Origin: Phycicoccus sp. Root101
Lineage (GTDB): Bacteria > Actinomycetota > Actinomycetes > Actinomycetales > Dermatophilaceae
Assembly (NCBI RefSeq): GCF_001426245.1
Contig: NZ_LMCM01000005.1
Coordinates: 434,001-498,000 of the forward strand
Direction: 5' to 3'
DNA length: 64,000 nt
Under the pieces are notes generated by a model. It was not told the origin of the DNA, ran no database searches, and saw only the letters and a program-made list of their open reading frames with translations. The position numbers and the translations under genes were made by a program. Shown here one piece after another: positions 1-64,000 of this stretch (position 1 is its first letter; every line of letters starts with the position of its first letter).

Positions 1-1
1 C

Positions 2-1858
<1,857 letters not shown>

Positions 1859-1872
1859 CCGAGCCGAACCGT

Positions 1873-1912
1873 CGAACGGCGCCGTCACCCCCGGGGTGGG
1901 CGGCGCCGTTCG
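1873..1912. terminator. Hairpin between secA and convergent Rv3235-like gene
   Basis: CGAACGGCGCCG pairs perfectly with CGGCGCCGTTCG across a 16-base loop, 15 bases after the secA stop codon. There is no U tract, as is usual in high-GC actinobacteria. Its place between two convergent genes suits a bidirectional terminator. Confidence 0.7.
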
Positions 1913-1959
1913 CCTGTCCGACGGAGGATCCCGCCCAGCCGCGGTGCGGGACCGGGCTC

Positions 1960-2511
1960 TCAACCGACCTGCAGGGCCTCCACCCGCCAGCGACCGTCGA
2001 GCCCCACCAGCCGCATCGCCAGGGCGCGGACCCGGCCCCCGTCGACGACCACCGCACTCGCCTCGGCCACCCCGTCGGCGGGTTCGCACACGCGAAGGCT
2101 CCGCACGACCGTGCGACGCGTGGGCGGCATACCGCGACGGGCGGAGACCGCCGCGCGGCGGGCGACCACGGCGTAGACCTCGGGGGTGGTCCACCGCAGC
2201 AGCTGAGGGGCGGGGCGGACCCCGGCCATCACCTCGACGAGCGCCTGGGCGATGTGGGCCGCCCAGTCGCGCGGGTCGGGGAGGTCGTCGCGACGCGTGG
2301 GCTGCTCTCCGAAGACCTCCTCGTCGGTGCGCAGGGAGAAGTCGACCGCGAGGGCGTCCTGCACGTAGGGGGACTCCGCGGACCGCTCGGGGGTCCAGTC
2401 GTCCTCGGTCTCGGCGATGACCGGGGGGCGGATGCGGGGAGCCGGCACGATCGTGAGCGGCCGCAACGACGGCCGAGCCGCGTGCCGGGCCAGGGTCTGG
2501 GCGGCCCTCAT
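1960..2511 (-). CDS. Rv3235-like (DUF6459-type) protein
   Basis: A 183-residue protein of unknown function. The N-terminal third is proline- and arginine-rich and probably disordered. The C-terminal half (about 85-183) carries a compact alpha+beta region beginning DPRDWAAHIAQALVEVMAG, followed by RPAPQLLRWTTPEVYAVVARR. It closes with strands typical of a small NTF2-like fold: VVVDGGRVRALAMRL and RWRVEAL. This pattern and the position beside secA match the actinobacterial Rv3235 family (DUF6459) as I remember it. The start ATG overlaps the stop of the LysM gene by 4 bp, so the two are cotranscribed. No catalytic motif is seen. Confidence 0.75.
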   Translation of the reverse strand: MRAAQTLARHAARPSLRPLTIVPAPRIRPPVIAETEDDWTPERSAESPYVQDALAVDFSLRTDEEVFGEQPTRRDDLPDPRDWAAHIAQALVEVMAGVRPAPQLLRWTTPEVYAVVARRAAVSARRGMPPTRRTVVRSLRVCEPADGVAEASAVVVDGGRVRALAMRLVGLDGRWRVEALQVG

Positions 2512-3317
2512 CGCGTCGCCACCGCGCTCGTCGTGGGGACGGTCAGGACCTGTCCGGGCCGCAGCAGGTCGGGGTCGTCACCGATCACGGAGAGGTTGGC
2601 CCGGTGCCACCGCGGCCAGGCCGCGGCCACCTCGGCGTCCGTCGCGTCGGGGCCCAGGTGGGTGGCGGCGAGGCTCCAGAGCGTGTCGCCGCGCTGGACC
2701 ACGACCTCGGGCGGGACCGGGGTGCTGCCTCCGGACGTGACGAGGTCAGGCGTGACGACGGGGCGCTGCACCGGTCTGCTCGGTACCCATCCGGCGGGCG
2801 GTACGTCGGGCGCGGGGTCTCCGACAGGGGAGGTGGCGCTGAATCCCGGGAAGGGTGTCGCTTCCTGGGACTGGTCCTGGGACTGGACTCGGGCCTCGAC
2901 CCGGGCCTCGACCCGGGCCTGGATCCGGGCCGGGGACTGGGACGGGGACGGGACCTGGACCTGGGCCAGGGCCGTCGCGGGCCCGAACGCGCTCCCGACG
3001 GTGGCGCCGACGAGGACGGCGGCGACCCGACGCGTCAGGAGGGGAGTCCATCGGGCGGCGACGCGGTCCGCGCGGTGGCCGAGTCGACCCGGTGCATGGG
3101 CGAGGACCGCTGCGGAGCTCGTCACCAGGAGCCAGCCGCCGAGCGCCACGGCCAGGGAGGCGGCGAGGGCGCCCGTCACCTCGTCCACGGAGGCCGGTCC
3201 GGGCAGCAGCACCTGGTGGGCGCGGTCGCGCGCCGCGGCCACGAGCAGGAGCTCGAGGGCGGCGAGTGCTCCCACCGCGACCCCTGTCGTGACCCAGACC
3301 CTCAGCCGTCCGCCCAT
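2508..3317 (-). CDS. LysM-domain membrane-anchored cell-wall protein
   Basis: 269 residues. Three hydrophobic segments fill the N-terminal half: about 8-28 (VWVTTGVAVGALAALELLLVAA), about 48-75, and about 98-118. They are followed by a low-complexity linker (RIQARVEARVEARVQSQDQSQ) and a proline-rich stretch. A C-terminal LysM domain begins at VVQRGDTLWSLAATHLGP (about residue 208) and ends PDLLRPGQVLTVP. LysM binds peptidoglycan or chitin-like glycans, so the protein is probably membrane-embedded with its C terminus in the wall. It is first in a two-gene operon with the Rv3235-like gene. The linker is encoded by imperfect tandem repeats around 2875-2950. Its precise role is unknown. Confidence 0.85.
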   Translation of the reverse strand: MGGRLRVWVTTGVAVGALAALELLLVAAARDRAHQVLLPGPASVDEVTGALAASLAVALGGWLLVTSSAAVLAHAPGRLGHRADRVAARWTPLLTRRVAAVLVGATVGSAFGPATALAQVQVPSPSQSPARIQARVEARVEARVQSQDQSQEATPFPGFSATSPVGDPAPDVPPAGWVPSRPVQRPVVTPDLVTSGGSTPVPPEVVVQRGDTLWSLAATHLGPDATDAEVAAAWPRWHRANLSVIGDDPDLLRPGQVLTVPTTSAVATR

Positions 3318-3339
3318 GGTGTGCTCCTCTCCTCAATGC

Positions 3340-3372
3340 ATGCGTTTGCATGCGTTTGCCTTCGATCGAAGG
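3340..3372. repeat. Tandem 10-bp direct repeat next to a 14-bp perfect palindrome
   Basis: The unit ATGCGTTTGC occurs twice head to tail (3340-3349 and 3350-3359). It is immediately followed by the perfect palindrome CCTTCGATCGAAGG (3359-3372). The block sits in the 139-bp space between the divergently transcribed LysM gene and the gene at 3457. A period of one helical turn suggests a regulator-binding site for one or both promoters. No regulator is identified. Confidence 0.45.
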
Positions 3373-3456
3373 TACTTGTCGTTTGCCCTCTGCGCAAGGG
3401 TGGCCGTGACTAGGCTCCCCCGCAGATGCCGCGACCGCGGTCCGGGGGAGGTAGGG

Positions 3457-3999
3457 ATGCGTTGGGACAGCTTGTTCGACGACCTCGCGGCCCAGTGGGA
3501 GGCGGAGGAGCGCCGCGAGCTCGATGCAGAGGTGGCCGACCGCACCCGACGCGAACGAGGGGTGCTCGGTCTCTACGAGCGGCTCGCCGCCGCCGGCCCG
3601 TCGCCCGTCGGGCTGACCCTGCGGACCGGTCTCGTGGTCTCCGGGCAGGTGGCCGACGTCGGCGACGGCTGGGTGCTCGTGGGGGCGCCCGGCGGCGCCG
3701 TCTCACTTGTCCCGTTCGCAGGCGTGACTGCGGTGACCGGCCTGTCGTCCAGGGCGGCGGGGGAGTCGGTGGGACGGCGCTTCGGGCTGGGCTACGCCCT
3801 GCGCGGGCTGAGCCGGGACCGGGCGGTCGTCGCGCTGATCGACGCCGGCGGCGGTCAGGCGACCGGGACCATCGACGGGGTGGGGCGGGACGTGCTCGAG
3901 CTCACCGAGCACGCCCCCGACCTGCCTCGTCGCCCCGAGAACGTCACGGGGCGGCGGCTGGTCCCGTTCGACGCGCTCGTCCTCGTGCGACCGGCCTGA
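3457..3999 (+). CDS. Conserved hypothetical protein, helical N terminus plus small beta domain
   Basis: 180 residues with no recognised family. The start ATG is preceded by GGGGGAGGTAG. Residues 1-50 are charged and helical (WDSLFDDLAAQWEAEERREL, then RTRRERGVLGLYERLAAAG). The rest looks like two small beta barrels or Sm-like modules: GLTLRTGLVVSGQVADVGDGW with VLVGAPGGAVSLVPFAGV, then RAVVALIDAGGGQATGTIDGV with GRDVLELTEH and LVPFDALVLV. This pairing resembles LSM-fold proteins and suggests RNA or protein binding, but that is only a shape argument. It is monocistronic and ends near a convergent hairpin. Confidence 0.7.
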   Translation: MRWDSLFDDLAAQWEAEERRELDAEVADRTRRERGVLGLYERLAAAGPSPVGLTLRTGLVVSGQVADVGDGWVLVGAPGGAVSLVPFAGVTAVTGLSSRAAGESVGRRFGLGYALRGLSRDRAVVALIDAGGGQATGTIDGVGRDVLELTEHAPDLPRRPENVTGRRLVPFDALVLVRPA

Positions 4000-4103
4000 C
4001 CGGGCTGCTCGGTCGGTGGTGTGCGAGGGGCTCGACGGGCCGGGTCGGCGACGGGGTCGTCGAGGCTCGCGTGGGCCGTGCCGGGGGCGGCCACCCCGAC
4101 ACC

Positions 4104-4139
4104 AGGAAGGACCCGGAGCGTGTGCTCCGGGCCCTTCCT
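4104..4139. terminator. Hairpin between convergent genes
   Basis: AGGAAGGACCCGGAGC (4104-4119) pairs with GCTCCGGGCCCTTCCT (4124-4139) with one mismatch and a 4-base loop. It lies between the gene ending at 3999 and the minus-strand HTH gene ending at 4179, so it probably terminates both transcripts. Confidence 0.7.
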
Positions 4140-4178
4140 CGGGAACGTCGCGGGACCCCCACGGCCCGCGACGACGTC

Positions 4179-4403
4179 CTACTCGGTGCCCTGCCCGAAC
4201 GGGTGGGCGGCCACGAAGGTCTTGGTCTCGGAGTACATCCGCTGGATGTAGCTCTCGAGCTCGGCCACCTCGACGCGCCACTGCCCGCGGCCGCCGACCT
4301 TGATGGCGGGGAGCTCGCCGGAACGCACGAGGGCGTACGCCTGGGCCGAGGAGATGTCGAGGACCTCGGACACCTCCGACAACTGGATGAATCGCTTGGC
4401 CAC
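4179..4403 (-). CDS. BldC-like / excisionase-family helix-turn-helix protein
   Basis: A 74-residue protein that is almost entirely one MerR/excisionase-type winged HTH. The segment IQLSEVSEVLDISSAQAYALV (about 6-26) forms the helix-turn-helix. RSGELPAIKVGGRGQWRVEVAELESYIQ (about 28-55) forms the wing and following helix. Small proteins of this kind in actinobacteria include BldC, which binds DNA as head-to-tail multimers on direct repeats. It is transcribed away from the SAF/CpaE-like pair across a 258-bp gap that contains the AT-rich patch CTAAATTTTTACC near 4458. It may be autoregulated or control the divergent genes; that is inference. Confidence 0.85.
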   Translation of the reverse strand: MAKRFIQLSEVSEVLDISSAQAYALVRSGELPAIKVGGRGQWRVEVAELESYIQRMYSETKTFVAAHPFGQGTE

Positions 4404-4661
4404 GATGTGCCGTCCTTTCCCTGCGGTGGTCCCTTGACCCGATCTTGGTGTCTCTTGACTAAATTTTTACCATCTTCGTGCGGCTGCGTCCGGTGGATCG
4501 CGAAATTGTCTCATCGTCAACCGTTTGGAGGAGTTGGCCTGCGGCGGTTGTGGATGATTTGCGGCGCTTTGTGGATGTGGGGGGCGAGCCTGCGCCTCGG
4601 TGGGCCATGATGACTCCGCTGACGGGGAAACCAGCCAAACCATGCCAAGGGGGACAACGAC

Positions 4662-5330
4662 GTGTCGGACCTTCCAGTGCCCAGGGCCGCCCGGTTGCAA
4701 CGACCTGCGTGGCGAGACGCCCGCTTGCTGATCGGCCTGGTGCTCGTGCTGACCTCCGTCGTCGTGGGTTCGACGGTGGTGGCGGCTGCTGACGACCGCA
4801 CGGCGATGTATGCCGCCCGCGAGGCCCTCGTCCCCGGACGCCCGCTCACCGAGGACGACCTGGTGCGTGTGGACGTCCAGCTGGGCTCGCAGCGGGACCG
4901 TTACCTGTCGGCCGGGTCCGGGCTGGCTCCCGACCACTACGTGCTGCGTGAAGTGGCTGCCGGCGAGCTGGTGCCGGCCGTGGCCGTCGGGAGCCTGGAC
5001 CAGGTCGCCGTGCAGGCCCTGACGTTGTCCGTCGACGCCGGGAGCGTCGCCGCCCTCACGGTCGGCAGCCGGGTGGACGTCTACGTCAACCCGGCCGACC
5101 CGCGAGCCACGGGGAACGACGCCTTCACCGGACCGGTCCTCGCGCTGGAGGGGGTGTCGGTCGCCAGCCTGCCGAAGACGTCGGGCGGCCTGTCCGGGGG
5201 CGCCGGGGGAGATCGCCCCGTCCAGGTCATGGCGCCGAAGGACCGGATCAAGGACATCATCGGCAAGGTCGACGACGGGGCCAGGGTGACCCTCGTGCCG
5301 GCTCCCGGCAGCGGTGGGGGCGGCTCGTGA
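4662..5330 (+). CDS. SAF-domain protein (CpaB/RcpC-like pilus assembly)
   Basis: 222 residues, GTG start with AAGGGGG upstream. One N-terminal transmembrane helix (about 24-44, LLIGLVLVLTSVVVGSTVVAA) anchors it. A SAF domain follows, with AREALVPGRPLTEDDLVRVDV (about 53-73) and a second half, LREVAAGELVPAVAVG. Then come beta strands typical of CpaB/RcpC (ALTLSVDAGSVAALTVGSRVDVYV). CpaB-type proteins are periplasmic or wall-side factors in Flp/Tad pilus assembly. The gene overlaps the next, CpaE-like, gene by 4 bp, which supports that reading. The main tad operon of this window begins about 26 kb away at 31.6 kb. Confidence 0.8.
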   Translation: MSDLPVPRAARLQRPAWRDARLLIGLVLVLTSVVVGSTVVAAADDRTAMYAAREALVPGRPLTEDDLVRVDVQLGSQRDRYLSAGSGLAPDHYVLREVAAGELVPAVAVGSLDQVAVQALTLSVDAGSVAALTVGSRVDVYVNPADPRATGNDAFTGPVLALEGVSVASLPKTSGGLSGGAGGDRPVQVMAPKDRIKDIIGKVDDGARVTLVPAPGSGGGGS

Positions 5331-6619
5331 GCCGGACGGTCATCACCGCGCTGACGGGCGCGGGGGAGTCGGAGCTCGTCGCTTCACTCGGGGCCACGTC
5401 CGACTACGTCGTCGCCCGACGCTGTGCCGACCTCCCCGACCTGCTCGCCGCCGCGGCGGCGGGCCTGGGCCAGGTCGCCCTCGTCTCGCCCGACCTGAGG
5501 GCCCTTGACCGCAGCGCGCTGCACGAGCTCTCCACGCACGGACTGGTCGTCGCAGGCGTGACCGAACCGGGGGACGACCTCGGCGAGCGGAGGTTGCGCC
5601 AGCGGGGCCTCGCGGTGGTCGTCCGCACCGACGTCGCCGGCCACGAGCTGCAGGACCTGCTCGACGACCTCGTGGCGCAGGCCGGGGCCACGGGGGTGGA
5701 GCCCGGTGCGGAGGACGACCCCTACCGCGGGGCGCTGCCCGGCTCGCGCCGGGGCCTGCCACGCCCGGCTGACGACGACCTCCCGGGCCCGACGGATGTC
5801 CCGTGCCGAGTCATCGCGGTGTGGGGTCCGACCGGGGCGCCGGGCCGCAGCACGGTCGCCCTGAACCTCGCGGCCGAGCTCGCGGTCCACGCACCCACGC
5901 TCCTGGTCGACTGCGACACCTACGGCTCGTCGGTGGCCCAGGCGCTCGGGCTACTCGACGAGGCGCCGGGCATGGCGGCGGCCTGCCGGGCCTCCGACCA
6001 GGGCACCCTCGACCTGCCGGCGCTCGCCCGCCTGGCCCCCGAGGTCTCCCCGCAGCTGCGCGTCCTCACCGGTGTCCCGCGTGCGGACCGGTGGACCGAG
6101 CTGCGGGCCGCGTCGGTGGAGCACGTCCTCACCACGGCGCGCCGGCTCGCGACCTTCGTGGTGGTCGACTGCGGGTTCTGCGTCGAGGACGACGAGGAGC
6201 TGTCCTACGACACCCTCGCGCCGCGGCGCAACGCCCCGACCCTCGTCTCGCTGGAGTGCGCCGACGAGCTCGTCGTGGTCGGGGCCGGCGACCCGATCGG
6301 CCCGCAGCGGTTGGTCCGCGCCGTGCAGGACCTGGCCGGCCTGCCGAGCCCCACGCCGAGGGTGGTCGTCAACAAGGTCCGTGCTTCCGCGGTCGGCGCC
6401 CGGCCGGAGCGCCGGATCGCCGAGGCGCTCGGCAGGTTCGCCGGCATGGACGACCTCGCCTTCCTCCCGCACGACCAGGCCACCGTGGACGGCGCCATGT
6501 TCGCAGGGAAGTCGTTGGCCGAGTCCGCACCGGCCAGCGAGCTGCGCCGGGCCCTGGTGGGGCTCACCGAGCCGTATGTCGCGGTGGCGCCTCAGCACCG
6601 CCGTCGCCGCCGGCGCTAG
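5327..6619 (+). CDS. CpaE/MinD-like P-loop ATPase, pilus-associated
   Basis: 430 residues, GTG start overlapping the SAF gene by 4 bp. The N-terminal about 130 residues resemble a degenerate receiver domain (LVASLGATSDYVVARRCADL). The ParA/MinD-type ATPase starts near residue 164 with WGPTGAPGRSTVALNLAAEL. This is a deviant Walker A in which the usual GKGGxGKT is replaced by PTGAPGRST, and the signature lysine is not obvious. VVVDCGF (about 284) would be the Walker A' or B aspartate region. CpaE proteins localise Tad/Flp machinery; the receiver-plus-MinD layout is typical. The protein probably acts at the membrane with the SAF protein. Confidence 0.8.
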   Translation: MSRTVITALTGAGESELVASLGATSDYVVARRCADLPDLLAAAAAGLGQVALVSPDLRALDRSALHELSTHGLVVAGVTEPGDDLGERRLRQRGLAVVVRTDVAGHELQDLLDDLVAQAGATGVEPGAEDDPYRGALPGSRRGLPRPADDDLPGPTDVPCRVIAVWGPTGAPGRSTVALNLAAELAVHAPTLLVDCDTYGSSVAQALGLLDEAPGMAAACRASDQGTLDLPALARLAPEVSPQLRVLTGVPRADRWTELRAASVEHVLTTARRLATFVVVDCGFCVEDDEELSYDTLAPRRNAPTLVSLECADELVVVGAGDPIGPQRLVRAVQDLAGLPSPTPRVVVNKVRASAVGARPERRIAEALGRFAGMDDLAFLPHDQATVDGAMFAGKSLAESAPASELRRALVGLTEPYVAVAPQHRRRRRR

Positions 6620-6625
6620 CCCGCG

Positions 6626-7945
6626 TCAGGAGCTGAAGAGCAGGGTCAGGCCGCCGACGGTGTAGACGACCATCACGGCCAGCAGGGGCAGCTGGCCCAC
6701 GACCGCCGCTCGTCGGGGGAACAGCGTGATGGCGCGTTCGTGGGCCAGGACCACGCCCAGCACGTGGCCGGTGATGATCGCGACGACCTGTACCCCGGCG
6801 ACGAACCCCGGCGCGATGAGCGCCGCGGGCGGGTTGAGCCCGGCGGTGCCGAGCAGGTTGGCTCCGGTCCCGAGGGGGTCCGACATCTTCGCCAGGCCGT
6901 TCGTGCCCTCCCACACCCACAGCGACCAGTAGTGCGCGATGAGGTAGCCGGCTGCGATCGGCACGAGGGACGAGGCGAACGCCGTGGCCACTCCGCGCAC
7001 CGAGACGCCGGCGAGCCGCGCGGACAGGGACGCGGCGGCATACAGGGACCCGGCGACCACGAGGGAGAAGGTGACCAGCGCGGCGGTGCCCCACACCTCG
7101 GAGGGCAGGTCGGAGGACTGGACGAAGGAGTACCACCGGGTCTCGCCGGAGAACCCGTCGTACGCGGTGCTGCCGAGCATCACGGAGGTGACGGCGAGCA
7201 GCCCCGGCCGGGCCTCGACCTGCAACGGCCCGTGCAGGGGGGTGCGCCACACCCACCGGCCGTCGGTGCGCCGCCCGAGCGGGCTGAGCGTGCCGTAGAG
7301 CGAGCACCAGGCGGTGAACGGGTCGCCCGTCCGCAGGTAGGCGGGCCCGAAGAGCAGGCTGAGGACGAGGCTCAGCACCAGGTACCCGAGGATCGCGACG
7401 CGCAGCGTGAACAGGTCGGCGTTGTCGGGCGCGACCAGCTCCAGCCAGGCGAAGGCGAGCAGCCCGACTGCGGCAGGCCAGTAGCCGAGCCGGTACTCGC
7501 TGAGGCTGAACTCCTCCTCGATCCGGCCGAGGGCCAGCAGGCCCCGCCGGATCCAGCGGACCGGGTTGACCAGCCGCCACACCCCGCCGAACAGCATCGA
7601 CGTGAAGGCCAGGCCGACCCACAGCCAGACGTAGACGACGCTGGGGACCGGGTTGTTGGCGTCGTCCTTGCCGAACAGCAGGGCGACGAGGGTCCAGCCC
7701 GTGATGGCCAGGGACAGGGCGACGAACAGCCCACGCACCGGCGCCGAGTCCAGGGCCAGCGACAGGGTGATCGGCAGGAGCCTGCCGTCCTCCCCGCGCA
7801 GGCGCGGCTGCTTCCAGAGGGCCCCGAGGGCCACGAACGACACGACGAGGGCCAGGCCTGCGCCGATGAGCAGCAGGTGGAACGGCAGCGGCAGGTCCTC
7901 GCGTGAGCCGACGCCGTGGGCCGGCAGGGCCAGCGCCAAGGTCAC
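6626..7945 (-). CDS. Polytopic membrane protein (unknown; family sometimes labelled 'fenitrothion hydrolase')
   Basis: 439 residues, GTG start, with about 11-12 hydrophobic helices spread over the whole length. Examples are LLLIGAGLALVVSFVALGAL near 26, LFVALSLAITGWTLVALLFG near 73, and the C-terminal LPLLAVMVVYTVGGLTLLF. Several Trp, Tyr and His residues lie near helix ends. It overlaps the upstream cupredoxin-like lipoprotein gene by 4 bp, so the two form an operon. That pairing suggests a metal-related (possibly copper) or redox membrane system. The 'fenitrothion hydrolase' label seen on relatives is, as far as I know, not supported by chemistry. Function unknown. Confidence 0.75.
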   Translation of the reverse strand: MTLALALPAHGVGSREDLPLPFHLLLIGAGLALVVSFVALGALWKQPRLRGEDGRLLPITLSLALDSAPVRGLFVALSLAITGWTLVALLFGKDDANNPVPSVVYVWLWVGLAFTSMLFGGVWRLVNPVRWIRRGLLALGRIEEEFSLSEYRLGYWPAAVGLLAFAWLELVAPDNADLFTLRVAILGYLVLSLVLSLLFGPAYLRTGDPFTAWCSLYGTLSPLGRRTDGRWVWRTPLHGPLQVEARPGLLAVTSVMLGSTAYDGFSGETRWYSFVQSSDLPSEVWGTAALVTFSLVVAGSLYAAASLSARLAGVSVRGVATAFASSLVPIAAGYLIAHYWSLWVWEGTNGLAKMSDPLGTGANLLGTAGLNPPAALIAPGFVAGVQVVAIITGHVLGVVLAHERAITLFPRRAAVVGQLPLLAVMVVYTVGGLTLLFSS

Positions 7946-8424
7946 CGGACGGCGATCTTGAGCAGTCGCAGCTCGGGCTCGTGCGTCTCGACCTCGTACA
8001 CCCCGGGCTCCTTCCCGGTGAGGGTGACGCTGGTGGCCTGGCCGGCCTTGAGGGCCTTCTCCACCTCGAACCCGTGGATGTGCAGCTCGTCGTCGTGGTC
8101 ACTCGTGACGACGAGGGTGAGCGTGGTGCCCACGGCCAGGTCGACGGTCGCCGGGGCCGGGGTGACCTTCTTGCCCTGGACGGTGATCGTCAGGGTGCGG
8201 CCCGCCGACGTGCTGCTCGAGGAGCTGGTCGAGCTGCCGGAGGTCGTGGTGGCCGCGCCGGGGGTCTGGCTGGCTGACACCGACGGGGAGGTGCTCGTCC
8301 CGGTGGTCGTCACCGTGGGCTCGTCACCCGAGCCGGTGCACCCCGCGAGGGCGCCGACGACCACGAAGGCCACGGCTCCTCCCACGAGGCGGGTGGAGTG
8401 GGGAGCGGCCACGCGCGGCGTCAT
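7942..8424 (-). CDS. Cupredoxin-like lipoprotein
   Basis: 160 residues from the ATG at 8424; an ATG at 8451 would add nine residues but weaken the signal peptide. A lipoprotein signal ends at the lipobox LAGC (about residue 29). A Ser/Thr-rich linker runs from about 32 to 75. The C-terminal domain has beta strands with LTITVQGKKVTPAPATVDLA, LTLVVTSDHDDELHIHGFEV and PGVYEVETHEPELRLLKIAV. This matches the cupredoxin-like layout in which His and Glu residues replace some type-1 copper ligands; no Cys or Met ligand set is evident in the C-terminal strand. It would sit on the outer face of the membrane and work with the polytopic protein encoded just downstream. Confidence 0.82.
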   Translation of the reverse strand: MTPRVAAPHSTRLVGGAVAFVVVGALAGCTGSGDEPTVTTTGTSTSPSVSASQTPGAATTTSGSSTSSSSSTSAGRTLTITVQGKKVTPAPATVDLAVGTTLTLVVTSDHDDELHIHGFEVEKALKAGQATSVTLTGKEPGVYEVETHEPELRLLKIAVR

Positions 8425-8473
8425 CTTCGTCACGAATGGAAGTCTAGGCAATGGGTTCTGCCACGATGTGGGG

Positions 8474-9898
8474 GTGCCGGACCGCCTGAACTCCCTCGAT
8501 GCGTCGTTCCTCTACCTCGAGGAGGCGACGACGCCGATGCACGTGGGGTCGGTCATGGTGTTCGACCCCCCGAGCGACGGCTTCGACTACGACCGCCTGG
8601 TGCAGCTCATCGCGACGCGGATCGCCTTCGTGCCGCGGTACCGCCAGCGGGTCCGGCAGATCCCGGGTCGCCTGGCCAACCCGGTCTGGGTCGACGACGA
8701 GAACTTCGACGTGACGTACCACGTGCGCCGCTCGGCCCTGCCGAAGCCGGGGACCGACGAGCAGCTCCAGGAGTTCGTGGCGCGGATCCAGCCGCGGGCC
8801 CTGGACCGCAAGCGCCCCCTGTGGGAGGTCTACCTCGTCGAAGGGCTGCAGGAGGGCCGCTTCGCGATCGTCACCAAGTCGCACCAGGCCCTCGTGGACG
8901 GCATCAACGCCGTCGACATCGCCCACGTGATCGTGGACGGCGACCCGGCGGCCGAGGGCCTGGTCACCGACACCTGGCGCCCCTCCCGCGAACCCAGCGA
9001 CGTCGAGCTGCTGACCGGGGCGCTGGTCGACGCGGTCCGGCGGCCGAGCGAGGTCGTGGAGAACATCCGCGGCGGGATCGTGGACGTCAAGGCCGTCGGC
9101 ACCCGCGCCCTGACCGCCGCGGGCGACGTGGTGTCGACCCTGGCGCGCACCGCGGCCCGCCCGGCCCCGCACTCGCCGCTCAACGCCCACGTCGGCGAAG
9201 CCCGGCGCTACGTCATGATCGGCACGGACCTCGAGGACTACCGCAAGGTCCGCAGCCGCCTGGCCCGCGGCAACTACGCGGACGACGTGAGCATCAACGA
9301 CGTCGTCCTCGCCACGATCTCGGGGGCGTTCCGGACCTGGCTGCTGACCCGCGGCGAGTCCGTCCACTCCGGCACCACGGTGCGGGCGATGGTGCCGGTC
9401 AGCGTCTACGACGCCGACGCCCGGCACGTCGGCAGCCGGCTCACCGCCTGCTTCGTCGACCTCCCCGTGGGTGAGCCGGGCCCGTCGATGCGGCTGCACC
9501 AGATCGCCTTCGCGATGCGCCAGCAGATGGAAGGTGGCCAGGCGGTCGGGGCGGAGTCGCTCGCGGGGCTGGCCGGGTTCGCGCCGCCCACCCTGCACTC
9601 CCTCGGGGCCCGCCTCGGGTCCGCCGTCTCACGACGCCTGTTCAACGTCGTCATCACCAACGTCCCCGGCCCCCAGCACACCCTGTATGCCGGGGACGCC
9701 AGGATGCTGTCCACCTACCCCGTGATGCCGCTGGCCCGCGGCCAGGCACTGTCGATCGGGCTCACGTCCTACGACGGTGGCGTCTACTACGGCCTCAACG
9801 GCGACCGTGACTCGATGCCCGACATCGACGTCCTCGGGCAGAGCGTCGTCGACTCCCTCGCCGAGCTCCTCGACAGCCACCGGTCGCCGAAGCGATGA
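8474..9898 (+). CDS. Wax ester synthase / diacylglycerol acyltransferase (WS/DGAT)
   Basis: 474 residues from the GTG at 8474 (another in-frame GTG lies at 8468). It begins with the family signature PDRLNSLDASFLYLEE and TPMHVGSVMVF. The active-site block is KSHQALVDG near residue 136, where the usual HHxxxDG appears as HQALVDG: the first His, Asp and Gly are kept and the second His is Gln. Later motifs include NDVVLATISGAFRTWL and NVVITNVPGP (about 393). WS/DGATs make triacylglycerol or wax esters from acyl-CoA at the membrane. The downstream patatin-like lipase gene overlaps by 4 bp, so synthesis and hydrolysis genes are cotranscribed. Confidence 0.93.
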   Translation: MPDRLNSLDASFLYLEEATTPMHVGSVMVFDPPSDGFDYDRLVQLIATRIAFVPRYRQRVRQIPGRLANPVWVDDENFDVTYHVRRSALPKPGTDEQLQEFVARIQPRALDRKRPLWEVYLVEGLQEGRFAIVTKSHQALVDGINAVDIAHVIVDGDPAAEGLVTDTWRPSREPSDVELLTGALVDAVRRPSEVVENIRGGIVDVKAVGTRALTAAGDVVSTLARTAARPAPHSPLNAHVGEARRYVMIGTDLEDYRKVRSRLARGNYADDVSINDVVLATISGAFRTWLLTRGESVHSGTTVRAMVPVSVYDADARHVGSRLTACFVDLPVGEPGPSMRLHQIAFAMRQQMEGGQAVGAESLAGLAGFAPPTLHSLGARLGSAVSRRLFNVVITNVPGPQHTLYAGDARMLSTYPVMPLARGQALSIGLTSYDGGVYYGLNGDRDSMPDIDVLGQSVVDSLAELLDSHRSPKR

Positions 9899-10893
9899 GC
9901 CCGGCGCGCCCTCCTGCTAGGCGTCGGGGCCTGGTCCTCGGCGGCGGTGGGGTGCTCGGCGCTGCCTGGATGGTGGGGGCGCTCAAGGCGCTGCAGGACG
10001 AGCTCGGCGTGGACGTGCGCGAGTTCGACGAGTTCGTCGGGACGTCGGCGGGCTCGGTGCTCGCAGGACTCCTCGCGGCGGGGGTGTCGGTCGAGGACCT
10101 GCTCACCCACCAGCTCGGGGGGTCGCTCGTGGACGGACCGCTCGCCGGGTACGTCTGGGACTACGACCGGGACACCGGGGGCGACCGCCCGGGGCTGCCC
10201 AAGGTCGGCTTCGGTTCACGAGAACTGTTGCGCCGCAACGCCCTCCACCTGCGTTCGCTGCCACCGACCGCGGTGCTCTCGGCGATCCTGCCCGAAGGCC
10301 GGGGCAGCATCGAGGCGGTGGGGGCGCTCGTGGGCCACGTCGTCCCCACGGGGTGGGTCCCGCGCAGTGGGCTGACCGTCGTCGCCCTGGACTACGACAC
10401 GGGGGAGCGGGTGGCGTTCGGCCGTGACGGCGTCGACCCGGTCGACCTGCCGTCCGCGGTGATGGCTTCCTGCGCGATCCCCGGGTGGTACCAGCCGGTC
10501 CGCATCGGCGCCCACCGCTACATCGACGGCGGCGCGTGGTCCTCGACCAACCTCGACCTCATGGTGGGCCGCGGCCTCGACGAGGTCTTCGTCCTTGCCC
10601 CGCAGGTGAGCTTCGTCAAGGACGCACCCACCCAGTGGCGCACACGGGTGGAACGCCAGTGGCGCAACCGCGTCACCCTCCGGGTGCTGCGCGAGCTCGG
10701 GCGGGTGCACGGCGACGGCGCCGAGGTGACGGTCCTCGGCCCGGGCGAGGAGGACCTCGAGGCCTTCGGGTCCAACCTCATGGACGTCAGCCGACGCCCT
10801 AGGGTGATCGAGACGTCCCTGCGGACGTCGGCGGTCGCCCTGCACGACCCGGCGCCGCTGCCCGACCGCTCCGCCTTTGAAGATGTTGGATGA
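9895..10893 (+). CDS. Patatin-like phospholipase / lipid acyl hydrolase
   Basis: 332 residues, ATG start overlapping the WS/DGAT stop. The oxyanion motif LVLGGGGVLGAAW lies near residue 12. The nucleophile elbow is GTSAGS with Ser51, and the dyad Asp211 lies in YIDGGAWS. These are the patatin family hallmarks, and the length is typical of single-domain bacterial members. It is predicted to hydrolyse ester bonds of phospholipids or neutral lipids. Cotranscription with WS/DGAT suggests turnover of storage lipid. No signal peptide is seen, so it is probably cytosolic or peripheral. Confidence 0.92.
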   Translation: MSPARPPARRRGLVLGGGGVLGAAWMVGALKALQDELGVDVREFDEFVGTSAGSVLAGLLAAGVSVEDLLTHQLGGSLVDGPLAGYVWDYDRDTGGDRPGLPKVGFGSRELLRRNALHLRSLPPTAVLSAILPEGRGSIEAVGALVGHVVPTGWVPRSGLTVVALDYDTGERVAFGRDGVDPVDLPSAVMASCAIPGWYQPVRIGAHRYIDGGAWSSTNLDLMVGRGLDEVFVLAPQVSFVKDAPTQWRTRVERQWRNRVTLRVLRELGRVHGDGAEVTVLGPGEEDLEAFGSNLMDVSRRPRVIETSLRTSAVALHDPAPLPDRSAFEDVG

Positions 10894-10910
10894 CCCAGCG
10901 AGGACGTGGG

Positions 10911-11330
10911 ATGACCCAGACCAGGATCTACGTGCCCCTGGACGCCGACGGCGTCCGCCGCCTTGCCGCCGACCGTGAGGTGGCGGGGACGCCGGTCGAG
11001 GCCTTCGCCGTCACCGAGCGCCTCGAGCGGATGCTCCCCTCCGGCGACGAGGAGGAGTGGGAGTACGCCGCGCTGACCGAGGCCTTCGAGGCCGCTGACG
11101 AACGCCGCGGCACCACGGTCGCCAAGCGGGTCGTCCTCGCCGCGGACGTCGACCCGACGTGGGTCACGTCGCGAGCCGGGACCGCGTTGTCCGCGGTGCA
11201 GCTGTCGCAGCCCCTGCCCCTGTCGAGGGTGGTGTCGCTGCACGTCGACGAGACGGCCGGCGACGAGGGCACCGACGACCTGCTGTGGTACGACGTCACC
11301 GAGCTCGACGAGGTCCTGCGCCTGCTCTGA
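10911..11330 (+). CDS. DUF6912-like hypothetical protein
   Basis: 139 residues from the ATG at 10911, which has GAGGACG at suitable spacing. An ATG at 10890 overlapping the patatin stop would add seven residues. It starts RIYVPLDADGVRRLAADREV, has an alpha/beta pattern with an acidic central part, and ends WYDVTELDEVLRLL. The opening matches the DUF6912 family of actinobacteria as I recall it; no enzymatic motif is visible. It is cotranscribed with the lipid genes upstream. Confidence 0.7.
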   Translation: MTQTRIYVPLDADGVRRLAADREVAGTPVEAFAVTERLERMLPSGDEEEWEYAALTEAFEAADERRGTTVAKRVVLAADVDPTWVTSRAGTALSAVQLSQPLPLSRVVSLHVDETAGDEGTDDLLWYDVTELDEVLRLL

Positions 11331-11362
11331 GGTCCCGGGGCCGCGCCGGCGGGTCGGCACGC

Positions 11363-12205
11363 TCAGCCGCGGGTGAGGTGCCCTTCGAGGAAGGGGTCGA
11401 CGAGGGCATGGAAGGCCTCGGCGTCGTCGCGGCGGATGCAGTGGCCCGCACCCTGGACGACCCGCAGGTCGACCGCGGGGTTGCCGATCTGTGCCGCCCT
11501 GGCCCTGGCTTCCGGCGTGACCGGGCCGCCCCGCCCCGCCAGCAGCACCAGGGTGGGCACACCGATCGCGGCGACCACGGCGTCCCACGGCTGGAGCAGG
11601 TTGGCGATGCCCAGCTCGAGGAAGTCGAGGTCGACCTGCGACTTCGACTCGACCCAGGGTGCGAGCTCGGCCTCGGGCCAGGTCGGGTTGTCGGCGCGGC
11701 CCTTCTCGAGCTGACCGGTGGGGTCGTCGGCGAACGCGCGGCACTCGGCGACCCGCTCGCGGACGATCTCGCGGGGCTGCACGCGGAACTCGGTGTCTCG
11801 CCACGCGGGGTCCTCGAGCACCGTGGCGGCAACCAGGTCGGGGCGGCGGGCCGCCAGCGCGCCGGCGATGCCTCCGCCCATCGAGTGGCCGACGACGGCG
11901 ACCGGTCCGCCGTGGGCGGTGACGACCGTCACGAGCGTCCGCTCCGCGGCCGCATACATCGCCTTCATGGGGTCGACGGACCCGAGCTGCTCCGCCGTGA
12001 AGCGCGGTGAGCGGCCGTGCCCGAGGAGGTCGACCCCGATGACGCGGTAGGTGGGCGACCAGCGGCGGACGGCGTCGGGCCAGCAGTCGCCGGAGTCGCC
12101 CAGCCCGTGCAGGAGCACGACGGTGGGGGCTGCGGGGTCGACCGGTCCGGCCCAGCGGTGGGCGAGCTCGGTGTGGTGAGCGCTGCTCGGCATACGTGAC
12201 ACCAT
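11363..12205 (-). CDS. Alpha/beta hydrolase
   Basis: 280 residues. Canonical alpha/beta-hydrolase elements are clear: VVLLHGLGDSGDCW (oxyanion loop, about 29-42), GVDLLGHGRS (about 57), the nucleophile elbow VVGHSMGGG (Ser about 108), and the C-terminal VVQGAGHCIRRDD with the catalytic His near 257. Substrate cannot be deduced. ATG at 12205 has AAAGGG upstream; ATG at 12193 is an alternative start. It is divergent from pruA with 59 bp between starts, so their promoters must overlap. Confidence 0.92.
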   Translation of the reverse strand: MVSRMPSSAHHTELAHRWAGPVDPAAPTVVLLHGLGDSGDCWPDAVRRWSPTYRVIGVDLLGHGRSPRFTAEQLGSVDPMKAMYAAAERTLVTVVTAHGGPVAVVGHSMGGGIAGALAARRPDLVAATVLEDPAWRDTEFRVQPREIVRERVAECRAFADDPTGQLEKGRADNPTWPEAELAPWVESKSQVDLDFLELGIANLLQPWDAVVAAIGVPTLVLLAGRGGPVTPEARARAAQIGNPAVDLRVVQGAGHCIRRDDAEAFHALVDPFLEGHLTRG

Positions 12206-12264
12206 AGGTGGGCCCTTTCAGCCGAACGACCACAGTCGAAGCAACCAGAGGAGCCCCCACCGCC

Positions 12265-13893
<1,629 letters not shown>

Positions 13894-13908
13894 CCACGCG
13901 CCATACGT

Positions 13909-13945
13909 CGGAAGGCCCAGAACCGTTGCGGTTCTGGGCCTTCCG
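13909..13945. terminator. Perfect 17-bp hairpin between pruA and DUF2505 gene
   Basis: CGGAAGGCCCAGAACCG (13909-13925), loop TTG, then CGGTTCTGGGCCTTCCG (13929-13945). It is a perfect stem with a 3-base loop between two convergent genes and is predicted to terminate from both sides. Confidence 0.8.
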
Positions 13946-13977
13946 CGTATGCCGCGTGGCCGGGCGGGGGCCGCGGG

Positions 13978-14469
13978 TCAGCGCGCGAGCCACTCCTTGA
14001 CAGTGCTCGCCTCGATGGCGATGGCCTCCTCGATCGGCTTGGCCGCGGCCTTCTCGATCTTGCCGCCGATGAGCGGGATCTTGGCCTTGAGCTCGGAGTC
14101 GAGGTGCTCGATGCTGCCCGGGCCGCCGGGGGCGAGGGCGAGCTTGCCGTTGAGGGCGACCGGGACCCCGGAGACGGCCATCTCCACGGTGCCGGTGCGG
14201 CTGCCGTCGGCGGAGGCTGCACCCCAGGTCTGGGTCTCGACGACCTTGAGGGTCTCGCCCACCATGTTCTTGGCGAAGTCGGGCAGGTCGTCGGCGGGCA
14301 GGATGCGCTCGGTGGTGATGACCGCGCCGCCACCGGACTCCTTGATCGTCGCGGTGTACCTGATCGCTGCGGTGGCCGCGCACTTGGCCTCCTGGAAGGC
14401 CTGGTCGGTCAGGACCGCGAAGACCTCCTCGGGGGTGGCGGCGTACTCCATCGTCGTGGCGATCTTCAT
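13978..14469 (-). CDS. DUF2505 (START/SRPBCC-like) protein
   Basis: 163 residues; ATG preceded by CCCAGAGGAGAGCCGC. It opens MKIATTMEYAATPEEVFAVL and continues AFQEAKCAATAAIRYTATI, which is the DUF2505 pattern. This actinobacterial family is related to the SRPBCC/START fold that binds lipids or other hydrophobic ligands. The C terminus is a long helix (KIEKAAAKPIEEAIAIEA). No catalytic residues are evident. It is monocistronic and its 3' end faces pruA across the hairpin. The ligand is unknown. Confidence 0.88.
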   Translation of the reverse strand: MKIATTMEYAATPEEVFAVLTDQAFQEAKCAATAAIRYTATIKESGGGAVITTERILPADDLPDFAKNMVGETLKVVETQTWGAASADGSRTGTVEMAVSGVPVALNGKLALAPGGPGSIEHLDSELKAKIPLIGGKIEKAAAKPIEEAIAIEASTVKEWLAR

Positions 14470-14534
14470 GCGGCTCTCCTCTGGGTGCGCGGGGGGACGG
14501 ACGTCCCGTGCAGGCTCGCGCCAGCGTAGCGACG

Positions 14535-15443
14535 TCAGGTTCCACGCTGCGTGCTGCGCAGGCGCAGGCGCACGGGTTGTCCCGGGACGAGCTGGGCGGC
14601 GAGGTCGCAGGCGTGCTCGGTGAGGACGGCGACGACGGGGTAGCCGCCGGTGACGGGGTGGTCGGCGAGGAACACCACCGGGACCCCGGTGGGCGGCACC
14701 TGCACCGCCCCGCGGACCAGACCCTCGCTGGGCACCTCCGTGCCTCCCCGGGTGGACGAGCGCCCCAGCGCAGGACCGGAGAACCGCACGCCGACCCGGT
14801 CCGAGTCTGCTGCCACGGACCACCCGCCCGACGTGAGCCGGGCCTGGTCGGCGAGCCAGGCGAGGCGCGGCCCGGGCATCGCCTCGAGCTCGACCGCTCC
14901 GGTGAGGGGGGCGCGGACCGGGGCGACGTCGACCAGCAGCTCACCGCCGGGAGCACCGTCCGGGTGGCCGACGGGGACGACGTCGCCGACCCGGAGGGCC
15001 GGTGGACCGAGACCGGAGAGCGTGTCGCTGGAACGTGATCCGAGAACCGGCGCGACGGCGAACCCACCGCGGACGCCGAGGTACGAGCGCAGTCCGGCCG
15101 TGGCTCGCGTGAGCGTCAGGAGCTGGCCGTCGCGCACGAGGAAGGGCGCACCGTGCCCCACGGGTCGGCCGTCGACGGTGACCGTCCCTGCCGCGCCGGT
15201 GACGACGGCCGTGACGCTGCCGACGGCCCGCACCACGAGTCCACCGACCACCTCGACGGAGGCGAGCTCCGGCGCCTGGCCGAGGAGCCTCGCGCCGAGG
15301 GCATGCGCGCCGCGGTCGGCGGCGCCGGACGGGCTCACCCCGAGGGACGCCATCCCGGGTCGGCCCAGGTCCTCGACGAGCGCCGTCGCGCCGACCTCGA
15401 GGACCTCCAGCTCCGCGTACGGTGACGGGTCGCGCGTGCTCAC
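14535..15443 (-). CDS. pxpC: 5-oxoprolinase subunit C (biotin-dependent carboxyltransferase-like)
   Basis: 302 residues, GTG start overlapping the pxpB stop by 4 bp. It carries the KipA/PxpC pattern: VEDLGRPGMASLGVSPSGAAD near 23-43, YLGVRGGFAVAPVLGSRS near 122, then FLADHPVTGGYPVVAVL. PxpA, PxpB and PxpC together hydrolyse 5-oxoproline (pyroglutamate) to glutamate with ATP, clearing a spontaneous by-product of glutamine and glutamate. It is the last gene of a five-gene overlapping operon. Confidence 0.95.
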   Translation of the reverse strand: MSTRDPSPYAELEVLEVGATALVEDLGRPGMASLGVSPSGAADRGAHALGARLLGQAPELASVEVVGGLVVRAVGSVTAVVTGAAGTVTVDGRPVGHGAPFLVRDGQLLTLTRATAGLRSYLGVRGGFAVAPVLGSRSSDTLSGLGPPALRVGDVVPVGHPDGAPGGELLVDVAPVRAPLTGAVELEAMPGPRLAWLADQARLTSGGWSVAADSDRVGVRFSGPALGRSSTRGGTEVPSEGLVRGAVQVPPTGVPVVFLADHPVTGGYPVVAVLTEHACDLAAQLVPGQPVRLRLRSTQRGT

Positions 15444-16147
15444 CGGTCGGCGTCCGCATCGCGGAACCGCACCCGCAGCCCGGGGCGGAGCAGGGCCGGC
15501 GGATCCCGGTCGAGGTCCCACAGGGCGAGGTCGGTGTGGCCGAGCAGCTGCCACCCACCCGGCGACGACCTCGGGTAGATCCCGCTGAACTCGTCCGCGA
15601 GGCCGACCGCACCAGCGGGGACCCTGGTGCGGGGCGAGGAGCGACGGGGGACCCGCAGGCGCGGGTCGCCGTCCACCAGGTAGGCGAAGCCGGGGGCGAA
15701 GCCCGCAAAGGCCACCGACCACGGCGTGCCCGTGTGGGCGGCGACGACCTCGGGCACCGACAGTCCGGTCAGGCCTGCGACCTCGGTGAGGTCGGCTCCG
15801 TCGTAGTGCACGGGCACCTCGACCAGGGGATGGGGTGCCGATGCCCCGTCCGGTGTCGTCGGTCCCGGCTCACGGGTCCTGCCGGCGACCAGGGCCTCCC
15901 GGGCCGCCGCACGGACGGCAGGGAGTGAGCCCGGCGAGTCCGCCACGAGCAACACCGTCCGTGCCCCGACGACGACATCGGCGAGGCCGGCGACGCGCTG
16001 CGTGGCCGCCTCGAGCCTCGCGTGCACGGCCAGGGCGCCGCGCAGGTCGTCCAGCTCGACGAGGACCGCCCGGTCGCCGTAGGGGAGCAGCCGACCGGTG
16101 TCCTGCTCCGGTCCCGGTCGGACCGGTCCGTCGGGGTCGGGCCTCAC
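15440..16147 (-). CDS. pxpB: 5-oxoprolinase subunit B
   Basis: 235 residues, GTG start overlapping the pxpA stop by 4 bp. The motifs [13 protein letters not shown] at the N terminus, [11 protein letters not shown] near 160 and [17 protein letters not shown] near 187 match the KipI/PxpB (carboxyltransferase domain subunit) family. Older annotation calls this an allophanate hydrolase subunit 1 or a kinase-A inhibitor. The linkage to pxpA and pxpC makes 5-oxoprolinase the better call. Confidence 0.95.
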
Positions 16148-16917
16148 CCGCCGGGCGCCCTGACGAAGGGGCTCAGGCGCACCCCGGCCGCCTCGAGGCC
16201 GTGCCGCACCGCGCCGGCCAGGGCGACGGCGCCCGGGGTGTCGCCGTGCACGCAGACCGAGTCGGCGCGGACCTCCAGCAGGCTCCCGTCGAGGGCCTCG
16301 ACCACGCCGTCGACCACCAGGCGCACGACCCGTGCCGCCACCGCGTCGGGGTCGTCGAGCACTGCCCCGGGACGACCGCGGGGCACCAGGGTGCCGTCCG
16401 CGGCATACGCGCGGTCGGCGAAGGCCTCGAGGACGGTGGGCATGCCGGCCTCCTCCGCCCGGGCGAGCGAAGCCGACCCCGGCAGGCCCACGAGCGGGAG
16501 GTGGCCACCGAGGAGACCGAGCGCCTCGACCAGTGCCGCGGCCTGGGCCTCGTGGTGCACGACGGCGTTGTAGAGGGCGCCGTGCGGCTTGACGTAGGTG
16601 ACGCGGGTCCCTGCGGCCCGGGCGAGCGCGTCGAGGGCACCCACCTGGTAGGCGACGTCCGCGGTGAGGTCGGCGGCGGACACGTCGACGAAGCGTCGGC
16701 CGAACCCCGCGAGGTCGCGGTAGCCGACCTGCGCCCCGACGGCCACCCCGGCGGCTGCCGCGGCGCGGCACACCTCGAGCAGGGTCGTGGGGTCACCGGC
16801 GTGGAAGCCGCACGCGACGTTCGCACTCGTGACGACCCCGAGCATCGCCGTGTCGTCACCCAGGGTCCACCGGCCGAACGACTCGCCGAGGTCGGCGTTG
16901 AGGTCGATGGTGCTCAC
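16144..16917 (-). CDS. pxpA: 5-oxoprolinase subunit A (LamB/YcsF family)
   Basis: 257 residues, GTG start overlapping the upstream gene by 4 bp. It opens with the family signature [16 protein letters not shown], then [13 protein letters not shown] (about 33) and VKPHGALYN (about 110). YcsF-type proteins adopt a deacetylase-like barrel that provides the hydrolytic site of 5-oxoprolinase. It lies in an operon with pxpB and pxpC. Confidence 0.96.
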
Positions 16918-17432
16918 CGGCGCAGCGCCCGGGCGTGGTCGGCGAGCACGCTGCCGGAGGCGGCCATCCCCGCGGCGAGCCGACGACGGCGCGCGGCCAG
17001 GACGGCGAGGAGGCGGTCGAGCTCGGCCTGGAGGGACTCGCGCCGCTCGTCGCGGCCGGCGTCCGCGGGGGCGTCGGCGAGGCCGGTGACCCCCCAGGCC
17101 GGTGCGAGCCGACCGTCGGTCTCCCGCAGGCCGGCCGCCTCGGCGCGCGCGACGAGGGCACGGACGTCGGCCAGGGCCTCCGCGAGGTCCGCGGCGTGGT
17201 CCTGCAGCGCGGCACCGACCCGGTCGAGCTCGTCCGAGGCAGCGGCCGCCGCCTCGTCGAGGCCGGTGAGCCGGCGGCGCGCGCGGGCGACGACGGTGCC
17301 GGGGCGCTGGAGGTCGGGGTCGGCCATCGCGCCGTGGACGGCTCGACCGCTGCTGCGCAACGCCGTCGCGAGCTGTCGCAGGGACCCTCCGACGCGTGAG
17401 CAGGAGGCCGGGTCGCCGGCGACGAGCGTCAC
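16914..17432 (-). CDS. Hypothetical helical protein in the pxpABC operon
   Basis: 172 residues, nearly all predicted helix, rich in Ala, Arg, Leu and Asp with heptad-like spacing. Two long amphipathic stretches stand out: about 38-100 ([21 protein letters not shown], then [20 protein letters not shown]) and about 130-170 ([20 protein letters not shown]). No signal peptide or catalytic motif is seen. The coiled-coil, four-helix look and its small helical partner recall WXG100-type or YbaB-like proteins, but no WxG motif is present. It overlaps both neighbours by 4 bp. Confidence 0.7.
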
Positions 17433-17761
17433 CGGGCCTCCTCGATCGAGGACGTCGAGGACTCTCGGGGTGGGGGGACGCTGCCGGCGAGGTCGTCAGC
17501 GGCAGCGGTGGCGCTGCGGCTGCGCCGGGCGGCGGCGACCCGCAACCGCCCGGCGACGTCAGCGGCCGACGCATCCACCTCACGCAGCAGGTCGGCGACC
17601 TGGTCGAGGTAGTCGTCGAGGCCCGCCTGCAGCTCGCGGTCGCCGACCTCCGGCAGGTGGTCGAGCACCTCGTCGGCCCCGCTGCGGGCGCAGTCACGCA
17701 GCGTTCCGAGGGTGGCACCGAGGGCGAGGAGGGCCTCGGGGCGAACCGGGGCGGGCGGCAT
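17429..17761 (-). CDS. Small helical hypothetical protein, first gene of pxp operon
   Basis: 110 residues from the ATG at 17761; a longer start at 17809 would add 16 unconvincing residues. It is all-helical: [20 protein letters not shown], then [20 protein letters not shown] and a C-terminal disordered, Ser/Pro-rich tail. The size and two-helix pattern are similar to WXG100-like or T7SS-chaperone-type small proteins, without the WxG turn. It overlaps the next gene by 4 bp. Function unknown. Confidence 0.65.
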
Positions 17762-17866
17762 ACCGGTCACTCTAGTGAGGGAACGGGAACGACCCCCGGC
17801 GATACCCACATGCCGGAGCAGGGGTGTCGTCGGGGGCCGTCACGTCGTGCAGAGACCCGGTGGGGA

Positions 17867-18022
17867 TCAGTACCAGTGCTTCCGACCGCCGATGGCGTTG
17901 CCGGCGCGGCCGAGAAGAGCCAGGACGACTCCGACCACGATGAGGATGACCCCGATCGTGGTGAGGATCGGGATGCTGGCCACCAGGCCGATGATCAGCA
18001 GGATCAGTCCGAGGATGATCAC
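17867..18022 (-). CDS. DUF6131 small membrane protein
   Basis: 51 residues, GTG start with an excellent AGAAGGAG 5 bases upstream. It consists of two closely spaced hydrophobic segments, IILGLILLIIGLVASIPIL and TIGVILIVVGVVLALLG, followed by a short basic, glycine-rich tail (RAGNAIGGRKHWY). This matches the actinobacterial DUF6131 pattern, a tiny two-helix membrane protein of unknown role. It is monocistronic, with its own 5' region divergent from the glutamate dehydrogenase gene. Confidence 0.85.
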   Translation of the reverse strand: MIILGLILLIIGLVASIPILTTIGVILIVVGVVLALLGRAGNAIGGRKHWY

Positions 18023-18256
18023 GGGGACTCCTTCTGTATGGGTGATGTGACGCAGCGCGCAGGGGAGCGCTGCAACCACACACTCTGACCTGCGCAAACG
18101 CAAAGCGCCACTCGGGGAGCGTGGAGCCCGGGAGTGTCGCGGCCCCATCGGCCCCCCGGCGGCCCATCCTCGGCGCCGAAACGCGTCGGAGGCCCGTGAG
18201 TCCCGCGGCCGACGAGCGATAGTCTCGTCCCGACGCACAACGAGGTGCGCCCACGC

Positions 18257-21200
18257 ATGCACGACGACCCCGTGAGGATGAAGACCACAAGCATGTCTGC
18301 GTCGCTGGAGCAGTCCCGTCAGCAACTCCTGCGTTCCGCTGCGGAGCGCGCTGAGCACGACGGGGGTGAGGTCGAGGAGTTCCTCCGCGCCTACTACCGC
18401 CACGTGGCGACCGAGGACCTGCTCGCCCGAGCCCCCGAGGACCTTCTCGGAGCCGCGCTCGCGCACCGCGACCTCGCCAGGAGCCGCCCGGTCGGGACGG
18501 CCAAGGTCGACGTGTTCAACCCCGACGTCGCCGAGCAGGGCTGGACGAGCGGTCACACCGTCGTCCAGGTCGTCACCGACGACATGCCGTTCCTCGTCGA
18601 CTCCGTCACCGCCGAGCTGCAGCGGATGGACCGTGCGGTCCACCTGGTCGTGCACCCGACCATGCGGGTGCGGCGCGACGCCACGGGCGAGCTGGAGCAG
18701 GTGCTGCTCGACGGCACGGCCGCCGGGGACGGCGCCGACGCCGGCAGCTTCGGCGAGGTCCGCGAGTCGTGGATGCACCTCGAGGTCGACCGCGACAGCA
18801 ACGCCGAGGACCTGCAGGCGATCGCCGAGGGCCTGCGCGGCGTGCTGGCCAACGTCCGTGAGGCCGTCGAGGACTGGCCGAAGATGAAGGAGACCTGCTC
18901 CGCGCTCGCGGTAGAGCTCGGTGTCAGGCCGCCGCACGGCATACCGGCTGCGGAGGTCGAGCAGGCTCGCGGTCTGCTCGAGTGGCTGGCCGGCAACCAC
19001 TTCACCTTCCTCGGCTACCGCGAGTACGCCCTGGTGCGGGGCGCCGACGCCGACACCCTCCAGGCGGTCCACGGCACCGGTCTCGGCCTGCTGCGCTACG
19101 ACCCCACGGGGGAGGGGGTGCTGCTGTCGGAGCAGGCGCGCACCGTCGCGCGGGCGCCGGAGCTGCTCATCATCACCAAGGCCAACTCGCGGGCGACGGT
19201 GCACCGCAACACCTACCTCGACTACGTCAGCGTCAAGCAGTTCGACGACGCGGGTGTCGTGACGGGGGAGAAGCGCTTCCTCGGACTGTTCACCTCGAGC
19301 GCCTACACCGAGTCGGTGACGCGGGTTCCGGTGCTGCGCGACAAGGTGGCGGCGATCTTCGAGCGCACCGGGTTCCTGCCCGACTCGCACTCGGGCAAGG
19401 ACCTGCTCGAGGTCCTCGAGAACTACCCGCGCGACGAGCTGTTCCAGGCCGACGAGGAGTCGCTGTACGACAACGCGACCGCCGTCCTGCACCTGCAGGA
19501 GCGCCGCAAGACCAAGCTGTTCCTGCGGCGTGACCGGTTCGGCCGGTTCGTCTCGGCGCTGGTCTACATCCCGCGCGACCGCTACAACACCGCGGTCCGC
19601 CTGAAGATGGAATCCATTCTCCACCAAGCTTTTCCGGGCGCCACGGTCGACTACACGACTCGGGTCTCGGAGTCCGTCCTGGCCCGTCTCCACTTCGTCG
19701 TGCGCGTGCCCTCGGGCGAGTCCATCCCGGCGGTCGACGAGGCCGTCCTCGAGCGCCAGCTCGTCGACGCCACGCGCACGTGGGAGGAGGACCTGTCCGA
19801 GGCGGCCCGCGCCGAGCACGGCGAGGAGGCGGCCGCGCGGCTCTCCGGGCTCTACGGCAGGGCCTTCCCCGAGGCCTACAAGGAGGACTTCACCTCCCGG
19901 GTCGGTGTCGTCGACATCCGTCACATGGACGCGCTCGAGAACGCCGACTCCACCGGCCTCAACATGTACCAGGAGCCGGGTGCCCCGGCCGGCGAGCGGC
20001 GGTTCAAGCTCTACCGCCGCAGCCCCCTGTCGCTGACCCAGGTGCTGCCGATGTTCACCCACATGGGTGTCGAGGTCGTCGACGAGCGCCCCTACGAGGT
20101 GTCGCGCGGCGATGGCGTCGACCTGTGGGTCTACGACTTCGGCCTGCGCGTCCGCAACCACAAGGTGTGGTCCGGCGAGGGTGGTCGCGACCGGCTGCGC
20201 GAGCTGTTCCAGGACGCGGTCGGGGCAGTGTGGAACGGTCGCGCGGAGTCCGACGGTTTCAACGCACTCGTCCTCGGTGCCGGGCTCACCTGGCGTCAGG
20301 TCGTCATCCTGCGCACGGTCGCGAAGTACCTGCGGCAGACCGGGTCGACCTTCTCCCAGGACTACGTCGAGTCGGCGCTCGTGCAGAACCTGCGGCTCGC
20401 CGGGCGGCTCGTCGCCCTGTTCGAGGCGCGGTTCGACCCCAGCCGGTATGGCGCCGCGGCCGGAGGGGAGCGCGAAGCTGCCGAGGCCGCGCTGGTCGAG
20501 GAGATCACGACCGGGCTCGACGAGGTCAAGTCCCTCGACCACGACCGCATCATCCGCGCGTTCCTCGGCGTCATCCAGGCGACGCTGCGGACGAACTTCT
20601 ACCAGCGGGACGAGTCCGGGGCCGACAAAACCTACGTCTCGATCAAGCTCAACCCGAAGAAGGTGCCCGACCTGCCCGCCCCGCGGCCGCAGTTCGAGAT
20701 CTTCGTCTACTCACCGCGCGTCGAGGGCGTGCACCTGCGGTTCGGGCCGGTGGCCCGTGGCGGGTTGCGCTGGTCCGACCGACGTGAGGACTTCCGCACG
20801 GAGGTGCTGGGACTCGTCAAGGCGCAGATGGTCAAGAACGCCGTCATCGTCCCCACCGGGTCCAAGGGCGGCTTCTACGCCAAGCAGCTGCCCGACCCGT
20901 CGGTCGACCGCGACGCCTGGCTGGCCGAGGGCATCGGCTCCTACAAGGTCTTCATCTCCGGTCTGCTCGACCTCACCGACAACCGCGTCGGCGGCGACAT
21001 CGTCCCCCCGGCGTCGGTGGTGCGGCACGACGAGGACGACTCCTACCTCGTCGTCGCGGCTGACAAGGGCACGGCCACCTTCTCCGACATCGCCAACGGC
21101 GTCGCGCAGTCCTACGGATTCTGGCTCGACGACGCGTTCGCCTCCGGCGGTTCGGCCGGCTACGACCACAAGGCCATGGGCATCACCGCCCGCGGTGCCT

Positions 21201-23176
21201 GGGAGTCGGTGAAGCGCCACTTCCGCGAGATGGGTGTCGACACCCAGACCCAGGACTTCACGGCCGTCGGCATCGGCGACATGAGTGGTGACGTCTTCGG
21301 CAACGGCATGCTGCTGTCGGAGCACATCCGCCTCGTGGCCGCGTTCGACCACCGCCACATCTTCGTCGACCCCACCCCCGTGGCGGCGACGAGCTTCCCC
21401 GAGCGCAAGCGGCTGTTCGACCTGCCGCGGTCGTCGTGGGCCGACTACGACGCCTCGCTCATCAGCACCGGTGGCGGCATCTTCGACCGGTCGCTCAAGT
21501 CGATCCGGATCACCCCGGAGATGACCGAGGCGCTCGGGCTGGCCAAGGGCACGACCAGCCTGACCCCGGCCGAGCTGATGAAGGCGATCCTCCAGGCACC
21601 GGTCGACCTGCTCTGGAACGGCGGCATCGGCACCTATGTCAAGGCGGGCTCCGAGTCGAGCTCCGACATCGGCGACCGGGCCAACGACGCCATCCGCGTC
21701 GACGGGAACGCGTTGCGCTGCAAGGTCATCGGCGAGGGCGGCAACCTCGGCCTCTCGCAGCTCGGTCGCATCGAGGCGTCCCTGCACGGGGTGCGTGTCA
21801 ACACCGACGCGATCGACAACAGCGCCGGGGTCGACACCTCCGACCACGAGGTCAACATCAAGATCCTGCTCACCGACCTCGTGCGCAACGGCGACATGAC
21901 GCTCAAGCAGCGCAACACCCTGCTCGCGTCGATGACCGACGACGTGGCGCACCAGGTGCTGCGCGACAACTACGAGCAGAACGTCCTGCTGGGCAACGCC
22001 CGCGCGCAGGAGCACCCCATGCTTCCCGTGCACCAGCGGCTCATCCACTGGCTCGAGGAGCGTGGCGACCTCGACCGCGCGCTGGAGTTCCTGCCCAGCG
22101 ACAGCGAGATCGACCGGCGCTTCCAGGACGGCCTGGGCCTGAAGTCCCCCGAGTTCTCGGTGCTCGTGGCCTACGCCAAGCTGGCGCTCAAGGACGACCT
22201 GCTGCCGACGGGTCTGCCCGACGACCCGTGGTTCCAGCAGACTCTCACCGACTACTTCCCGGCGGCCCTGCGCGAGCAGTTCGCCGGCGAGCTGGCCGAC
22301 CACCCGCTGCGCCGCGAGATCATCACCAACTCGGTGGTCAACTCGATGGTCAACCGCGGTGGCATCACCTTCGCCTTCAGGGCGATGGAGGAGACGGGGG
22401 CGACGCCGGAGCAGATCGCGCGGGCGTTCGTCGTCTGCCGCGAGATCTTCGACCTGCCGAGCTTCGTGCGCGAGGTGGAGGCGCTGGACAACGTCGTCTC
22501 CACCGACGTGCAGAGCCAGCTCTACCTCGAGTTCCGTCGCCTCATCGACCGCTCCATCCGGTGGTTCCTCACGTCGCGTCCCTCGCGGCTCGACGTGGCC
22601 GGCGAGGTCGCCCGGTTCGGTGCGGTCGTGCGCGAGTTCGCCCCCAAGGTGCCCGAGATGCTCAAGGGCGCCGAGCTCAAGCGCCTCCAGCGCAACACCG
22701 CCAGGCTCGAGAAGCTCGGAGTGCCCGCCGACCTCGCCCTGCGCTCGGCCAGCCTGCTCGACCAGTTCTCGCTGCTCGACATCGTCGACATCGCGACCGA
22801 CACGGGGGAGGAGCCGGCCGACATCGCCTGCCTCTACTTCGTGCTGTCCGAGAAGTTCGGCATCGACGGGATGCTCACGCGGGTCACGAACCTGCCGCGT
22901 GACGACCGCTGGGACGCCTTGGCGCGTGGTGCCCTGCGCGACGACCTGTATGCCGTGCTGGAGAGCCTCGTGCGCTCGGTCATGGACACCTCGACGGTCG
23001 GTGGCTCGCCGGGCTCCCGGTACGAGGAGTGGGCGAGGGCCAACGCCGAGTCGCTCACCCGGGCGACGACGGCCCTGTCCGGCATCGAGCGGCTCGACCA
23101 CCCCAACATCGCTGCCCTGTCCGTCGCCCTGCGCACCCTGCGTTCGGTGATCCGCTCCGGAGCCGCCACCTCGTGA
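18257..23176 (+). CDS. gdh: NAD-specific glutamate dehydrogenase, 180-kDa class
   Basis: About 1639 residues, the size of the L_180 class known from Streptomyces and Mycobacterium. It converts glutamate to 2-oxoglutarate and ammonia with NAD+. The N-terminal half holds the regulatory ACT-like region (VVTDDMPFLVDSVTAELQRM near 105). The catalytic domain has GPVARGGLRWSDRREDFRTE near 835, the lysine-containing IVPTGSKGGFYAKQL near 866, and GNGMLLSEHIRLVAAFDHRH near 1015. Start is uncertain: ATG at 18257 has GAGG at fair spacing, while 18278 and 18293 are also possible. The MOSC gene overlaps its stop. It is predicted to be catabolic and to link proline and oxoproline degradation to the TCA cycle. 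Confidence 0.96.
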   Translation: MHDDPVRMKTTSMSASLEQSRQQLLRSAAERAEHDGGEVEEFLRAYYRHVATEDLLARAPEDLLGAALAHRDLARSRPVGTAKVDVFNPDVAEQGWTSGHTVVQVVTDDMPFLVDSVTAELQRMDRAVHLVVHPTMRVRRDATGELEQVLLDGTAAGDGADAGSFGEVRESWMHLEVDRDSNAEDLQAIAEGLRGVLANVREAVEDWPKMKETCSALAVELGVRPPHGIPAAEVEQARGLLEWLAGNHFTFLGYREYALVRGADADTLQAVHGTGLGLLRYDPTGEGVLLSEQARTVARAPELLIITKANSRATVHRNTYLDYVSVKQFDDAGVVTGEKRFLGLFTSSAYTESVTRVPVLRDKVAAIFERTGFLPDSHSGKDLLEVLENYPRDELFQADEESLYDNATAVLHLQERRKTKLFLRRDRFGRFVSALVYIPRDRYNTAVRLKMESILHQAFPGATVDYTTRVSESVLARLHFVVRVPSGESIPAVDEAVLERQLVDATRTWEEDLSEAARAEHGEEAAARLSGLYGRAFPEAYKEDFTSRVGVVDIRHMDALENADSTGLNMYQEPGAPAGERRFKLYRRSPLSLTQVLPMFTHMGVEVVDERPYEVSRGDGVDLWVYDFGLRVRNHKVWSGEGGRDRLRELFQDAVGAVWNGRAESDGFNALVLGAGLTWRQVVILRTVAKYLRQTGSTFSQDYVESALVQNLRLAGRLVALFEARFDPSRYGAAAGGEREAAEAALVEEITTGLDEVKSLDHDRIIRAFLGVIQATLRTNFYQRDESGADKTYVSIKLNPKKVPDLPAPRPQFEIFVYSPRVEGVHLRFGPVARGGLRWSDRREDFRTEVLGLVKAQMVKNAVIVPTGSKGGFYAKQLPDPSVDRDAWLAEGIGSYKVFISGLLDLTDNRVGGDIVPPASVVRHDEDDSYLVVAADKGTATFSDIANGVAQSYGFWLDDAFASGGSAGYDHKAMGITARGAWESVKRHFREMGVDTQTQDFTAVGIGDMSGDVFGNGMLLSEHIRLVAAFDHRHIFVDPTPVAATSFPERKRLFDLPRSSWADYDASLISTGGGIFDRSLKSIRITPEMTEALGLAKGTTSLTPAELMKAILQAPVDLLWNGGIGTYVKAGSESSSDIGDRANDAIRVDGNALRCKVIGEGGNLGLSQLGRIEASLHGVRVNTDAIDNSAGVDTSDHEVNIKILLTDLVRNGDMTLKQRNTLLASMTDDVAHQVLRDNYEQNVLLGNARAQEHPMLPVHQRLIHWLEERGDLDRALEFLPSDSEIDRRFQDGLGLKSPEFSVLVAYAKLALKDDLLPTGLPDDPWFQQTLTDYFPAALREQFAGELADHPLRREIITNSVVNSMVNRGGITFAFRAMEETGATPEQIARAFVVCREIFDLPSFVREVEALDNVVSTDVQSQLYLEFRRLIDRSIRWFLTSRPSRLDVAGEVARFGAVVREFAPKVPEMLKGAELKRLQRNTARLEKLGVPADLALRSASLLDQFSLLDIVDIATDTGEEPADIACLYFVLSEKFGIDGMLTRVTNLPRDDRWDALARGALRDDLYAVLESLVRSVMDTSTVGGSPGSRYEEWARANAESLTRATTALSGIERLDHPNIAALSVALRTLRSVIRSGAATS

Positions 23177-23868
23177 CCGCGCGCGTGGTCGGGTTGTGGT
23201 GCTTCCCCGTGAAGTCCGCGGGTGGGCAGTCGCTGCCTGCCCTCGACGTCGAGGTCGCGGGTGTCGTCGGCGACCGCGCCTGGGCGGTCCACGACGCCGC
23301 GGACAAGCTCGCGTCCGGCAAGCACACCCGCCGCTTCCGGCGGATGGACCCGGTGTTCACGCTCGTGGCGAGCCTCTGCGGGGACGAGACCGTCCTGGTC
23401 CTGCCCGACGGCACCGAGCTCGTGGCGGGTGACCCGGCGACGGACGAGTCCCTCAGCCGCCACTTCGGCGAGCCGGTGAGCCTCCAGCGGGAGGGCGACA
23501 TACCCCACCAGGATGCGGCACCGATCTCCTTGGTGGGCACCGCAACCCTCGCCGAGCTCGGCCGGCACGAGGGTGACGGCAGCCCGGTGGACCCGCGGCA
23601 CGTGCGCGCCAACCTCGTGGTCGAGACCGAGCAGCCGTATGCGGAGGAGTCCTGGGTGGGCCGCGAGGTGACCATCGGTGGGGTGCGGCTGCGCATCACC
23701 GAACCCACGGAGCGCTGCCGGATGGTCGGGATCGCCCAGGTGGACCTGTCCGCCCGTCCGGGGATGCTCAGGGCCGTCGCGGACCACCACGACCTGGTCG
23801 CAGGCGTCTACGCCGAGGTCGTCACACCCGGCCGGGTGGCCCTCGGCGACGAGGTCGTCCGCGCCTGA
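23173..23868 (+). CDS. MOSC-domain protein
   Basis: 231 residues, GTG start overlapping the GDH stop (GTGA). The N-terminal beta-barrel portion reads VGLWCFPVKSAGGQSLPAL. The MOSC core has GVVGDRAWAVHD (about 32), ISLVGTATLAEL (about 117), HVRANLVVE, and the conserved cysteine segment TERCRMVGIAQVDLS near 178. MOSC proteins carry or transfer sulfur to molybdenum cofactor or reduce N-hydroxylated compounds. No molybdoenzyme gene is nearby, so the partner is unknown. Confidence 0.93.
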   Translation: MTARVVGLWCFPVKSAGGQSLPALDVEVAGVVGDRAWAVHDAADKLASGKHTRRFRRMDPVFTLVASLCGDETVLVLPDGTELVAGDPATDESLSRHFGEPVSLQREGDIPHQDAAPISLVGTATLAELGRHEGDGSPVDPRHVRANLVVETEQPYAEESWVGREVTIGGVRLRITEPTERCRMVGIAQVDLSARPGMLRAVADHHDLVAGVYAEVVTPGRVALGDEVVRA

Positions 23869-23882
23869 CCTAGGCTGCCCGG

Positions 23883-25376
23883 GTGCCCACGCTGAACGAG
23901 GTGCTCCACGCGTCGACCGACCTTGCCCCCGGTGAGGTCGAGTGGCTGCAGCTGCTCGTCGGGGACTGGCAGCTCATCTCGGACCTGTCCTTCGCCGACC
24001 TCGTGCTGTGGGTCCCCGGAGGGCTCGAGGGCTGGCTGGCCGTGGCGCACGTGCGCCCGACGACCGGACAGATGGTGTTCTTCGAGGACGTCGTCGGGCG
24101 GCGCACGCACCGGGGTCGGCAGTCGCTGCTGGACCAGGCGTACGCCGATCGCCGCATCGTCCGCGAGCGGGACCCGATCTTCCGTGACGACATGCCGGTG
24201 CGGGAGGAGGCCATCCCCGTCGTCAAGAACGGCCGGGCGCTGGCGGTCATCACCCGCCACACCAACCTCGCCGCGATGCGCACGCCGAGCCGCCTCGAGC
24301 TGACCTACCAGGCCTTGGCCGACGCCCTGGCCCGGATGATCGCTGCGGGGGAGTTCCCCAACGTGTCGGCCCCCACCGGCCAGCGGCGCGGCGCCCCGCG
24401 CGTCGGTGACGGCGTGATCCGCCTCGACGTCAACGGCATCGTGTCGTACGCCAGCCCCAACGCCCTCTCCGCCATCCACCGCCTCGGCCACGTCGGCGAC
24501 GTCATCGGCGAGCTGCTCGCCAAGGTCGTCGCCGACCTGCTGCGCGACGAGTCGCCGGTCGACGAGTCGCTGGCCGTCGTCGTCACCGGTCGTGCCCCGT
24601 GGCGCACCGAGGTGAGCTCGCGCGGCTCGAGCGTCTCGATGCGCGCCATACCGCTGACCGAGGGTGGGCAGCGGGTCGGTGCCCTGCTCCTGCTGCGTGA
24701 CGTCTCCGAGCTGCGCCGCCGTGAGCGCGAGCTCATCACCAAGGACGCGACGATCCGCGAGATCCACCACCGGGTGAAGAACAACCTGCAGACGGTGGCG
24801 GCCCTGCTGCGCCTGCAGGCGCGGCGGCTCCCCGAGGGGGAGGCGGGGCGCGTGGCGCTCGAGGAGGCGGTCCGCCGGGTCGGGGTCATCGCGCTCGTGC
24901 ACGAGACCTTGAGCCAGGGCTTCGACGAGACGGTGGAGTTCGACGACATCGCCGTCCGCGGCCTGCAGGCGATCACCGAGGTGGCCAAGGTCGAGCACCC
25001 CATCACGACGAAGGTCGTGGGCTCGTTCGGGATGCTGCGGGCCGAGGACGCCACCGCGATGGCGATGATCCTGTCCGAGCTCGTGCAGAACGCCGTCGAG
25101 CACGGGCTCGCCGACGTCACCGACGGCACCGTGTGCGTCGAGGCGCAGCGGTCCACCGACGACCGGGGTGACGAGGTCCTGTCGGTGACGATCACCGACG
25201 ACGGGGTGGGGCTGCCGCAGGGGTTCAGACCGGGTGCGTCCGGCCTCGGGACGCAGATCGTCGAGTCGCTCGTGCAGGACCTGCGCGGGCGGATCGTGTG
25301 GGAGCCGGCCGAGCCGCGCGGGACGCGGGCCAGGTTCGTGGCGCGGCTGCGGCCCCTGGGGCGCGACGGCTCCTAG
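23883..25376 (+). CDS. pdtaS: PdtaS-type sensor histidine kinase
   Basis: 497 residues, GTG start. The N-terminal GAF-like sensor occupies about 1-150 (WLQLLVGDWQLISDLSFADL). A PAS domain follows at about 175-285 (NGIVSYASPNALSAIHRLGH). The HisKA_2 dimerisation box is IREIHHRVKNNLQTVAALLR, with the phospho-accepting His at 295/296. The HATPase domain has the N box ELVQNAVEHGLAD and the G box DDGVGLP. It has no membrane segment, so it is cytosolic. In mycobacteria PdtaS signals to the ANTAR RNA-binding regulator PdtaR. That partner is not in this window. The convergent whiB1 neighbour is as in M. tuberculosis. Confidence 0.95.
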   Translation: MPTLNEVLHASTDLAPGEVEWLQLLVGDWQLISDLSFADLVLWVPGGLEGWLAVAHVRPTTGQMVFFEDVVGRRTHRGRQSLLDQAYADRRIVRERDPIFRDDMPVREEAIPVVKNGRALAVITRHTNLAAMRTPSRLELTYQALADALARMIAAGEFPNVSAPTGQRRGAPRVGDGVIRLDVNGIVSYASPNALSAIHRLGHVGDVIGELLAKVVADLLRDESPVDESLAVVVTGRAPWRTEVSSRGSSVSMRAIPLTEGGQRVGALLLLRDVSELRRRERELITKDATIREIHHRVKNNLQTVAALLRLQARRLPEGEAGRVALEEAVRRVGVIALVHETLSQGFDETVEFDDIAVRGLQAITEVAKVEHPITTKVVGSFGMLRAEDATAMAMILSELVQNAVEHGLADVTDGTVCVEAQRSTDDRGDEVLSVTITDDGVGLPQGFRPGASGLGTQIVESLVQDLRGRIVWEPAEPRGTRARFVARLRPLGRDGS

Positions 25377-25401
25377 GCAGACGGCTCGCAGGCAGCAGAA
25401 G

Positions 25402-25440
25402 GAGTGCCCCAGCTCGCGGGATCCGCGACCTGAGGCACTC
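25402..25440. terminator. Hairpin between pdtaS and whiB1
   Basis: GAGTGCC at 25402 pairs with GGCACTC at 25434-25440, and the inner arms CGCGG and CCGCG extend the stem around a short loop. It lies between convergent genes and is probably bidirectional. Confidence 0.65.
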
Positions 25441-25465
25441 GGAGAGGGTGGGGCAGGGGGCTGCG

Positions 25466-25714
25466 TCAGCCGGCGCGGCGAGCGCGAGCGTTACGACGCT
25501 TGAGCGCGCGACGCTCGTCCTCGGACATTCCGCCCCAGACGCCGGCGTCCTGGCCGGACTCGATGGCCCACTTGAGGCAGGTGTCGACGACCTCGCAGCG
25601 TCGGCAGACAACTTTGGCTTCCTCGATCTGGAGGATGGCTGGGCCGGTGTTCCCGATCGGGAAGAACAGCTCAGGGTCCTCGTCGAGGCAGGCAGCGCGG
25701 TCGCGCCAATCCAT
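25466..25714 (-). CDS. whiB1: WhiB1-type iron-sulfur transcription factor
   Basis: 82 residues, close to the 84 of M. tuberculosis WhiB1. Four cysteines that bind the [4Fe-4S] cluster are present: Cys9 in DRAACL, and Cys34, Cys37 and Cys43 in VVCRRCEVVDTC. Next come the WhiB turn motif GVWGG and a basic C-terminal tail (RALKRRNARARRAG) that contacts DNA. WhiB1 binds the sigma-A C-terminal domain and responds to nitric oxide. The position next to pdtaS supports WhiB1 over other paralogues. A 425-bp gene-free region lies upstream. Confidence 0.95.
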   Translation of the reverse strand: MDWRDRAACLDEDPELFFPIGNTGPAILQIEEAKVVCRRCEVVDTCLKWAIESGQDAGVWGGMSEDERRALKRRNARARRAG

Positions 25715-26140
25715 GAAGATCGTGCTCCTTGTTGTGCAGGGGGAAGTGCGCCGGTCCATGGACCCAGGGATGACGGGCCAGATGGGCACGGCGCGTCATT
25801 GCGGGGTGTGCAGGGTCATGCTCCCGGGGGAACAGGGACGACCGGCGAGCCTAGCCGACCCTCGAACCACGGGGGGTGAAAGAGGTGCGACTAGCCATTT
25901 TGGGGGGCTGGGCACAGTTCTGCCAACGGGCCGTCTCACGTTTCTGTTCCAGCGTCACAGATCGCGTCGCGTTTGGGCACCCCTGAGCGGAAGTAACCGA
26001 CGTGTAACGGTGAGGTTTTGGTCACATTGCCTCCGTTGCGTGGGTATGACGCCGTGCCCGACCGTGCTCGGAAACCCGCGGGGCCCCGTTTCGAAGTGCC
26101 CGACCCGTGAGACGACGCCGACCGCGAATACCCTGTGGGG
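25715..26140. promoter_or_regulatory. Long upstream region of whiB1, divergent from membrane-protein gene
   Basis: No convincing coding sequence on either strand. The stretch is less G+C-rich than its surroundings (for example ACTAGCCATTTTGGGG near 25890 and GTGAGGTTTTGGTCACATTG near 26008). The second contains GTGA-N8-TCAC, which is close to but spaced two bases wider than a CRP/GlxR site. It must contain the whiB1 promoter and the promoter of the gene at 26141; exact elements cannot be assigned. Confidence 0.5.
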
Positions 26141-26617
26141 GTGAGCGACCAGCCCGGCCCGACCAGCCCTTCCGCCGCCCAGCCGACCCCGCACGGTGAC
26201 CGCTCGCCGCGCGCCAGGGACGTCTACCGCGACCTGGCGGCCGCCCTGTCCGGCGCCCAGGCCCTGTCGTTGCTGGGGTTCGTCGTCTTCTACCTCTGGG
26301 AGCTGGCGCAGGGGGCCGGCAAGGACGCGGTCCTCGTGGTCATGTCGGCGCTGCTGATCCTTGTCTTCGCCGTCGGCATCGGCGCCCTCGCCCGAGGGTG
26401 GTGGCGCGGCGACAACTGGCCCAACACCCCGACCGTCGTCTGGAACCTGTTGCTCCTGCCGGTGGCGTGGAGCCTGTTCCAGGCGGGGCGGTGGGTCGTC
26501 GCCCTGCTCCTGGCGGTGGTGGCCGTCGTCGGCATCGTCGCGGCGGTCCGCGCGGACACGTCGGAGGCCTCGGACGGTTCCGACGCTGCCGGCGCCCGAC
26601 CACCCACCCCTGGCTGA
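26141..26617 (+). CDS. Four-helix integral membrane protein (Rv3217c-like position)
   Basis: 158 residues, GTG start in GGGGGTGAGCGACCAG. A disordered proline-rich N terminus (about 1-30) is followed by four hydrophobic helices: about 40-60 (ALSLLGFVVFYLWELA), 68-88 (VLVVMSALLILVFAVGIGAL), 100-117 (VVWNLLLLPVAWSLFQ), and 119-138 (WVVALLLAVVAVVGIVAAV). No motif suggests a function. Its place beside whiB1 recalls the Rv3217c membrane protein of M. tuberculosis, but I base that on position and topology only. It ends 7 bp before a long perfect hairpin. Confidence 0.75.
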   Translation: MSDQPGPTSPSAAQPTPHGDRSPRARDVYRDLAAALSGAQALSLLGFVVFYLWELAQGAGKDAVLVVMSALLILVFAVGIGALARGWWRGDNWPNTPTVVWNLLLLPVAWSLFQAGRWVVALLLAVVAVVGIVAAVRADTSEASDGSDAAGARPPTPG

Positions 26618-26624
26618 GGGGGTT

Positions 26625-26671
26625 GGACGCTACGTCACTGATCGCGCCACGCGATCAGTGACGTAGCGTCC
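26625..26671. repeat. Perfect 22-bp stem / 3-base loop hairpin, copy 1 of a dispersed repeat
   Basis: Left arm 26625-26646, loop CCA, right arm 26650-26671, with no mismatch. The 18-base core GCTACGTCACTGATCGCG and its complement recur exactly at 36258-36296. It sits between convergent genes (stop 26617; minus-strand stop 26721), so it can also act as a terminator. The conservation of arm sequence across two unrelated loci is what marks it as a repeat family. Confidence 0.85.
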
Positions 26672-26720
26672 GACGCCTCATCCCCAGCCCCTGGTGGAGG
26701 AGATCTCCGGGGCGGCGGGC

Positions 26721-27119
26721 TCAGGCCGACGTGATGCGCAGCATGGTGCGGTCGGTGTGGCCGCGGCGCATGATCTTCTCGATCGTCATGACGATGCGGT
26801 ACTCGATCCCGTACTTGGGCCTGAGCACCGTGTCGAGCCTCCGCATCGCCTCGGGTCCCTGGACGATCTCGGCCACGGCAGCGACCGTGGGTGCCCCGTC
26901 CTCGACGGTGCCTCGCCGGGAGCACGGCTGGAGCTCGACACGGGTGTTGTTGCGCAGCCGTTTGACCTTGCCGCTCCCGCTGGGGGTGGTCACGACGAGG
27001 GCGTCGCCCTCCCTCCCGATCCACACCGGGGTCGAGACGCCGACGCCGGTCTTGCGGAACGTCGTCAGGGACACGAACTTCTCTTCGCCGAGGGCGTCGA
27101 GGGTGGGGGCAGTGGTCAT
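26721..27119 (-). CDS. PPOX-class (F420/FMN-binding split-barrel) oxidoreductase
   Basis: 132 residues. The split-barrel pattern KFVSLTTFRKTGVGVSTPVW (about 14-33) is followed by DALVVTTPSGSGKVKRLRNN, where the Lys/Arg residues bind the cofactor phosphate. Next come VELQPCSRRG and the C-terminal IEYRIVMTIEKIM. This is the pyridoxamine-5'-phosphate-oxidase-like superfamily. The actinobacterial subfamily with this N-terminal pattern is usually described as F420-dependent. The substrate is unknown. It is probably cytosolic and lies 9 bp downstream of the FHA-FtsK gene on the same strand, so it may be the last gene of that transcript. Confidence 0.85.
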   Translation of the reverse strand: MTTAPTLDALGEEKFVSLTTFRKTGVGVSTPVWIGREGDALVVTTPSGSGKVKRLRNNTRVELQPCSRRGTVEDGAPTVAAVAEIVQGPEAMRRLDTVLRPKYGIEYRIVMTIEKIMRRGHTDRTMLRITSA

Positions 27120-27128
27120 GTCGCGACG

Positions 27129-30100
27129 CTACCCCGGTGCACCAGGGCCAGCGAGCGGGGCAGCCGCCGGGCCGTCGACGGCCCCGGTGCCAGGCCGGGC
27201 GACCTGCACAGGGCTGGCAGATCCCCGCCGCACCAGGTGACCTCGCCCCGGCCGGGCCCGGCGGTCCACGGGGACCCGCAACCCGAAGAGGTCCGCCTCC
27301 GCCGAGGATGCGGGGCCGAGGAGGAGACCCGTGCGGTGGCGTGCGACCTCGAGCGCCGCGCCGCGGTACATGGAGGACAGGGTGCTCGCGGCGGCGCCCA
27401 CGACCAGGAGCCCCTGGTCACGGTCGGCTAGGTGGGAGACCTCGCGCAGGACCGCCTCGACGGGCTGGTCCAGCAGCGCGTCGACGTCGTCGGCCAGCAC
27501 CACCAGCGAGGGAGCCCGCCGACGGGCCTCGACGAGACCGCCGCCGTCGGTGCCGTCGGACCAGCTGAGGACGGCCGGCTCGGCGCGCAGCACCTCCAGC
27601 GGGCCACCCCGCGGTGCGACGACCGCGACGGGTCGGCCGGCTGCGAGGTGCCGGCGAGCGAGGAGGAGCAGCGCGCTGGACACACCGGAGGCGGCGGGGC
27701 CCGTGACCAGCCAGCGTCGTCCGTCCTGCCGCGGGTCGAGCCCCAGCACGGTCGACTCGTCGCCCCCGATCCCGACGGGCACGATGCCGGCCGGGTACGG
27801 CGGCCGGTCCGGGTGCGGCCGGAGCTCCTCCTCATGCACCTCCAGGGGCAGCTCGTCCACCCGAAGGGGCGACCGCCCCGGCAGGTCGGTCGTCGGCGGA
27901 CTGGTCGTCGGCGGGCCTTCCTCGTTGCGCGGCTCCGGCGGCAGGGCGAGCTGGACCTCGTTCCCCTCCATGGTGAGTCCCCGCCCGGGGCAGGTGAGGG
28001 CAGCGACCCGGCCCGGCGGCATACCGAGCAGGACCGCGTCCGTGGGATCGGCCAGGCGCAGCACGACGCGTCGGGTGACGGTGCCGGCCACCCGGCCCAG
28101 GAGGAGGGAGCGGCCGCCTGCGACGACCGCGGTGAGGCCGACTCCCTGCCCGTCCTGCAGGAGAGCGAGGAGCTGGTCGGTGAGGGTGCTGAGGGCGAGG
28201 TCGTCGGTCCGGCCGGCGACGAGGTCCCAGTCGTCGACGAGCAGGAGCATCGGCGGCAGGGCGGTCCCGTCGCCGCGGGCCAGGGCGGCACGGCGTTCGG
28301 CGACCTCGGTGGCGAGTCGCGAGACCAGTCGTTCGACCCGCCTGGGGTCGGTCCAGTCGACGACGGCACCCACCTGTGGCAGGGCCGACAGGGCGGCCAA
28401 GCCGCCACCGAGGGCGTAGACGTGCAGCGACGCGGCGTCGCGTTGGTTGCAGCAGGCCACGGCATGGGTGAGCAGGGCGGTGGTCCGGCCACTGCCCGGT
28501 CCGCCGACGACGGCCCAGTGACCGCGGGCGCGCAGGTCGAACGCCAACATCTCGCGCGACTGGCGTTCCGGCACGTCCACCAGCCCGAGGTGTGCGGTGA
28601 ACGGGTCGTCGGTGGCGTCGAGGTCTGCGTGGGGAAGCTCGACGGGGAGGGGCGGCAGCCAGGCGGGGCTGGCCGCGACGAAGCCGCCCGCAGCCGTGGC
28701 CTGCCGCACGGTGTCGACGATGACGCCGAGCTCGGTGCGCGTCGCGGGACCCGTGCGCGGCTGTGCGGGAGGGTCGGCGCTCCACGCCCGGACGCGGACC
28801 GGTGTCGCCCGTGGCTGTGGAACCAGGGCGCCCACGTGCGCGGACTGGAACTCGACCAGGCCCGAACCGCCGACGCGGGCGTAGGCGCGGCCCGGCGTCG
28901 AAGGGGGCAGGGCAGCAGCCGCAGGGCTGTCGACGACGTCCTCGGAGTCGAGACGGTCACGCATGCGCAGAGCGATGCGGAGGTTGACGTTGGCCTTGAT
29001 GTCGGCGGTGACCACACCCGCGGGGCGTTGGGTGGCGAGGACGAGGTGGATGCCCAGGGACCGGCCGAGGGCTGCAAGGTGGACCAGGCCGTCGACGAAG
29101 GCGGGGAGCTCGTCGGCGAGGGCTCGGAACTCGTCGACCACCACGACGAGCCGGGCCAACGGCAATGCCGCTCCTGCTGGACTCGCTTGGTACGCAACGA
29201 GATCGGCAACACCGGCAGCTCGCAGGATGCGTTCGCGGCGCGTCACCTCGGCAGTGAGCGACGTCAGTGCGCGGGCGGCCAGCTGGTCATCGAGGTCCGT
29301 GACGACGCCGGACACGTGGGGTAGGTCCGCGCACTCCCGGAAGGCCGCCCCGCCCTTGTAGTCGACCAGGACGAAGGACAGGTGCTGGGGCGCGTTGTGC
29401 AGGGCGAGGCTCGCGACCAGGGTCCTCAGCAGCTCCGACTTGCCCGCCCCCGTGGTGCCCCCGACGAGGACGTGGGGTCCGTCGGCGGCGAGGTCGATCG
29501 AGAAGACCCCGGAGCTGCTCGCCCCGATCGGCACCCTCGTGCGGTGCGGGTGGTCGTGCCAACGCCGTGCCAGGTCGGCGCCGTCCTCGCCCGCAGGTCG
29601 GTCACGGGCCAGCAGGCCGACGTTCGTGGGCAGGGCAGCCCGCCCGTCCGCCGGTGTGGCGTCACGCAGGGGAGCCAACGACCGGGCGAGCCGGTGCGGC
29701 CACCCGGGCCCGACGCCGTCCACGACGAGGTCGTGGTGCCGGTGGTCGGTGAGCGAGAGCGTGGGTGCGCCGTTGCCGGAGAGCTCGAGGACGGCACCGG
29801 CCTCGTTCGGCAGCTCACGGAGGTCCGAGCCCAGGGCCAGGGTGAGGACGCCGGCCCGTGGTCCGTCGGCGAGAACGGTCGCGAGGTCGGTCAGCTCCCG
29901 GGCCCCGACCATCGCGTCGACCACGACGACGGTGGTGGGGCCGTCCCACCGACCGGGCCGGCGGTCGGCACGGCGTAGACGGACGGTGGCTGCCAGGTCG
30001 GCGAGGGTGGTGTCGGTGTTGTCAGGCGACCCCCCTCGTCGGGAGCTGTTGTGGCAGTGCGGGATCCGGGTCACCCACTCCCAGGTCGCCCGTTCCGGGG

Positions 30101-31403
30101 TGTCGGCAAGGATGACGACCTCCAGGTCGGAGGGCGAGTGCATCGTCACCAGCTGGCCCACCAGCGACCGTGCACTGGCGAGGACGGCCGCTCGCTGACC
30201 GCAGAGCCCGAGAACGCCGACGTCGACGAGGGAGACGACGCACGGGACGTCCCGGAGGTGCGGCTGCACCAGGTCCCCGGCCGGTTCGCCACCGGACGTG
30301 AGGCGCAGCGAGGCATCGCGACCACACCGACCGACCGCGACGGTCCACGCGTCGTCGTCGCCGCGACGCCGCTCCCAGATCCGCTCCGTGGGTCCGGAGG
30401 CGATCCCCAGGATCGTGGCGGGGTCGGGGAAGGTGCAGTGGAGCGTGCTTGCCTCTGTGCGGCAGGTGGCCTCGATCCGTTCGCGCACGACCCGGAGCGC
30501 AGCGTCGTGCGCCGCCCGCTCACCGGCATACGTGCGGCGGGCGCCCCAGCGGTCGCTCAGCGCGGTGCCGACCATGAGCACCGGACCCATCAGGGCGAAG
30601 GCGAGCATGGTCGGGCCCACCACGACGGCGAGGACGCCGGCGACGGGTACCGGCAGGAGGACGGCGACCCATGGCACGCGGGCGCGCCGCGGGGGTGGGG
30701 GCGGGGTCGGCAGGGCGATCGTCGGTGTCGGCGCAGGGTCGACGACGCGGGGGCGGCGGTTGACGGCCACGGTGCCCTCGCCGGTCGCCCTCGTGGAGGC
30801 GGGGACCGCGCCGGTGTGGCGCAGGGCCACCACGGTGTCTCCGAGGTGGATGACGCTCGCCGTGGTGACGGGGACAGGCTGGTCGCCGACGAGCGTGCCG
30901 TCGACCCGGGAACCGTTGGTCGACCCCAGGTCCCGCAGGGTGACGCCGGACGCGTCGACACGGATCTCGGTGTGCAGCCTCGAGAGGCTGGGGTCAGCGA
31001 TCTCGATGGTGGCCTCGGTGGACCGGCCGAGGGTGTGTCGTCCCGGCTGCAGGTCGAGGGTGCGCCCGCACTCGGGGCCGTGCGTGATGGCGAGGACGAC
31101 CGTGGATCGGGAAGGCCGGCGAGAGCCATTGTCCTGCAACAGATGTGGAGGTTGCAGGGTGACTTCGGCTCCGTCGAGCAACGGCGGCTGTCCCACGACG
31201 GCCCCGGGCGCCACCACCCGGCCGGCAACGGCCAGGGACGGTGGCTCGGCCGTCGTGGCGGCCCGAGGTGCGAGGTGGTCGACCAGGGCATCGACGAGAT
31301 CGGCCGCGGTGGAGCCGGTGACTGCGTCGACCTCCACCTCCACCGTGGCGAACCCGGCGGAGGCACCCGGGGCGCGGTGCGTGACGGTCAGCCGCAGGTG
31401 CAT
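27129..31403 (-). CDS. FHA-domain FtsK/SpoIIIE ATPase (EssC/EccC-like)
   Basis: 1424 residues. Order: a ubiquitin-like or EsxB-like N-terminal beta region (about 1-90); an FHA domain (about 105-190, with GRSTEATIEIADPSLSRLHTE and LRDLGSTNGSRVDG); two adjacent membrane helices (about 228-265, VAVLLPVPVAGVLAVVVG and MLAFALMGPVLMVG); then three P-loop modules. The first has a good Walker A GGTTGAGKSE near 648 and DYKGG. The second has GGPGSGRTTAL near 965. The third is degenerate (TGPAASGVSSA, near 1230). This is the layout of type VII secretion EssC/EccC motors. No WXG100 substrate or other T7SS gene adjoins it. It is divergent from the Tad pilus operon. Confidence 0.9.
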   Translation of the reverse strand: MHLRLTVTHRAPGASAGFATVEVEVDAVTGSTAADLVDALVDHLAPRAATTAEPPSLAVAGRVVAPGAVVGQPPLLDGAEVTLQPPHLLQDNGSRRPSRSTVVLAITHGPECGRTLDLQPGRHTLGRSTEATIEIADPSLSRLHTEIRVDASGVTLRDLGSTNGSRVDGTLVGDQPVPVTTASVIHLGDTVVALRHTGAVPASTRATGEGTVAVNRRPRVVDPAPTPTIALPTPPPPPRRARVPWVAVLLPVPVAGVLAVVVGPTMLAFALMGPVLMVGTALSDRWGARRTYAGERAAHDAALRVVRERIEATCRTEASTLHCTFPDPATILGIASGPTERIWERRRGDDDAWTVAVGRCGRDASLRLTSGGEPAGDLVQPHLRDVPCVVSLVDVGVLGLCGQRAAVLASARSLVGQLVTMHSPSDLEVVILADTPERATWEWVTRIPHCHNSSRRGGSPDNTDTTLADLAATVRLRRADRRPGRWDGPTTVVVVDAMVGARELTDLATVLADGPRAGVLTLALGSDLRELPNEAGAVLELSGNGAPTLSLTDHRHHDLVVDGVGPGWPHRLARSLAPLRDATPADGRAALPTNVGLLARDRPAGEDGADLARRWHDHPHRTRVPIGASSSGVFSIDLAADGPHVLVGGTTGAGKSELLRTLVASLALHNAPQHLSFVLVDYKGGAAFRECADLPHVSGVVTDLDDQLAARALTSLTAEVTRRERILRAAGVADLVAYQASPAGAALPLARLVVVVDEFRALADELPAFVDGLVHLAALGRSLGIHLVLATQRPAGVVTADIKANVNLRIALRMRDRLDSEDVVDSPAAAALPPSTPGRAYARVGGSGLVEFQSAHVGALVPQPRATPVRVRAWSADPPAQPRTGPATRTELGVIVDTVRQATAAGGFVAASPAWLPPLPVELPHADLDATDDPFTAHLGLVDVPERQSREMLAFDLRARGHWAVVGGPGSGRTTALLTHAVACCNQRDAASLHVYALGGGLAALSALPQVGAVVDWTDPRRVERLVSRLATEVAERRAALARGDGTALPPMLLLVDDWDLVAGRTDDLALSTLTDQLLALLQDGQGVGLTAVVAGGRSLLLGRVAGTVTRRVVLRLADPTDAVLLGMPPGRVAALTCPGRGLTMEGNEVQLALPPEPRNEEGPPTTSPPTTDLPGRSPLRVDELPLEVHEEELRPHPDRPPYPAGIVPVGIGGDESTVLGLDPRQDGRRWLVTGPAASGVSSALLLLARRHLAAGRPVAVVAPRGGPLEVLRAEPAVLSWSDGTDGGGLVEARRRAPSLVVLADDVDALLDQPVEAVLREVSHLADRDQGLLVVGAAASTLSSMYRGAALEVARHRTGLLLGPASSAEADLFGLRVPVDRRARPGRGHLVRRGSASPVQVARPGTGAVDGPAAAPLAGPGAPG

Positions 31404-31572
31404 CTGCCGGACGCTAGGTCGTCGCCGTGTCCGTTGCGGCCGGTTATCCACCCTTGTGGATTCAGCGGGACGGCGGTGGGCGGTTCGCCCTATTATGCGG
31501 CAGACACACCGGGCTCGCGTCCGTGGCGGGGGCCACTGCGGGCACAGACGGCAGCTCGAGGGGGAGGTGACG
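31404..31572. promoter_or_regulatory. Divergent promoter region between FHA-FtsK and tad operon
   Basis: 169 bp. A TATTAT hexamer at 31491-31496 within GCCCTATTATGCGG is a plausible -10 for the tad operon, but no good -35 is seen. ATCCAC-CCTT-GTGGAT near 31447-31462 is a perfect 6-bp inverted repeat that also resembles paired DnaA-like boxes (TTATCCAC). A strong ribosome site GGGGAGGTG precedes tadA. Confidence 0.35.
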
Positions 31573-32796
31573 ATGGACGCGGTCCTGACCGTGGAGTCCG
31601 AGGTGCGCGAACTGATCCGGCGCTCCGGACTCGACCCCGCGCGCGACACCAAGGAGCTCACCCGACTGGTGCGTGATGCCGTGGCGGACTACGACGAACG
31701 CTCGCTGCACGGCGGACTGCCCAGCCTGCCGAACGTCGAGGACGCCGTGAAGTCCGTGATCGACGCGGTCGCCGGGTTCGGCCCGCTCCAGCAGTACTTC
31801 GACGATCCCGAGGTCGAGGAGATCTGGATCAACGAGCCGTCCAAGGTGTTCGTCGCCCGCGGTGGGGTGGCCGAGCTGACGACGACGTTCCTCACGGCCG
31901 ACGGCGTCCGCGACCTCGTCGAACGCATGCTCAAGACCAGCGGGCGCCGGGTCGACCTCTCCAGCCCCTTCGTCGACGCGGTGCTCCCGGACGGCTCCCG
32001 GCTGCACGTCGTCATCCCCGACATCACGAGGTCGCACTGGAACGTGAACATCCGCAAGTTCGTCGTCCGGGCCTCGCACCTCGACGACCTCGTGGCGCTG
32101 GGCACCCTCACCCCCCAGGCCGCGACCTTCCTGGGTGCCGCCGTCGCCGCCGGGTTGAACATCCTCGTCGCCGGCGGAACGCAGGCAGGCAAGACGACCC
32201 TGCTGAACTGCCTCAGCTCCGCGATCCCTGCGCGCGAGCGGGTGGTCACGTGCGAGGAGGTCTTCGAGCTGAAGATCCCCCTGCGGGACGTCGCGTCCAT
32301 GCAGTGCCGCCAGCCGAGCCTCGAGGGCACTGGCGAGATCCCGTTGCGACGTCTGGTGAAGGAAGCCCTTCGTATGCGGCCCTCACGCATCATCGTGGGC
32401 GAGGTGCGGCAGGCCGAGAGCCTCGACCTCCTCATCGCCCTCAACAGCGGCCTGCCCGGGATGTGCACCATCCACGCCAACAGCGCCCGGGAGGCGATCA
32501 CGAAGATGTGCACGCTGCCGCTGCTGGCCGGCGAGAACGTCGGCAGCCGCTTCGTGGTCCCCACCGTCGCCGGATCCATCGACATCGTCATCCACGCCGC
32601 ACTGGAGCACGACGGGGTGCGACGGGTCCGGGAGATCGTGGCGGTCCCGGGACGGGTCGAGGCCGACGTCGTCGAGGTCGCCGACCTCTTCGTCCAGCGC
32701 GAAGGAGTGCTGCGCCGGGCCGAAGGGTTCCCGCCGCACCCGGAGCGGTTCCGCCGGGCGGGGTTCGATGTCGCCGCGCTCCTGGCGCAGGGCTGA
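31573..32796 (+). CDS. tadA: Tad pilus secretion ATPase TadA/CpaF
   Basis: 407 residues, ATG with GGGGAGGTGACG upstream. It is a type II/IV secretion-superfamily hexameric ATPase that powers Flp/Tad pilus assembly. It contains GFGPLQQYFDDPEVEEIWIN (about 63), Walker A GGTQAGKTTLLN (about 199), the Asp box CEEVFELKIPL, the Walker B region MRPSRIIVGEVRQAE (about 267) and the His box GMCTIHANSAREAI. It is the first gene of a seven-gene operon. Confidence 0.95.
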   Translation: MDAVLTVESEVRELIRRSGLDPARDTKELTRLVRDAVADYDERSLHGGLPSLPNVEDAVKSVIDAVAGFGPLQQYFDDPEVEEIWINEPSKVFVARGGVAELTTTFLTADGVRDLVERMLKTSGRRVDLSSPFVDAVLPDGSRLHVVIPDITRSHWNVNIRKFVVRASHLDDLVALGTLTPQAATFLGAAVAAGLNILVAGGTQAGKTTLLNCLSSAIPARERVVTCEEVFELKIPLRDVASMQCRQPSLEGTGEIPLRRLVKEALRMRPSRIIVGEVRQAESLDLLIALNSGLPGMCTIHANSAREAITKMCTLPLLAGENVGSRFVVPTVAGSIDIVIHAALEHDGVRRVREIVAVPGRVEADVVEVADLFVQREGVLRRAEGFPPHPERFRRAGFDVAALLAQG

Positions 32797-32806
32797 GGAC
32801 GGCGTC

Positions 32807-33715
32807 GTGGACGGGTTGCGCGCGCTGGTGAGCGGGGTCGGGGGCAGCGCCACCGGCACCCTGCTCGGGCTGGTGCTGGGCTGTGGTCTGTTCTGCATCT
32901 GGTGGTCGGCCTGGGTCCCGGCTCCTCGAGCGGTGGCAACGCCTCGGGTGACCGTGTCGGACCGGCTGCGCGACGAGCTCGTGCAGGCCGGTTACGACTC
33001 GGTGGGACCGCGGAGCCTGGTCAGCGCCTGCGCCATCGCGTTCACCCTCGTGGTGCTGCTCGTGGCCGCGACCACCGGGGTGGCCCCCGTGGCGCTCTGC
33101 TTCGCAGCCATGGCCGGGTACGCCCCGATCGCCCTGGTGCGGATGCGGGCACGCCGTCGGCGCGCGAGCCTGCGCGAGCTGTGGCCGGACGCCGTCGACA
33201 ACATCGCGTCGGCGGTTCGTGCCGGGATGGCGCTGCCCGAGGCGCTGAGCCAGCTGGGTCGGCGTGGACCGGAGGAGCTGCGACCGGCCTTTCGCGCGTT
33301 CGCCGAGGACTACCGCACGACCGGCCGGTTCCAGGAGAGCCTGGACCTGCTGAAGGTCCGGTTGAGCGACCCGGTGGGGGACCGGCTGGTCGAGTCGTTG
33401 CGCATCGCACGCGAGGTCGGCGGCAGTGACCTCGGTCGGTTGCTGCGGACGCTGTCCACGTTCCTGCGTGAGGACAGCCGGACCCGCGCCGAGCTCGAGA
33501 CCCGCCAGGGGTGGACGGTGAACGCGGCCCGGCTCGCCGTCGCTGCGCCGTGGATCGTCCTGGCGATGCTGTGCACCCGACCCGAGTCGATCCAGGCCTA
33601 CGCCAGCCCCACCGGCACGGGTGTGCTGCTCGTCGGTGCTGCCATCTCGGTCGCCGCCTACCGCATCATGATCCACATCGGACGACTGCCCGAGGACGAA
33701 CGGGTGCTGCGATGA
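32807..33715 (+). CDS. tadB: Tad pilus inner-membrane protein TadB (T2SS F family)
   Basis: 302 residues from the GTG at 32807 preceded by GAGGACG. Hydrophobic helices: about 17-36 (LLGLVLGCGLFCIWWSAW), a pair at 75-110 (ACAIAFTLVVLLVAATTGVA), and two at the C terminus (APWIVLAMLCTRPES and GVLLVGAAISVAAYRIM). The cytosolic GspF/T2SSF domain lies between, with WPDAVDNIASAVRAGMALPEAL near 127. It pairs with TadC to form the platform on which TadA acts. It overlaps tadC by 4 bp. Confidence 0.92.
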   Translation: MDGLRALVSGVGGSATGTLLGLVLGCGLFCIWWSAWVPAPRAVATPRVTVSDRLRDELVQAGYDSVGPRSLVSACAIAFTLVVLLVAATTGVAPVALCFAAMAGYAPIALVRMRARRRRASLRELWPDAVDNIASAVRAGMALPEALSQLGRRGPEELRPAFRAFAEDYRTTGRFQESLDLLKVRLSDPVGDRLVESLRIAREVGGSDLGRLLRTLSTFLREDSRTRAELETRQGWTVNAARLAVAAPWIVLAMLCTRPESIQAYASPTGTGVLLVGAAISVAAYRIMIHIGRLPEDERVLR

Positions 33716-34665
33716 CGAATCCCGTTGCGGGCGTCGAGATCTCGCTCCCCGGGGCACTGCTGGGGCTGGGCGCCGGCGTGGGCCTGCTGCTCGCGTGGGC
33801 GGGCCTGCCCCGCCGCCGCCGGGCCACGCTCGAGGACCGCCTGCTCCCGTACCTGCGCGACGCGCCCCGACCGTCGCGGCTCCTCGCGGGGCGACCGGGC
33901 TCGGGTGCCGGCGTCCTCGGGGTGCTCGCCCGGCCCCTTGTTGCCGACCTGGCGCGACGCATCGAGCGGGTGCTGGGCGGCTCGGCCTCCGTGCGACGCC
34001 GCCTGTTGCGGGCGGGGCGACCGGCCGACGTCGAGCGGTTCCGGGCGGAGCAGGTGCTCTGGGGTGCGGCCGGCCTCGTCGTGGGGTTGGTCCTGGGGGT
34101 CAGCCTGTGGCTGGGCAACGGCGGCTCCGTCGGACCGGCCGTGATCGTGACCCTGTGTGGCGCAGGGGTCGGGGTCGTCGCACGGGACCAGTGGCTCAGC
34201 CGTGAGGCGAACCGCCGCGAGGAGAGGATGCTCGCCGAGTTCCCCACCATCGCCGAGCTCCTCGCGCTGGCGGTCGGTGCGGGTGAGGGCGCCGTCGGTG
34301 CGCTCGAGCGCGTCTGCCGCCTCTCGCACGGTGAGCTGTCCCACGAGCTCGGCCGCTGCCTTGCCGACGCGCGGGCTGGCGCCAACCTGCCCACCGCCCT
34401 GCAGGGTCTGGCCGACCGCACCGGACTCGTCAGCCTGGCCCGTTTCGTCGACGGCATGATCATCGCCGTCGAGCGGGGCACGCCGCTGGCCGACGTGCTG
34501 CGGGCCCAGGCCCAGGACGTCCGGGAGACCGGTCGCCGGGCGGTGATGGAGGCCGGGGGCAAGAAGGAGATCGCGATGATGGTTCCGGTCGTCTTCCTCG
34601 TCCTACCCGTCACCGTGCTCTTCGCCATCTACCCCGGCTTCTCGTTCCTGCGGTTCTCCATCTGA
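33712..34665 (+). CDS. tadC: Tad pilus inner-membrane protein TadC (T2SS F family)
   Basis: 317 residues, ATG overlapping the tadB stop. An N-terminal helix (LLGLGAGVGLLLAWAGL), two central helices (about 118-160), the T2SSF cytosolic domain (EFPTIAELLALAVGAGEGAV near 176), and a C-terminal helix (MMVPVVFLVLPVTVLFAIYP). It is the second platform subunit of the pilus machine. Confidence 0.92.
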   Translation: MTNPVAGVEISLPGALLGLGAGVGLLLAWAGLPRRRRATLEDRLLPYLRDAPRPSRLLAGRPGSGAGVLGVLARPLVADLARRIERVLGGSASVRRRLLRAGRPADVERFRAEQVLWGAAGLVVGLVLGVSLWLGNGGSVGPAVIVTLCGAGVGVVARDQWLSREANRREERMLAEFPTIAELLALAVGAGEGAVGALERVCRLSHGELSHELGRCLADARAGANLPTALQGLADRTGLVSLARFVDGMIIAVERGTPLADVLRAQAQDVRETGRRAVMEAGGKKEIAMMVPVVFLVLPVTVLFAIYPGFSFLRFSI

Positions 34666-34687
34666 TGGCTCGACGAAAGGTAGACCC

Positions 34688-34888
34688 ATGACGATCCTGA
34701 CCAAGGCGCTGACCCGGGCGCAGTACGCGCTCCATGGTGCTGCGCGCCGCGACGAACGCGGTGACGTTCCGGGCTGGGTGATGATCACGCTGATGACCGC
34801 GGGCCTCGTGGCGGTGCTCTGGACCGTCGCCGACGACCAGCTGCGGGCGTTGTTCAACCGGGCCATGGGCACCGTCTCCGGCCCCTGA
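34688..34888 (+). CDS. Flp-like prepilin / small Tad membrane protein
   Basis: 66 residues, ATG with CGAAAGG upstream. The segment DERGDVPGWVMITLMTAGLV followed by AVLW gives one hydrophobic helix (about 29-48) preceded by Gly/Asp, as in actinobacterial Flp pilins. DQLRALFNRAMGTVSGP forms a short polar tail. It is the probable major pilin because it lies between the platform genes and the TadE-like minor pilins. No prepilin peptidase (TadV) gene is present in the window. Confidence 0.8.
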   Translation: MTILTKALTRAQYALHGAARRDERGDVPGWVMITLMTAGLVAVLWTVADDQLRALFNRAMGTVSGP

Positions 34889-34891
34889 CGC

Positions 34892-35296
34892 ATGGCGATC
34901 AGCGACCGCCGGGGGGTCCGACGACCGCGCGAGTCAGGTGCTGCGGTCGCGGACTTCGCCATGGTGTCCGCGCTCGTGACGCTGCTCTTCGTCGCCGTGT
35001 TCCAGCTGGGTCTCGCGCTGCACATCCGCAACACCCTGATCTCCTGCGCCTCGGAGGGCGCGCGGCTCGGGGCGCGCGCGGGCGCCACGCCCGAGGAGGG
35101 TGCCCAGCGGACCCGCGACCTCGTCCGGACCTCGCTGTCTCCACGGTTCGCCGGCGACGTCACCGTGAGCACCACCGAGGTGGGCGGCGTCCGGGTCGTG
35201 GTGGTGCGGGTGCGGGCCCCGCTGCCCGTCCTCGGTCCGCTCGGGCCCGACCGGAGCCTCGACGTCGTGGGCCGCGCCTTCCTGGAGTCCCAGTGA
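34892..35296 (+). CDS. tadE: TadE-like minor pilin
   Basis: 134 residues. It has the TadE pattern of a short basic leader ending ESGAAVADFAMVSALVTLLFVAVFQL, that is, a Gly-Ala-x-x-x-Asp/Glu-Phe start to a single N-terminal helix. An extracytoplasmic domain with a conserved Cys follows (ISCASEGARLGARAGATPEE). It is probably cleaved and incorporated at low level in the pilus. It overlaps the next gene by 4 bp. Confidence 0.85.
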   Translation: MAISDRRGVRRPRESGAAVADFAMVSALVTLLFVAVFQLGLALHIRNTLISCASEGARLGARAGATPEEGAQRTRDLVRTSLSPRFAGDVTVSTTEVGGVRVVVVRVRAPLPVLGPLGPDRSLDVVGRAFLESQ

Positions 35297-35760
35297 TCCG
35301 ACGGCTCAGGCGAGAGGTGGACAGGCTGCGCCACCGAGGCGAGCGCGGCAGTGCCGTGGTGGAGTTCGTCGTCCTGGGCGTGCTGATGCTGGTGCCGCTC
35401 ATCTACCTCGTCATGACGATGGCGCGCCTCCAGGCCGGGGCGTATGCAGCGTCGACGGCTGCTCGCGAGGCCGGCCGCGGCTACGTCACAGCGACCTCGC
35501 AGGAGGCTGCCGAGCCGCGCGCCCTGGCTGCGGCGCGAATCGCCTTCGAGGACCAAGGTTTCGACGAGGCGGAGGGAGCGTTGTCGATGGACTGTGACGG
35601 CGATCCGTGCCTGCGGCCCGAGGGACGGATCGAGGTGGTCGCGACGGTGACGGTGCCGTTGCCGTTCGTCCCGGCGTTCGCACGTGACGTCGTCCCCCTC
35701 GAGGTCCCGGTCTCGGCCAGCCATGTCGCGGTGGTCGACCGCTTCCGGACCCGTCCGTGA
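35293..35760 (+). CDS. TadE-family pilus protein (second paralogue)
   Basis: 155 residues, GTG start overlapping the upstream TadE stop. It shows the same architecture: GERGSAVVEFVVLGVLMLVP (about 18-37), a pilin-like Glu at the helix start, and a C-terminal domain with one CDGDPC disulphide candidate near 100. The two TadE paralogues differ enough that they probably play separate minor-pilin roles. It overlaps the next gene by 4 bp. Confidence 0.85.
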   Translation: MIRRLRREVDRLRHRGERGSAVVEFVVLGVLMLVPLIYLVMTMARLQAGAYAASTAAREAGRGYVTATSQEAAEPRALAAARIAFEDQGFDEAEGALSMDCDGDPCLRPEGRIEVVATVTVPLPFVPAFARDVVPLEVPVSASHVAVVDRFRTRP

Positions 35761-36227
35761 GCAGCGTCGACATCCGTCGCGCCCTCGCCCGCCGTGGCGA
35801 ACAGGGTCAGGTCAGCATCCTCATCCTCGGCTACACCGTCGTGGCGATCCTGCTCGTCGTCGGCACGATCGCCGTCACCTCGGCCCAGCTGTCCCGGATG
35901 CGCCTGCTCGATGCCGCCGACGGGGCCGCCCTCGACGCCGCGGACTCCCTCGACCTCGGCGCCTACCAGGACGGCATCGGCACGGCGGTTCCCGTCAGCG
36001 ACGCCACGGTGGCTGCCACGGCGGAGCACTACCTCGCGGCGCGGCCGCTCCCGGTCGGGATGAGCTCCTGGGGGGTGACGAGGGGCACCGGCAGCCCGGA
36101 CGGTCGGACGGCAGTGGTCCGGCTGACGGGGGAGGCGGACCTGCCCCTGGTGGGCGGGTTGCTCGACGCGTTGGGGGGTTCGGTGACCATCACGGTCGAG
36201 TCCCGGGCCCGGTCGGTCGTCCGGTAG
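35757..36227 (+). CDS. TadG-like / Rv3654c-like pilus-associated protein
   Basis: 156 residues, GTG start overlapping by 4 bp. The N terminus RRGEQGQVSILILGYTVVAI carries the TadG-type Gly-Gln start and one hydrophobic helix (about 19-40). Then follow LRLLDAADGAALDAADSLDL-type residues typical of helicase/secretion neighbourhood proteins ('RDG' family), and a beta-rich C terminus. It is the last gene of the tad operon; a repeat hairpin lies 30 bp beyond. Confidence 0.8.
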   Translation: MSSVDIRRALARRGEQGQVSILILGYTVVAILLVVGTIAVTSAQLSRMRLLDAADGAALDAADSLDLGAYQDGIGTAVPVSDATVAATAEHYLAARPLPVGMSSWGVTRGTGSPDGRTAVVRLTGEADLPLVGGLLDALGGSVTITVESRARSVVR

Positions 36228-36631
36228 GGCGGGAGGGGAGGGCAGGGGTGTGTGGCGGCTACGTCACTGATCGCGGAGCGCGATCAGTGACGTAGCGGCG
36301 TCGAAAGGGTGGACCGGGACTGGGCGGTGTCGAGGTCGGCGCCGGCCTGCTCGAAGATGGCCTCACCCCGAGCGCGTGACGATCCGCGACACCGGCGCCG
36401 CGCGTCCACGGGCGACGGCCGTCCGGAATGACGGTGTTTGTGGCGGCGCTGATGGCGGTTCTGTGACAGGCCGTTGACCGCGGCGCCTCCCCGCTGGTTA
36501 CCTGCAAACAGCACCATTGGCTTGCATTCGCTGGGGATTGGCTGCGAGGGGGAACCTGCGGCCGACCACTTTTCCGGGCGCCCTGACGGGCCGTCCTTCG
36601 TCGTGCCCGCACCCGCTCAGGGAGGTATGCC
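36228..36631. other. Gene-free region upstream of the giant-protein operon
   Basis: 404 bp with no supported coding sequence. It holds hairpin copy 2 (36258-36296). Further on is a less biased stretch (36420-36560) containing TTGACC at 36474 and, 18 bases on, GGTTACCTG. That combination is a weak promoter candidate. The GTG start of the giant gene is preceded by GGAGG at 36621-36625. Some of this may be a long 5' leader. Confidence 0.5.
36258..36296. repeat. Perfect 18-bp stem / 3-base loop hairpin, copy 2 of dispersed repeat
   Basis: Left arm GCTACGTCACTGATCGCG (36258-36275), loop GAG, right arm the exact complement (36279-36296). The arms are identical to the inner 18 bp of the hairpin at 26625-26671; only the loop and flanks differ. 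It lies 30 bp past the last tad gene and could terminate that operon. Confidence 0.85.
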
Positions 36632-39600
36632 GTGTCGCTGTGGGACGAGCTCCCCGCCGGCGCGCAGAGCTCCGGTGCCCTCGACCAGGTCAGACCGCTC
36701 CTGCAGGGGCTGAACGCCATCGACGACGGCCTGCACACCGACGAGGACGGGACCTGGCACGTCTACACCGCCAGCGGCACGTGGCCCACGCCCATCACCC
36801 TCGATCCGGGCTCCGGAGGGTTCGGCAACGGCGGCACCACGAGCACGACCCCCATCGAGTTCCCCGACCCCACGGTCAGCGTCGAGCTCGCCCTGCACCA
36901 GTCGGGTGGCGTCGGCGACGGCGGCTGGCGGGTGACCCTGGGCGTGCCGATCGTCCTGGTACGACTGCCGTTCCTGCGTGGCGCCGAGCTGGACGGTCAG
37001 GGCCAGCTGCGGGCCAACGGCATGCCCGTCACCTTCACCCTCCCCGCCCTGCGGATCCGGGCCAAGCAGCTGAGCGGCCAGTCGGTCGGCGTCGAGCTGC
37101 TGTCCGCCGAGACCGGCGGCACGCCGGTCGACCACATCTACGAGTTCATCTCGATGAACCCGCCCCACGCCCTGGTCGGTCCGTCGGACGTCGTCGGCTT
37201 CGCCTTCCGGACAGCGGTGCTCGACCTCTCCGGCACCGCCGGCCCCGGGGTGCCGGCCGAAGCGCGCGCGATGCCCGCCGACTGGCAGGGCTTCTGGCTC
37301 CCCGAGGCCCGCCTCTTCGTCGCCCCGACCGGGCTCCAGGGTGTCGCGGTGAGCGCGGGTGTGCGCGACCTGTGGATCGGCCTCGGCGTCCACGCAGGCG
37401 TCACCGGGATCTTCGAGGCGGAGGTGGTCAACCGCGGCGGGACCCCGACGATGACCGTGAGCTTCCGCACCGCCTCGGGGGAGTGGATCGGCGACCCCGG
37501 CGCGGGCGCCGCACAGGTGCCGGAGCACGCGACCCTCTTCGTAGACACCGCCGGCGGGCTGGCTCCCATCACCGTCAGCATCGACGTCGACGGCACGGTC
37601 ACGACCGACGACCGCGTCGAGGTCACCGTCCCCGCGACGGGCAGCCTGTCCATCACAGTGACCGCGACCGACGGTGTAGGGAACCCGACCACGCGCACCT
37701 TCAGCGCGGTGCGGCGCACGGACCCGAGCGGCACCGGTGGCAGCTCGACGGTCACGGTGACGCCGACCAACACCCGGCCGCACGCCATACGGGAGGTGCC
37801 GGGGGCCGGGACCGCCACGATGGTGCGGCTGACCACCGACCCGCCGGTGCCGGCGAACTGGACCTGGACGGGTGGCTCGGTGGGGCCGTCCGTGACCGCG
37901 GACGTCCCCGTCGCGGCGGGGGCCCGCGTGGACGTGACCGCGACGCTCCCGGCGACGCAGCCGCAGGTGATCGACGCGTACTACCTGTTCGCGAAGCCGG
38001 ACCCCTTCAACCCCACCATCACCGGGGCGCTGCACACGTGGGCGAGCAACCCCGACAACGTGCGCACGGGGCAGGCGTCGAGCCGCGACAACGCCGGAGG
38101 GTCCGCCCCACTGACCCAGGCCCTCACCCCGGCGGTCATCGCCCAGATCGGTGCCGGCACGGCCCTAATCGTCAAGGGGTATGCGTCGTGGGAGGGGACC
38201 CAGCACGACACCCCCGCGGACGCGGACTACAACCGCAAGCTCAGCGAGCGCCGCCGTGACGTGATGGTGGATCTGTTGCGCAGCAAGGGTTTCACGAATG
38301 TCACGGCCGGGAGTGCGGACGGGTTCACCCTCGCGAAGTCGCATACGACGTCGGTCGAGGGGACCACGCCGCCGCCCGCGGCAGGCAGCGGCGCGTGGTG
38401 GCGTGCCCGGGCCACCACGGCAGGGAACGGTGAGGAGACCATCACCGCGAGGGTCGAGCGCGTCGTCACGCCGCCGCCGCGCGAGGTGGACCGCACCCCG
38501 CCCACCGGTGGCCGGCCGGACTGCTTCCGCAAGATCGGGGTCCGGGTCGAGCTCCTGCGCAGCACCTTCATCCGGGCCGAGGTGTACGGCGAGTTCGACA
38601 TCGAGACCGCCGCGGAGACCGCCCTGCGCCAGCACGGACAGCAACAGCTGCGCCAGGGCACACGCAACCCCAGCGACGGCATCTGCACGTTCCTCGTCCG
38701 GCTGCGCATCGCCGAGGACCGCGACTCGTGGCTGGTCAGCGCCGAGTTCAGGGCGGCGGAGGCGGACCTCGACGGCCTCGCCCAGATGGACCTCGCCCAC
38801 TCCAACCCCAACGCCCTCAACGTCCTCGGCGCCCTGAGCATCCTCGCGCCGCTCAGCTCCGCCGCAGCCGAGCTGAGCCCGGCCGCCGGCGCGCTCGTGT
38901 CGCTCGGGAGCATCGCCCTCGGTGCGAGCAGCCTGATCAACACCCAGAAGATCATCCTGCGCGGCGGCGAGCTCGTCGTCAGCCAGGGGGTCATCGCCCC
39001 CGACGGCTCGGCGACCGTCGACCCGCGCGGCACGACGGTGAGCATCCTGCTCGACATCGAGGTCACCTTCACGTTCGACCTGACGATCGTCCGGGTCAAC
39101 CCGGAGCACCCGGTGACCACGCGCTACAAGGCGATCGGTGTCCGCTCGTCGTGGAACACCGCCCCCAACCCGTCGAACCCGGGCCACGTCGACTACCTGC
39201 CGGTCCCGGTGTTCGACCCCAGCAAGGGCTACAGCCTCGACATCCCAGCAGGCGCCCTCACCGCCAGCCCGCCGCTCGACGAGCTGCTGCGGGTCCTGGG
39301 CTTCCGCGTCAGCCGCGACAACCCGACCTACATGGAGGTGGAGGTCGGGCTCGGCCTCGACCTCGGCATCGTCACCGTCGAGACGGTCCGGATCAGGGCG
39401 CGGCTCGATGGCCCCTTCGAGCTCAGCCTCACCAAGCTCGCCGCCTCGATCGACGTGCCGGGGACGTTGCACGGCAGGGGATCCCTGGAGTTCACGCCGC
39501 TCGGGTTCAAGGGCTACTTCGACCTCACCGTCACGCCCATCAACCTGCGTGCCAGCGCCGTCCTCGCCGTCGAGACCCGCGACGGCGTCACCGGGGTGCT

Positions 39601-42600
39601 CATCGGGGCCGAGGTCGAGCTCCCCGTCCCGCTGCTGCTCGGCAACTCCGGCCTGGGCATCTACGGCTTCCTCGGCGGTGTGGGGATCAACTACGCACGC
39701 AACGAGGCCCCGTATGCCGCGCGGCCGGTGCCCGCCCTCGACTGGCTGCAGGCACAGCTCGAGCGGGGCACCGTCATGCACCCCGACGGGTGGACCGTCA
39801 CCCCCGGCGGGTACGCGTTCGCGGCGGGCATGCTGCTCGGCACCGTGGACGGCGGGTTCGTCGTCAACCTCAAGGGCATCGTCCTCATCGAGGTGCCCGG
39901 CCCGCGCCTGCTGCTGGTCATGAAAGCCGACGTCCTCAAGCTGCCGCCGGTGCTCAAGGACTCCACGCAGAGTGCGACGTTCCTCGCCGTCCTCGACATC
40001 GACTTCGGCCGCGGCACGATCACCCTCGGCATCGTCGCCGCCTACGAGATCAAGAGCCTGCTCAAGATCCGCGTTCCGGTGACGGCGTTCTTCGACACCC
40101 GCAACCCCCAGAACTGGCTCGTCGACCTCGGCTCCTACGAGGACCGCGTGACGATCGAGGTGCTCGACGTCATCACCGGCAGCGGCTACCTCATGGTGCA
40201 CGGCAACGGCATCACCATCCCCGTGCTGCCGCCCGTGACCGGCGGGATGGCCATCGCCACGGGGTTCCACATCAGCTGCGTCCTCATGGGCAGCAAGGCG
40301 GTGGGGCTCTACCTCGAGGTCGCCGGCGGCTTCGACGCGATCCTCGGGTTCGACCCGTTCTTCCTCGCCGGCAAGATCTACGTCCGGGGCGAGCTGCGGC
40401 TGTTCATCATCAGCATCGGGGCCAGCGCGGAGCTCGACGTGCTCGTCGGCCGCACGACCCCCAGCAGCCCCGACGTCACCTACGTCCACGGCGAGGTCTG
40501 CGGCGAGGTCGACTTCTTCTTCTTCAGCGTCAAGGGCTGCGTGTCGCTCACCATCGGCTCCCAGCCCAGCGAGACCCTGACGCCACCACCCCTCGTGGCC
40601 GGAGTGAGCCTTGTGTCGAGGTCGCCCGCCCTCGTCGAGGGCACCGGTGGCGAACGTGCCATCGACGGCAAGCTGGCGGACGCCCTCGGGGACGGTGTCG
40701 CGGGCACACCGCCCACGGTGCCGCTCGACGCCGTACCGGTCGTGCTCTTCAACACCGCGCCCTCGGTGGGTGGGCCGGTCCTGGGAGGTGCGCCGCTCGG
40801 CAACAGCGGGGCACGGCCCTGGGTGCGGCTCGGGGACCGCTGGTGGACCTACCAGGTCACGTCGGTCACGCTCACCGGCGACCTCCAACCGCCCGCTCCC
40901 GCAGGCAAGACCCCGAGCTCGTGGTGGAAGCAGACCTCGCCGGCGGATCCGTCGTCCGGTCCGGCGTTGGCCCTGCTCAACTGGCTGCCGACGCCGTTCA
41001 GCCGGGCACTGCCGTACGGCGAGGCTCTGACCACGAGCGTCACCGACCGGTGGGGGACGGTGTGCAACCCGGCGGCGCCACCCGCCCCAGTGCTCTGGAC
41101 GTTCGACGGGAAGGCGCCCGGACCGAGCACCGTCGGGTGGCACCTCACCGGCATCCCTTGGCCCGACCCGCCCGACACGCTGCGCACCCGCCCGGTGCAC
41201 GCGGACTGCGACGTCACCGAGGCGTGGCGCACGGGCGACCCGGCCATCGACGTCCTGCAGGGCACCAACCCGGCCGTGGTCGTCGGTGACGCCGTCCGCT
41301 GCTGCGAGAAGCAGCCGGGTCGTCCCCAGCCGAACCCGCTCAAGGGCTGGGTCGCCACCGCCGGCGCGACGTTCTCGCACCGGGCCGCCGCCACCGACGA
41401 GCGCGCCTGGGGCGAGGTCGCCGCGGCGCTGGCAGGCGGAGCGAGCCTCGCCGACGTGCAGGCCACCCGGCTCGGCCAGGGCTGGGACCCGGCGCTGGGT
41501 CTGGCCGTCGGGGTGGCCGGCCCGCAGGCAGCCGGCGTGGCAGTGGGTCGGGCGGCGTCCGTCGGGCTCGGCTGCGAGGGACGCATCCTCAGGTCACCGG
41601 TGCTCGACTCCGACGAGCCGGCACCCCGCGGCACCGAGTCGGACATGGAGCGGGTCAAGCGGGCGTGGGACCGGTTGAAGTTCCAGCCGGGCGACCTGCG
41701 CGACGTCCTGCGGGTCACCCCGGGCGGTGGGGCGGGCGACCTGACCATGCTGCTGCTCGTCCCCGAGGAGGTCTTCATGGACCGCCTCGTCGTCCGGTGG
41801 CTCGACGCCAAGGGCCAGGTCCTCGACCAGCGCGGCCTGGGCTCCGACGACCGGGTCGACACCGACAACCCGCTGCCCGGCGCCTGGATGGACGGCGACG
41901 GGCCGTGGGCCGACCCGATCTGCCGGGCCGGCCAGGTCGCCGCCCGCACGGCGGCACGGGCCACCTGGCCGCAGACCCTGCTGCTGGTGGGCTCGCGTGA
42001 CCTGAAGGAGGTCGCCACCATCGAGATCGGTTGGGACACAGGGCGGTTCCCGAAGGACCAGCAGCCACCCGCCTTCCACCTCGTCGCGATGACGGGGGTC
42101 GTGACCAGCGAGGCATCCCGCTGGGAGTGGGACAGCTCCGTGGTCTCCAGCGAGCAGGAGGCCATCTCGACCGCGCTGGCCCAGGACCCCGACGACCACG
42201 CGCTGCTCGTACCGGGCCGGTCGTACACCGTGACGGTCGCCTGGAAGGCCGCGTCGGTGAAGCAGGACGCCGAGCCGACGGTGGCCCCGACCTGGGACGG
42301 GGGGCACAGCGACAGCTTCCGGTTCGCCGCCGACGGGGCGGACGAGTCGCCGAAGGACCTCTCGCCGTGGCTGCTGGCGACGGCGCCCGGCATGGACGAC
42401 GTCGGCGTCCTGTGCGCCGAGCCGATCCGCATCGCCCTGGCCACCCAGAACGTCACGGCCCTCTTCGACGCCTACGGCAAGGAGCTGCGGGTCATCGTCC
42501 TGGCCGCCTCGGGCAAGCACCCGGTGCCGCCGGGCGGCGGGGCCCCGGGGAGCGCGTTCACCGTGCCCCTCGAGGTCGACGGCATCCACCTCAAGAAGGC

Positions 42601-43411
42601 CCTCGGGCTGTCCGTCACGACCCCGTGGGAGGAGGCGGTCGTCGAGGTGCTCAGCCAGGGGCAGCAGTGCATCGACGTCTCGGGTGAGCGGACCCACCAC
42701 GACGTCCTCGAGCTGCCCTACGACCTGGAACCCCTCACCGACTACCTCATCGACATCCACGCCGTCCCGAAGGGCGCACCCGCAAGTGCGCGGGCCCTCG
42801 TGCACCGGATCGGCTTCACCACCAGTGCCTTCGGCACGGTCGCCCAGCTGGCCGGACTTCTCCGGGAGGCGCGCTGGCGCCATACCGTGGTCCCGGCGAT
42901 CGGACCCCTCACGGCCCTGCCGGACGCACCCACCGGTGACCAGCTCGACTCCGCGTTCCAGGCCGCGGGGCTCACCGTCCCGCAGACCCCCGGCGCGCCG
43001 GTCGTGCAGGTCCTCTGGTCGACCGACGCCGTCCCCGCCCCGCTGGCCGTCGTCGTCGAGTGCAGCGAGACCCTGTGGCGCAACAGGCTCATGCCGACCC
43101 AGGTCCAGGGACCGGTCGACTCGGTCGACCCCACGCACCACTGGTGGGCTGCGCGACCGACCGACTGGTTGTCCCTGCAGGCGAGCACCGCTGCGGCACC
43201 GGCGGGTTCGCTGCCCGCCGCCGGGATCACGCGCATCATCCGTGGGCCCGGTCTGGGGCGGGCGGTGGTCCTCCTCGGCGCCGGTGCGCGCGGCACGCGC
43301 GTGGCCCTCGACCTCGTGGTCGCCGCCGATGCCCTGGCCAACGCGCCCGAGTCCCGGGCGGTCGCCGTCGACGTCCCGCTCCAACGCGCACCCTGGGAGG
43401 AGGAGCTCTGA
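36632..43411 (+). CDS. Giant hypothetical protein with OmpA-like segment and long beta-rich domain
   Basis: 2259 residues, GTG start with GGAGG six bases upstream, no signal peptide. Visible blocks: an N-terminal beta-rich part with Ig-like strands (about 60-480); an OmpA-like segment (about 490-560, IGAGTALIVKGYASWEG then YNRKLSERRRDVMVDLLRS); a hydrophobic Ala/Leu/Ser helix pair (about 729-768); a very long run of amphipathic strands (about 800-1310, including GSLEFTPLGFKGYFDLTVTP and GIYGFLGGVGINYARNE); and a C-terminal half with a CC pair near 1555. The middle block is reminiscent of DUF6603-type very large proteins, which I cannot verify. It overlaps the next gene by one base. Function unknown. 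Confidence 0.8.
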   Translation: MSLWDELPAGAQSSGALDQVRPLLQGLNAIDDGLHTDEDGTWHVYTASGTWPTPITLDPGSGGFGNGGTTSTTPIEFPDPTVSVELALHQSGGVGDGGWRVTLGVPIVLVRLPFLRGAELDGQGQLRANGMPVTFTLPALRIRAKQLSGQSVGVELLSAETGGTPVDHIYEFISMNPPHALVGPSDVVGFAFRTAVLDLSGTAGPGVPAEARAMPADWQGFWLPEARLFVAPTGLQGVAVSAGVRDLWIGLGVHAGVTGIFEAEVVNRGGTPTMTVSFRTASGEWIGDPGAGAAQVPEHATLFVDTAGGLAPITVSIDVDGTVTTDDRVEVTVPATGSLSITVTATDGVGNPTTRTFSAVRRTDPSGTGGSSTVTVTPTNTRPHAIREVPGAGTATMVRLTTDPPVPANWTWTGGSVGPSVTADVPVAAGARVDVTATLPATQPQVIDAYYLFAKPDPFNPTITGALHTWASNPDNVRTGQASSRDNAGGSAPLTQALTPAVIAQIGAGTALIVKGYASWEGTQHDTPADADYNRKLSERRRDVMVDLLRSKGFTNVTAGSADGFTLAKSHTTSVEGTTPPPAAGSGAWWRARATTAGNGEETITARVERVVTPPPREVDRTPPTGGRPDCFRKIGVRVELLRSTFIRAEVYGEFDIETAAETALRQHGQQQLRQGTRNPSDGICTFLVRLRIAEDRDSWLVSAEFRAAEADLDGLAQMDLAHSNPNALNVLGALSILAPLSSAAAELSPAAGALVSLGSIALGASSLINTQKIILRGGELVVSQGVIAPDGSATVDPRGTTVSILLDIEVTFTFDLTIVRVNPEHPVTTRYKAIGVRSSWNTAPNPSNPGHVDYLPVPVFDPSKGYSLDIPAGALTASPPLDELLRVLGFRVSRDNPTYMEVEVGLGLDLGIVTVETVRIRARLDGPFELSLTKLAASIDVPGTLHGRGSLEFTPLGFKGYFDLTVTPINLRASAVLAVETRDGVTGVLIGAEVELPVPLLLGNSGLGIYGFLGGVGINYARNEAPYAARPVPALDWLQAQLERGTVMHPDGWTVTPGGYAFAAGMLLGTVDGGFVVNLKGIVLIEVPGPRLLLVMKADVLKLPPVLKDSTQSATFLAVLDIDFGRGTITLGIVAAYEIKSLLKIRVPVTAFFDTRNPQNWLVDLGSYEDRVTIEVLDVITGSGYLMVHGNGITIPVLPPVTGGMAIATGFHISCVLMGSKAVGLYLEVAGGFDAILGFDPFFLAGKIYVRGELRLFIISIGASAELDVLVGRTTPSSPDVTYVHGEVCGEVDFFFFSVKGCVSLTIGSQPSETLTPPPLVAGVSLVSRSPALVEGTGGERAIDGKLADALGDGVAGTPPTVPLDAVPVVLFNTAPSVGGPVLGGAPLGNSGARPWVRLGDRWWTYQVTSVTLTGDLQPPAPAGKTPSSWWKQTSPADPSSGPALALLNWLPTPFSRALPYGEALTTSVTDRWGTVCNPAAPPAPVLWTFDGKAPGPSTVGWHLTGIPWPDPPDTLRTRPVHADCDVTEAWRTGDPAIDVLQGTNPAVVVGDAVRCCEKQPGRPQPNPLKGWVATAGATFSHRAAATDERAWGEVAAALAGGASLADVQATRLGQGWDPALGLAVGVAGPQAAGVAVGRAASVGLGCEGRILRSPVLDSDEPAPRGTESDMERVKRAWDRLKFQPGDLRDVLRVTPGGGAGDLTMLLLVPEEVFMDRLVVRWLDAKGQVLDQRGLGSDDRVDTDNPLPGAWMDGDGPWADPICRAGQVAARTAARATWPQTLLLVGSRDLKEVATIEIGWDTGRFPKDQQPPAFHLVAMTGVVTSEASRWEWDSSVVSSEQEAISTALAQDPDDHALLVPGRSYTVTVAWKAASVKQDAEPTVAPTWDGGHSDSFRFAADGADESPKDLSPWLLATAPGMDDVGVLCAEPIRIALATQNVTALFDAYGKELRVIVLAASGKHPVPPGGGAPGSAFTVPLEVDGIHLKKALGLSVTTPWEEAVVEVLSQGQQCIDVSGERTHHDVLELPYDLEPLTDYLIDIHAVPKGAPASARALVHRIGFTTSAFGTVAQLAGLLREARWRHTVVPAIGPLTALPDAPTGDQLDSAFQAAGLTVPQTPGAPVVQVLWSTDAVPAPLAVVVECSETLWRNRLMPTQVQGPVDSVDPTHHWWAARPTDWLSLQASTAAAPAGSLPAAGITRIIRGPGLGRAVVLLGAGARGTRVALDLVVAADALANAPESRAVAVDVPLQRAPWEEEL

Positions 43412-46400
43412 TGGCACGCAGGTCCGACTCGTCGCTGTTCCGCGCCAAGGCCGTCCGACTGCCCTGGGCGACCCTCGCCGCTCGGCAGCGCGCGCTCCTG
43501 CGCCGGCTCGACCACCTCGAGGCCGGGACGCATGCGGCGTTCGACGACCGCCGGCTTCAGCTGCGCTCCATGGACATCCACCTCAGCTGGGCGTGCGGTC
43601 CGGGCCTCGGGGTGCCCCGCAGCGCGTTCACCGTCTGGACGCGCAGCCCGAAGGACGCGCCGAAGCGCACCAAGGCGTTCGTGTCGTCCGACCGCATCCC
43701 CCTCGTCCTCTGGGGGCCCGTCGAGGCCGGCTGCGTGCAGGTCACCTGCCGCCCGGTCGACCCCGGCCAGCCGGTCGCCGTGCTGCTGTTCCGCACCGGT
43801 GACGACCCCGACCACGTCGTGGCGGCCGGCTCGCTGCAGCCGTCGAGCGCCGACCCCCTCACCATCGTCGTCCGCACGTCCGGGGCGACGTACGCCAAGG
43901 TCGTCAACGGCACCGACATCCGCGTCTCCATCGACCCGCTCGAGCGGATCGTCGACGACGACGGGTGGAAGGAGCTCGAGTACGTCGGGCTGCCGGTGGA
44001 CCAGCCGTTGGCCGGGTTCGAGTACGACACCTCCGACCAGGGGCCCGTCGACCGCCTCATGCCCCCGGTCGACGCGGCCGTCCACCGGCTGCTGCGCGGC
44101 GGCCCACCCCTGGGCTGGGCACCGGTCACCGAGTCCGGACGGGCCGCGCCCCCCTGGCAGGCCCCCGACCCCAAGCTGCTGGTCGAGGAGGTGCGGCGCG
44201 ACCTGTTCCCCGAGCTGCCCGCCCTCTACGACCCGGGGGTGCGCGAGTACCAGCAGTTCGCCGTCACCAGTCCCCGGGCCGTCGATCCGCCGCAGCAGGA
44301 CGGGCGGACGTCGTCGCTCGGCACGACCGCCGACACCGGCCCCTGGCCGATGCTCATGCTGCCGGCCCTGAGCGACCCCTTCCTCAACCTGGCCACCGGG
44401 TTCGGCGCGAGCTACACGATGGAGAAGATGGACGACCTGCAGGTGGCGGTGGGCCGTTGCGACTTCCTCGTCACGGCGAAGTACTCCCGGCTGGCACCGC
44501 CGGAGCGCGGGGGAGGGGAGTTCGCGGCCTACGCCCCTGCTCCAGAACCGCACCTCCTCGTCCCCACGCCCACGGGGCTCACCTCGGAACGCGCCGGCCT
44601 GGTCGGCCCGGTCGTTCCCGACGCGCCGTGGCGCGAGTCCGTGCGGCTCAGCTGGGACCGTGTGCCCAAGGCCGCCGCGACGTCACCGGTGACCGAGTCG
44701 GCGCTGGCGAGGTTCGACCTGATGACCGCCGGACCAGCGGTGTCACTGCTGCCGCGACGCGACGCGGGTGGCGACCGGCCGCTGCTCGTCACCCCCGACG
44801 GCCCTGAGGGCGAGGCGGGCAACAACCGCATCGCGCTCGTCGACGGGGGACAGGAGATCCCCATCGGCAGCGGTGGCCGCCACCTCGGGTACGCCGTCGC
44901 GGTGAGCGACCTGCACGGGCTCTGGTCGCCCTGGCAGGACGTGGCGTGGAACGGGGACGAGCCCGCACCCCAGCCGACCCGCCTCATCTCCGTGGCCCTC
45001 GACACCCGGTGGACCGGGTCGTCGTCGTGCCCCGGCACGCTCAAGGCGGAGGTCGCCGTCGAGTGGGAGGAGCGCACGCCCACCCAGGTCGACCTCGTGG
45101 CGATCTACTTCCCCATGGCCTCACCGACGGCCACGCCGCCCGCGGGCCTGTCCCCGGATGCCGTCACCCCGCCCGGGTGCTTCCGCCGGGACCTCGGGTT
45201 CACGTTCGCCGGCGACACCCCGGTCCCGTCGGGCTGCACCGTCCGACCGCTGTCCGCCGACGGCACCGAGACCGCCGTGCCCGGCCCGGCCCAGGGCGAC
45301 GGCGGTCGCCGCTACGCCGTGGTCGCCGACGTGCCGACGCTGGACTTCTCCGGCACCGGACGCTGGGGGGTGCAGGTCTGGACCCGGCGCCAGCTCCTCG
45401 TCGGCGCCAGCCCCACCCCCTGGGCGCCCGGGGAACCCCACCCCGCCCGCACCAGCGCCGCCAGCCCCGTCCCGGTCGTCCCCCTCCCGCCGCCACCGCT
45501 GCCCGGCGTGCCCCTCGGCAGCACCCTCGACGCGCAGGGCTGCAGCCACGTGCGGGTCGCGTGGTCGCTGCCCGGTGGGGCCGACGTGCGTACCTGCATC
45601 GTCTGGGAGGTCAACGAGACGTCCCTGCGCCAGCGGGCCGGGCTCGCGCCGAAGGCGCCCGACTCGACCGTCCCCGGCCAGCGGCTGGTCGACCTGCGCA
45701 GCGCGTACGACGCGATGACCCCGACCCAGCGCCGCGCCGCCTTCCGCAGGTTCCAGGAGGTCGACGGGGCCGTGCGCACCTATGACGCCACCCTGCCCAA
45801 GGGGTCCACCGACATCCACCTCTTCGTCGTCACCACGATGACGAAGTCCGGGGTGGAGAGCCCGTGGCCGGACTCCGGAACGCCCCACGAGCACCTCCAG
45901 GCCGTCATGGCGCCACGGCTGCGCCGGCCGTCACCTCCGCTCGCGCGCCCGTCCGTCGCCCTGGACGGCACCGTCACGATCCGTCTGTATGCCGCGAGCG
46001 ACATGGCGGTGCAACGGTTCAGGCTCCATCGCACGACCTCCGAGGAAGCGGCCCGCGACGTGTCGACGATGGGTCCGGCCTTCGCCGACGTGGTCGTCAC
46101 CACGGTCCCGTCGCCCGCGGACGTCGACCCCGTGCTCGGCCAGCCGGTCTGGTCGGCCACCTGGACCGGCACCCTCCCGGCGCGGTGGGACCCGTGGCTG
46201 CTGCGATCGGTCGCCGTGCCCGTGGACACGGTGCCCGCGAAGGCGGAGCGGGGGCTGCCGTCCGCAGCCTCCGACGTCGTCGCCGTCACCGTCCCACCCG
46301 GTGCCCCCGAGCTCGAGCCGCTCACCGCCGACGTGTGGGGAGGCGACCACCGGGGGGTCGTCGTGCGGTCCGCCACCTCGGCTCCGCCCCGCGTGCTGCC

Positions 46401-47187
46401 GGCCGGCGTGCACCGCCTCGACGGGTCGGCGGGCGCGGACGAGGTCGCTGCCGTCGCCCTGCCCGACGTCGCGCTCACCGCACTGACCACGCCACCGCCC
46501 GCCGCCGCGACGACCCCGACGTTCGAGCAGGGCGCCAGGGTCGCGGGACGGACACCGCTCGCCCTGTGGTTCACCCGCCCGGTCGCCGGCGACCCGGTCG
46601 ACGTGCGGGTGCGGCTGGTCGACCCGCTCGGGCGCGAGCTCACCCGGGACCTCACCGTGCCGGGGTGGGTGGAGCCGCCCCCGGACGTCACGGTCTCGCT
46701 GGTCGACGTCTTCGCCATCGCCGGCCGCGGCGTGCACGTCGGCATCCGGACCGACGCCAGTGCCCGGCGGCGGCCCCCCTACGTCTTCGAGGTCGTCGCC
46801 TCCCAGCGCCTCGTCGGCCCCGTGGTGCTCCCCGACGGCCCCGTCCGCTTCCCCCGCGGCGCCGGTGGTGGCGCGGGTGGAGGCGGTGGCCTCCGTGGCG
46901 GGTTCCGTCGCGGGCTGCCGTTCCCGGTCGGGCCGTTCCCGCCGGTCGGTCCCTTCCTGCCGCGGGCGCGGACCCTGACCGGGACGTTCCCGTTCGACGA
47001 GATCCCGTGGGCCTCCGACGGGGTCCCGAGGAGCGGCGAGATCGTCGTCGTGCGCAACCGGCTCCGCCGTGGTCTCGGCGCTCCGCCCCCGTACGAGGCC
47101 TTCATCCCCCTCACCGGTGCCCTGTCCATCTCGGTCACCGTCGTCAGCCCCGAGGGACAGCGGGTCACGGCGACGGCGACCACGTGA
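43411..47187 (+). CDS. Large hypothetical protein, multi-beta-domain, partner of the giant protein
   Basis: 1258 residues. ATG shares its first base with the previous stop (TGATG) and has GGGAGGAGGAG upstream, so translational coupling is likely. There is no signal peptide or membrane helix. It starts SSLFRAKAVRLPWATLAARQ, then beta-rich modules; an FnIII-like unit is suggested by SHVRVAWSLPGG with CIVWEVNE near 712-735. A Gly-rich hinge, GAGGGAGGGGGLRGGFRR, and a Pro/Phe run (GPFPPVGPFLP) occur near 1150-1180. The C terminus ends in strands. No enzyme motif is recognised. A terminator-like hairpin follows, so the two-gene unit is self-contained. Confidence 0.8.
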   Translation: MARRSDSSLFRAKAVRLPWATLAARQRALLRRLDHLEAGTHAAFDDRRLQLRSMDIHLSWACGPGLGVPRSAFTVWTRSPKDAPKRTKAFVSSDRIPLVLWGPVEAGCVQVTCRPVDPGQPVAVLLFRTGDDPDHVVAAGSLQPSSADPLTIVVRTSGATYAKVVNGTDIRVSIDPLERIVDDDGWKELEYVGLPVDQPLAGFEYDTSDQGPVDRLMPPVDAAVHRLLRGGPPLGWAPVTESGRAAPPWQAPDPKLLVEEVRRDLFPELPALYDPGVREYQQFAVTSPRAVDPPQQDGRTSSLGTTADTGPWPMLMLPALSDPFLNLATGFGASYTMEKMDDLQVAVGRCDFLVTAKYSRLAPPERGGGEFAAYAPAPEPHLLVPTPTGLTSERAGLVGPVVPDAPWRESVRLSWDRVPKAAATSPVTESALARFDLMTAGPAVSLLPRRDAGGDRPLLVTPDGPEGEAGNNRIALVDGGQEIPIGSGGRHLGYAVAVSDLHGLWSPWQDVAWNGDEPAPQPTRLISVALDTRWTGSSSCPGTLKAEVAVEWEERTPTQVDLVAIYFPMASPTATPPAGLSPDAVTPPGCFRRDLGFTFAGDTPVPSGCTVRPLSADGTETAVPGPAQGDGGRRYAVVADVPTLDFSGTGRWGVQVWTRRQLLVGASPTPWAPGEPHPARTSAASPVPVVPLPPPPLPGVPLGSTLDAQGCSHVRVAWSLPGGADVRTCIVWEVNETSLRQRAGLAPKAPDSTVPGQRLVDLRSAYDAMTPTQRRAAFRRFQEVDGAVRTYDATLPKGSTDIHLFVVTTMTKSGVESPWPDSGTPHEHLQAVMAPRLRRPSPPLARPSVALDGTVTIRLYAASDMAVQRFRLHRTTSEEAARDVSTMGPAFADVVVTTVPSPADVDPVLGQPVWSATWTGTLPARWDPWLLRSVAVPVDTVPAKAERGLPSAASDVVAVTVPPGAPELEPLTADVWGGDHRGVVVRSATSAPPRVLPAGVHRLDGSAGADEVAAVALPDVALTALTTPPPAAATTPTFEQGARVAGRTPLALWFTRPVAGDPVDVRVRLVDPLGRELTRDLTVPGWVEPPPDVTVSLVDVFAIAGRGVHVGIRTDASARRRPPYVFEVVASQRLVGPVVLPDGPVRFPRGAGGGAGGGGGLRGGFRRGLPFPVGPFPPVGPFLPRARTLTGTFPFDEIPWASDGVPRSGEIVVVRNRLRRGLGAPPPYEAFIPLTGALSISVTVVSPEGQRVTATATT

Positions 47188-47190
47188 GGT

Positions 47191-47219
47191 CGCGAGGTGG
47201 GTGACGAACCCACCTCGCG
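47191..47219 (+). terminator. Terminator hairpin after the giant-protein operon
   Basis: CGCGAGGTGGGT (47191-47202) pairs perfectly with ACCCACCTCGCG (47208-47219) across a 5-base loop, starting 4 bp after the stop codon. Confidence 0.75.
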
Positions 47220-47324
47220 GCATACCGGCGTGTGGTCAGGGCCACCCGCCCGGGCGGTCCGACGCCCCGGTGGCCGGACTAGAGTGCCGGGTGAACCACA
47301 CCAATGGCGCTGGAGGCTTGAACC

Positions 47325-48527
47325 ATGTCTGACCGTCCCGTTTCCGTCATCGTCGCGGGGGCACGCACCCCGATGGGCCGCCTGCTGGGCTCGCTCAAGG
47401 GCTTCTCCGGGGCCGACCTCGGTGGCGTCGCCATCAAGGGGGCGCTCGACAAGTCCGGTGTCGCGCCGGAGCAGGTCGACTACGTGATCATGGGCCAGGT
47501 GCTGCAGGCCGGCGCGGGGCAGATCCCCGCCCGCCAGGCCGCCGCCAAGGCCGGTATCCCGATGGACGTCCCCGCCCTGACCATCAACAAGGTCTGCCTC
47601 TCCGGCATCAACGCCATCGCCATGGCCGACCAGATGATCCGCGCCGGTGAGGTCGACATCGTCGTGGCCGGTGGCCAGGAGTCGATGACCAACGCCCCGC
47701 ACCTGCTCGAGAAGTCCCGTGAGGGCTACAAGTACGGCGACGTGACGATGCGCGACCACATGGCCTTCGACGGCCTCTGGGACGCCTTCACCGACCAGGC
47801 GATGGGGCTGCTGACCGAGCAGGCCAACACCGGGTCGCAGGAGTTCACCCGCGAGCAGCAGGACGAGTTCTCGGCCCGCAGCCACCAGCTGGCCGCTCGC
47901 GCCTGGAAGGACGGCCTGTTCGACGACGAGGTCGTGCCGGTCTCGATCCCGCAGCGCAAGGGCGACCCGATCGAGTTCCGGTCCGACGAGGGCATCCGCG
48001 CCGACACGACGACCGACTCCCTGGGCAAGCTTCGCCCGGCGTTCTCCAAGGACGGCACCATCACCGCCGGCTCGGCGAGCCAGATCAGCGACGGCGCCGC
48101 CGCAGTGGTCGTCATGAGCAAGGCGAAGGCCGAGGAGCTCGGCCTCACCTGGCTGGCCGAGATCGGCGCCCACGGCATGGTCGCGGGTCCCGACTCGACC
48201 CTGCAGCAGCAGCCCGCCCGGGCCATCGCCAAGGCGTGCGAGCGCGAGGGCATCACGCCGTCAGACCTCGACCTGGTCGAGATCAACGAGGCCTTCGCGG
48301 CCGTCGGCCTCGCCTCGGCGAAGGAGCTCGGCATCGACCTCGACAAGGTCAACGTCAACGGCGGCGCGATCGCGCTCGGTCACCCCATCGGCATGTCCGG
48401 CGCTCGCATCGCCCTGCACCTGGCGCTGGAGCTCCAGCGCCGCGGTGGCGGCGTCGGTGCCGCAGCCCTCTGCGGCGGCGGTGGCCAGGGTGATGCGCTC
48501 ATCGTCCGGGTCCCGAAGACCGCCTGA
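47325..48527 (+). CDS. Acetyl-CoA C-acetyltransferase (thiolase)
   Basis: 400 residues. Thiolase hallmarks: nucleophile Cys91 in [21 protein letters not shown] near 320, [16 protein letters not shown] near 345 with the catalytic His, and the proton-donor Cys in [12 protein letters not shown]. It condenses two acetyl-CoA or cleaves acetoacetyl-CoA. It is followed 60 bp later by the MeaB gene, suggesting a link with acyl-CoA metabolism that passes through a B12-dependent mutase. Confidence 0.95.
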
Positions 48528-48587
48528 CTCCCGACCCCCGAGACCCGAACCCTCGAGGCACGAACCCACCGACCGGAGGACCACCGC

Positions 48588-49550
48588 TTGGCTCCCCGCA
48601 CCGTCGACGTCCCTGCCCTGGTCGAGTCGGCCAGGGCAGGCTCGCCTCGCGCCGTCGCGCGCCTGATCAGCCTCGTCGAGGACGCCCACCCGGCGCTGCG
48701 CGAGGTGATGGCAGCGCTCGCACCGCACAGCGGCTCGGCGCACATCATCGGCGTCACGGGCAGCCCCGGCGTGGGCAAGTCGACGTCGACGAACGCGCTC
48801 GTCGCGGCGTTCCGCGCCCGGGGCAAGCGGATCGGGGTGCTGGCGGTCGACCCGTCCTCACCGTTCTCCGGGGGAGCGCTGCTCGGCGACCGGATCCGCA
48901 TGCAGGACCACGTCCTGGACCCCGAGGTCTACATCCGCTCGATGGCCAGCCGTGGACACCTCGGCGGTCTGTCCTGGACGACCCCTCAGGCCCTGCGCGT
49001 CCTCGACGCCGCCGGGTGCGACGTCATCATCGTCGAGACCGTCGGCGTCGGTCAGTCGGAGGTCGAGATCGCCGGCCTCGCCGACACCACGATCGTCCTG
49101 CTCGCCCCCGGCATGGGTGACGGCATCCAGGCCGCCAAGGCCGGCATCCTCGAGATCGGCGACCTGTTCGTCGTCAACAAGGCGGACCGCGACGGGGCCG
49201 ACGCGACCGTCCGCGACATCCGGCACATGATCTCCCTCGGTGACCGTACGGAGCCGAACCTCTGGCGCCCCCCGGTCGTGAAGACCGTCGCGGCTCAGGG
49301 CCAGGGGATCGACGAGGTCATGGAGGCGCTCGACAAGCACGTCGCCTGGATGGAGGAGACCGGCACCCTGCGCGAGCGCCGGGTCCGTCGTGCCGGCGAC
49401 GAGATCGAGGCCATCGCGCTCCAGCAGCTGCGCGCCAAGATGGGCGACCTGCGGCACGGCAGCGGGGTCGACCAGCTCGCTGCGCAGGTCGTGGACGGCG
49501 CCACCGACCCGTATGCCGCCGCCGACGAGGTCGTCGCCGCCCTGAGCTGA
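48588..49550 (+). CDS. meaB: MeaB-type GTPase, B12-mutase chaperone
   Basis: 320 residues, TTG start preceded by ACCGGAGGACC. It is a G3E-family P-loop GTPase: Walker A GVTGSPGVGKST (about 55-66), LAVDPSSPFSGGALLGDRIR near 86, VETVGVGQSE near 148, and the base-specificity motif NKAD near 199. MeaB/ArgK proteins load and protect adenosylcobalamin in methylmalonyl-CoA or isobutyryl-CoA mutases. A mutase large subunit is encoded 11 kb downstream in the same orientation. Confidence 0.95.
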   Translation: MAPRTVDVPALVESARAGSPRAVARLISLVEDAHPALREVMAALAPHSGSAHIIGVTGSPGVGKSTSTNALVAAFRARGKRIGVLAVDPSSPFSGGALLGDRIRMQDHVLDPEVYIRSMASRGHLGGLSWTTPQALRVLDAAGCDVIIVETVGVGQSEVEIAGLADTTIVLLAPGMGDGIQAAKAGILEIGDLFVVNKADRDGADATVRDIRHMISLGDRTEPNLWRPPVVKTVAAQGQGIDEVMEALDKHVAWMEETGTLRERRVRRAGDEIEAIALQQLRAKMGDLRHGSGVDQLAAQVVDGATDPYAAADEVVAALS

Positions 49551-49668
49551 GCTGCGGACCACCCCCGCTGCCCGGCTGGATCCGTGCAGCGTGGTACCCA
49601 GGTGTGCTGGAGTGTCGAGGGGACGCCGCACGCCATAGGGTGATGGGCGACCCGACGAAAGGATCCCT

Positions 49669-51270
49669 GTGCAGCCCGAGGTCATCGCCGGACGCTACGA
49701 GGTCGTGCGCGCCATCGGCAGTGGCGGGATGGGCACGGTGTGGCTCTGTCTCGACACCGTCCTGGGCCGCGAGGTCGCCGTCAAGCGGGTCGGGGCCCTC
49801 CCGGGTGAGCCGGCTGCTGCGGCCCGCGCCATGCGCGAGGCCCGGATCGCCGCCTCTCTCAACGACGCGAACACCGTCGGGGTCTACGACATCGTCGACC
49901 AGGACGACGCGCACTGGCTGGTCATGGAGTTCGTCCACGGCCAGAGCCTCGCCGAGACGATCCGCGACGTGGGCGCACTGTCGCCGACCAGGGTCGCCAC
50001 CATCGGGTCCGCCGTGGCCGGGGCACTGGCCCGAGCCCACGAGCGCGGGATCGTGCACCGCGACATCAAGCCCGGCAACATCCTCATGGACCAGGCCGGG
50101 ACGCCCAAGATCAGCGACTTCGGGATCGCCCGGGCGCAGGCCGACGACCAGCTGACCCAGACCGGGTTCATGACCGGTACCCCCGGCTACCTCTCGCCCG
50201 AGCTGGCCCGTGGCGGCGACCCGACGTCGGCGTCCGACGTGTGGGCCCTCGGCGCGACGCTCTACTACGCGGTCGAGGGTCACCCGCCCTACGAGTCGCA
50301 GGCCAACCCGCTCGCGACCCTGCAGGCGATCGCCTCCGGGGAGGCACGCCCCATGGAGAAGGCCGGGCCTCTCGCCGGCGCCATCGCCGCGATGATGCAC
50401 GCGGACCCAGCGCAGCGCTGGGACATGGACACCGCCTCCGAGCGGCTGAAGCGCATCGCCGCAGGGGACACGACCATGGCCCTGCCGGCGGGGACACCCC
50501 TCGGGGCCGTCGGCGCAGGGGCTGGCGGCGCTGCGCTCGGGGGCGCTGCCGCCACCGAGCTCATCCCCGAACCGGTCGGGTCGACGCAGCGCCTCCAGCC
50601 CGATCCCGTGCCGTACGACGACCCGTTGCCCCCCGGCCCCCCGGCCGGGTACGGCCCGGGGGACGGTGGGGACGATGGCGACGGCCGCAGGCGGCGTTCT
50701 CCTCTCGTACCGATCCTCGTGGCCCTCGCGGTGCTGGGCGTGGTGGCGCTCGCGTACCTCCTGACACGCCCCAACGGCACCGGTTCCGACACGGCCACGA
50801 CGCCGCCCGTCACCACGACCGCCCCCGCCGTGACCAAGACGCCCTCCAAGTCGACCAGCTCCAGCTCGTCGAGCACGAGCAGCACGAGCACCACCAGCAG
50901 CACGACGACGACGCAGACCCCGTCGACCACGACGACCACGACGACCAAGGCGCCCGACAACGCAGGGCTCGCCACGTTCATCAAGAGCTACTACGCCGAC
51001 GTCACGAAGAAGAACAAGCGGGACCAGACCTTCGCCGAGCTGACCCCGGCCTACCAGAGCACGACCGGTGGGCGGGACGGTTACGAGACCTTCTGGTCGA
51101 CGATCAAGTCGGTGGACGTGGGCCAGACCCAGGCGGACGCGTCCGTCGGCACGGTCATCGTTCAGCTGACCTTCCACAAGGAGGACGGCAGCGACTCGCA
51201 GGAGACGCACCGCATCACGGTGGAGCCCAAGGGCGACTCGTGGTTGATCAGCGGCGACGGCCAGGCCTGA
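49669..51270 (+). CDS. Membrane Ser/Thr protein kinase
   Basis: 533 residues, GTG start. A Hanks-type kinase domain fills about 8-270: GSGGMG glycine loop, Lys39 in EVAVKRV, HRDIKPGN with catalytic Asp132, SDFGIA, and TPGYLSPELARGG in place of the usual APE. A juxtamembrane low-complexity region follows, then one helix (about 344-362, LVPILVALAVLGVVALAYLL), a Thr/Ser tract (about 370-425), and an external NTF2-like domain (about 440-533, FIKSYYADVTKKNKRDQTF). There are no PASTA repeats. It overlaps the next gene by one base (TGATG), so the fused reductase may be coupled to it. Confidence 0.93.
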   Translation: MQPEVIAGRYEVVRAIGSGGMGTVWLCLDTVLGREVAVKRVGALPGEPAAAARAMREARIAASLNDANTVGVYDIVDQDDAHWLVMEFVHGQSLAETIRDVGALSPTRVATIGSAVAGALARAHERGIVHRDIKPGNILMDQAGTPKISDFGIARAQADDQLTQTGFMTGTPGYLSPELARGGDPTSASDVWALGATLYYAVEGHPPYESQANPLATLQAIASGEARPMEKAGPLAGAIAAMMHADPAQRWDMDTASERLKRIAAGDTTMALPAGTPLGAVGAGAGGAALGGAAATELIPEPVGSTQRLQPDPVPYDDPLPPGPPAGYGPGDGGDDGDGRRRRSPLVPILVALAVLGVVALAYLLTRPNGTGSDTATTPPVTTTAPAVTKTPSKSTSSSSSSTSSTSTTSSTTTTQTPSTTTTTTTKAPDNAGLATFIKSYYADVTKKNKRDQTFAELTPAYQSTTGGRDGYETFWSTIKSVDVGQTQADASVGTVIVQLTFHKEDGSDSQETHRITVEPKGDSWLISGDGQA

Positions 51271-53018
51271 TGTCCGCGGCGGCCGCTACCGACGCGTCGC
51301 CGACGCCCGCGCGCGTCCGCCCCGCCCTGGTCCTGGCCGTGGCACCCGAACACCTGGCGACGGTCGACAGCGAGTTCTCGAGGTACGCCCGCGACTATGA
51401 GATCCGTTGTGCCGACAGCGTTTCCGGGGCGCGGGACGTGGTGGCGGCCGCGCTCGAGGAGGGGCAACCGGTGGCGCTGCTGGGCATCGGCTGGCACCTG
51501 CCCGGAGGCGGCAGCGAGCACGCGAGCGGCCTGGAGCTCATGGACGAGCTGCACGCCCTGCTGCCGACCGCCCGCCGCATCTGCCTCACCGCCCGGGGCG
51601 ACTTCGGGTTGTCGCTGCCCAAGCTGCGCGAGGCCCTGCAGCAGGGGCGCATCGACACCTACCTGCTCGTGCCGCAGGGACCACGGGACGAGGAGTTCCA
51701 CACCGCCGTCACGGAGTACCTGTCGGACTGGGGCTGGACGGCGTCCACGCCCGAGGTCGAGGGCGTCAAGATCGTCGACGGCGGCAACTCGGCCGAGGTA
51801 GCGCGGATCCGTGACTTCCTCGACCGGATGGGCATCCCGCACGGGGTCCACCGGCCCGACAGCGAGACCGGGCGTGCCGTCATCAGCGGCCTGCCCTCGG
51901 TGCAGAGCGGCGCGGCACCGGCGTTCCCCGTCGTGGCGTCCGGTGTCATCGGGGTGGGCGGCCAGGTGCTGGAGGGTGCCACCGCGCGTCAGGTCGCCCG
52001 CCTCGTCTACGGCTCACCCCAGGTGGTCGACACCGACGACGTCGCCGACCTCGTCGTCGTCGGCTCCGGTCCCGCGGGCCTCGCTGCCGCCGTCTACGGC
52101 GCGTCCGAGGGCCTCGACACGGTGGTGCTCGAGGAGGACGCCGTGGGCGGGCAGGCCGGCACCAGCTCGATGATCCGCAACTACCTCGGGTTCCCCCGGG
52201 GGATCTCCGGTATGCGGCTCGCGCAGCGGGCACGCTTCCAGGCCACCCGGTTCGGGGCACGGATCTACACCGGCCTCGCGGCCGAGTCCCTCAACCCGGC
52301 CTCGGCGCCGGGGGAGGCCCACACCATCGAGACCGAAGGTGGGCCGCTGCGGGCTCGTGCCGTCCTCGTGGCCACCGGCGTCCGGTACCGCCGGCTGGGC
52401 ATCGAGTCCCTCGAGGAGCTCGTGGGGCTCGGCGTCTACTACGGCGCGGCCACCAGTGCCTCGCGCGAGATGGAGGGCAAGGAGGTGTTCGTCGTCGGTG
52501 GCGGCAACTCGGCCGGTCAGGCCGCCGTCCACCTCGCCCGCTACGCGCCCTCCGTCACCCTCCTCGTCCGTCGCGCCGACGTCGCCGCGACGATGTCCGA
52601 CTACCTCGTGCGAGAGATCGCGGCCACGGCCCGGATCACGGTGCGGACAGCCACGCGGGTGACCGACGGGGGAGGTGACGGGCACCTGGAGTGGCTGGAG
52701 CTGACGGGGCCGCAGGGCCCGGCCCGGGTCGACGCCGACGGACTCTTCCTCCTGCTCGGGGCGGACCCCTGCGCCGACTGGCTGCCCGACGCCGTCGAGC
52801 GCGACGACCGCGGTTTCGTCTACACCGGCAGGGAGGTGCCCAAGCACCTGTGGACGGGAGGTCGGCCACCGGCCGCCCTGGAGACCACCGTCCCGGGGAT
52901 CTTCGCCGCGGGCGACGTCCGGGCCGGCTCCATGAAGCGGGTCGCATCGGCCAGCGGTGAAGGGGCCGCCACGGTCGCCCTCGTGCACGCCCACCTCACC
53001 CCGCAGGAGACGCCGTGA
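51270..53018 (+). CDS. Fused response-regulator-like / thioredoxin-reductase-like FAD protein, CxxC missing
   Basis: 582 residues. The N-terminal about 160 residues resemble a receiver domain (PALVLAVAPEHLATVDSEFS, LLGIGWHLPGGG), followed by a thioredoxin-like linker. The FAD/NAD(P)-binding fold begins at VVVGSGPAGLAAAVYGASEG (about 263), with VGGQAGTSSMIRNYLGFP and a second dinucleotide motif, FVVGGGNSAGQAA (about 407). The C terminus has GIFAAGDVRAGS. In true thioredoxin reductases a CxxC pair lies before the NADPH motif; here that place reads YYGAATSASREM with no cysteine. It is probably a flavoprotein reductase for a carrier other than thioredoxin. It is coupled to the kinase gene by a one-base overlap. 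Confidence 0.92.
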   Translation: MSAAAATDASPTPARVRPALVLAVAPEHLATVDSEFSRYARDYEIRCADSVSGARDVVAAALEEGQPVALLGIGWHLPGGGSEHASGLELMDELHALLPTARRICLTARGDFGLSLPKLREALQQGRIDTYLLVPQGPRDEEFHTAVTEYLSDWGWTASTPEVEGVKIVDGGNSAEVARIRDFLDRMGIPHGVHRPDSETGRAVISGLPSVQSGAAPAFPVVASGVIGVGGQVLEGATARQVARLVYGSPQVVDTDDVADLVVVGSGPAGLAAAVYGASEGLDTVVLEEDAVGGQAGTSSMIRNYLGFPRGISGMRLAQRARFQATRFGARIYTGLAAESLNPASAPGEAHTIETEGGPLRARAVLVATGVRYRRLGIESLEELVGLGVYYGAATSASREMEGKEVFVVGGGNSAGQAAVHLARYAPSVTLLVRRADVAATMSDYLVREIAATARITVRTATRVTDGGGDGHLEWLELTGPQGPARVDADGLFLLLGADPCADWLPDAVERDDRGFVYTGREVPKHLWTGGRPPAALETTVPGIFAAGDVRAGSMKRVASASGEGAATVALVHAHLTPQETP

Positions 53019-53455
53019 CCCCGCCCGCGCACGCCTGGGTCGCCCTCGAGCAGGACGAGGACGGCTACCCGCCCTTCGAGGCGGAACGGCTCGACGTCGA
53101 GGTGCGGCACGACGGTGCGTGCACCGTGCTGGCCGTGCCCGTGTTCACCAGCGGCATCGCCGTCGACGACATCGTCTCGGTCGTCCAGGTCGAGGACGAC
53201 GACCGCTGGTGGGTCACGGGGGTCCTGCTCGCCTCCGGCCGAGGGACCGCCCGGATCGCCCCGTTGGGCTCGACGACGACCGCGCAGGTCGTGGCCGAGC
53301 TGGCGGCGCACGGGTGCGTGGCGACCGCCACCGAGCACGGACTGGTCACGGCGGACCTCCCTGCGGACGTCGACGGCGCTGCCCTCGCCGAGCTCCTCGA
53401 CACCGGGAGCGCCTCGGGCCGCTGGCAGTTCGACCTCGGCGTCGAGCCCGGCTGA
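53015..53455 (+). CDS. DUF4265-like protein
   Basis: 146 residues, GTG start overlapping the reductase stop. The pattern DEDGYPPFEAERLDVEVRHD followed by VLAVPVFTSGIAVDDIVSV matches DUF4265. The remainder is alpha/beta with RGTARIAPLGSTTTAQVV. No catalytic residues are seen. It is the third gene of the kinase operon. Confidence 0.85.
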   Translation: MTPPAHAWVALEQDEDGYPPFEAERLDVEVRHDGACTVLAVPVFTSGIAVDDIVSVVQVEDDDRWWVTGVLLASGRGTARIAPLGSTTTAQVVAELAAHGCVATATEHGLVTADLPADVDGAALAELLDTGSASGRWQFDLGVEPG

Positions 53456-53458
53456 GCC

Positions 53459-54043
53459 GTGCTGTTCGCTGCCAAGCCGACCCTCACCGGGGAGCGGGTC
53501 GTGCTGCGGCCGTTCGAGGACGGTGACCTCCCGGCGATGACCGAGGCGGTCGCCGACCCGGAGGTCGGTCGGCTCACGGGTTCGTTCCGCACCACCGAGG
53601 AGACGGCGCAGCCGCCGGACCGGGAGCGGCTGCGCGAGTGGTACGCCACCCGGAACGCCCAGACCGACCGGCTCGACCTCGCGGTCGTCGACCGGGTGTC
53701 CGGGGAGTGCGTCGGCGAGGTCGTCCTCAACGAGTGGGAGGAGGCCGACGCGAGCGTGAACTTCCGGATCCTCATCGGTCCCCGGGGTCGTGACCGTGGC
53801 CTGGGCACCGAGGCCACGCGGCTCGTCCTGGCCCACGCGTTCGAGGTGGCCGGCCTGCACCGGGTGTCCCTGGAGGTGTACGCGTTCAACCCCCGGGCGC
53901 AGCGCGTCTACGCCAGGGCCGGGTTCGTGCGGGAAGGGGTGCGCCGCGACGCGCTCCGGTTCGACGGGCAGTGGGTCGATGCGATCCTCATGTCGCTCCT
54001 CGAGGACGAGTGGCGTGAGCACCGGGGGCACCCGACCGGCTGA
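53459..54043 (+). CDS. GNAT acetyltransferase (RimJ/RimL type)
   Basis: 194 residues, GTG start three bases after the DUF4265 stop. It has the RimJ-like opening LTGERVVLRPFEDGDLPAMTEA, the acetyl-CoA motif RDRGLGTEATRLVLAHAFEV (about 112-131) and the C-terminal ALRFDGQWVDAILMSLLEDEW. It probably N-acetylates a protein N terminus or a small molecule. It is part of the kinase operon. Confidence 0.93.
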   Translation: MLFAAKPTLTGERVVLRPFEDGDLPAMTEAVADPEVGRLTGSFRTTEETAQPPDRERLREWYATRNAQTDRLDLAVVDRVSGECVGEVVLNEWEEADASVNFRILIGPRGRDRGLGTEATRLVLAHAFEVAGLHRVSLEVYAFNPRAQRVYARAGFVREGVRRDALRFDGQWVDAILMSLLEDEWREHRGHPTG

Positions 54044-54090
54044 CCCGAAAACCCGTTGTGGGGGCGGCGCCACGGGCCGACACTCGTTGC

Positions 54091-55164
54091 ATGACCGCAC
54101 CGAGCACCTCGCGCACCACGATCACGGCCGCCCACCCCGGTGCGGCCGGTGGTGGATTCGTCGTCCGGCGGCTGGCCGTCGACGACGACGCCGAGGTCGC
54201 GGCCGCGCACTTGGCGATGACGGCGTCGCGCAACCACGGCCGCCCGTGGGCGAAGCGGACGTCGTTGCGGGAGCTGCTCGTCGACCTGCGGTCGACGAGC
54301 ACGATCGAGCGGCTCGAACCGTGGGTGGCACTGGTCGGGGGCGAGGTCGCCGGTGTCGGGATGCAGTGGTTCCCGCTGCTCGACAACACCCGTTTCACCT
54401 GGGGTGAGGTCGACGTCCACCCCCGGTTGCGACGCCGAGGTGTCGGCGGTGCCCTCGTGGAGCGGATCGTCGACCGCACCCGCGAGGACGGGCGCACGAC
54501 GGTGCTCATCGAGAGCCACGTGCCCGACGATGCGCGGGAGGACCACCCCCACGTGCGGTTCGCCCAGCAGCACGGATTCGCCCTGGCCAACACCGAGATC
54601 CGGCGGCTCCTCGACCTGCCGGTCGACCCGCCGAGGCTCGACCAGCTGGCCCGCGAGTCCGCGACCAGGCACCAGGGCTACCGAGTGGAGTCCTACGTCG
54701 GGCGCCTCCCGGAGGGGCTGCGGCAGTCCTACTGCGACTGCTGGAACCAGCTGGCCGTCGATGCCCCCACCGGGGACGTCGACTTCGAGGCCGAGTCGCT
54801 CTCCCCGGAGACCTACCTCGAGGAGCTCGACCGCATGACGCGGCAGGGGCGCACGACGATCCACACGGTCGCCACGACGCCGGCCGGCGAGGTGGTCGCG
54901 TACAACGACCTCGTCCTGTCGGCTGACGACCCCGACGAGGTGATGCAGTGGGGGACCCTGGTGCGCCGCGAGCACCGCGGTCACCGGCTCGGGATGGCGG
55001 TCAAGGTCCGCGGCCTGCAGGAGCTGGCGCGAGTCGCCCCCGCCTCGAAGCGGGTGCAGACCTGCAACGCGGAGCAGAACGCGCACATGGTGGGGGTCAA
55101 CGAGGAGCTCGGCTTCCGACGCGTCGAGGCCGTGCTGGCCTACCAGCGCCACGTCGGAGGCTGA
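54091..55164 (+). CDS. Double-GNAT-domain acetyltransferase
   Basis: 357 residues from the ATG at 54091; no clear ribosome site is seen, so it may be leaderless or have its own promoter. The first GNAT domain shows VHPRLRRRGVGGALVERIVD (about 110-130). The second has VRREHRGHRLGMAVKVRGLQ (about 290-310) and NAHMVGVNEELGF. Such tandem-GNAT proteins are common in actinobacteria and some modify antibiotics or mycothiol precursors. The substrate here is unknown. Confidence 0.9.
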   Translation: MTAPSTSRTTITAAHPGAAGGGFVVRRLAVDDDAEVAAAHLAMTASRNHGRPWAKRTSLRELLVDLRSTSTIERLEPWVALVGGEVAGVGMQWFPLLDNTRFTWGEVDVHPRLRRRGVGGALVERIVDRTREDGRTTVLIESHVPDDAREDHPHVRFAQQHGFALANTEIRRLLDLPVDPPRLDQLARESATRHQGYRVESYVGRLPEGLRQSYCDCWNQLAVDAPTGDVDFEAESLSPETYLEELDRMTRQGRTTIHTVATTPAGEVVAYNDLVLSADDPDEVMQWGTLVRREHRGHRLGMAVKVRGLQELARVAPASKRVQTCNAEQNAHMVGVNEELGFRRVEAVLAYQRHVGG

Positions 55165-55190
55165 CGCCCGCTGCACCGGAGGCGGGCGTC
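55163..55190 (+). terminator. Hairpin at the end of the double-GNAT gene
   Basis: GACGCCCGC (55163-55171) and GCGGGCGTC (55182-55190) pair perfectly. The stem begins inside the TGA stop codon, so it is a probable terminator. Confidence 0.65.
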
Positions 55191-55199
55191 CGTGGGGGC

Positions 55200-55234
55200 G
55201 CGGGACCGGGTCGGGGAGGAGGACCCGGTCCCGC
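55200..55234. terminator. Second hairpin, just upstream of the thiamine-binding gene
   Basis: GCGGGACCGGGTC (55200-55212) and GACCCGGTCCCGC (55222-55234) pair perfectly, with a 9-base purine loop GGGGAGGAG. It lies only 16 bp before the ATG at 55251. It may be a tandem terminator, or a leader element that hides or exposes the purine-rich loop, which resembles a ribosome-binding sequence. Confidence 0.5.
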
Positions 55235-55250
55235 GGCATACGGTGGGGGC

Positions 55251-55559
55251 ATGCTCGTCGCCTTCTCCGTCGCCCCGTCCGTCGCCGCCGACTCCACCGG
55301 CTCGGTGAGTGAGGCCGTCGCGGCCGCGGTCGCCGTCGTCCGCGCCTCCGGCCTCCCGCACCGCACCGACTCGATGTTCACGACCATCGAGGGGGAGTGG
55401 GACGAGTGCCTGGCCGTCGTCAAGGGCGCGGTGGACGCCGTCGCCGCCTACGGGCCGAGGGTCTCCCTCGTCCTCAAGGCCGACATCCGCGACGGTTTCA
55501 CGGGTGAGCTGACGGCGAAGCTCGACCGCCTCGAGGCCGCCATCGACGCGCAGGAGTAG
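55251..55559 (+). CDS. MTH1187-family thiamine-binding protein
   Basis: 102 residues. The opening MLVAFSVAPSVAADSTGSVSE and the later VRASGLPHRTDSMFTTIEGEW are the DUF77/YqgV pattern: a small ferredoxin-like fold that binds thiamine or its precursor. It is monocistronic. A perfect hairpin precedes the start by 16 bp. No TPP riboswitch is apparent. Confidence 0.88.
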   Translation: MLVAFSVAPSVAADSTGSVSEAVAAAVAVVRASGLPHRTDSMFTTIEGEWDECLAVVKGAVDAVAAYGPRVSLVLKADIRDGFTGELTAKLDRLEAAIDAQE

Positions 55560-55691
55560 GTGCGGCGTCCGGCGCCCCAGGCCGTGAATCGTTGCCGGAA
55601 TGTGCCCTTCCGGCGCACGTTCTCACCCTAAGGTCGTCCGGGAGGCGCCGGGGATGAGTCGGCGCCCGCTGGCGCGGGGAGGCGAGGGGAC

Positions 55692-58600
55692 ATGTGGGCA
55701 GCGATCAGGTATCGCCGCGCCCAGGCTGTCGTCCTCGTCCTGCTGTCCACCCTCGTCACCGCCTGCGCGGTGTTCGCGCCCCTCTACGAGCGGGCCCTCG
55801 AGCAGTCCCTGCTGCGTTCGGCCGTCGACGGTGCGCCGGTGGCGGACACCGCCCTGGTGGCTCGCGGCGGGCGTTCGGCGATCAACCCGGACCTGAGACC
55901 AGCTGGTCTGGCCGCCGCCGTCCCGGCGCAGGTGCAGGCCCTCTACTCGGCACCGATCGGCCAGATGTCCGACGTCATCAACATCGTGCCGCGCACCGGG
56001 CTCAAGGCGTCGCCGGGGCGCATGGTCGCCCGTTCCGACGTCTGCGCCCACCTCACCCTCACGATGGGGAGGTGCCCGGCGGCCGCCGACGAGGTCCTCG
56101 TGTCGGCCAAGGACCAGAAGGCGTGGAACTGGCAGCTGGGCCAGCGCTTCACCACGACCGTGCCCGGGCCGGACACCAACGTCTATCCGCGCCCGCCGGA
56201 CGCCCAGGCGAAGCTCGAGGTCGTCGGCGCCTACGAGGTGAAGCCCGACCCGAGGTACTGGCTCCGCACGACGCTCGACGGCAAGTCCGGCACCCTGCTC
56301 GTCGTCGGCACCGAACCCGTCCCGGCGATCGACGACTTCGTGACCACCGAGGACACGTTCGACCAGGCGTGGGGGCAGGTGACGTCGACCCTGAGCTTCC
56401 CCCTGCGTCGCGAGCTGCTTTCCGTGGACAACCTCGACGAGGTGACCGGTGTGATCGGCGCCCGGGCGAGCACCTCGAGCCAAGGTGGTGCCCTCGTCGA
56501 GAGCGAGCTGCCGCTGGTCATCCAGGCCGTCTCCGGCGGACAGAAGCAGCTGCGTGTCATCGTCCCCCTCCTCATGGCCCAGCTGGCCCTGCTCGCCGGG
56601 GCGATCCTGCTGCTCGTGGGGCAGGCGGCCGTCGAGCAGCGCCGACCCGAGGCCGCACTCGCCCGCCTCCGCGGGCGCAGCCGCGAGGGCGCGGGGCGAC
56701 TCGTCATGGCCGAGCTCGGCCTCACGGTCTCCTTGGGCCTGCCCCTCGGGTTCGGCCTCGCGTTGGCCCTGTCGGAGGTCGTCCGGCGGACCCTCCTGGC
56801 GCCCGGGGTGCCGTTCGAGGTGCCGGTCCTGTCCGTGGCGGCCCTGGCCGCGTCCGCGGTCGTGTGCGCCCTCGCGATCGTCGTCGCAGTGCGTCCACTG
56901 CAGCGGCAGGCGATCTCGTCGCTGCTGCGGCGGGTGTCCCCCAGCCGGGCGGGTGCGTTCGCGGTGGTCGACATCCTGGCCGTGGCACTGGCAGTCTTCG
57001 GCATCGTGGGGCTGGCCACCCGCACCCTGACCGGACCGCTGGCCCTGCTCACGCCGACGCTCGTCGCTCTCGCCGGTGGCCTCGTGGTCTCGCGGCTCGC
57101 CGTCCCGGTGGCCCGTTCCACCGGCCGGACCAGCCTGTCGCGGGGACGGATCGGCCCGGCGCTGACGGCCTTCGGGCTCCAGCGTCGTCCGGCGATGCGC
57201 AAGGTGGTCACCGTGGTCAGCGTGGCCGTCGCGCTGACCGTGTTCGCCGCGAACGCCGTGGTGGTGGCCAACCGCAACTGGACGGCTCGCGCCCAGCTCC
57301 AGACCGGGGCCCCGCTCGTCCTCGAGACCGACAGCGTGAACCCCACGACGCTGGCCAGGGCCGCCCGCGCCATCGACCCGTCGGGGGACCGCGTGACCCC
57401 GGTGGCCGTCATCAGGCAGACCGCCGCCGGGTCGACCCCCACCATCGCCGTGGACGCCGAGCACTTCGCGTCCGTGGCCTACACCCCGGCCGGCCAGGAC
57501 CTGCGGCTGGCGGCCCTGAAGCCGCCGCCGGTCGACACCGTCATCCTCAAGGGACAGCGGATCACGGGAACCGTGACCTGGAGGCTGAGCTCCGAGTCGG
57601 ACGTCCTCTCCGGATCGTCGCCGGCCAGCCCCGCCGACCTCGCACCCGTGGAGATGCGCCTGCTGGTCACCGGGCCCGACGGCACCGCGCTGATCCGCCA
57701 GGTGACCACCTTCCCCGCCAACGGGAGCGGCAGCCGGCAGCTGTCGACGCCGCTGCTCTGCCCCGAGACGTGCCGGCTCGCCGGCATCGACTTCCGTCCC
57801 ACCGACCCGGCAGCCAAGACCGTGTCCGGCACCGTCACCGTCCGTGGCCTCGGCATCGACGGCACGTCAATGGGGATCTCCTCACCGAACAGCTGGAACC
57901 CTTTCGCCCCCGTGGCGAGTGGCACGACGGACGCGCTGGACCTCGCCAGCCCCTCGGCCGACACCATGGAGTTCCGCCTCCGGAGCACGGGCGTCGCCGT
58001 CGCCCGCACGTATGGCGACGTCCCCGCCAAGGTGCCCGGCCTCCTCGCCGGCGGGGTGCCGCCCGGGGGGACTGCGGCGGCGTTCACCGCCCCGAGCCTG
58101 ACCGGTGCGCCGTTGTCGGTCTTCTCGGCACAACGGCCCGGCGCCCTCCCCGTGGTGGGAGCCCGTGGGGTGATGGTCGACTACGCGACCCTGCAACGGC
58201 TCGGCGGAACCCTCACCTCCGGTGGCACCCTGTCGGTCTGGCTGCGCGACCCCGGTCAGGCCGACGAGGTTCGAAAGGCCCTGCGCGACAACGGCATCGG
58301 AGTGCTGCGGACCAACACCTACGACGCGGCCAAGCAGCGCCTCGACACCTCGGGCTCCGGATGGGGTGTGCGGCTCGCGGTCTTCACCGGCCTGATGGCC
58401 GTCGTGCTCGCCGCCCTGGTCGTCATCGTCATGACGGTGACCGGTTGGCGGGTCGTGGCCCGGGACCTGGCTGCCCTCCACATGGCCGGCGTGCGGATGA
58501 GCGTCCTGCGGCGCGCCCTCGTGCGCGAACAGCTCGTCCTCGTCGGCGTCGGCACCGCCGTCGGCACGGTGTGCGGAGCCCTCTCGGCGCTGGTCGCGAT

Positions 58601-58784
58601 GCCGCTGCTCCCGTTGTTCGACGACCCGTCGACCCCGGTCCCGGCGGTGCAGATCGCGCCGTCGGTGCTGGCCGTCCTCGTGGCCACCGTCGCCTGCCTC
58701 CTCGTGCTGCTGCCCGTCGGGGCGGCTGCCGCGGTGGGCTGCGGTCGACGGATCGCGCTGCGCCGCATCAGGGAGTCCGTGTGA
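55692..58784 (+). CDS. FtsX-like ABC transporter permease
   Basis: 1030 residues with GGCGAGGGGAC upstream. An N-terminal helix (about 10-30, AVVLVLLSTLVTACAVFAPL), a large extracytoplasmic domain (about 31-285), FtsX helices near 290-320, 340-365 and 375-400, two more pairs (to about 540), a second large external domain (about 545-890), and a C-terminal FtsX unit with three helices (LRLAVFTGLMAVVLAALVVI onward). This is the long, fused-permease MacB/LolC-like type of actinobacteria, thought to export lipids, peptides or to act in stress response. It overlaps the first ATPase gene. Confidence 0.92.
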   Translation: MWAAIRYRRAQAVVLVLLSTLVTACAVFAPLYERALEQSLLRSAVDGAPVADTALVARGGRSAINPDLRPAGLAAAVPAQVQALYSAPIGQMSDVINIVPRTGLKASPGRMVARSDVCAHLTLTMGRCPAAADEVLVSAKDQKAWNWQLGQRFTTTVPGPDTNVYPRPPDAQAKLEVVGAYEVKPDPRYWLRTTLDGKSGTLLVVGTEPVPAIDDFVTTEDTFDQAWGQVTSTLSFPLRRELLSVDNLDEVTGVIGARASTSSQGGALVESELPLVIQAVSGGQKQLRVIVPLLMAQLALLAGAILLLVGQAAVEQRRPEAALARLRGRSREGAGRLVMAELGLTVSLGLPLGFGLALALSEVVRRTLLAPGVPFEVPVLSVAALAASAVVCALAIVVAVRPLQRQAISSLLRRVSPSRAGAFAVVDILAVALAVFGIVGLATRTLTGPLALLTPTLVALAGGLVVSRLAVPVARSTGRTSLSRGRIGPALTAFGLQRRPAMRKVVTVVSVAVALTVFAANAVVVANRNWTARAQLQTGAPLVLETDSVNPTTLARAARAIDPSGDRVTPVAVIRQTAAGSTPTIAVDAEHFASVAYTPAGQDLRLAALKPPPVDTVILKGQRITGTVTWRLSSESDVLSGSSPASPADLAPVEMRLLVTGPDGTALIRQVTTFPANGSGSRQLSTPLLCPETCRLAGIDFRPTDPAAKTVSGTVTVRGLGIDGTSMGISSPNSWNPFAPVASGTTDALDLASPSADTMEFRLRSTGVAVARTYGDVPAKVPGLLAGGVPPGGTAAAFTAPSLTGAPLSVFSAQRPGALPVVGARGVMVDYATLQRLGGTLTSGGTLSVWLRDPGQADEVRKALRDNGIGVLRTNTYDAAKQRLDTSGSGWGVRLAVFTGLMAVVLAALVVIVMTVTGWRVVARDLAALHMAGVRMSVLRRALVREQLVLVGVGTAVGTVCGALSALVAMPLLPLFDDPSTPVPAVQIAPSVLAVLVATVACLLVLLPVGAAAAVGCGRRIALRRIRESV

Positions 58785-59626
58785 AGGCCGGTCTGGGCGT
58801 GAGCACCCGTGGCCTGGTGCACATCTACCGTGCCGAGGGCCACGACGTCGCGGCGCTGTCGGGGGTCGACCTCGTCGTCGACCCCGGCGAGGTCGTCGGG
58901 CTGCTCGGTCCCTCGGGCGCGGGCAAGTCGACGCTGCTCACGCTGTTCGGCGGCCTGATGCGCCCCAGCGCCGGGCGGGTCCGGGTGGGGGAGCACGAGC
59001 TGTCCACGATGACCGAGCCCGAGCTGGACCGCTTCCGCGCCGCCGACGTGGGCATCATCCTGCAGGGAGCTGTACGCAACCTGCTGCCCTACCTGACGGC
59101 CCGACAGAACGTCGAGTTCGCCCAGCGGTCAGCCGTGCGCGCCGGACGTGGGGTGCCGGCGGCCGGTGAGGTGCTCGAGCTCGTGGGGCTCGACCACGCC
59201 GCCACCGCACCGCTCGACTCGTTGCCCCCGGGGCAGCTGCAGCTCGCGGCGCTCGCCGTGTCGCTGGCCAGCCGGCCGGGCCTGCTGCTCGGCGACGAAC
59301 CGACCAGCCAGCTGCACCACACCTCGCGCGACGTCGTCCTCGACGCCCTGCACCGGGTCAACGAGGAGTGGGGCACGACCATCGTCGTCGTCACCCACGA
59401 CCCCGACGTGGCTGCGCGACTGCCGAGGACCGTCACCATCCGCGACGGTCGCGTGGGCAGCGAGGGTCGCGCCGGCGAGGAGTATGCCGTCGTGTCCGCC
59501 GACGGGTCGCTCCCGCTCCCGGCGGCGGCCGTCGACGCGTTCCCGCCGGGCGCCCTCGTGCGGGTGCACCACGTCGACGGGGTCTGGACCCTCATCCCCC
59601 AGGTCGGAGGTTCGTCCGATGACTGA
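58781..59626 (+). CDS. ABC transporter ATP-binding protein with degenerate signature
   Basis: 281 residues, GTG start overlapping the permease stop. Walker A is GPSGAGKSTLL (near 45) and Walker B is LLLGDEPTS (near 170). The signature motif, normally LSGGQ, reads LPPGQLQLAALA, and the D-loop is SQLHH rather than SxLD. The His switch survives in VVVTHDPDVA. It pairs with the canonical ATPase encoded next, so it may form the catalytically impaired half of an asymmetric heterodimer. An acidic, Val-rich C-terminal extension follows. Confidence 0.92.
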   Translation: MKAGLGVSTRGLVHIYRAEGHDVAALSGVDLVVDPGEVVGLLGPSGAGKSTLLTLFGGLMRPSAGRVRVGEHELSTMTEPELDRFRAADVGIILQGAVRNLLPYLTARQNVEFAQRSAVRAGRGVPAAGEVLELVGLDHAATAPLDSLPPGQLQLAALAVSLASRPGLLLGDEPTSQLHHTSRDVVLDALHRVNEEWGTTIVVVTHDPDVAARLPRTVTIRDGRVGSEGRAGEEYAVVSADGSLPLPAAAVDAFPPGALVRVHHVDGVWTLIPQVGGSSDD

Positions 59627-60317
59627 GCGCCACTCGTGGGAGCCCGACGAGGAGCTCGAGACCCCGCCGCTCGTCGTGGACACCGTCACCGTCCGGTACG
59701 GCGACACCGTCGCCGTCGACGCGGCCTCGTTCGACGCCTACGCGGGTGAGTTCATCGCGGTCACGGGTCACAGCGGTGCCGGCAAGTCCTCGCTGCTGTG
59801 GGCCATCGCCGGGGCGGTGCCCGCCGAGGGCGGGGTCCGGCTCGGCGACGACCTGGTCACCGACCGCTCCCAAGGGGCGTCGCTCGGCATCGAGGTGATC
59901 CCGCAGGGGAGTGCCCTTGCGGTCCTGCTGACGGCGCAGGAAAACCTCGAGCTGCCGCTCCTCGCGCGCGGGGTGTCCGCCGAGCACACCCGCCACCGGG
60001 TCCAGGCGGCCCTCGCCGCCGTGGGCCTCGAGGAGTCGGGCAGCCACCTCGCCGAGGAGCTGAGCGGTGGACAGCAGCAGCGCGTCGCGGTCGCTCGCGG
60101 CCTGGCCCTGCGGGGCCGTGTGCTGCTCGCCGACGAACCCACCTCGGAGCTCGACCACGACAACCGGGAGAAGGTCCTCGCGTTGCTGCGGGCGGAGGCG
60201 GAGCGCGGCGCGATCGTCGTCATGGCGACCCACGACCCGGAGGCCGCGGCGCAGGCCGACGGGGAGATCCGTCTCGATGACGGACACCTCGAGACGGTGC
60301 GCGTTCCCCGCAGCTAG
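59619..60317 (+). CDS. ABC transporter ATP-binding protein, canonical
   Basis: 232 residues, ATG overlapping the upstream ATPase by 8 bp. Walker A is GHSGAGKSSLL, signature ELSGGQQQRVAVARGLAL, Walker B VLLADEPTSELDHD, and switch MATHDPEAA. It is of the MacB/LolD-type exporter ATPases. It is coupled to the FtsX-like permease and the degenerate ATPase, with a MarR gene 11 bp downstream. Confidence 0.95.
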   Translation: MTERHSWEPDEELETPPLVVDTVTVRYGDTVAVDAASFDAYAGEFIAVTGHSGAGKSSLLWAIAGAVPAEGGVRLGDDLVTDRSQGASLGIEVIPQGSALAVLLTAQENLELPLLARGVSAEHTRHRVQAALAAVGLEESGSHLAEELSGGQQQRVAVARGLALRGRVLLADEPTSELDHDNREKVLALLRAEAERGAIVVMATHDPEAAAQADGEIRLDDGHLETVRVPRS

Positions 60318-60327
60318 CCTGCTGCGC

Positions 60328-60843
60328 GTGCCCAAGCCCATCCGCCTGCCGTTCGACCCGATCACGCGTGCGGCACAGCTGTGGACCAAGCGCTGGGGGC
60401 GGACGTCCCAGCCCCTGGCCATGGCCAGCGCCACCTCGATCATGCGGGTCCAGCAGCTCCTCATCACCGACTACGACGCCCTGGTCGGGCGCCACGGCCT
60501 GAGCTTCGCGCGGTACGAGGCCCTGGTGCTGCTGGCGTTCAGCCGCGACGGGCGCCTCGGCATGAGCAAGATCGGCCAGCGCCTCATGGTGCACCCCACC
60601 AGCGCGACCAACATCGTCCAGCGCCTCGACGCCCAGGGCTTCGTCGAGCGGGTTCCCAACCCCGACGACGGCCGCGGCACCCTCGCCGTGATCACCCCGG
60701 CCGGGCGGGATGCCATGGAGGCGGCGACCAAGGACCTGGTCGAGTCGCGCTTCGGCCTCGGCATGCTCACCGCCGCCGAGCACGAGCAGCTCTTCGAGCT
60801 CCTGCGCAAGGTCCGCATCGGCGCCGCCGACTTCGACGCCTGA
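60328..60843 (+). CDS. MarR-family transcriptional regulator
   Basis: 171 residues from the GTG at 60328. The winged-helix core runs SFARYEALVLLAFSRDGRLG, then SKIGQRLMVHPTSATNIVQR (recognition helix) and LDAQGFVERVPNPDDGRGTL (wing). It lies 11 bp after the ABC transporter genes and probably represses them or the following mutase gene. A hairpin separates it from the mutase. Confidence 0.93.
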   Translation: MPKPIRLPFDPITRAAQLWTKRWGRTSQPLAMASATSIMRVQQLLITDYDALVGRHGLSFARYEALVLLAFSRDGRLGMSKIGQRLMVHPTSATNIVQRLDAQGFVERVPNPDDGRGTLAVITPAGRDAMEAATKDLVESRFGLGMLTAAEHEQLFELLRKVRIGAADFDA

Positions 60844-60872
60844 CCCAGCCCGGCACCATACCCTCTGCCGTT

Positions 60873-60914
60873 TGGGTGCCCAGACGGTCGGATTTCCGAC
60901 CCTCTGGGCACCCA
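60873..60914. terminator. 19-bp stem hairpin after the MarR gene
   Basis: TGGGTGCCCAGACGGTCGG (60873-60891) pairs with CCGACCCTCTGGGCACCCA (60896-60914) with one mismatch and an ATTT loop. It may be a terminator or a member of a second dispersed hairpin family. Confidence 0.65.
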
Positions 60915-60937
60915 ATCCAGCGAGGGATTGGTGATTA

Positions 60938-60949
60938 GTAGGACGTCCT
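60938..60949. promoter_or_regulatory. 12-bp perfect palindrome upstream of the mutase gene
   Basis: TAGGACGTCCTA, with near-symmetric flanks AGTAGGACGTCCTAGT, lies 16 bp before the ATG at 60965. It is AT-richer than its surroundings. Such sites near the start are typical TetR or MarR operators; the MarR gene just upstream and the TetR gene just downstream are both candidates. Confidence 0.5.
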
Positions 60950-60964
60950 AGTAAATTGCCGGGT

Positions 60965-62716
60965 ATGACGCAGACCACTCCCGACCAGACCGGCGCCGCG
61001 CGCTGGCAGGCGCGCTACGACGCAGCCCAGTCCACCGGTCGGGTGCGCGACGCCGACTTCACCACGCTCTCCGGGATGGAGGTCCAGCCCGCCTACGGCC
61101 CCACCGACGGCGAGGCCCCCGAGCGCATCGGCTGGCCGGGGGAGTTCCCCTTCACCCGTGGCCTCTACCCGACCGGGTACCGAGGTCGCACGTGGACGAT
61201 CCGTCAGTTCGCCGGCTTCGGCAACGCCGTGCAGACCAACGAGCGCTACAAGATGATCCTCGAGCGTGGCGGCGGCGGGTTGTCCGTCGCGTTCGACATG
61301 CCGACCCTGATGGGCCGCGACTCCGACGACCCCATGGCGCTCGGCGAGGTCGGCCACTGCGGGGTGGCGATCGACTCGGCCGCCGACATGGAGGTGCTGT
61401 TCAACGAGCTCCCGCTCGAGCAGATCACCACGTCGATGACCATCAGCGGCCCGGCGGTCCCGGTGTTCTGCATGTACCTCGTCGCCGCCGAGCGCCAGGG
61501 CGTCGACCTCGGGGTGCTCAACGGCACCCTGCAGACCGACATCTTCAAGGAGTACATCGCGCAGAAGGAGTGGCTGTTCGCGCCCGAGCCGCACCTGCGC
61601 CTCATCGGCGACCTCATGGAGTACTGCGCCGAGAAGATCCCCGACTACAAGCCGCTGTCGGTCTCCGGCTACCACATCCGCGAGGCCGGCTCCACGGCCG
61701 CGCAGGAGCTGGCGTTCACGCTCGCCGACGGCTTCGGGTACGTCGAGCTGGGTCTCTCGCGTGGACTGGACATCGACACCTTCGCGCCCGGCCTCTCGTT
61801 CTTCTTCGACAGCCACCTGGACTTCTTCGAGGAGATCGCGAAGTTCCGTGCGGCCCGCCGCATCTGGGCCCGCTGGCTGCGGGACGTGTATGGCGCGAAG
61901 ACGGACAAGGCGCAGTGGCTGCGGTTCCACACGCAGACCGCCGGGGTCAGCCTCACCGCCCAGCAGCCGTACAACAACGTCGTCCGCACCGCCGTCGAGG
62001 CGCTCGCCGCCGTCCTCGGTGGCACGAACTCGTTGCACACCAACGCCCTCGACGAGACCCTGGCGCTCCCGAGCGAGCAGGCCGCCGAGATCGCGCTGCG
62101 CACGCAGCAGGTGATCATGGAGGAGACCGGTGTCGTCAACGTCGCCGACCCGCTCGGCGGGAGCTGGTACGTCGAGGCGCTCACCGACCAGATCGAGGCC
62201 GAGGCCGAGAAGATCTTCGACCGCATCCTCACCATGGGCGGCAGCGACCTGACGACCAAGGACACCGAGGGGCTGGCGTCGCTCGTCGCGGAGAACACCG
62301 GCAAGCCCGGCAACGAGTGGCCCATGACGCGCGGCATCCTGCGTGGCATCGAGGAGGGCTGGTTCATGTCCGAGATCGCCGAGGCCGCCTTCCAGTACCA
62401 GGTGGCCCTCGAGAAGGGTGACAAGAAGGTCGTCGGCGTCAACTGCCACACCGCCTCGGTCACCCACGAGCTCGAGATCCTGCGCGTCAGCCACGAGGTC
62501 GAGACCGAGCAGGTGGCGGCTCTGGCCACCCGCAAGGCGGCCCGCGACGAGGACGCCGTCCGTGCCGCCGTGGCCCACATGGTCGAGGTGGCCCGCACCG
62601 ACGACAACATGCTCCCGGCGATGCTCGACGCGGTCCGGGCCGAGGCCACGCTGGGAGAGATCTGCAACGCCCTGCGCGACGAGTGGGGCATCTACCGCGA
62701 GCCGGCTCGCTTCTGA
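60965..62716 (+). CDS. Acyl-CoA mutase large subunit (B12-dependent, isobutyryl-CoA mutase-like residues)
   Basis: 583 residues, ATG at 60965 (a TTG at 60956 is possible). It is the TIM-barrel catalytic part of the methylmalonyl-CoA mutase family: RTWTIRQFAGFGNAVQTNER near 80, VAFDMPTLMGRDSDDPM, GTLQTDIFKEYIAQKEWLF near 188, and SVSGYHIREAGSTAAQE. The cobalamin-binding domain is absent, so a separate small subunit is needed; none lies nearby. The residue after RQ is Phe (Tyr in methylmalonyl-CoA mutase), and the position in IAQKEW is Gln rather than Arg. These are the isobutyryl-CoA mutase choices as I recall them. MeaB at 48.6 kb may serve it. Confidence 0.93.
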   Translation: MTQTTPDQTGAARWQARYDAAQSTGRVRDADFTTLSGMEVQPAYGPTDGEAPERIGWPGEFPFTRGLYPTGYRGRTWTIRQFAGFGNAVQTNERYKMILERGGGGLSVAFDMPTLMGRDSDDPMALGEVGHCGVAIDSAADMEVLFNELPLEQITTSMTISGPAVPVFCMYLVAAERQGVDLGVLNGTLQTDIFKEYIAQKEWLFAPEPHLRLIGDLMEYCAEKIPDYKPLSVSGYHIREAGSTAAQELAFTLADGFGYVELGLSRGLDIDTFAPGLSFFFDSHLDFFEEIAKFRAARRIWARWLRDVYGAKTDKAQWLRFHTQTAGVSLTAQQPYNNVVRTAVEALAAVLGGTNSLHTNALDETLALPSEQAAEIALRTQQVIMEETGVVNVADPLGGSWYVEALTDQIEAEAEKIFDRILTMGGSDLTTKDTEGLASLVAENTGKPGNEWPMTRGILRGIEEGWFMSEIAEAAFQYQVALEKGDKKVVGVNCHTASVTHELEILRVSHEVETEQVAALATRKAARDEDAVRAAVAHMVEVARTDDNMLPAMLDAVRAEATLGEICNALRDEWGIYREPARF

Positions 62717-62737
62717 CCGGACGGTCGACACCGACCG

Positions 62738-62773
62738 AGGGTCGGGCGGAGCTGCACGCTCCCGCCCGACCCT
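62738..62773. terminator. Hairpin between the mutase and tetR genes
   Basis: AGGGTCGGGCGG (62738-62749) pairs with CCGCCCGACCCT (62762-62773) across a 12-base loop, between two convergent genes. Confidence 0.65.
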
Positions 62774-62780
62774 TACTCCG

Positions 62781-63428
62781 TCAGCGGTCCTGGGCGGCGC
62801 GCGCAGCGCTGGCGGCGCGGTGCAGCCGGGCGTACGCGACGTCGGCGAGCAGCTCGATGAGGCCGTCGACGAACGCCTGGTCCGGCACCCCGGTGGCCAG
62901 CGAACGGTGCATCACCGAACCCACCACCACGTCGGCGAGCAGGTCGACGTCGACCATGTCGTCGCGGATCTCCCCGCGCTCGATGGCCCGGGCGACCGAC
63001 GTCGCGACGAGGGCGTGCAGCCGCGTCGACAGCGACTCGCGGACCTGCTTCCCGACGCCTTCGGGGTCGCGGGCCGACTCGGCGAGCAACGCGGCATACG
63101 CTCCGCCGGTGGAGGGGTCGCGCAGGAGGCGGGCGGCCTCCTCGATGCCCGAACGCATGTCCTCGGCGAGCGATCCGTGGTCGCCGACCTCGATCTCGTC
63201 GAACGTCGCGGCGACGGCGTGGACGGCCAGCTCGACCTTGCTCGGCCACCGCCGGTACAGCGTGCTCTTGGCCACACCGGCCTTGGCCGCGACGTGCTCC
63301 ATGGACATCCGCGCGACACCCTTGTCGGCGAGCACCTGGCGTGCCGCGGCCGTGATCGCCTGCTCCGTCGACTCCTCGCGGGGGCGTCCGGGTCGGCGGT
63401 GGCGACTGTGCCGGGCTCGAGTGGTCAT
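62781..63428 (-). CDS. TetR/AcrR-family transcriptional regulator
   Basis: 215 residues with an Arg/His-rich leader, then the TetR HTH (about 20-65): AITAAARQVLADKGVARMSM, then HVAAKAGVAKSTLYRRWPSK. The C-terminal helical ligand domain has MVDVDLLADVVVGSVMHRSL. The ligand is unknown. It is convergent to the mutase gene and may control it through the palindrome at 60938, or control the divergent membrane gene at 63566. Confidence 0.93.
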   Translation of the reverse strand: MTTRARHSRHRRPGRPREESTEQAITAAARQVLADKGVARMSMEHVAAKAGVAKSTLYRRWPSKVELAVHAVAATFDEIEVGDHGSLAEDMRSGIEEAARLLRDPSTGGAYAALLAESARDPEGVGKQVRESLSTRLHALVATSVARAIERGEIRDDMVDVDLLADVVVGSVMHRSLATGVPDQAFVDGLIELLADVAYARLHRAASAARAAQDR

Positions 63429-63565
63429 TAGGGGCGATCATGCCACCGACGTCCCGGTTTGTGGGGCGGAGGATTTGTCCTCTGGAGGCGTCTGGGTCAT
63501 GGTGGAGGACGATGCCGGTGCGGGGAACTCTCCCGTGCCGGCCCACTCACGTAAGGAATCTGACT

Positions 63566-64000
63566 GTGTCGAAGGTGGCCAAACGCGCTGTGCTGGCCGT
63601 GCTGACCGTGGTCGGGATCGTGCTGCTCGGCCTGGGGTCGTGGTTCACGTTCCACCTGGGTCCCACCGGTAGCGCGACGTTCACGACCACGCCCGCGAAG
63701 GGGAGCATCGTCGTCGTCGAGCCCTCCGTCCTCAACCGTGTCGACCGTCCCACCACGGTGACGGTGGTGACGCGCGGCAAGAGCCCGGTGTTCGCCGGCC
63801 GCGCCACCCCGTCCGACGCCGAGGCGATCGTCGGCGGCGCCGACGTCACGCGCGTCACCGGTGCGCACGTCCGCTCCTGGTCGCTCGTCGCGTCGCAGTC
63901 GGGTGCCGGTGCGGCGCCCGCTCTCGCCGGAGCCGACATCTGGCGCGAGGCGGTGCAAGGGAACGGCCGAGTGCGCCTCCAGGTGCGCCAGGAGAACGCC
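63566..64000 (+). CDS. Membrane-anchored hypothetical protein (3' end outside window)
   Basis: Open frame of 145 codons without a stop, running off the window. GTG start with AAGGAATCTG upstream. One N-terminal helix (about 7-28, AVLAVLTVVGIVLLGLGSWF) is followed by an exported beta-rich region: FTFHLGPTGSATFTTTPAKG, VVVEPSVLNRVDRPTTVTVV, ATPSDAEAIVGGADVTRVTG. The pattern suggests an extracytoplasmic domain anchored at the N terminus. No family recognised. It is divergent from the TetR gene. Confidence 0.75.
   Translation, partial: MSKVAKRAVLAVLTVVGIVLLGLGSWFTFHLGPTGSATFTTTPAKGSIVVVEPSVLNRVDRPTTVTVVTRGKSPVFAGRATPSDAEAIVGGADVTRVTGAHVRSWSLVASQSGAGAAPALAGADIWREAVQGNGRVRLQVRQENA

What the first reader, a model, noticed from the sequence alone, without database searches (positions are those of the whole stretch)
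36632..47187. Self-contained two-gene operon for very large proteins of unknown family
Two genes overlapping by one base encode 2259 and 1258 residues with no signal peptide and no recognised enzyme motif. They are bounded by a repeat hairpin on the left and a terminator hairpin on the right. The first combines an OmpA-like segment, a hydrophobic helix pair and more than 500 residues of amphipathic strands (about 800-1310). The second is a string of beta modules with an FnIII-like unit and a Gly-rich hinge. The tight coupling and the size mismatch with everything around suggest an assembly of two very large structural or secreted proteins, possibly an extracellular or surface machine of undescribed type.
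Basis: partly seen in the sequence, partly recalled or inferred. Interest (0 to 1): 0.75.

Follow-up and report, generated by a model that had tools for sequence, protein, structure and literature searches.

The report
Conserved pair of giant beta-sheet proteins
Two back-to-back genes encode a giant protein with a long sheet that is greasy on one face and a modular partner; the pair is shared by bacteria of several phyla, its role is unknown, and handling of lipids or membranes is the best guess.

Summary
Gene A (36632-43411, 2259 aa) and gene B (43411-47187, 1258 aa) overlap by one base and lie between two real hairpins. The pair is a conserved unit: of 49 related loci, 48 also hold B, and in the other A runs off its contig. 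A and B trees share 28 of 34 splits; both genes are under purifying selection. In 4 of 11 genomes of the genus the pair lies between Tad-pilus genes and a thiolase gene; three others have under 300 bases there. A's core is a divergent, partial DUF6603 (PF20248), a family of unknown function. A also has an OmpA-like domain and a long amphipathic beta meander; its nearest solved folds (ApoB-100 belt, porins, ushers, LptD) are weak and cannot be ranked apart. B is a mixed head plus a string of FnIII/Ig-like modules. Of the 34 loci not of the window's type, 23 add gene C, with a phospholipase-D-like half that lost its catalytic His and Lys. Best reading: an undescribed complex of giant proteins in which A's sheet binds lipid or membrane and B, with C where present, is the scaffold. 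Conservation and folds are computed; the function is inferred. Nothing found supports secretion.

The parts
36632..43411 (+). Gene A: 2259 aa, divergent DUF6603 protein with an amphipathic beta meander
   Evidence: dN/dS 0.09-0.20 against three genomes of the genus
43411..47187 (+). Gene B: 1258 aa, mixed N-terminal domain plus FnIII/Ig-like modules
   Evidence: dN/dS 0.13-0.25
38129..38431 (+). OmpA-like segment of A, about residues 500-600; the GHTD-like motif (recalled) reads GYAS here
38807..38926 (+). Hydrophobic helices of A, residues 726-765
38936..40555 (+). Beta meander of A, residues 769-1308, including the DUF6603 match (residues 890-1124)
44554..46668 (+). FnIII/Ig-like modules of B, residues 382-1086
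46858..46902 (+). Gly-rich hinge of B, residues 1150-1164
   Evidence: sequence; lies in the least shared stretch of B
36258..36296 (.). Left hairpin, a dispersed REP-like palindrome, not specific to the operon
47189..47221 (+). Right hairpin just after the stop of B, probable terminator (no T run)

Best explanation
A and B are obligate partners in an undescribed complex of giant proteins (shown: conserved adjacency, matching trees, purifying selection; that they bind each other is inferred). A uses its long antiparallel amphipathic beta sheet to lie on or enclose a lipid, membrane or other hydrophobic surface, in the manner of the ApoB-100 belt (inferred from alternating strand faces and weak fold matches). 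Its OmpA-like segment docks to another partner or to the wall (inferred). B, a rod of FnIII/Ig-like modules, is the scaffold or adaptor (fold predicted, role inferred). In lineages that keep C, a phospholipase-D-like half without the catalytic His and Lys acts as a non-catalytic binding module, perhaps for lipid head groups (loss of the motif shown, role inferred). The window's lineage works without an adjacent C. The pair is an accessory trait carried at a variable chromosomal site.
Against: No direct evidence of lipid binding. The A model is only moderate (mean pLDDT 74.6, pTM 0.48); its Foldseek TM-scores are low (0.08-0.20 by query in the rows shown), and the tools do not show whether the sheet is open or closed. 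A Pfam scan of A showed no ApoB-type N-terminal module, though the same scan also missed DUF6603. C is absent beside all 15 window-type loci (two have under 3.5 kb after B) and from 11 of the 34 others, 3 of those cut at contig edges, so C is not essential.
Confidence: 0.4

Rival explanations
1. A is a very large transmembrane beta barrel or pore, like an usher, LptD or porin, with the OmpA-like domain anchoring it to peptidoglycan and B as an extramembrane rod.
For: Foldseek's best matches are PapC, FimD and LptDE chains; VIA lists mostly porins, the best tied with ApoB. OmpA-like segment. The Paracoccus relative is annotated 'outer membrane protein'.
Against: The window's A has no hydrophobic N-terminus (hydropathy only; several relatives have N-terminal 12-mers near 2). 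The pair occurs in Phycicoccus, Cellulomonas, Kribbella and Microbacterium, which lack an ordinary outer membrane (recalled). The Asp of the OmpA peptidoglycan motif is replaced in 11 of 11 window-type rows (motif recalled).
Confidence: 0.2
2. A and B are parts of an extracellular or surface assembly (adhesin or matrix) exported without a classical signal or released by lysis.
For: FnIII strings, OmpA-like and Ig-like pieces are common in surface proteins (recalled); B's Foldseek list includes the adhesin SiiE among many receptors and complement proteins.
Against: No neighbour family recurs widely enough to look like an exporter (neighbours of relatives were not named by a family search). FnIII alone does not show location.
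Confidence: 0.25
3. A, B and C form a toxin-like or anti-competitor complex carried as a mobile islet.
For: Patchy presence at a variable site; relatives on plasmids.
Against: No enzyme or toxin domain matched in A or B; no PADLOC hit; C lacks the HxK of a phospholipase; no phage or viral relative found.
Confidence: 0.08

Closest known systems
DUF6603 family (PF20248), unknown function
   Same: The core slice of A scores 31.8 bits, above the gathering score of 27, over profile positions 14-252 of 502.
   Different: Only 12 of 42 core sequences match at E<=1; A has other ends and other partners. Strong DUF6603 matches (open frames of about 700-3350 aa) lie in other clusters of giant genes whose partners do not match the B or C profiles.
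Apolipoprotein B-100 beta belt (works-like only)
   Different: No sequence relation, no N-terminal lipid-transfer module matched, rmsd 21.7, bacterial.
Ushers, LptD and porins
   Same: Beta-meander fold matches.
   Different: No hydrophobic N-terminus in the window's A; present in bacteria without an ordinary outer membrane (recalled); closure of the sheet unknown.
Phospholipase D superfamily (gene C, not in the window)
   Same: BLAST of the Mycetohabitans PLD-like protein (Pfam PLDc_2) reaches C proteins at up to 4e-7; the C profile's end matches an HKD-bearing protein of the window's genome.
   Different: HxK kept in 0 of 23 readable rows of C; no Pfam PLD hit in any of 13 C proteins; a second PLD half in C was not looked for.

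Membership tests
DUF6603 (PF20248) | Profile score above the curated cut-off | tested here: met
   31.8 bits against 27 on the slice; 28.8 bits in the genome search; the whole-protein scan missed it
DUF6603 (PF20248) | Match over the whole profile | tested here: inconclusive
   positions 14-252 of 502 only
OmpA C-terminal domain | Profile similarity to solved OmpA domains | tested here: met
   family profile of 29 rows hits 5u1h at E 1.9e-7; the window's own N-terminus alone has no Pfam hit
OmpA C-terminal domain | Asp of the GHTD-like peptidoglycan motif (motif recalled) | tested here: not met
   GYAS in the window; G-x-A-S in 11 of 11 window-type rows
Outer-membrane beta barrel | Closed barrel | tested here: inconclusive
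   model pTM 0.48; porin matches at rmsd about 10
Outer-membrane beta barrel | N-terminal signal peptide | tested here: inconclusive
   hydropathy only: best N-terminal 12-mer 0.56 (A) and 0.62 (B) in the window, up to about 2 in some relatives
Large lipid transfer proteins (ApoB, vitellogenin) | Vitellogenin-type N-terminal module | tested here: inconclusive
   no such Pfam hit in A or in the N-terminal regions of 29 sequences, but such scans can miss divergent domains
Large lipid transfer proteins (ApoB, vitellogenin) | Lipid binding | not testable with these tools
   needs an experiment
FnIII/Ig-like modular protein (gene B) | FnIII-type beta-sandwich fold | tested here: met
Phospholipase D (gene C of relatives) | Catalytic HxK | tested here: not met
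   0 of 23 readable rows, 1 row cut off
Phage tail or contractile injection system | Phage relatives, or tail genes beside the pair | tested here: not met
   no match in phage records or in one viral-contig scan, no PHROGs hit, no tail gene among 20 window ORFs scanned

The most novel reading that the evidence does not exclude
A bacterial counterpart of the apolipoprotein-B belt: a cross-phylum system of giant proteins in which an amphipathic beta belt coats a lipid body or membrane patch, a FnIII-like rod spaces it, and, in many lineages, a catalytically dead phospholipase-D module reads lipid head groups.
Probability: 0.18. Interest if true: 0.88.

Novelty: new variant of a known kind. Interest (0 to 1): 0.6.

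Why it matters
DUF6603 is a family of unknown function, and no paper in the held library uses either of its names. The A-B pair, with C in many lineages, gives this branch defined partners, a fold hypothesis and a natural presence/absence series within one genus, so function becomes testable by deletion and localisation. If the belt reading is right, bacteria independently evolved an ApoB-like way of wrapping lipid.

Tried and rejected
Known family by direct scan: Pfam, NCBIfam and PHROGs gave nothing above cut-off for the whole A and B (sub-threshold: PKD 10.9 bits, OmpL47 barrel 17.8 bits in A); PADLOC none at E<=1 for A, B and three Rhizobium relatives. PDB by sequence for the A core and for B: nothing meaningful; for C only plant phospholipase D alpha 1, not significant (E 2.7), aligned at the degenerate motif. 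Phage origin: no relative found. RNA elements and tRNAs: none. Foreign composition: GC of the islet 0.734 against 0.724 left and 0.723 right, no difference of note. Bridge-like lipid transfer proteins of the VPS13/TamB type do not appear in the rows shown of the fold lists; they are not excluded. Literature: DUF6603 0 papers, PF20248 0 papers; some searches were seen as search listings only; PMC12419007, two passages seen. A fold search of the viral library was not obtained.

Limits of the counts. B and C were found with profiles built from the same sequences, so those E-values are by construction; the independent support is BLAST with single proteins. The A job used 42 rows (the window and 41 of 49 loci), the B job 39 rows (the window and 38 of 49); broken, cut and close duplicate copies were left out. 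The A-B tree uses the 37 rows common to both alignments. The neighbour comparison printed its 60 largest families only, many of them shadow frames.

Full report
What is there. The two ORFs, their one-base overlap and the two hairpins are as described. The genome is a 4.38 Mb assembly. Contig C5 of the same-genus genome G008 has the length (634607) of a record titled Phycicoccus sp. Soil802 that came back with a matching locus, so I call the genus Phycicoccus (inference). The left hairpin is a dispersed palindrome; the right one directly follows B. Upstream are Tad-pilus-type genes (TadE, a weaker TadE, Tad, two T2SSF, T2SSE) and an FtsK/EssC-like ORF with an FHA domain; downstream are thiolase, MeaB and a protein kinase.

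An accessory unit at a variable site. The A core occurs in 8 of 98 genomes searched, the window's own included, one of the 8 weakly (E 5.5e-4); 4 of the 11 genus members have it. In those four it lies between the Tad genes and the thiolase gene, with extra DNA in G003 and G008. In G006, G010 and G002 the matches to the two flanking genes are only about 180-290 bases apart. In G001, G005, G009 and G004 about 2.7-28 kb of other DNA lies between; A, B and C of my queries did not match it in G001, G005 and G009, and G004 was not fetched. Against three genus members dN/dS is 0.09-0.20 for A and 0.13-0.25 for B, so both are maintained. B of G003 reads as two open frames: a frameshift or an assembly error.

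A conserved unit across phyla. tblastn in plasmids found 7 records, none with one place covering 80% of A. One genome-contig scan gave 49 distinct loci; by record title they come from Actinobacteria, Proteobacteria, Acidobacteria, Bacteroidota, Gemmatimonas and Anaeromyxobacter. B was found in 48 of 49; in the other A itself runs to the contig edge. A and B evolve together: r=0.967 between distance matrices (maximum of 1000 permutations 0.19), 28 of 34 splits shared, 37 rows. A third gene, C, follows B in 23 of 49 loci (18 of the 38 with at least 3.5 kb after B). None of the 15 window-type actinobacterial loci has it (two with less room), and 11 of the other 34 lack it, 3 of these cut at contig edges. 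The window's genome has no full C: the C profile matches only part of a 529 aa ORF with an intact HKD motif. A relative of the same family, G017, has both A and a full C on one contig. Other neighbours are shared less: the widest family that is not A, B, C or an apparent shadow frame is in 7 of 54 loci and looks like a short-chain dehydrogenase by eye.

Gene C (relatives). About 1050 aa. Its C-terminal part keeps PLD-like surroundings (invariant DD, G, RRG and FD in 13 rows), but HxK is kept in 0 of 23 readable rows, one further row being cut off; the Mycetohabitans neighbour, in a differently ordered locus, keeps it. BLAST links C to that protein at up to 4e-7; Pfam finds no PLD domain in 13 C proteins.

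How it probably works. The pair is inherited as one unit. A's sheet is best read as a surface for lipid or membrane, B as a rod, C, where present, as a dead-enzyme binding module. A pore is the main rival, weakened by hosts without an ordinary outer membrane (recalled) and by the lack of a hydrophobic N-terminus in the window's A; in some relatives the N-terminus is more hydrophobic (12-mers near 2), which leaves the point open. A surface assembly is possible, but nothing found points to export. I put 0.4 on the lipid/membrane scaffold.

Novelty. A is a divergent member of a family of unknown function; no paper with either family name was found, in a library that holds only open-licence PMC texts. 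Strong DUF6603 proteins lie in other clusters of giant genes: L099-L102 share partner families with each other, L097 and L098 share another, and of 21 proteins compared only one DUF6603 protein matches the A-core profile and none the B or C profile. Giant-protein clusters built on this family thus appear to be of more than one kind.

Noticed in passing
window 36258-36296 and 26630-26666: Two copies of a REP-like palindrome; 14 arm matches (up to 2 mismatches) in the genome, 0 for the reversed control.
   Followed up: partly
L099-L102 and L097-L098 (unnamed actinobacterial genomes): Strong DUF6603 proteins sit beside other very large proteins; partner families are shared among L099-L102 and another between L097 and L098; 7 of the partners from L100-L102 scanned have no Pfam hit above cut-off.
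   Followed up: partly
G006 contig C9:338176-339555 (L097): A genus member without the pair at the Tad-thiolase site carries a strong DUF6603 match in an open frame of about 3300 aa elsewhere.
   Followed up: partly
L058:17204-18421, L066:17359-18666: The gene after B there has repeats that look hemopexin-like by eye (recalled, no family search).
   Followed up: no
L011:8288-21309 (Mycetohabitans plasmid): A DUF6603 giant with a different gene order: a 1322 aa protein, then a PLD-like protein with intact HKD, then the giant.
   Followed up: partly
L048, L070: A and B read there as several consecutive open frames, so these copies look broken or mis-assembled.
   Followed up: no
window 27129-31661 (-): 1510 aa FtsK/EssC-like ORF with an FHA domain beside Tad-pilus-type genes.
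   Followed up: no
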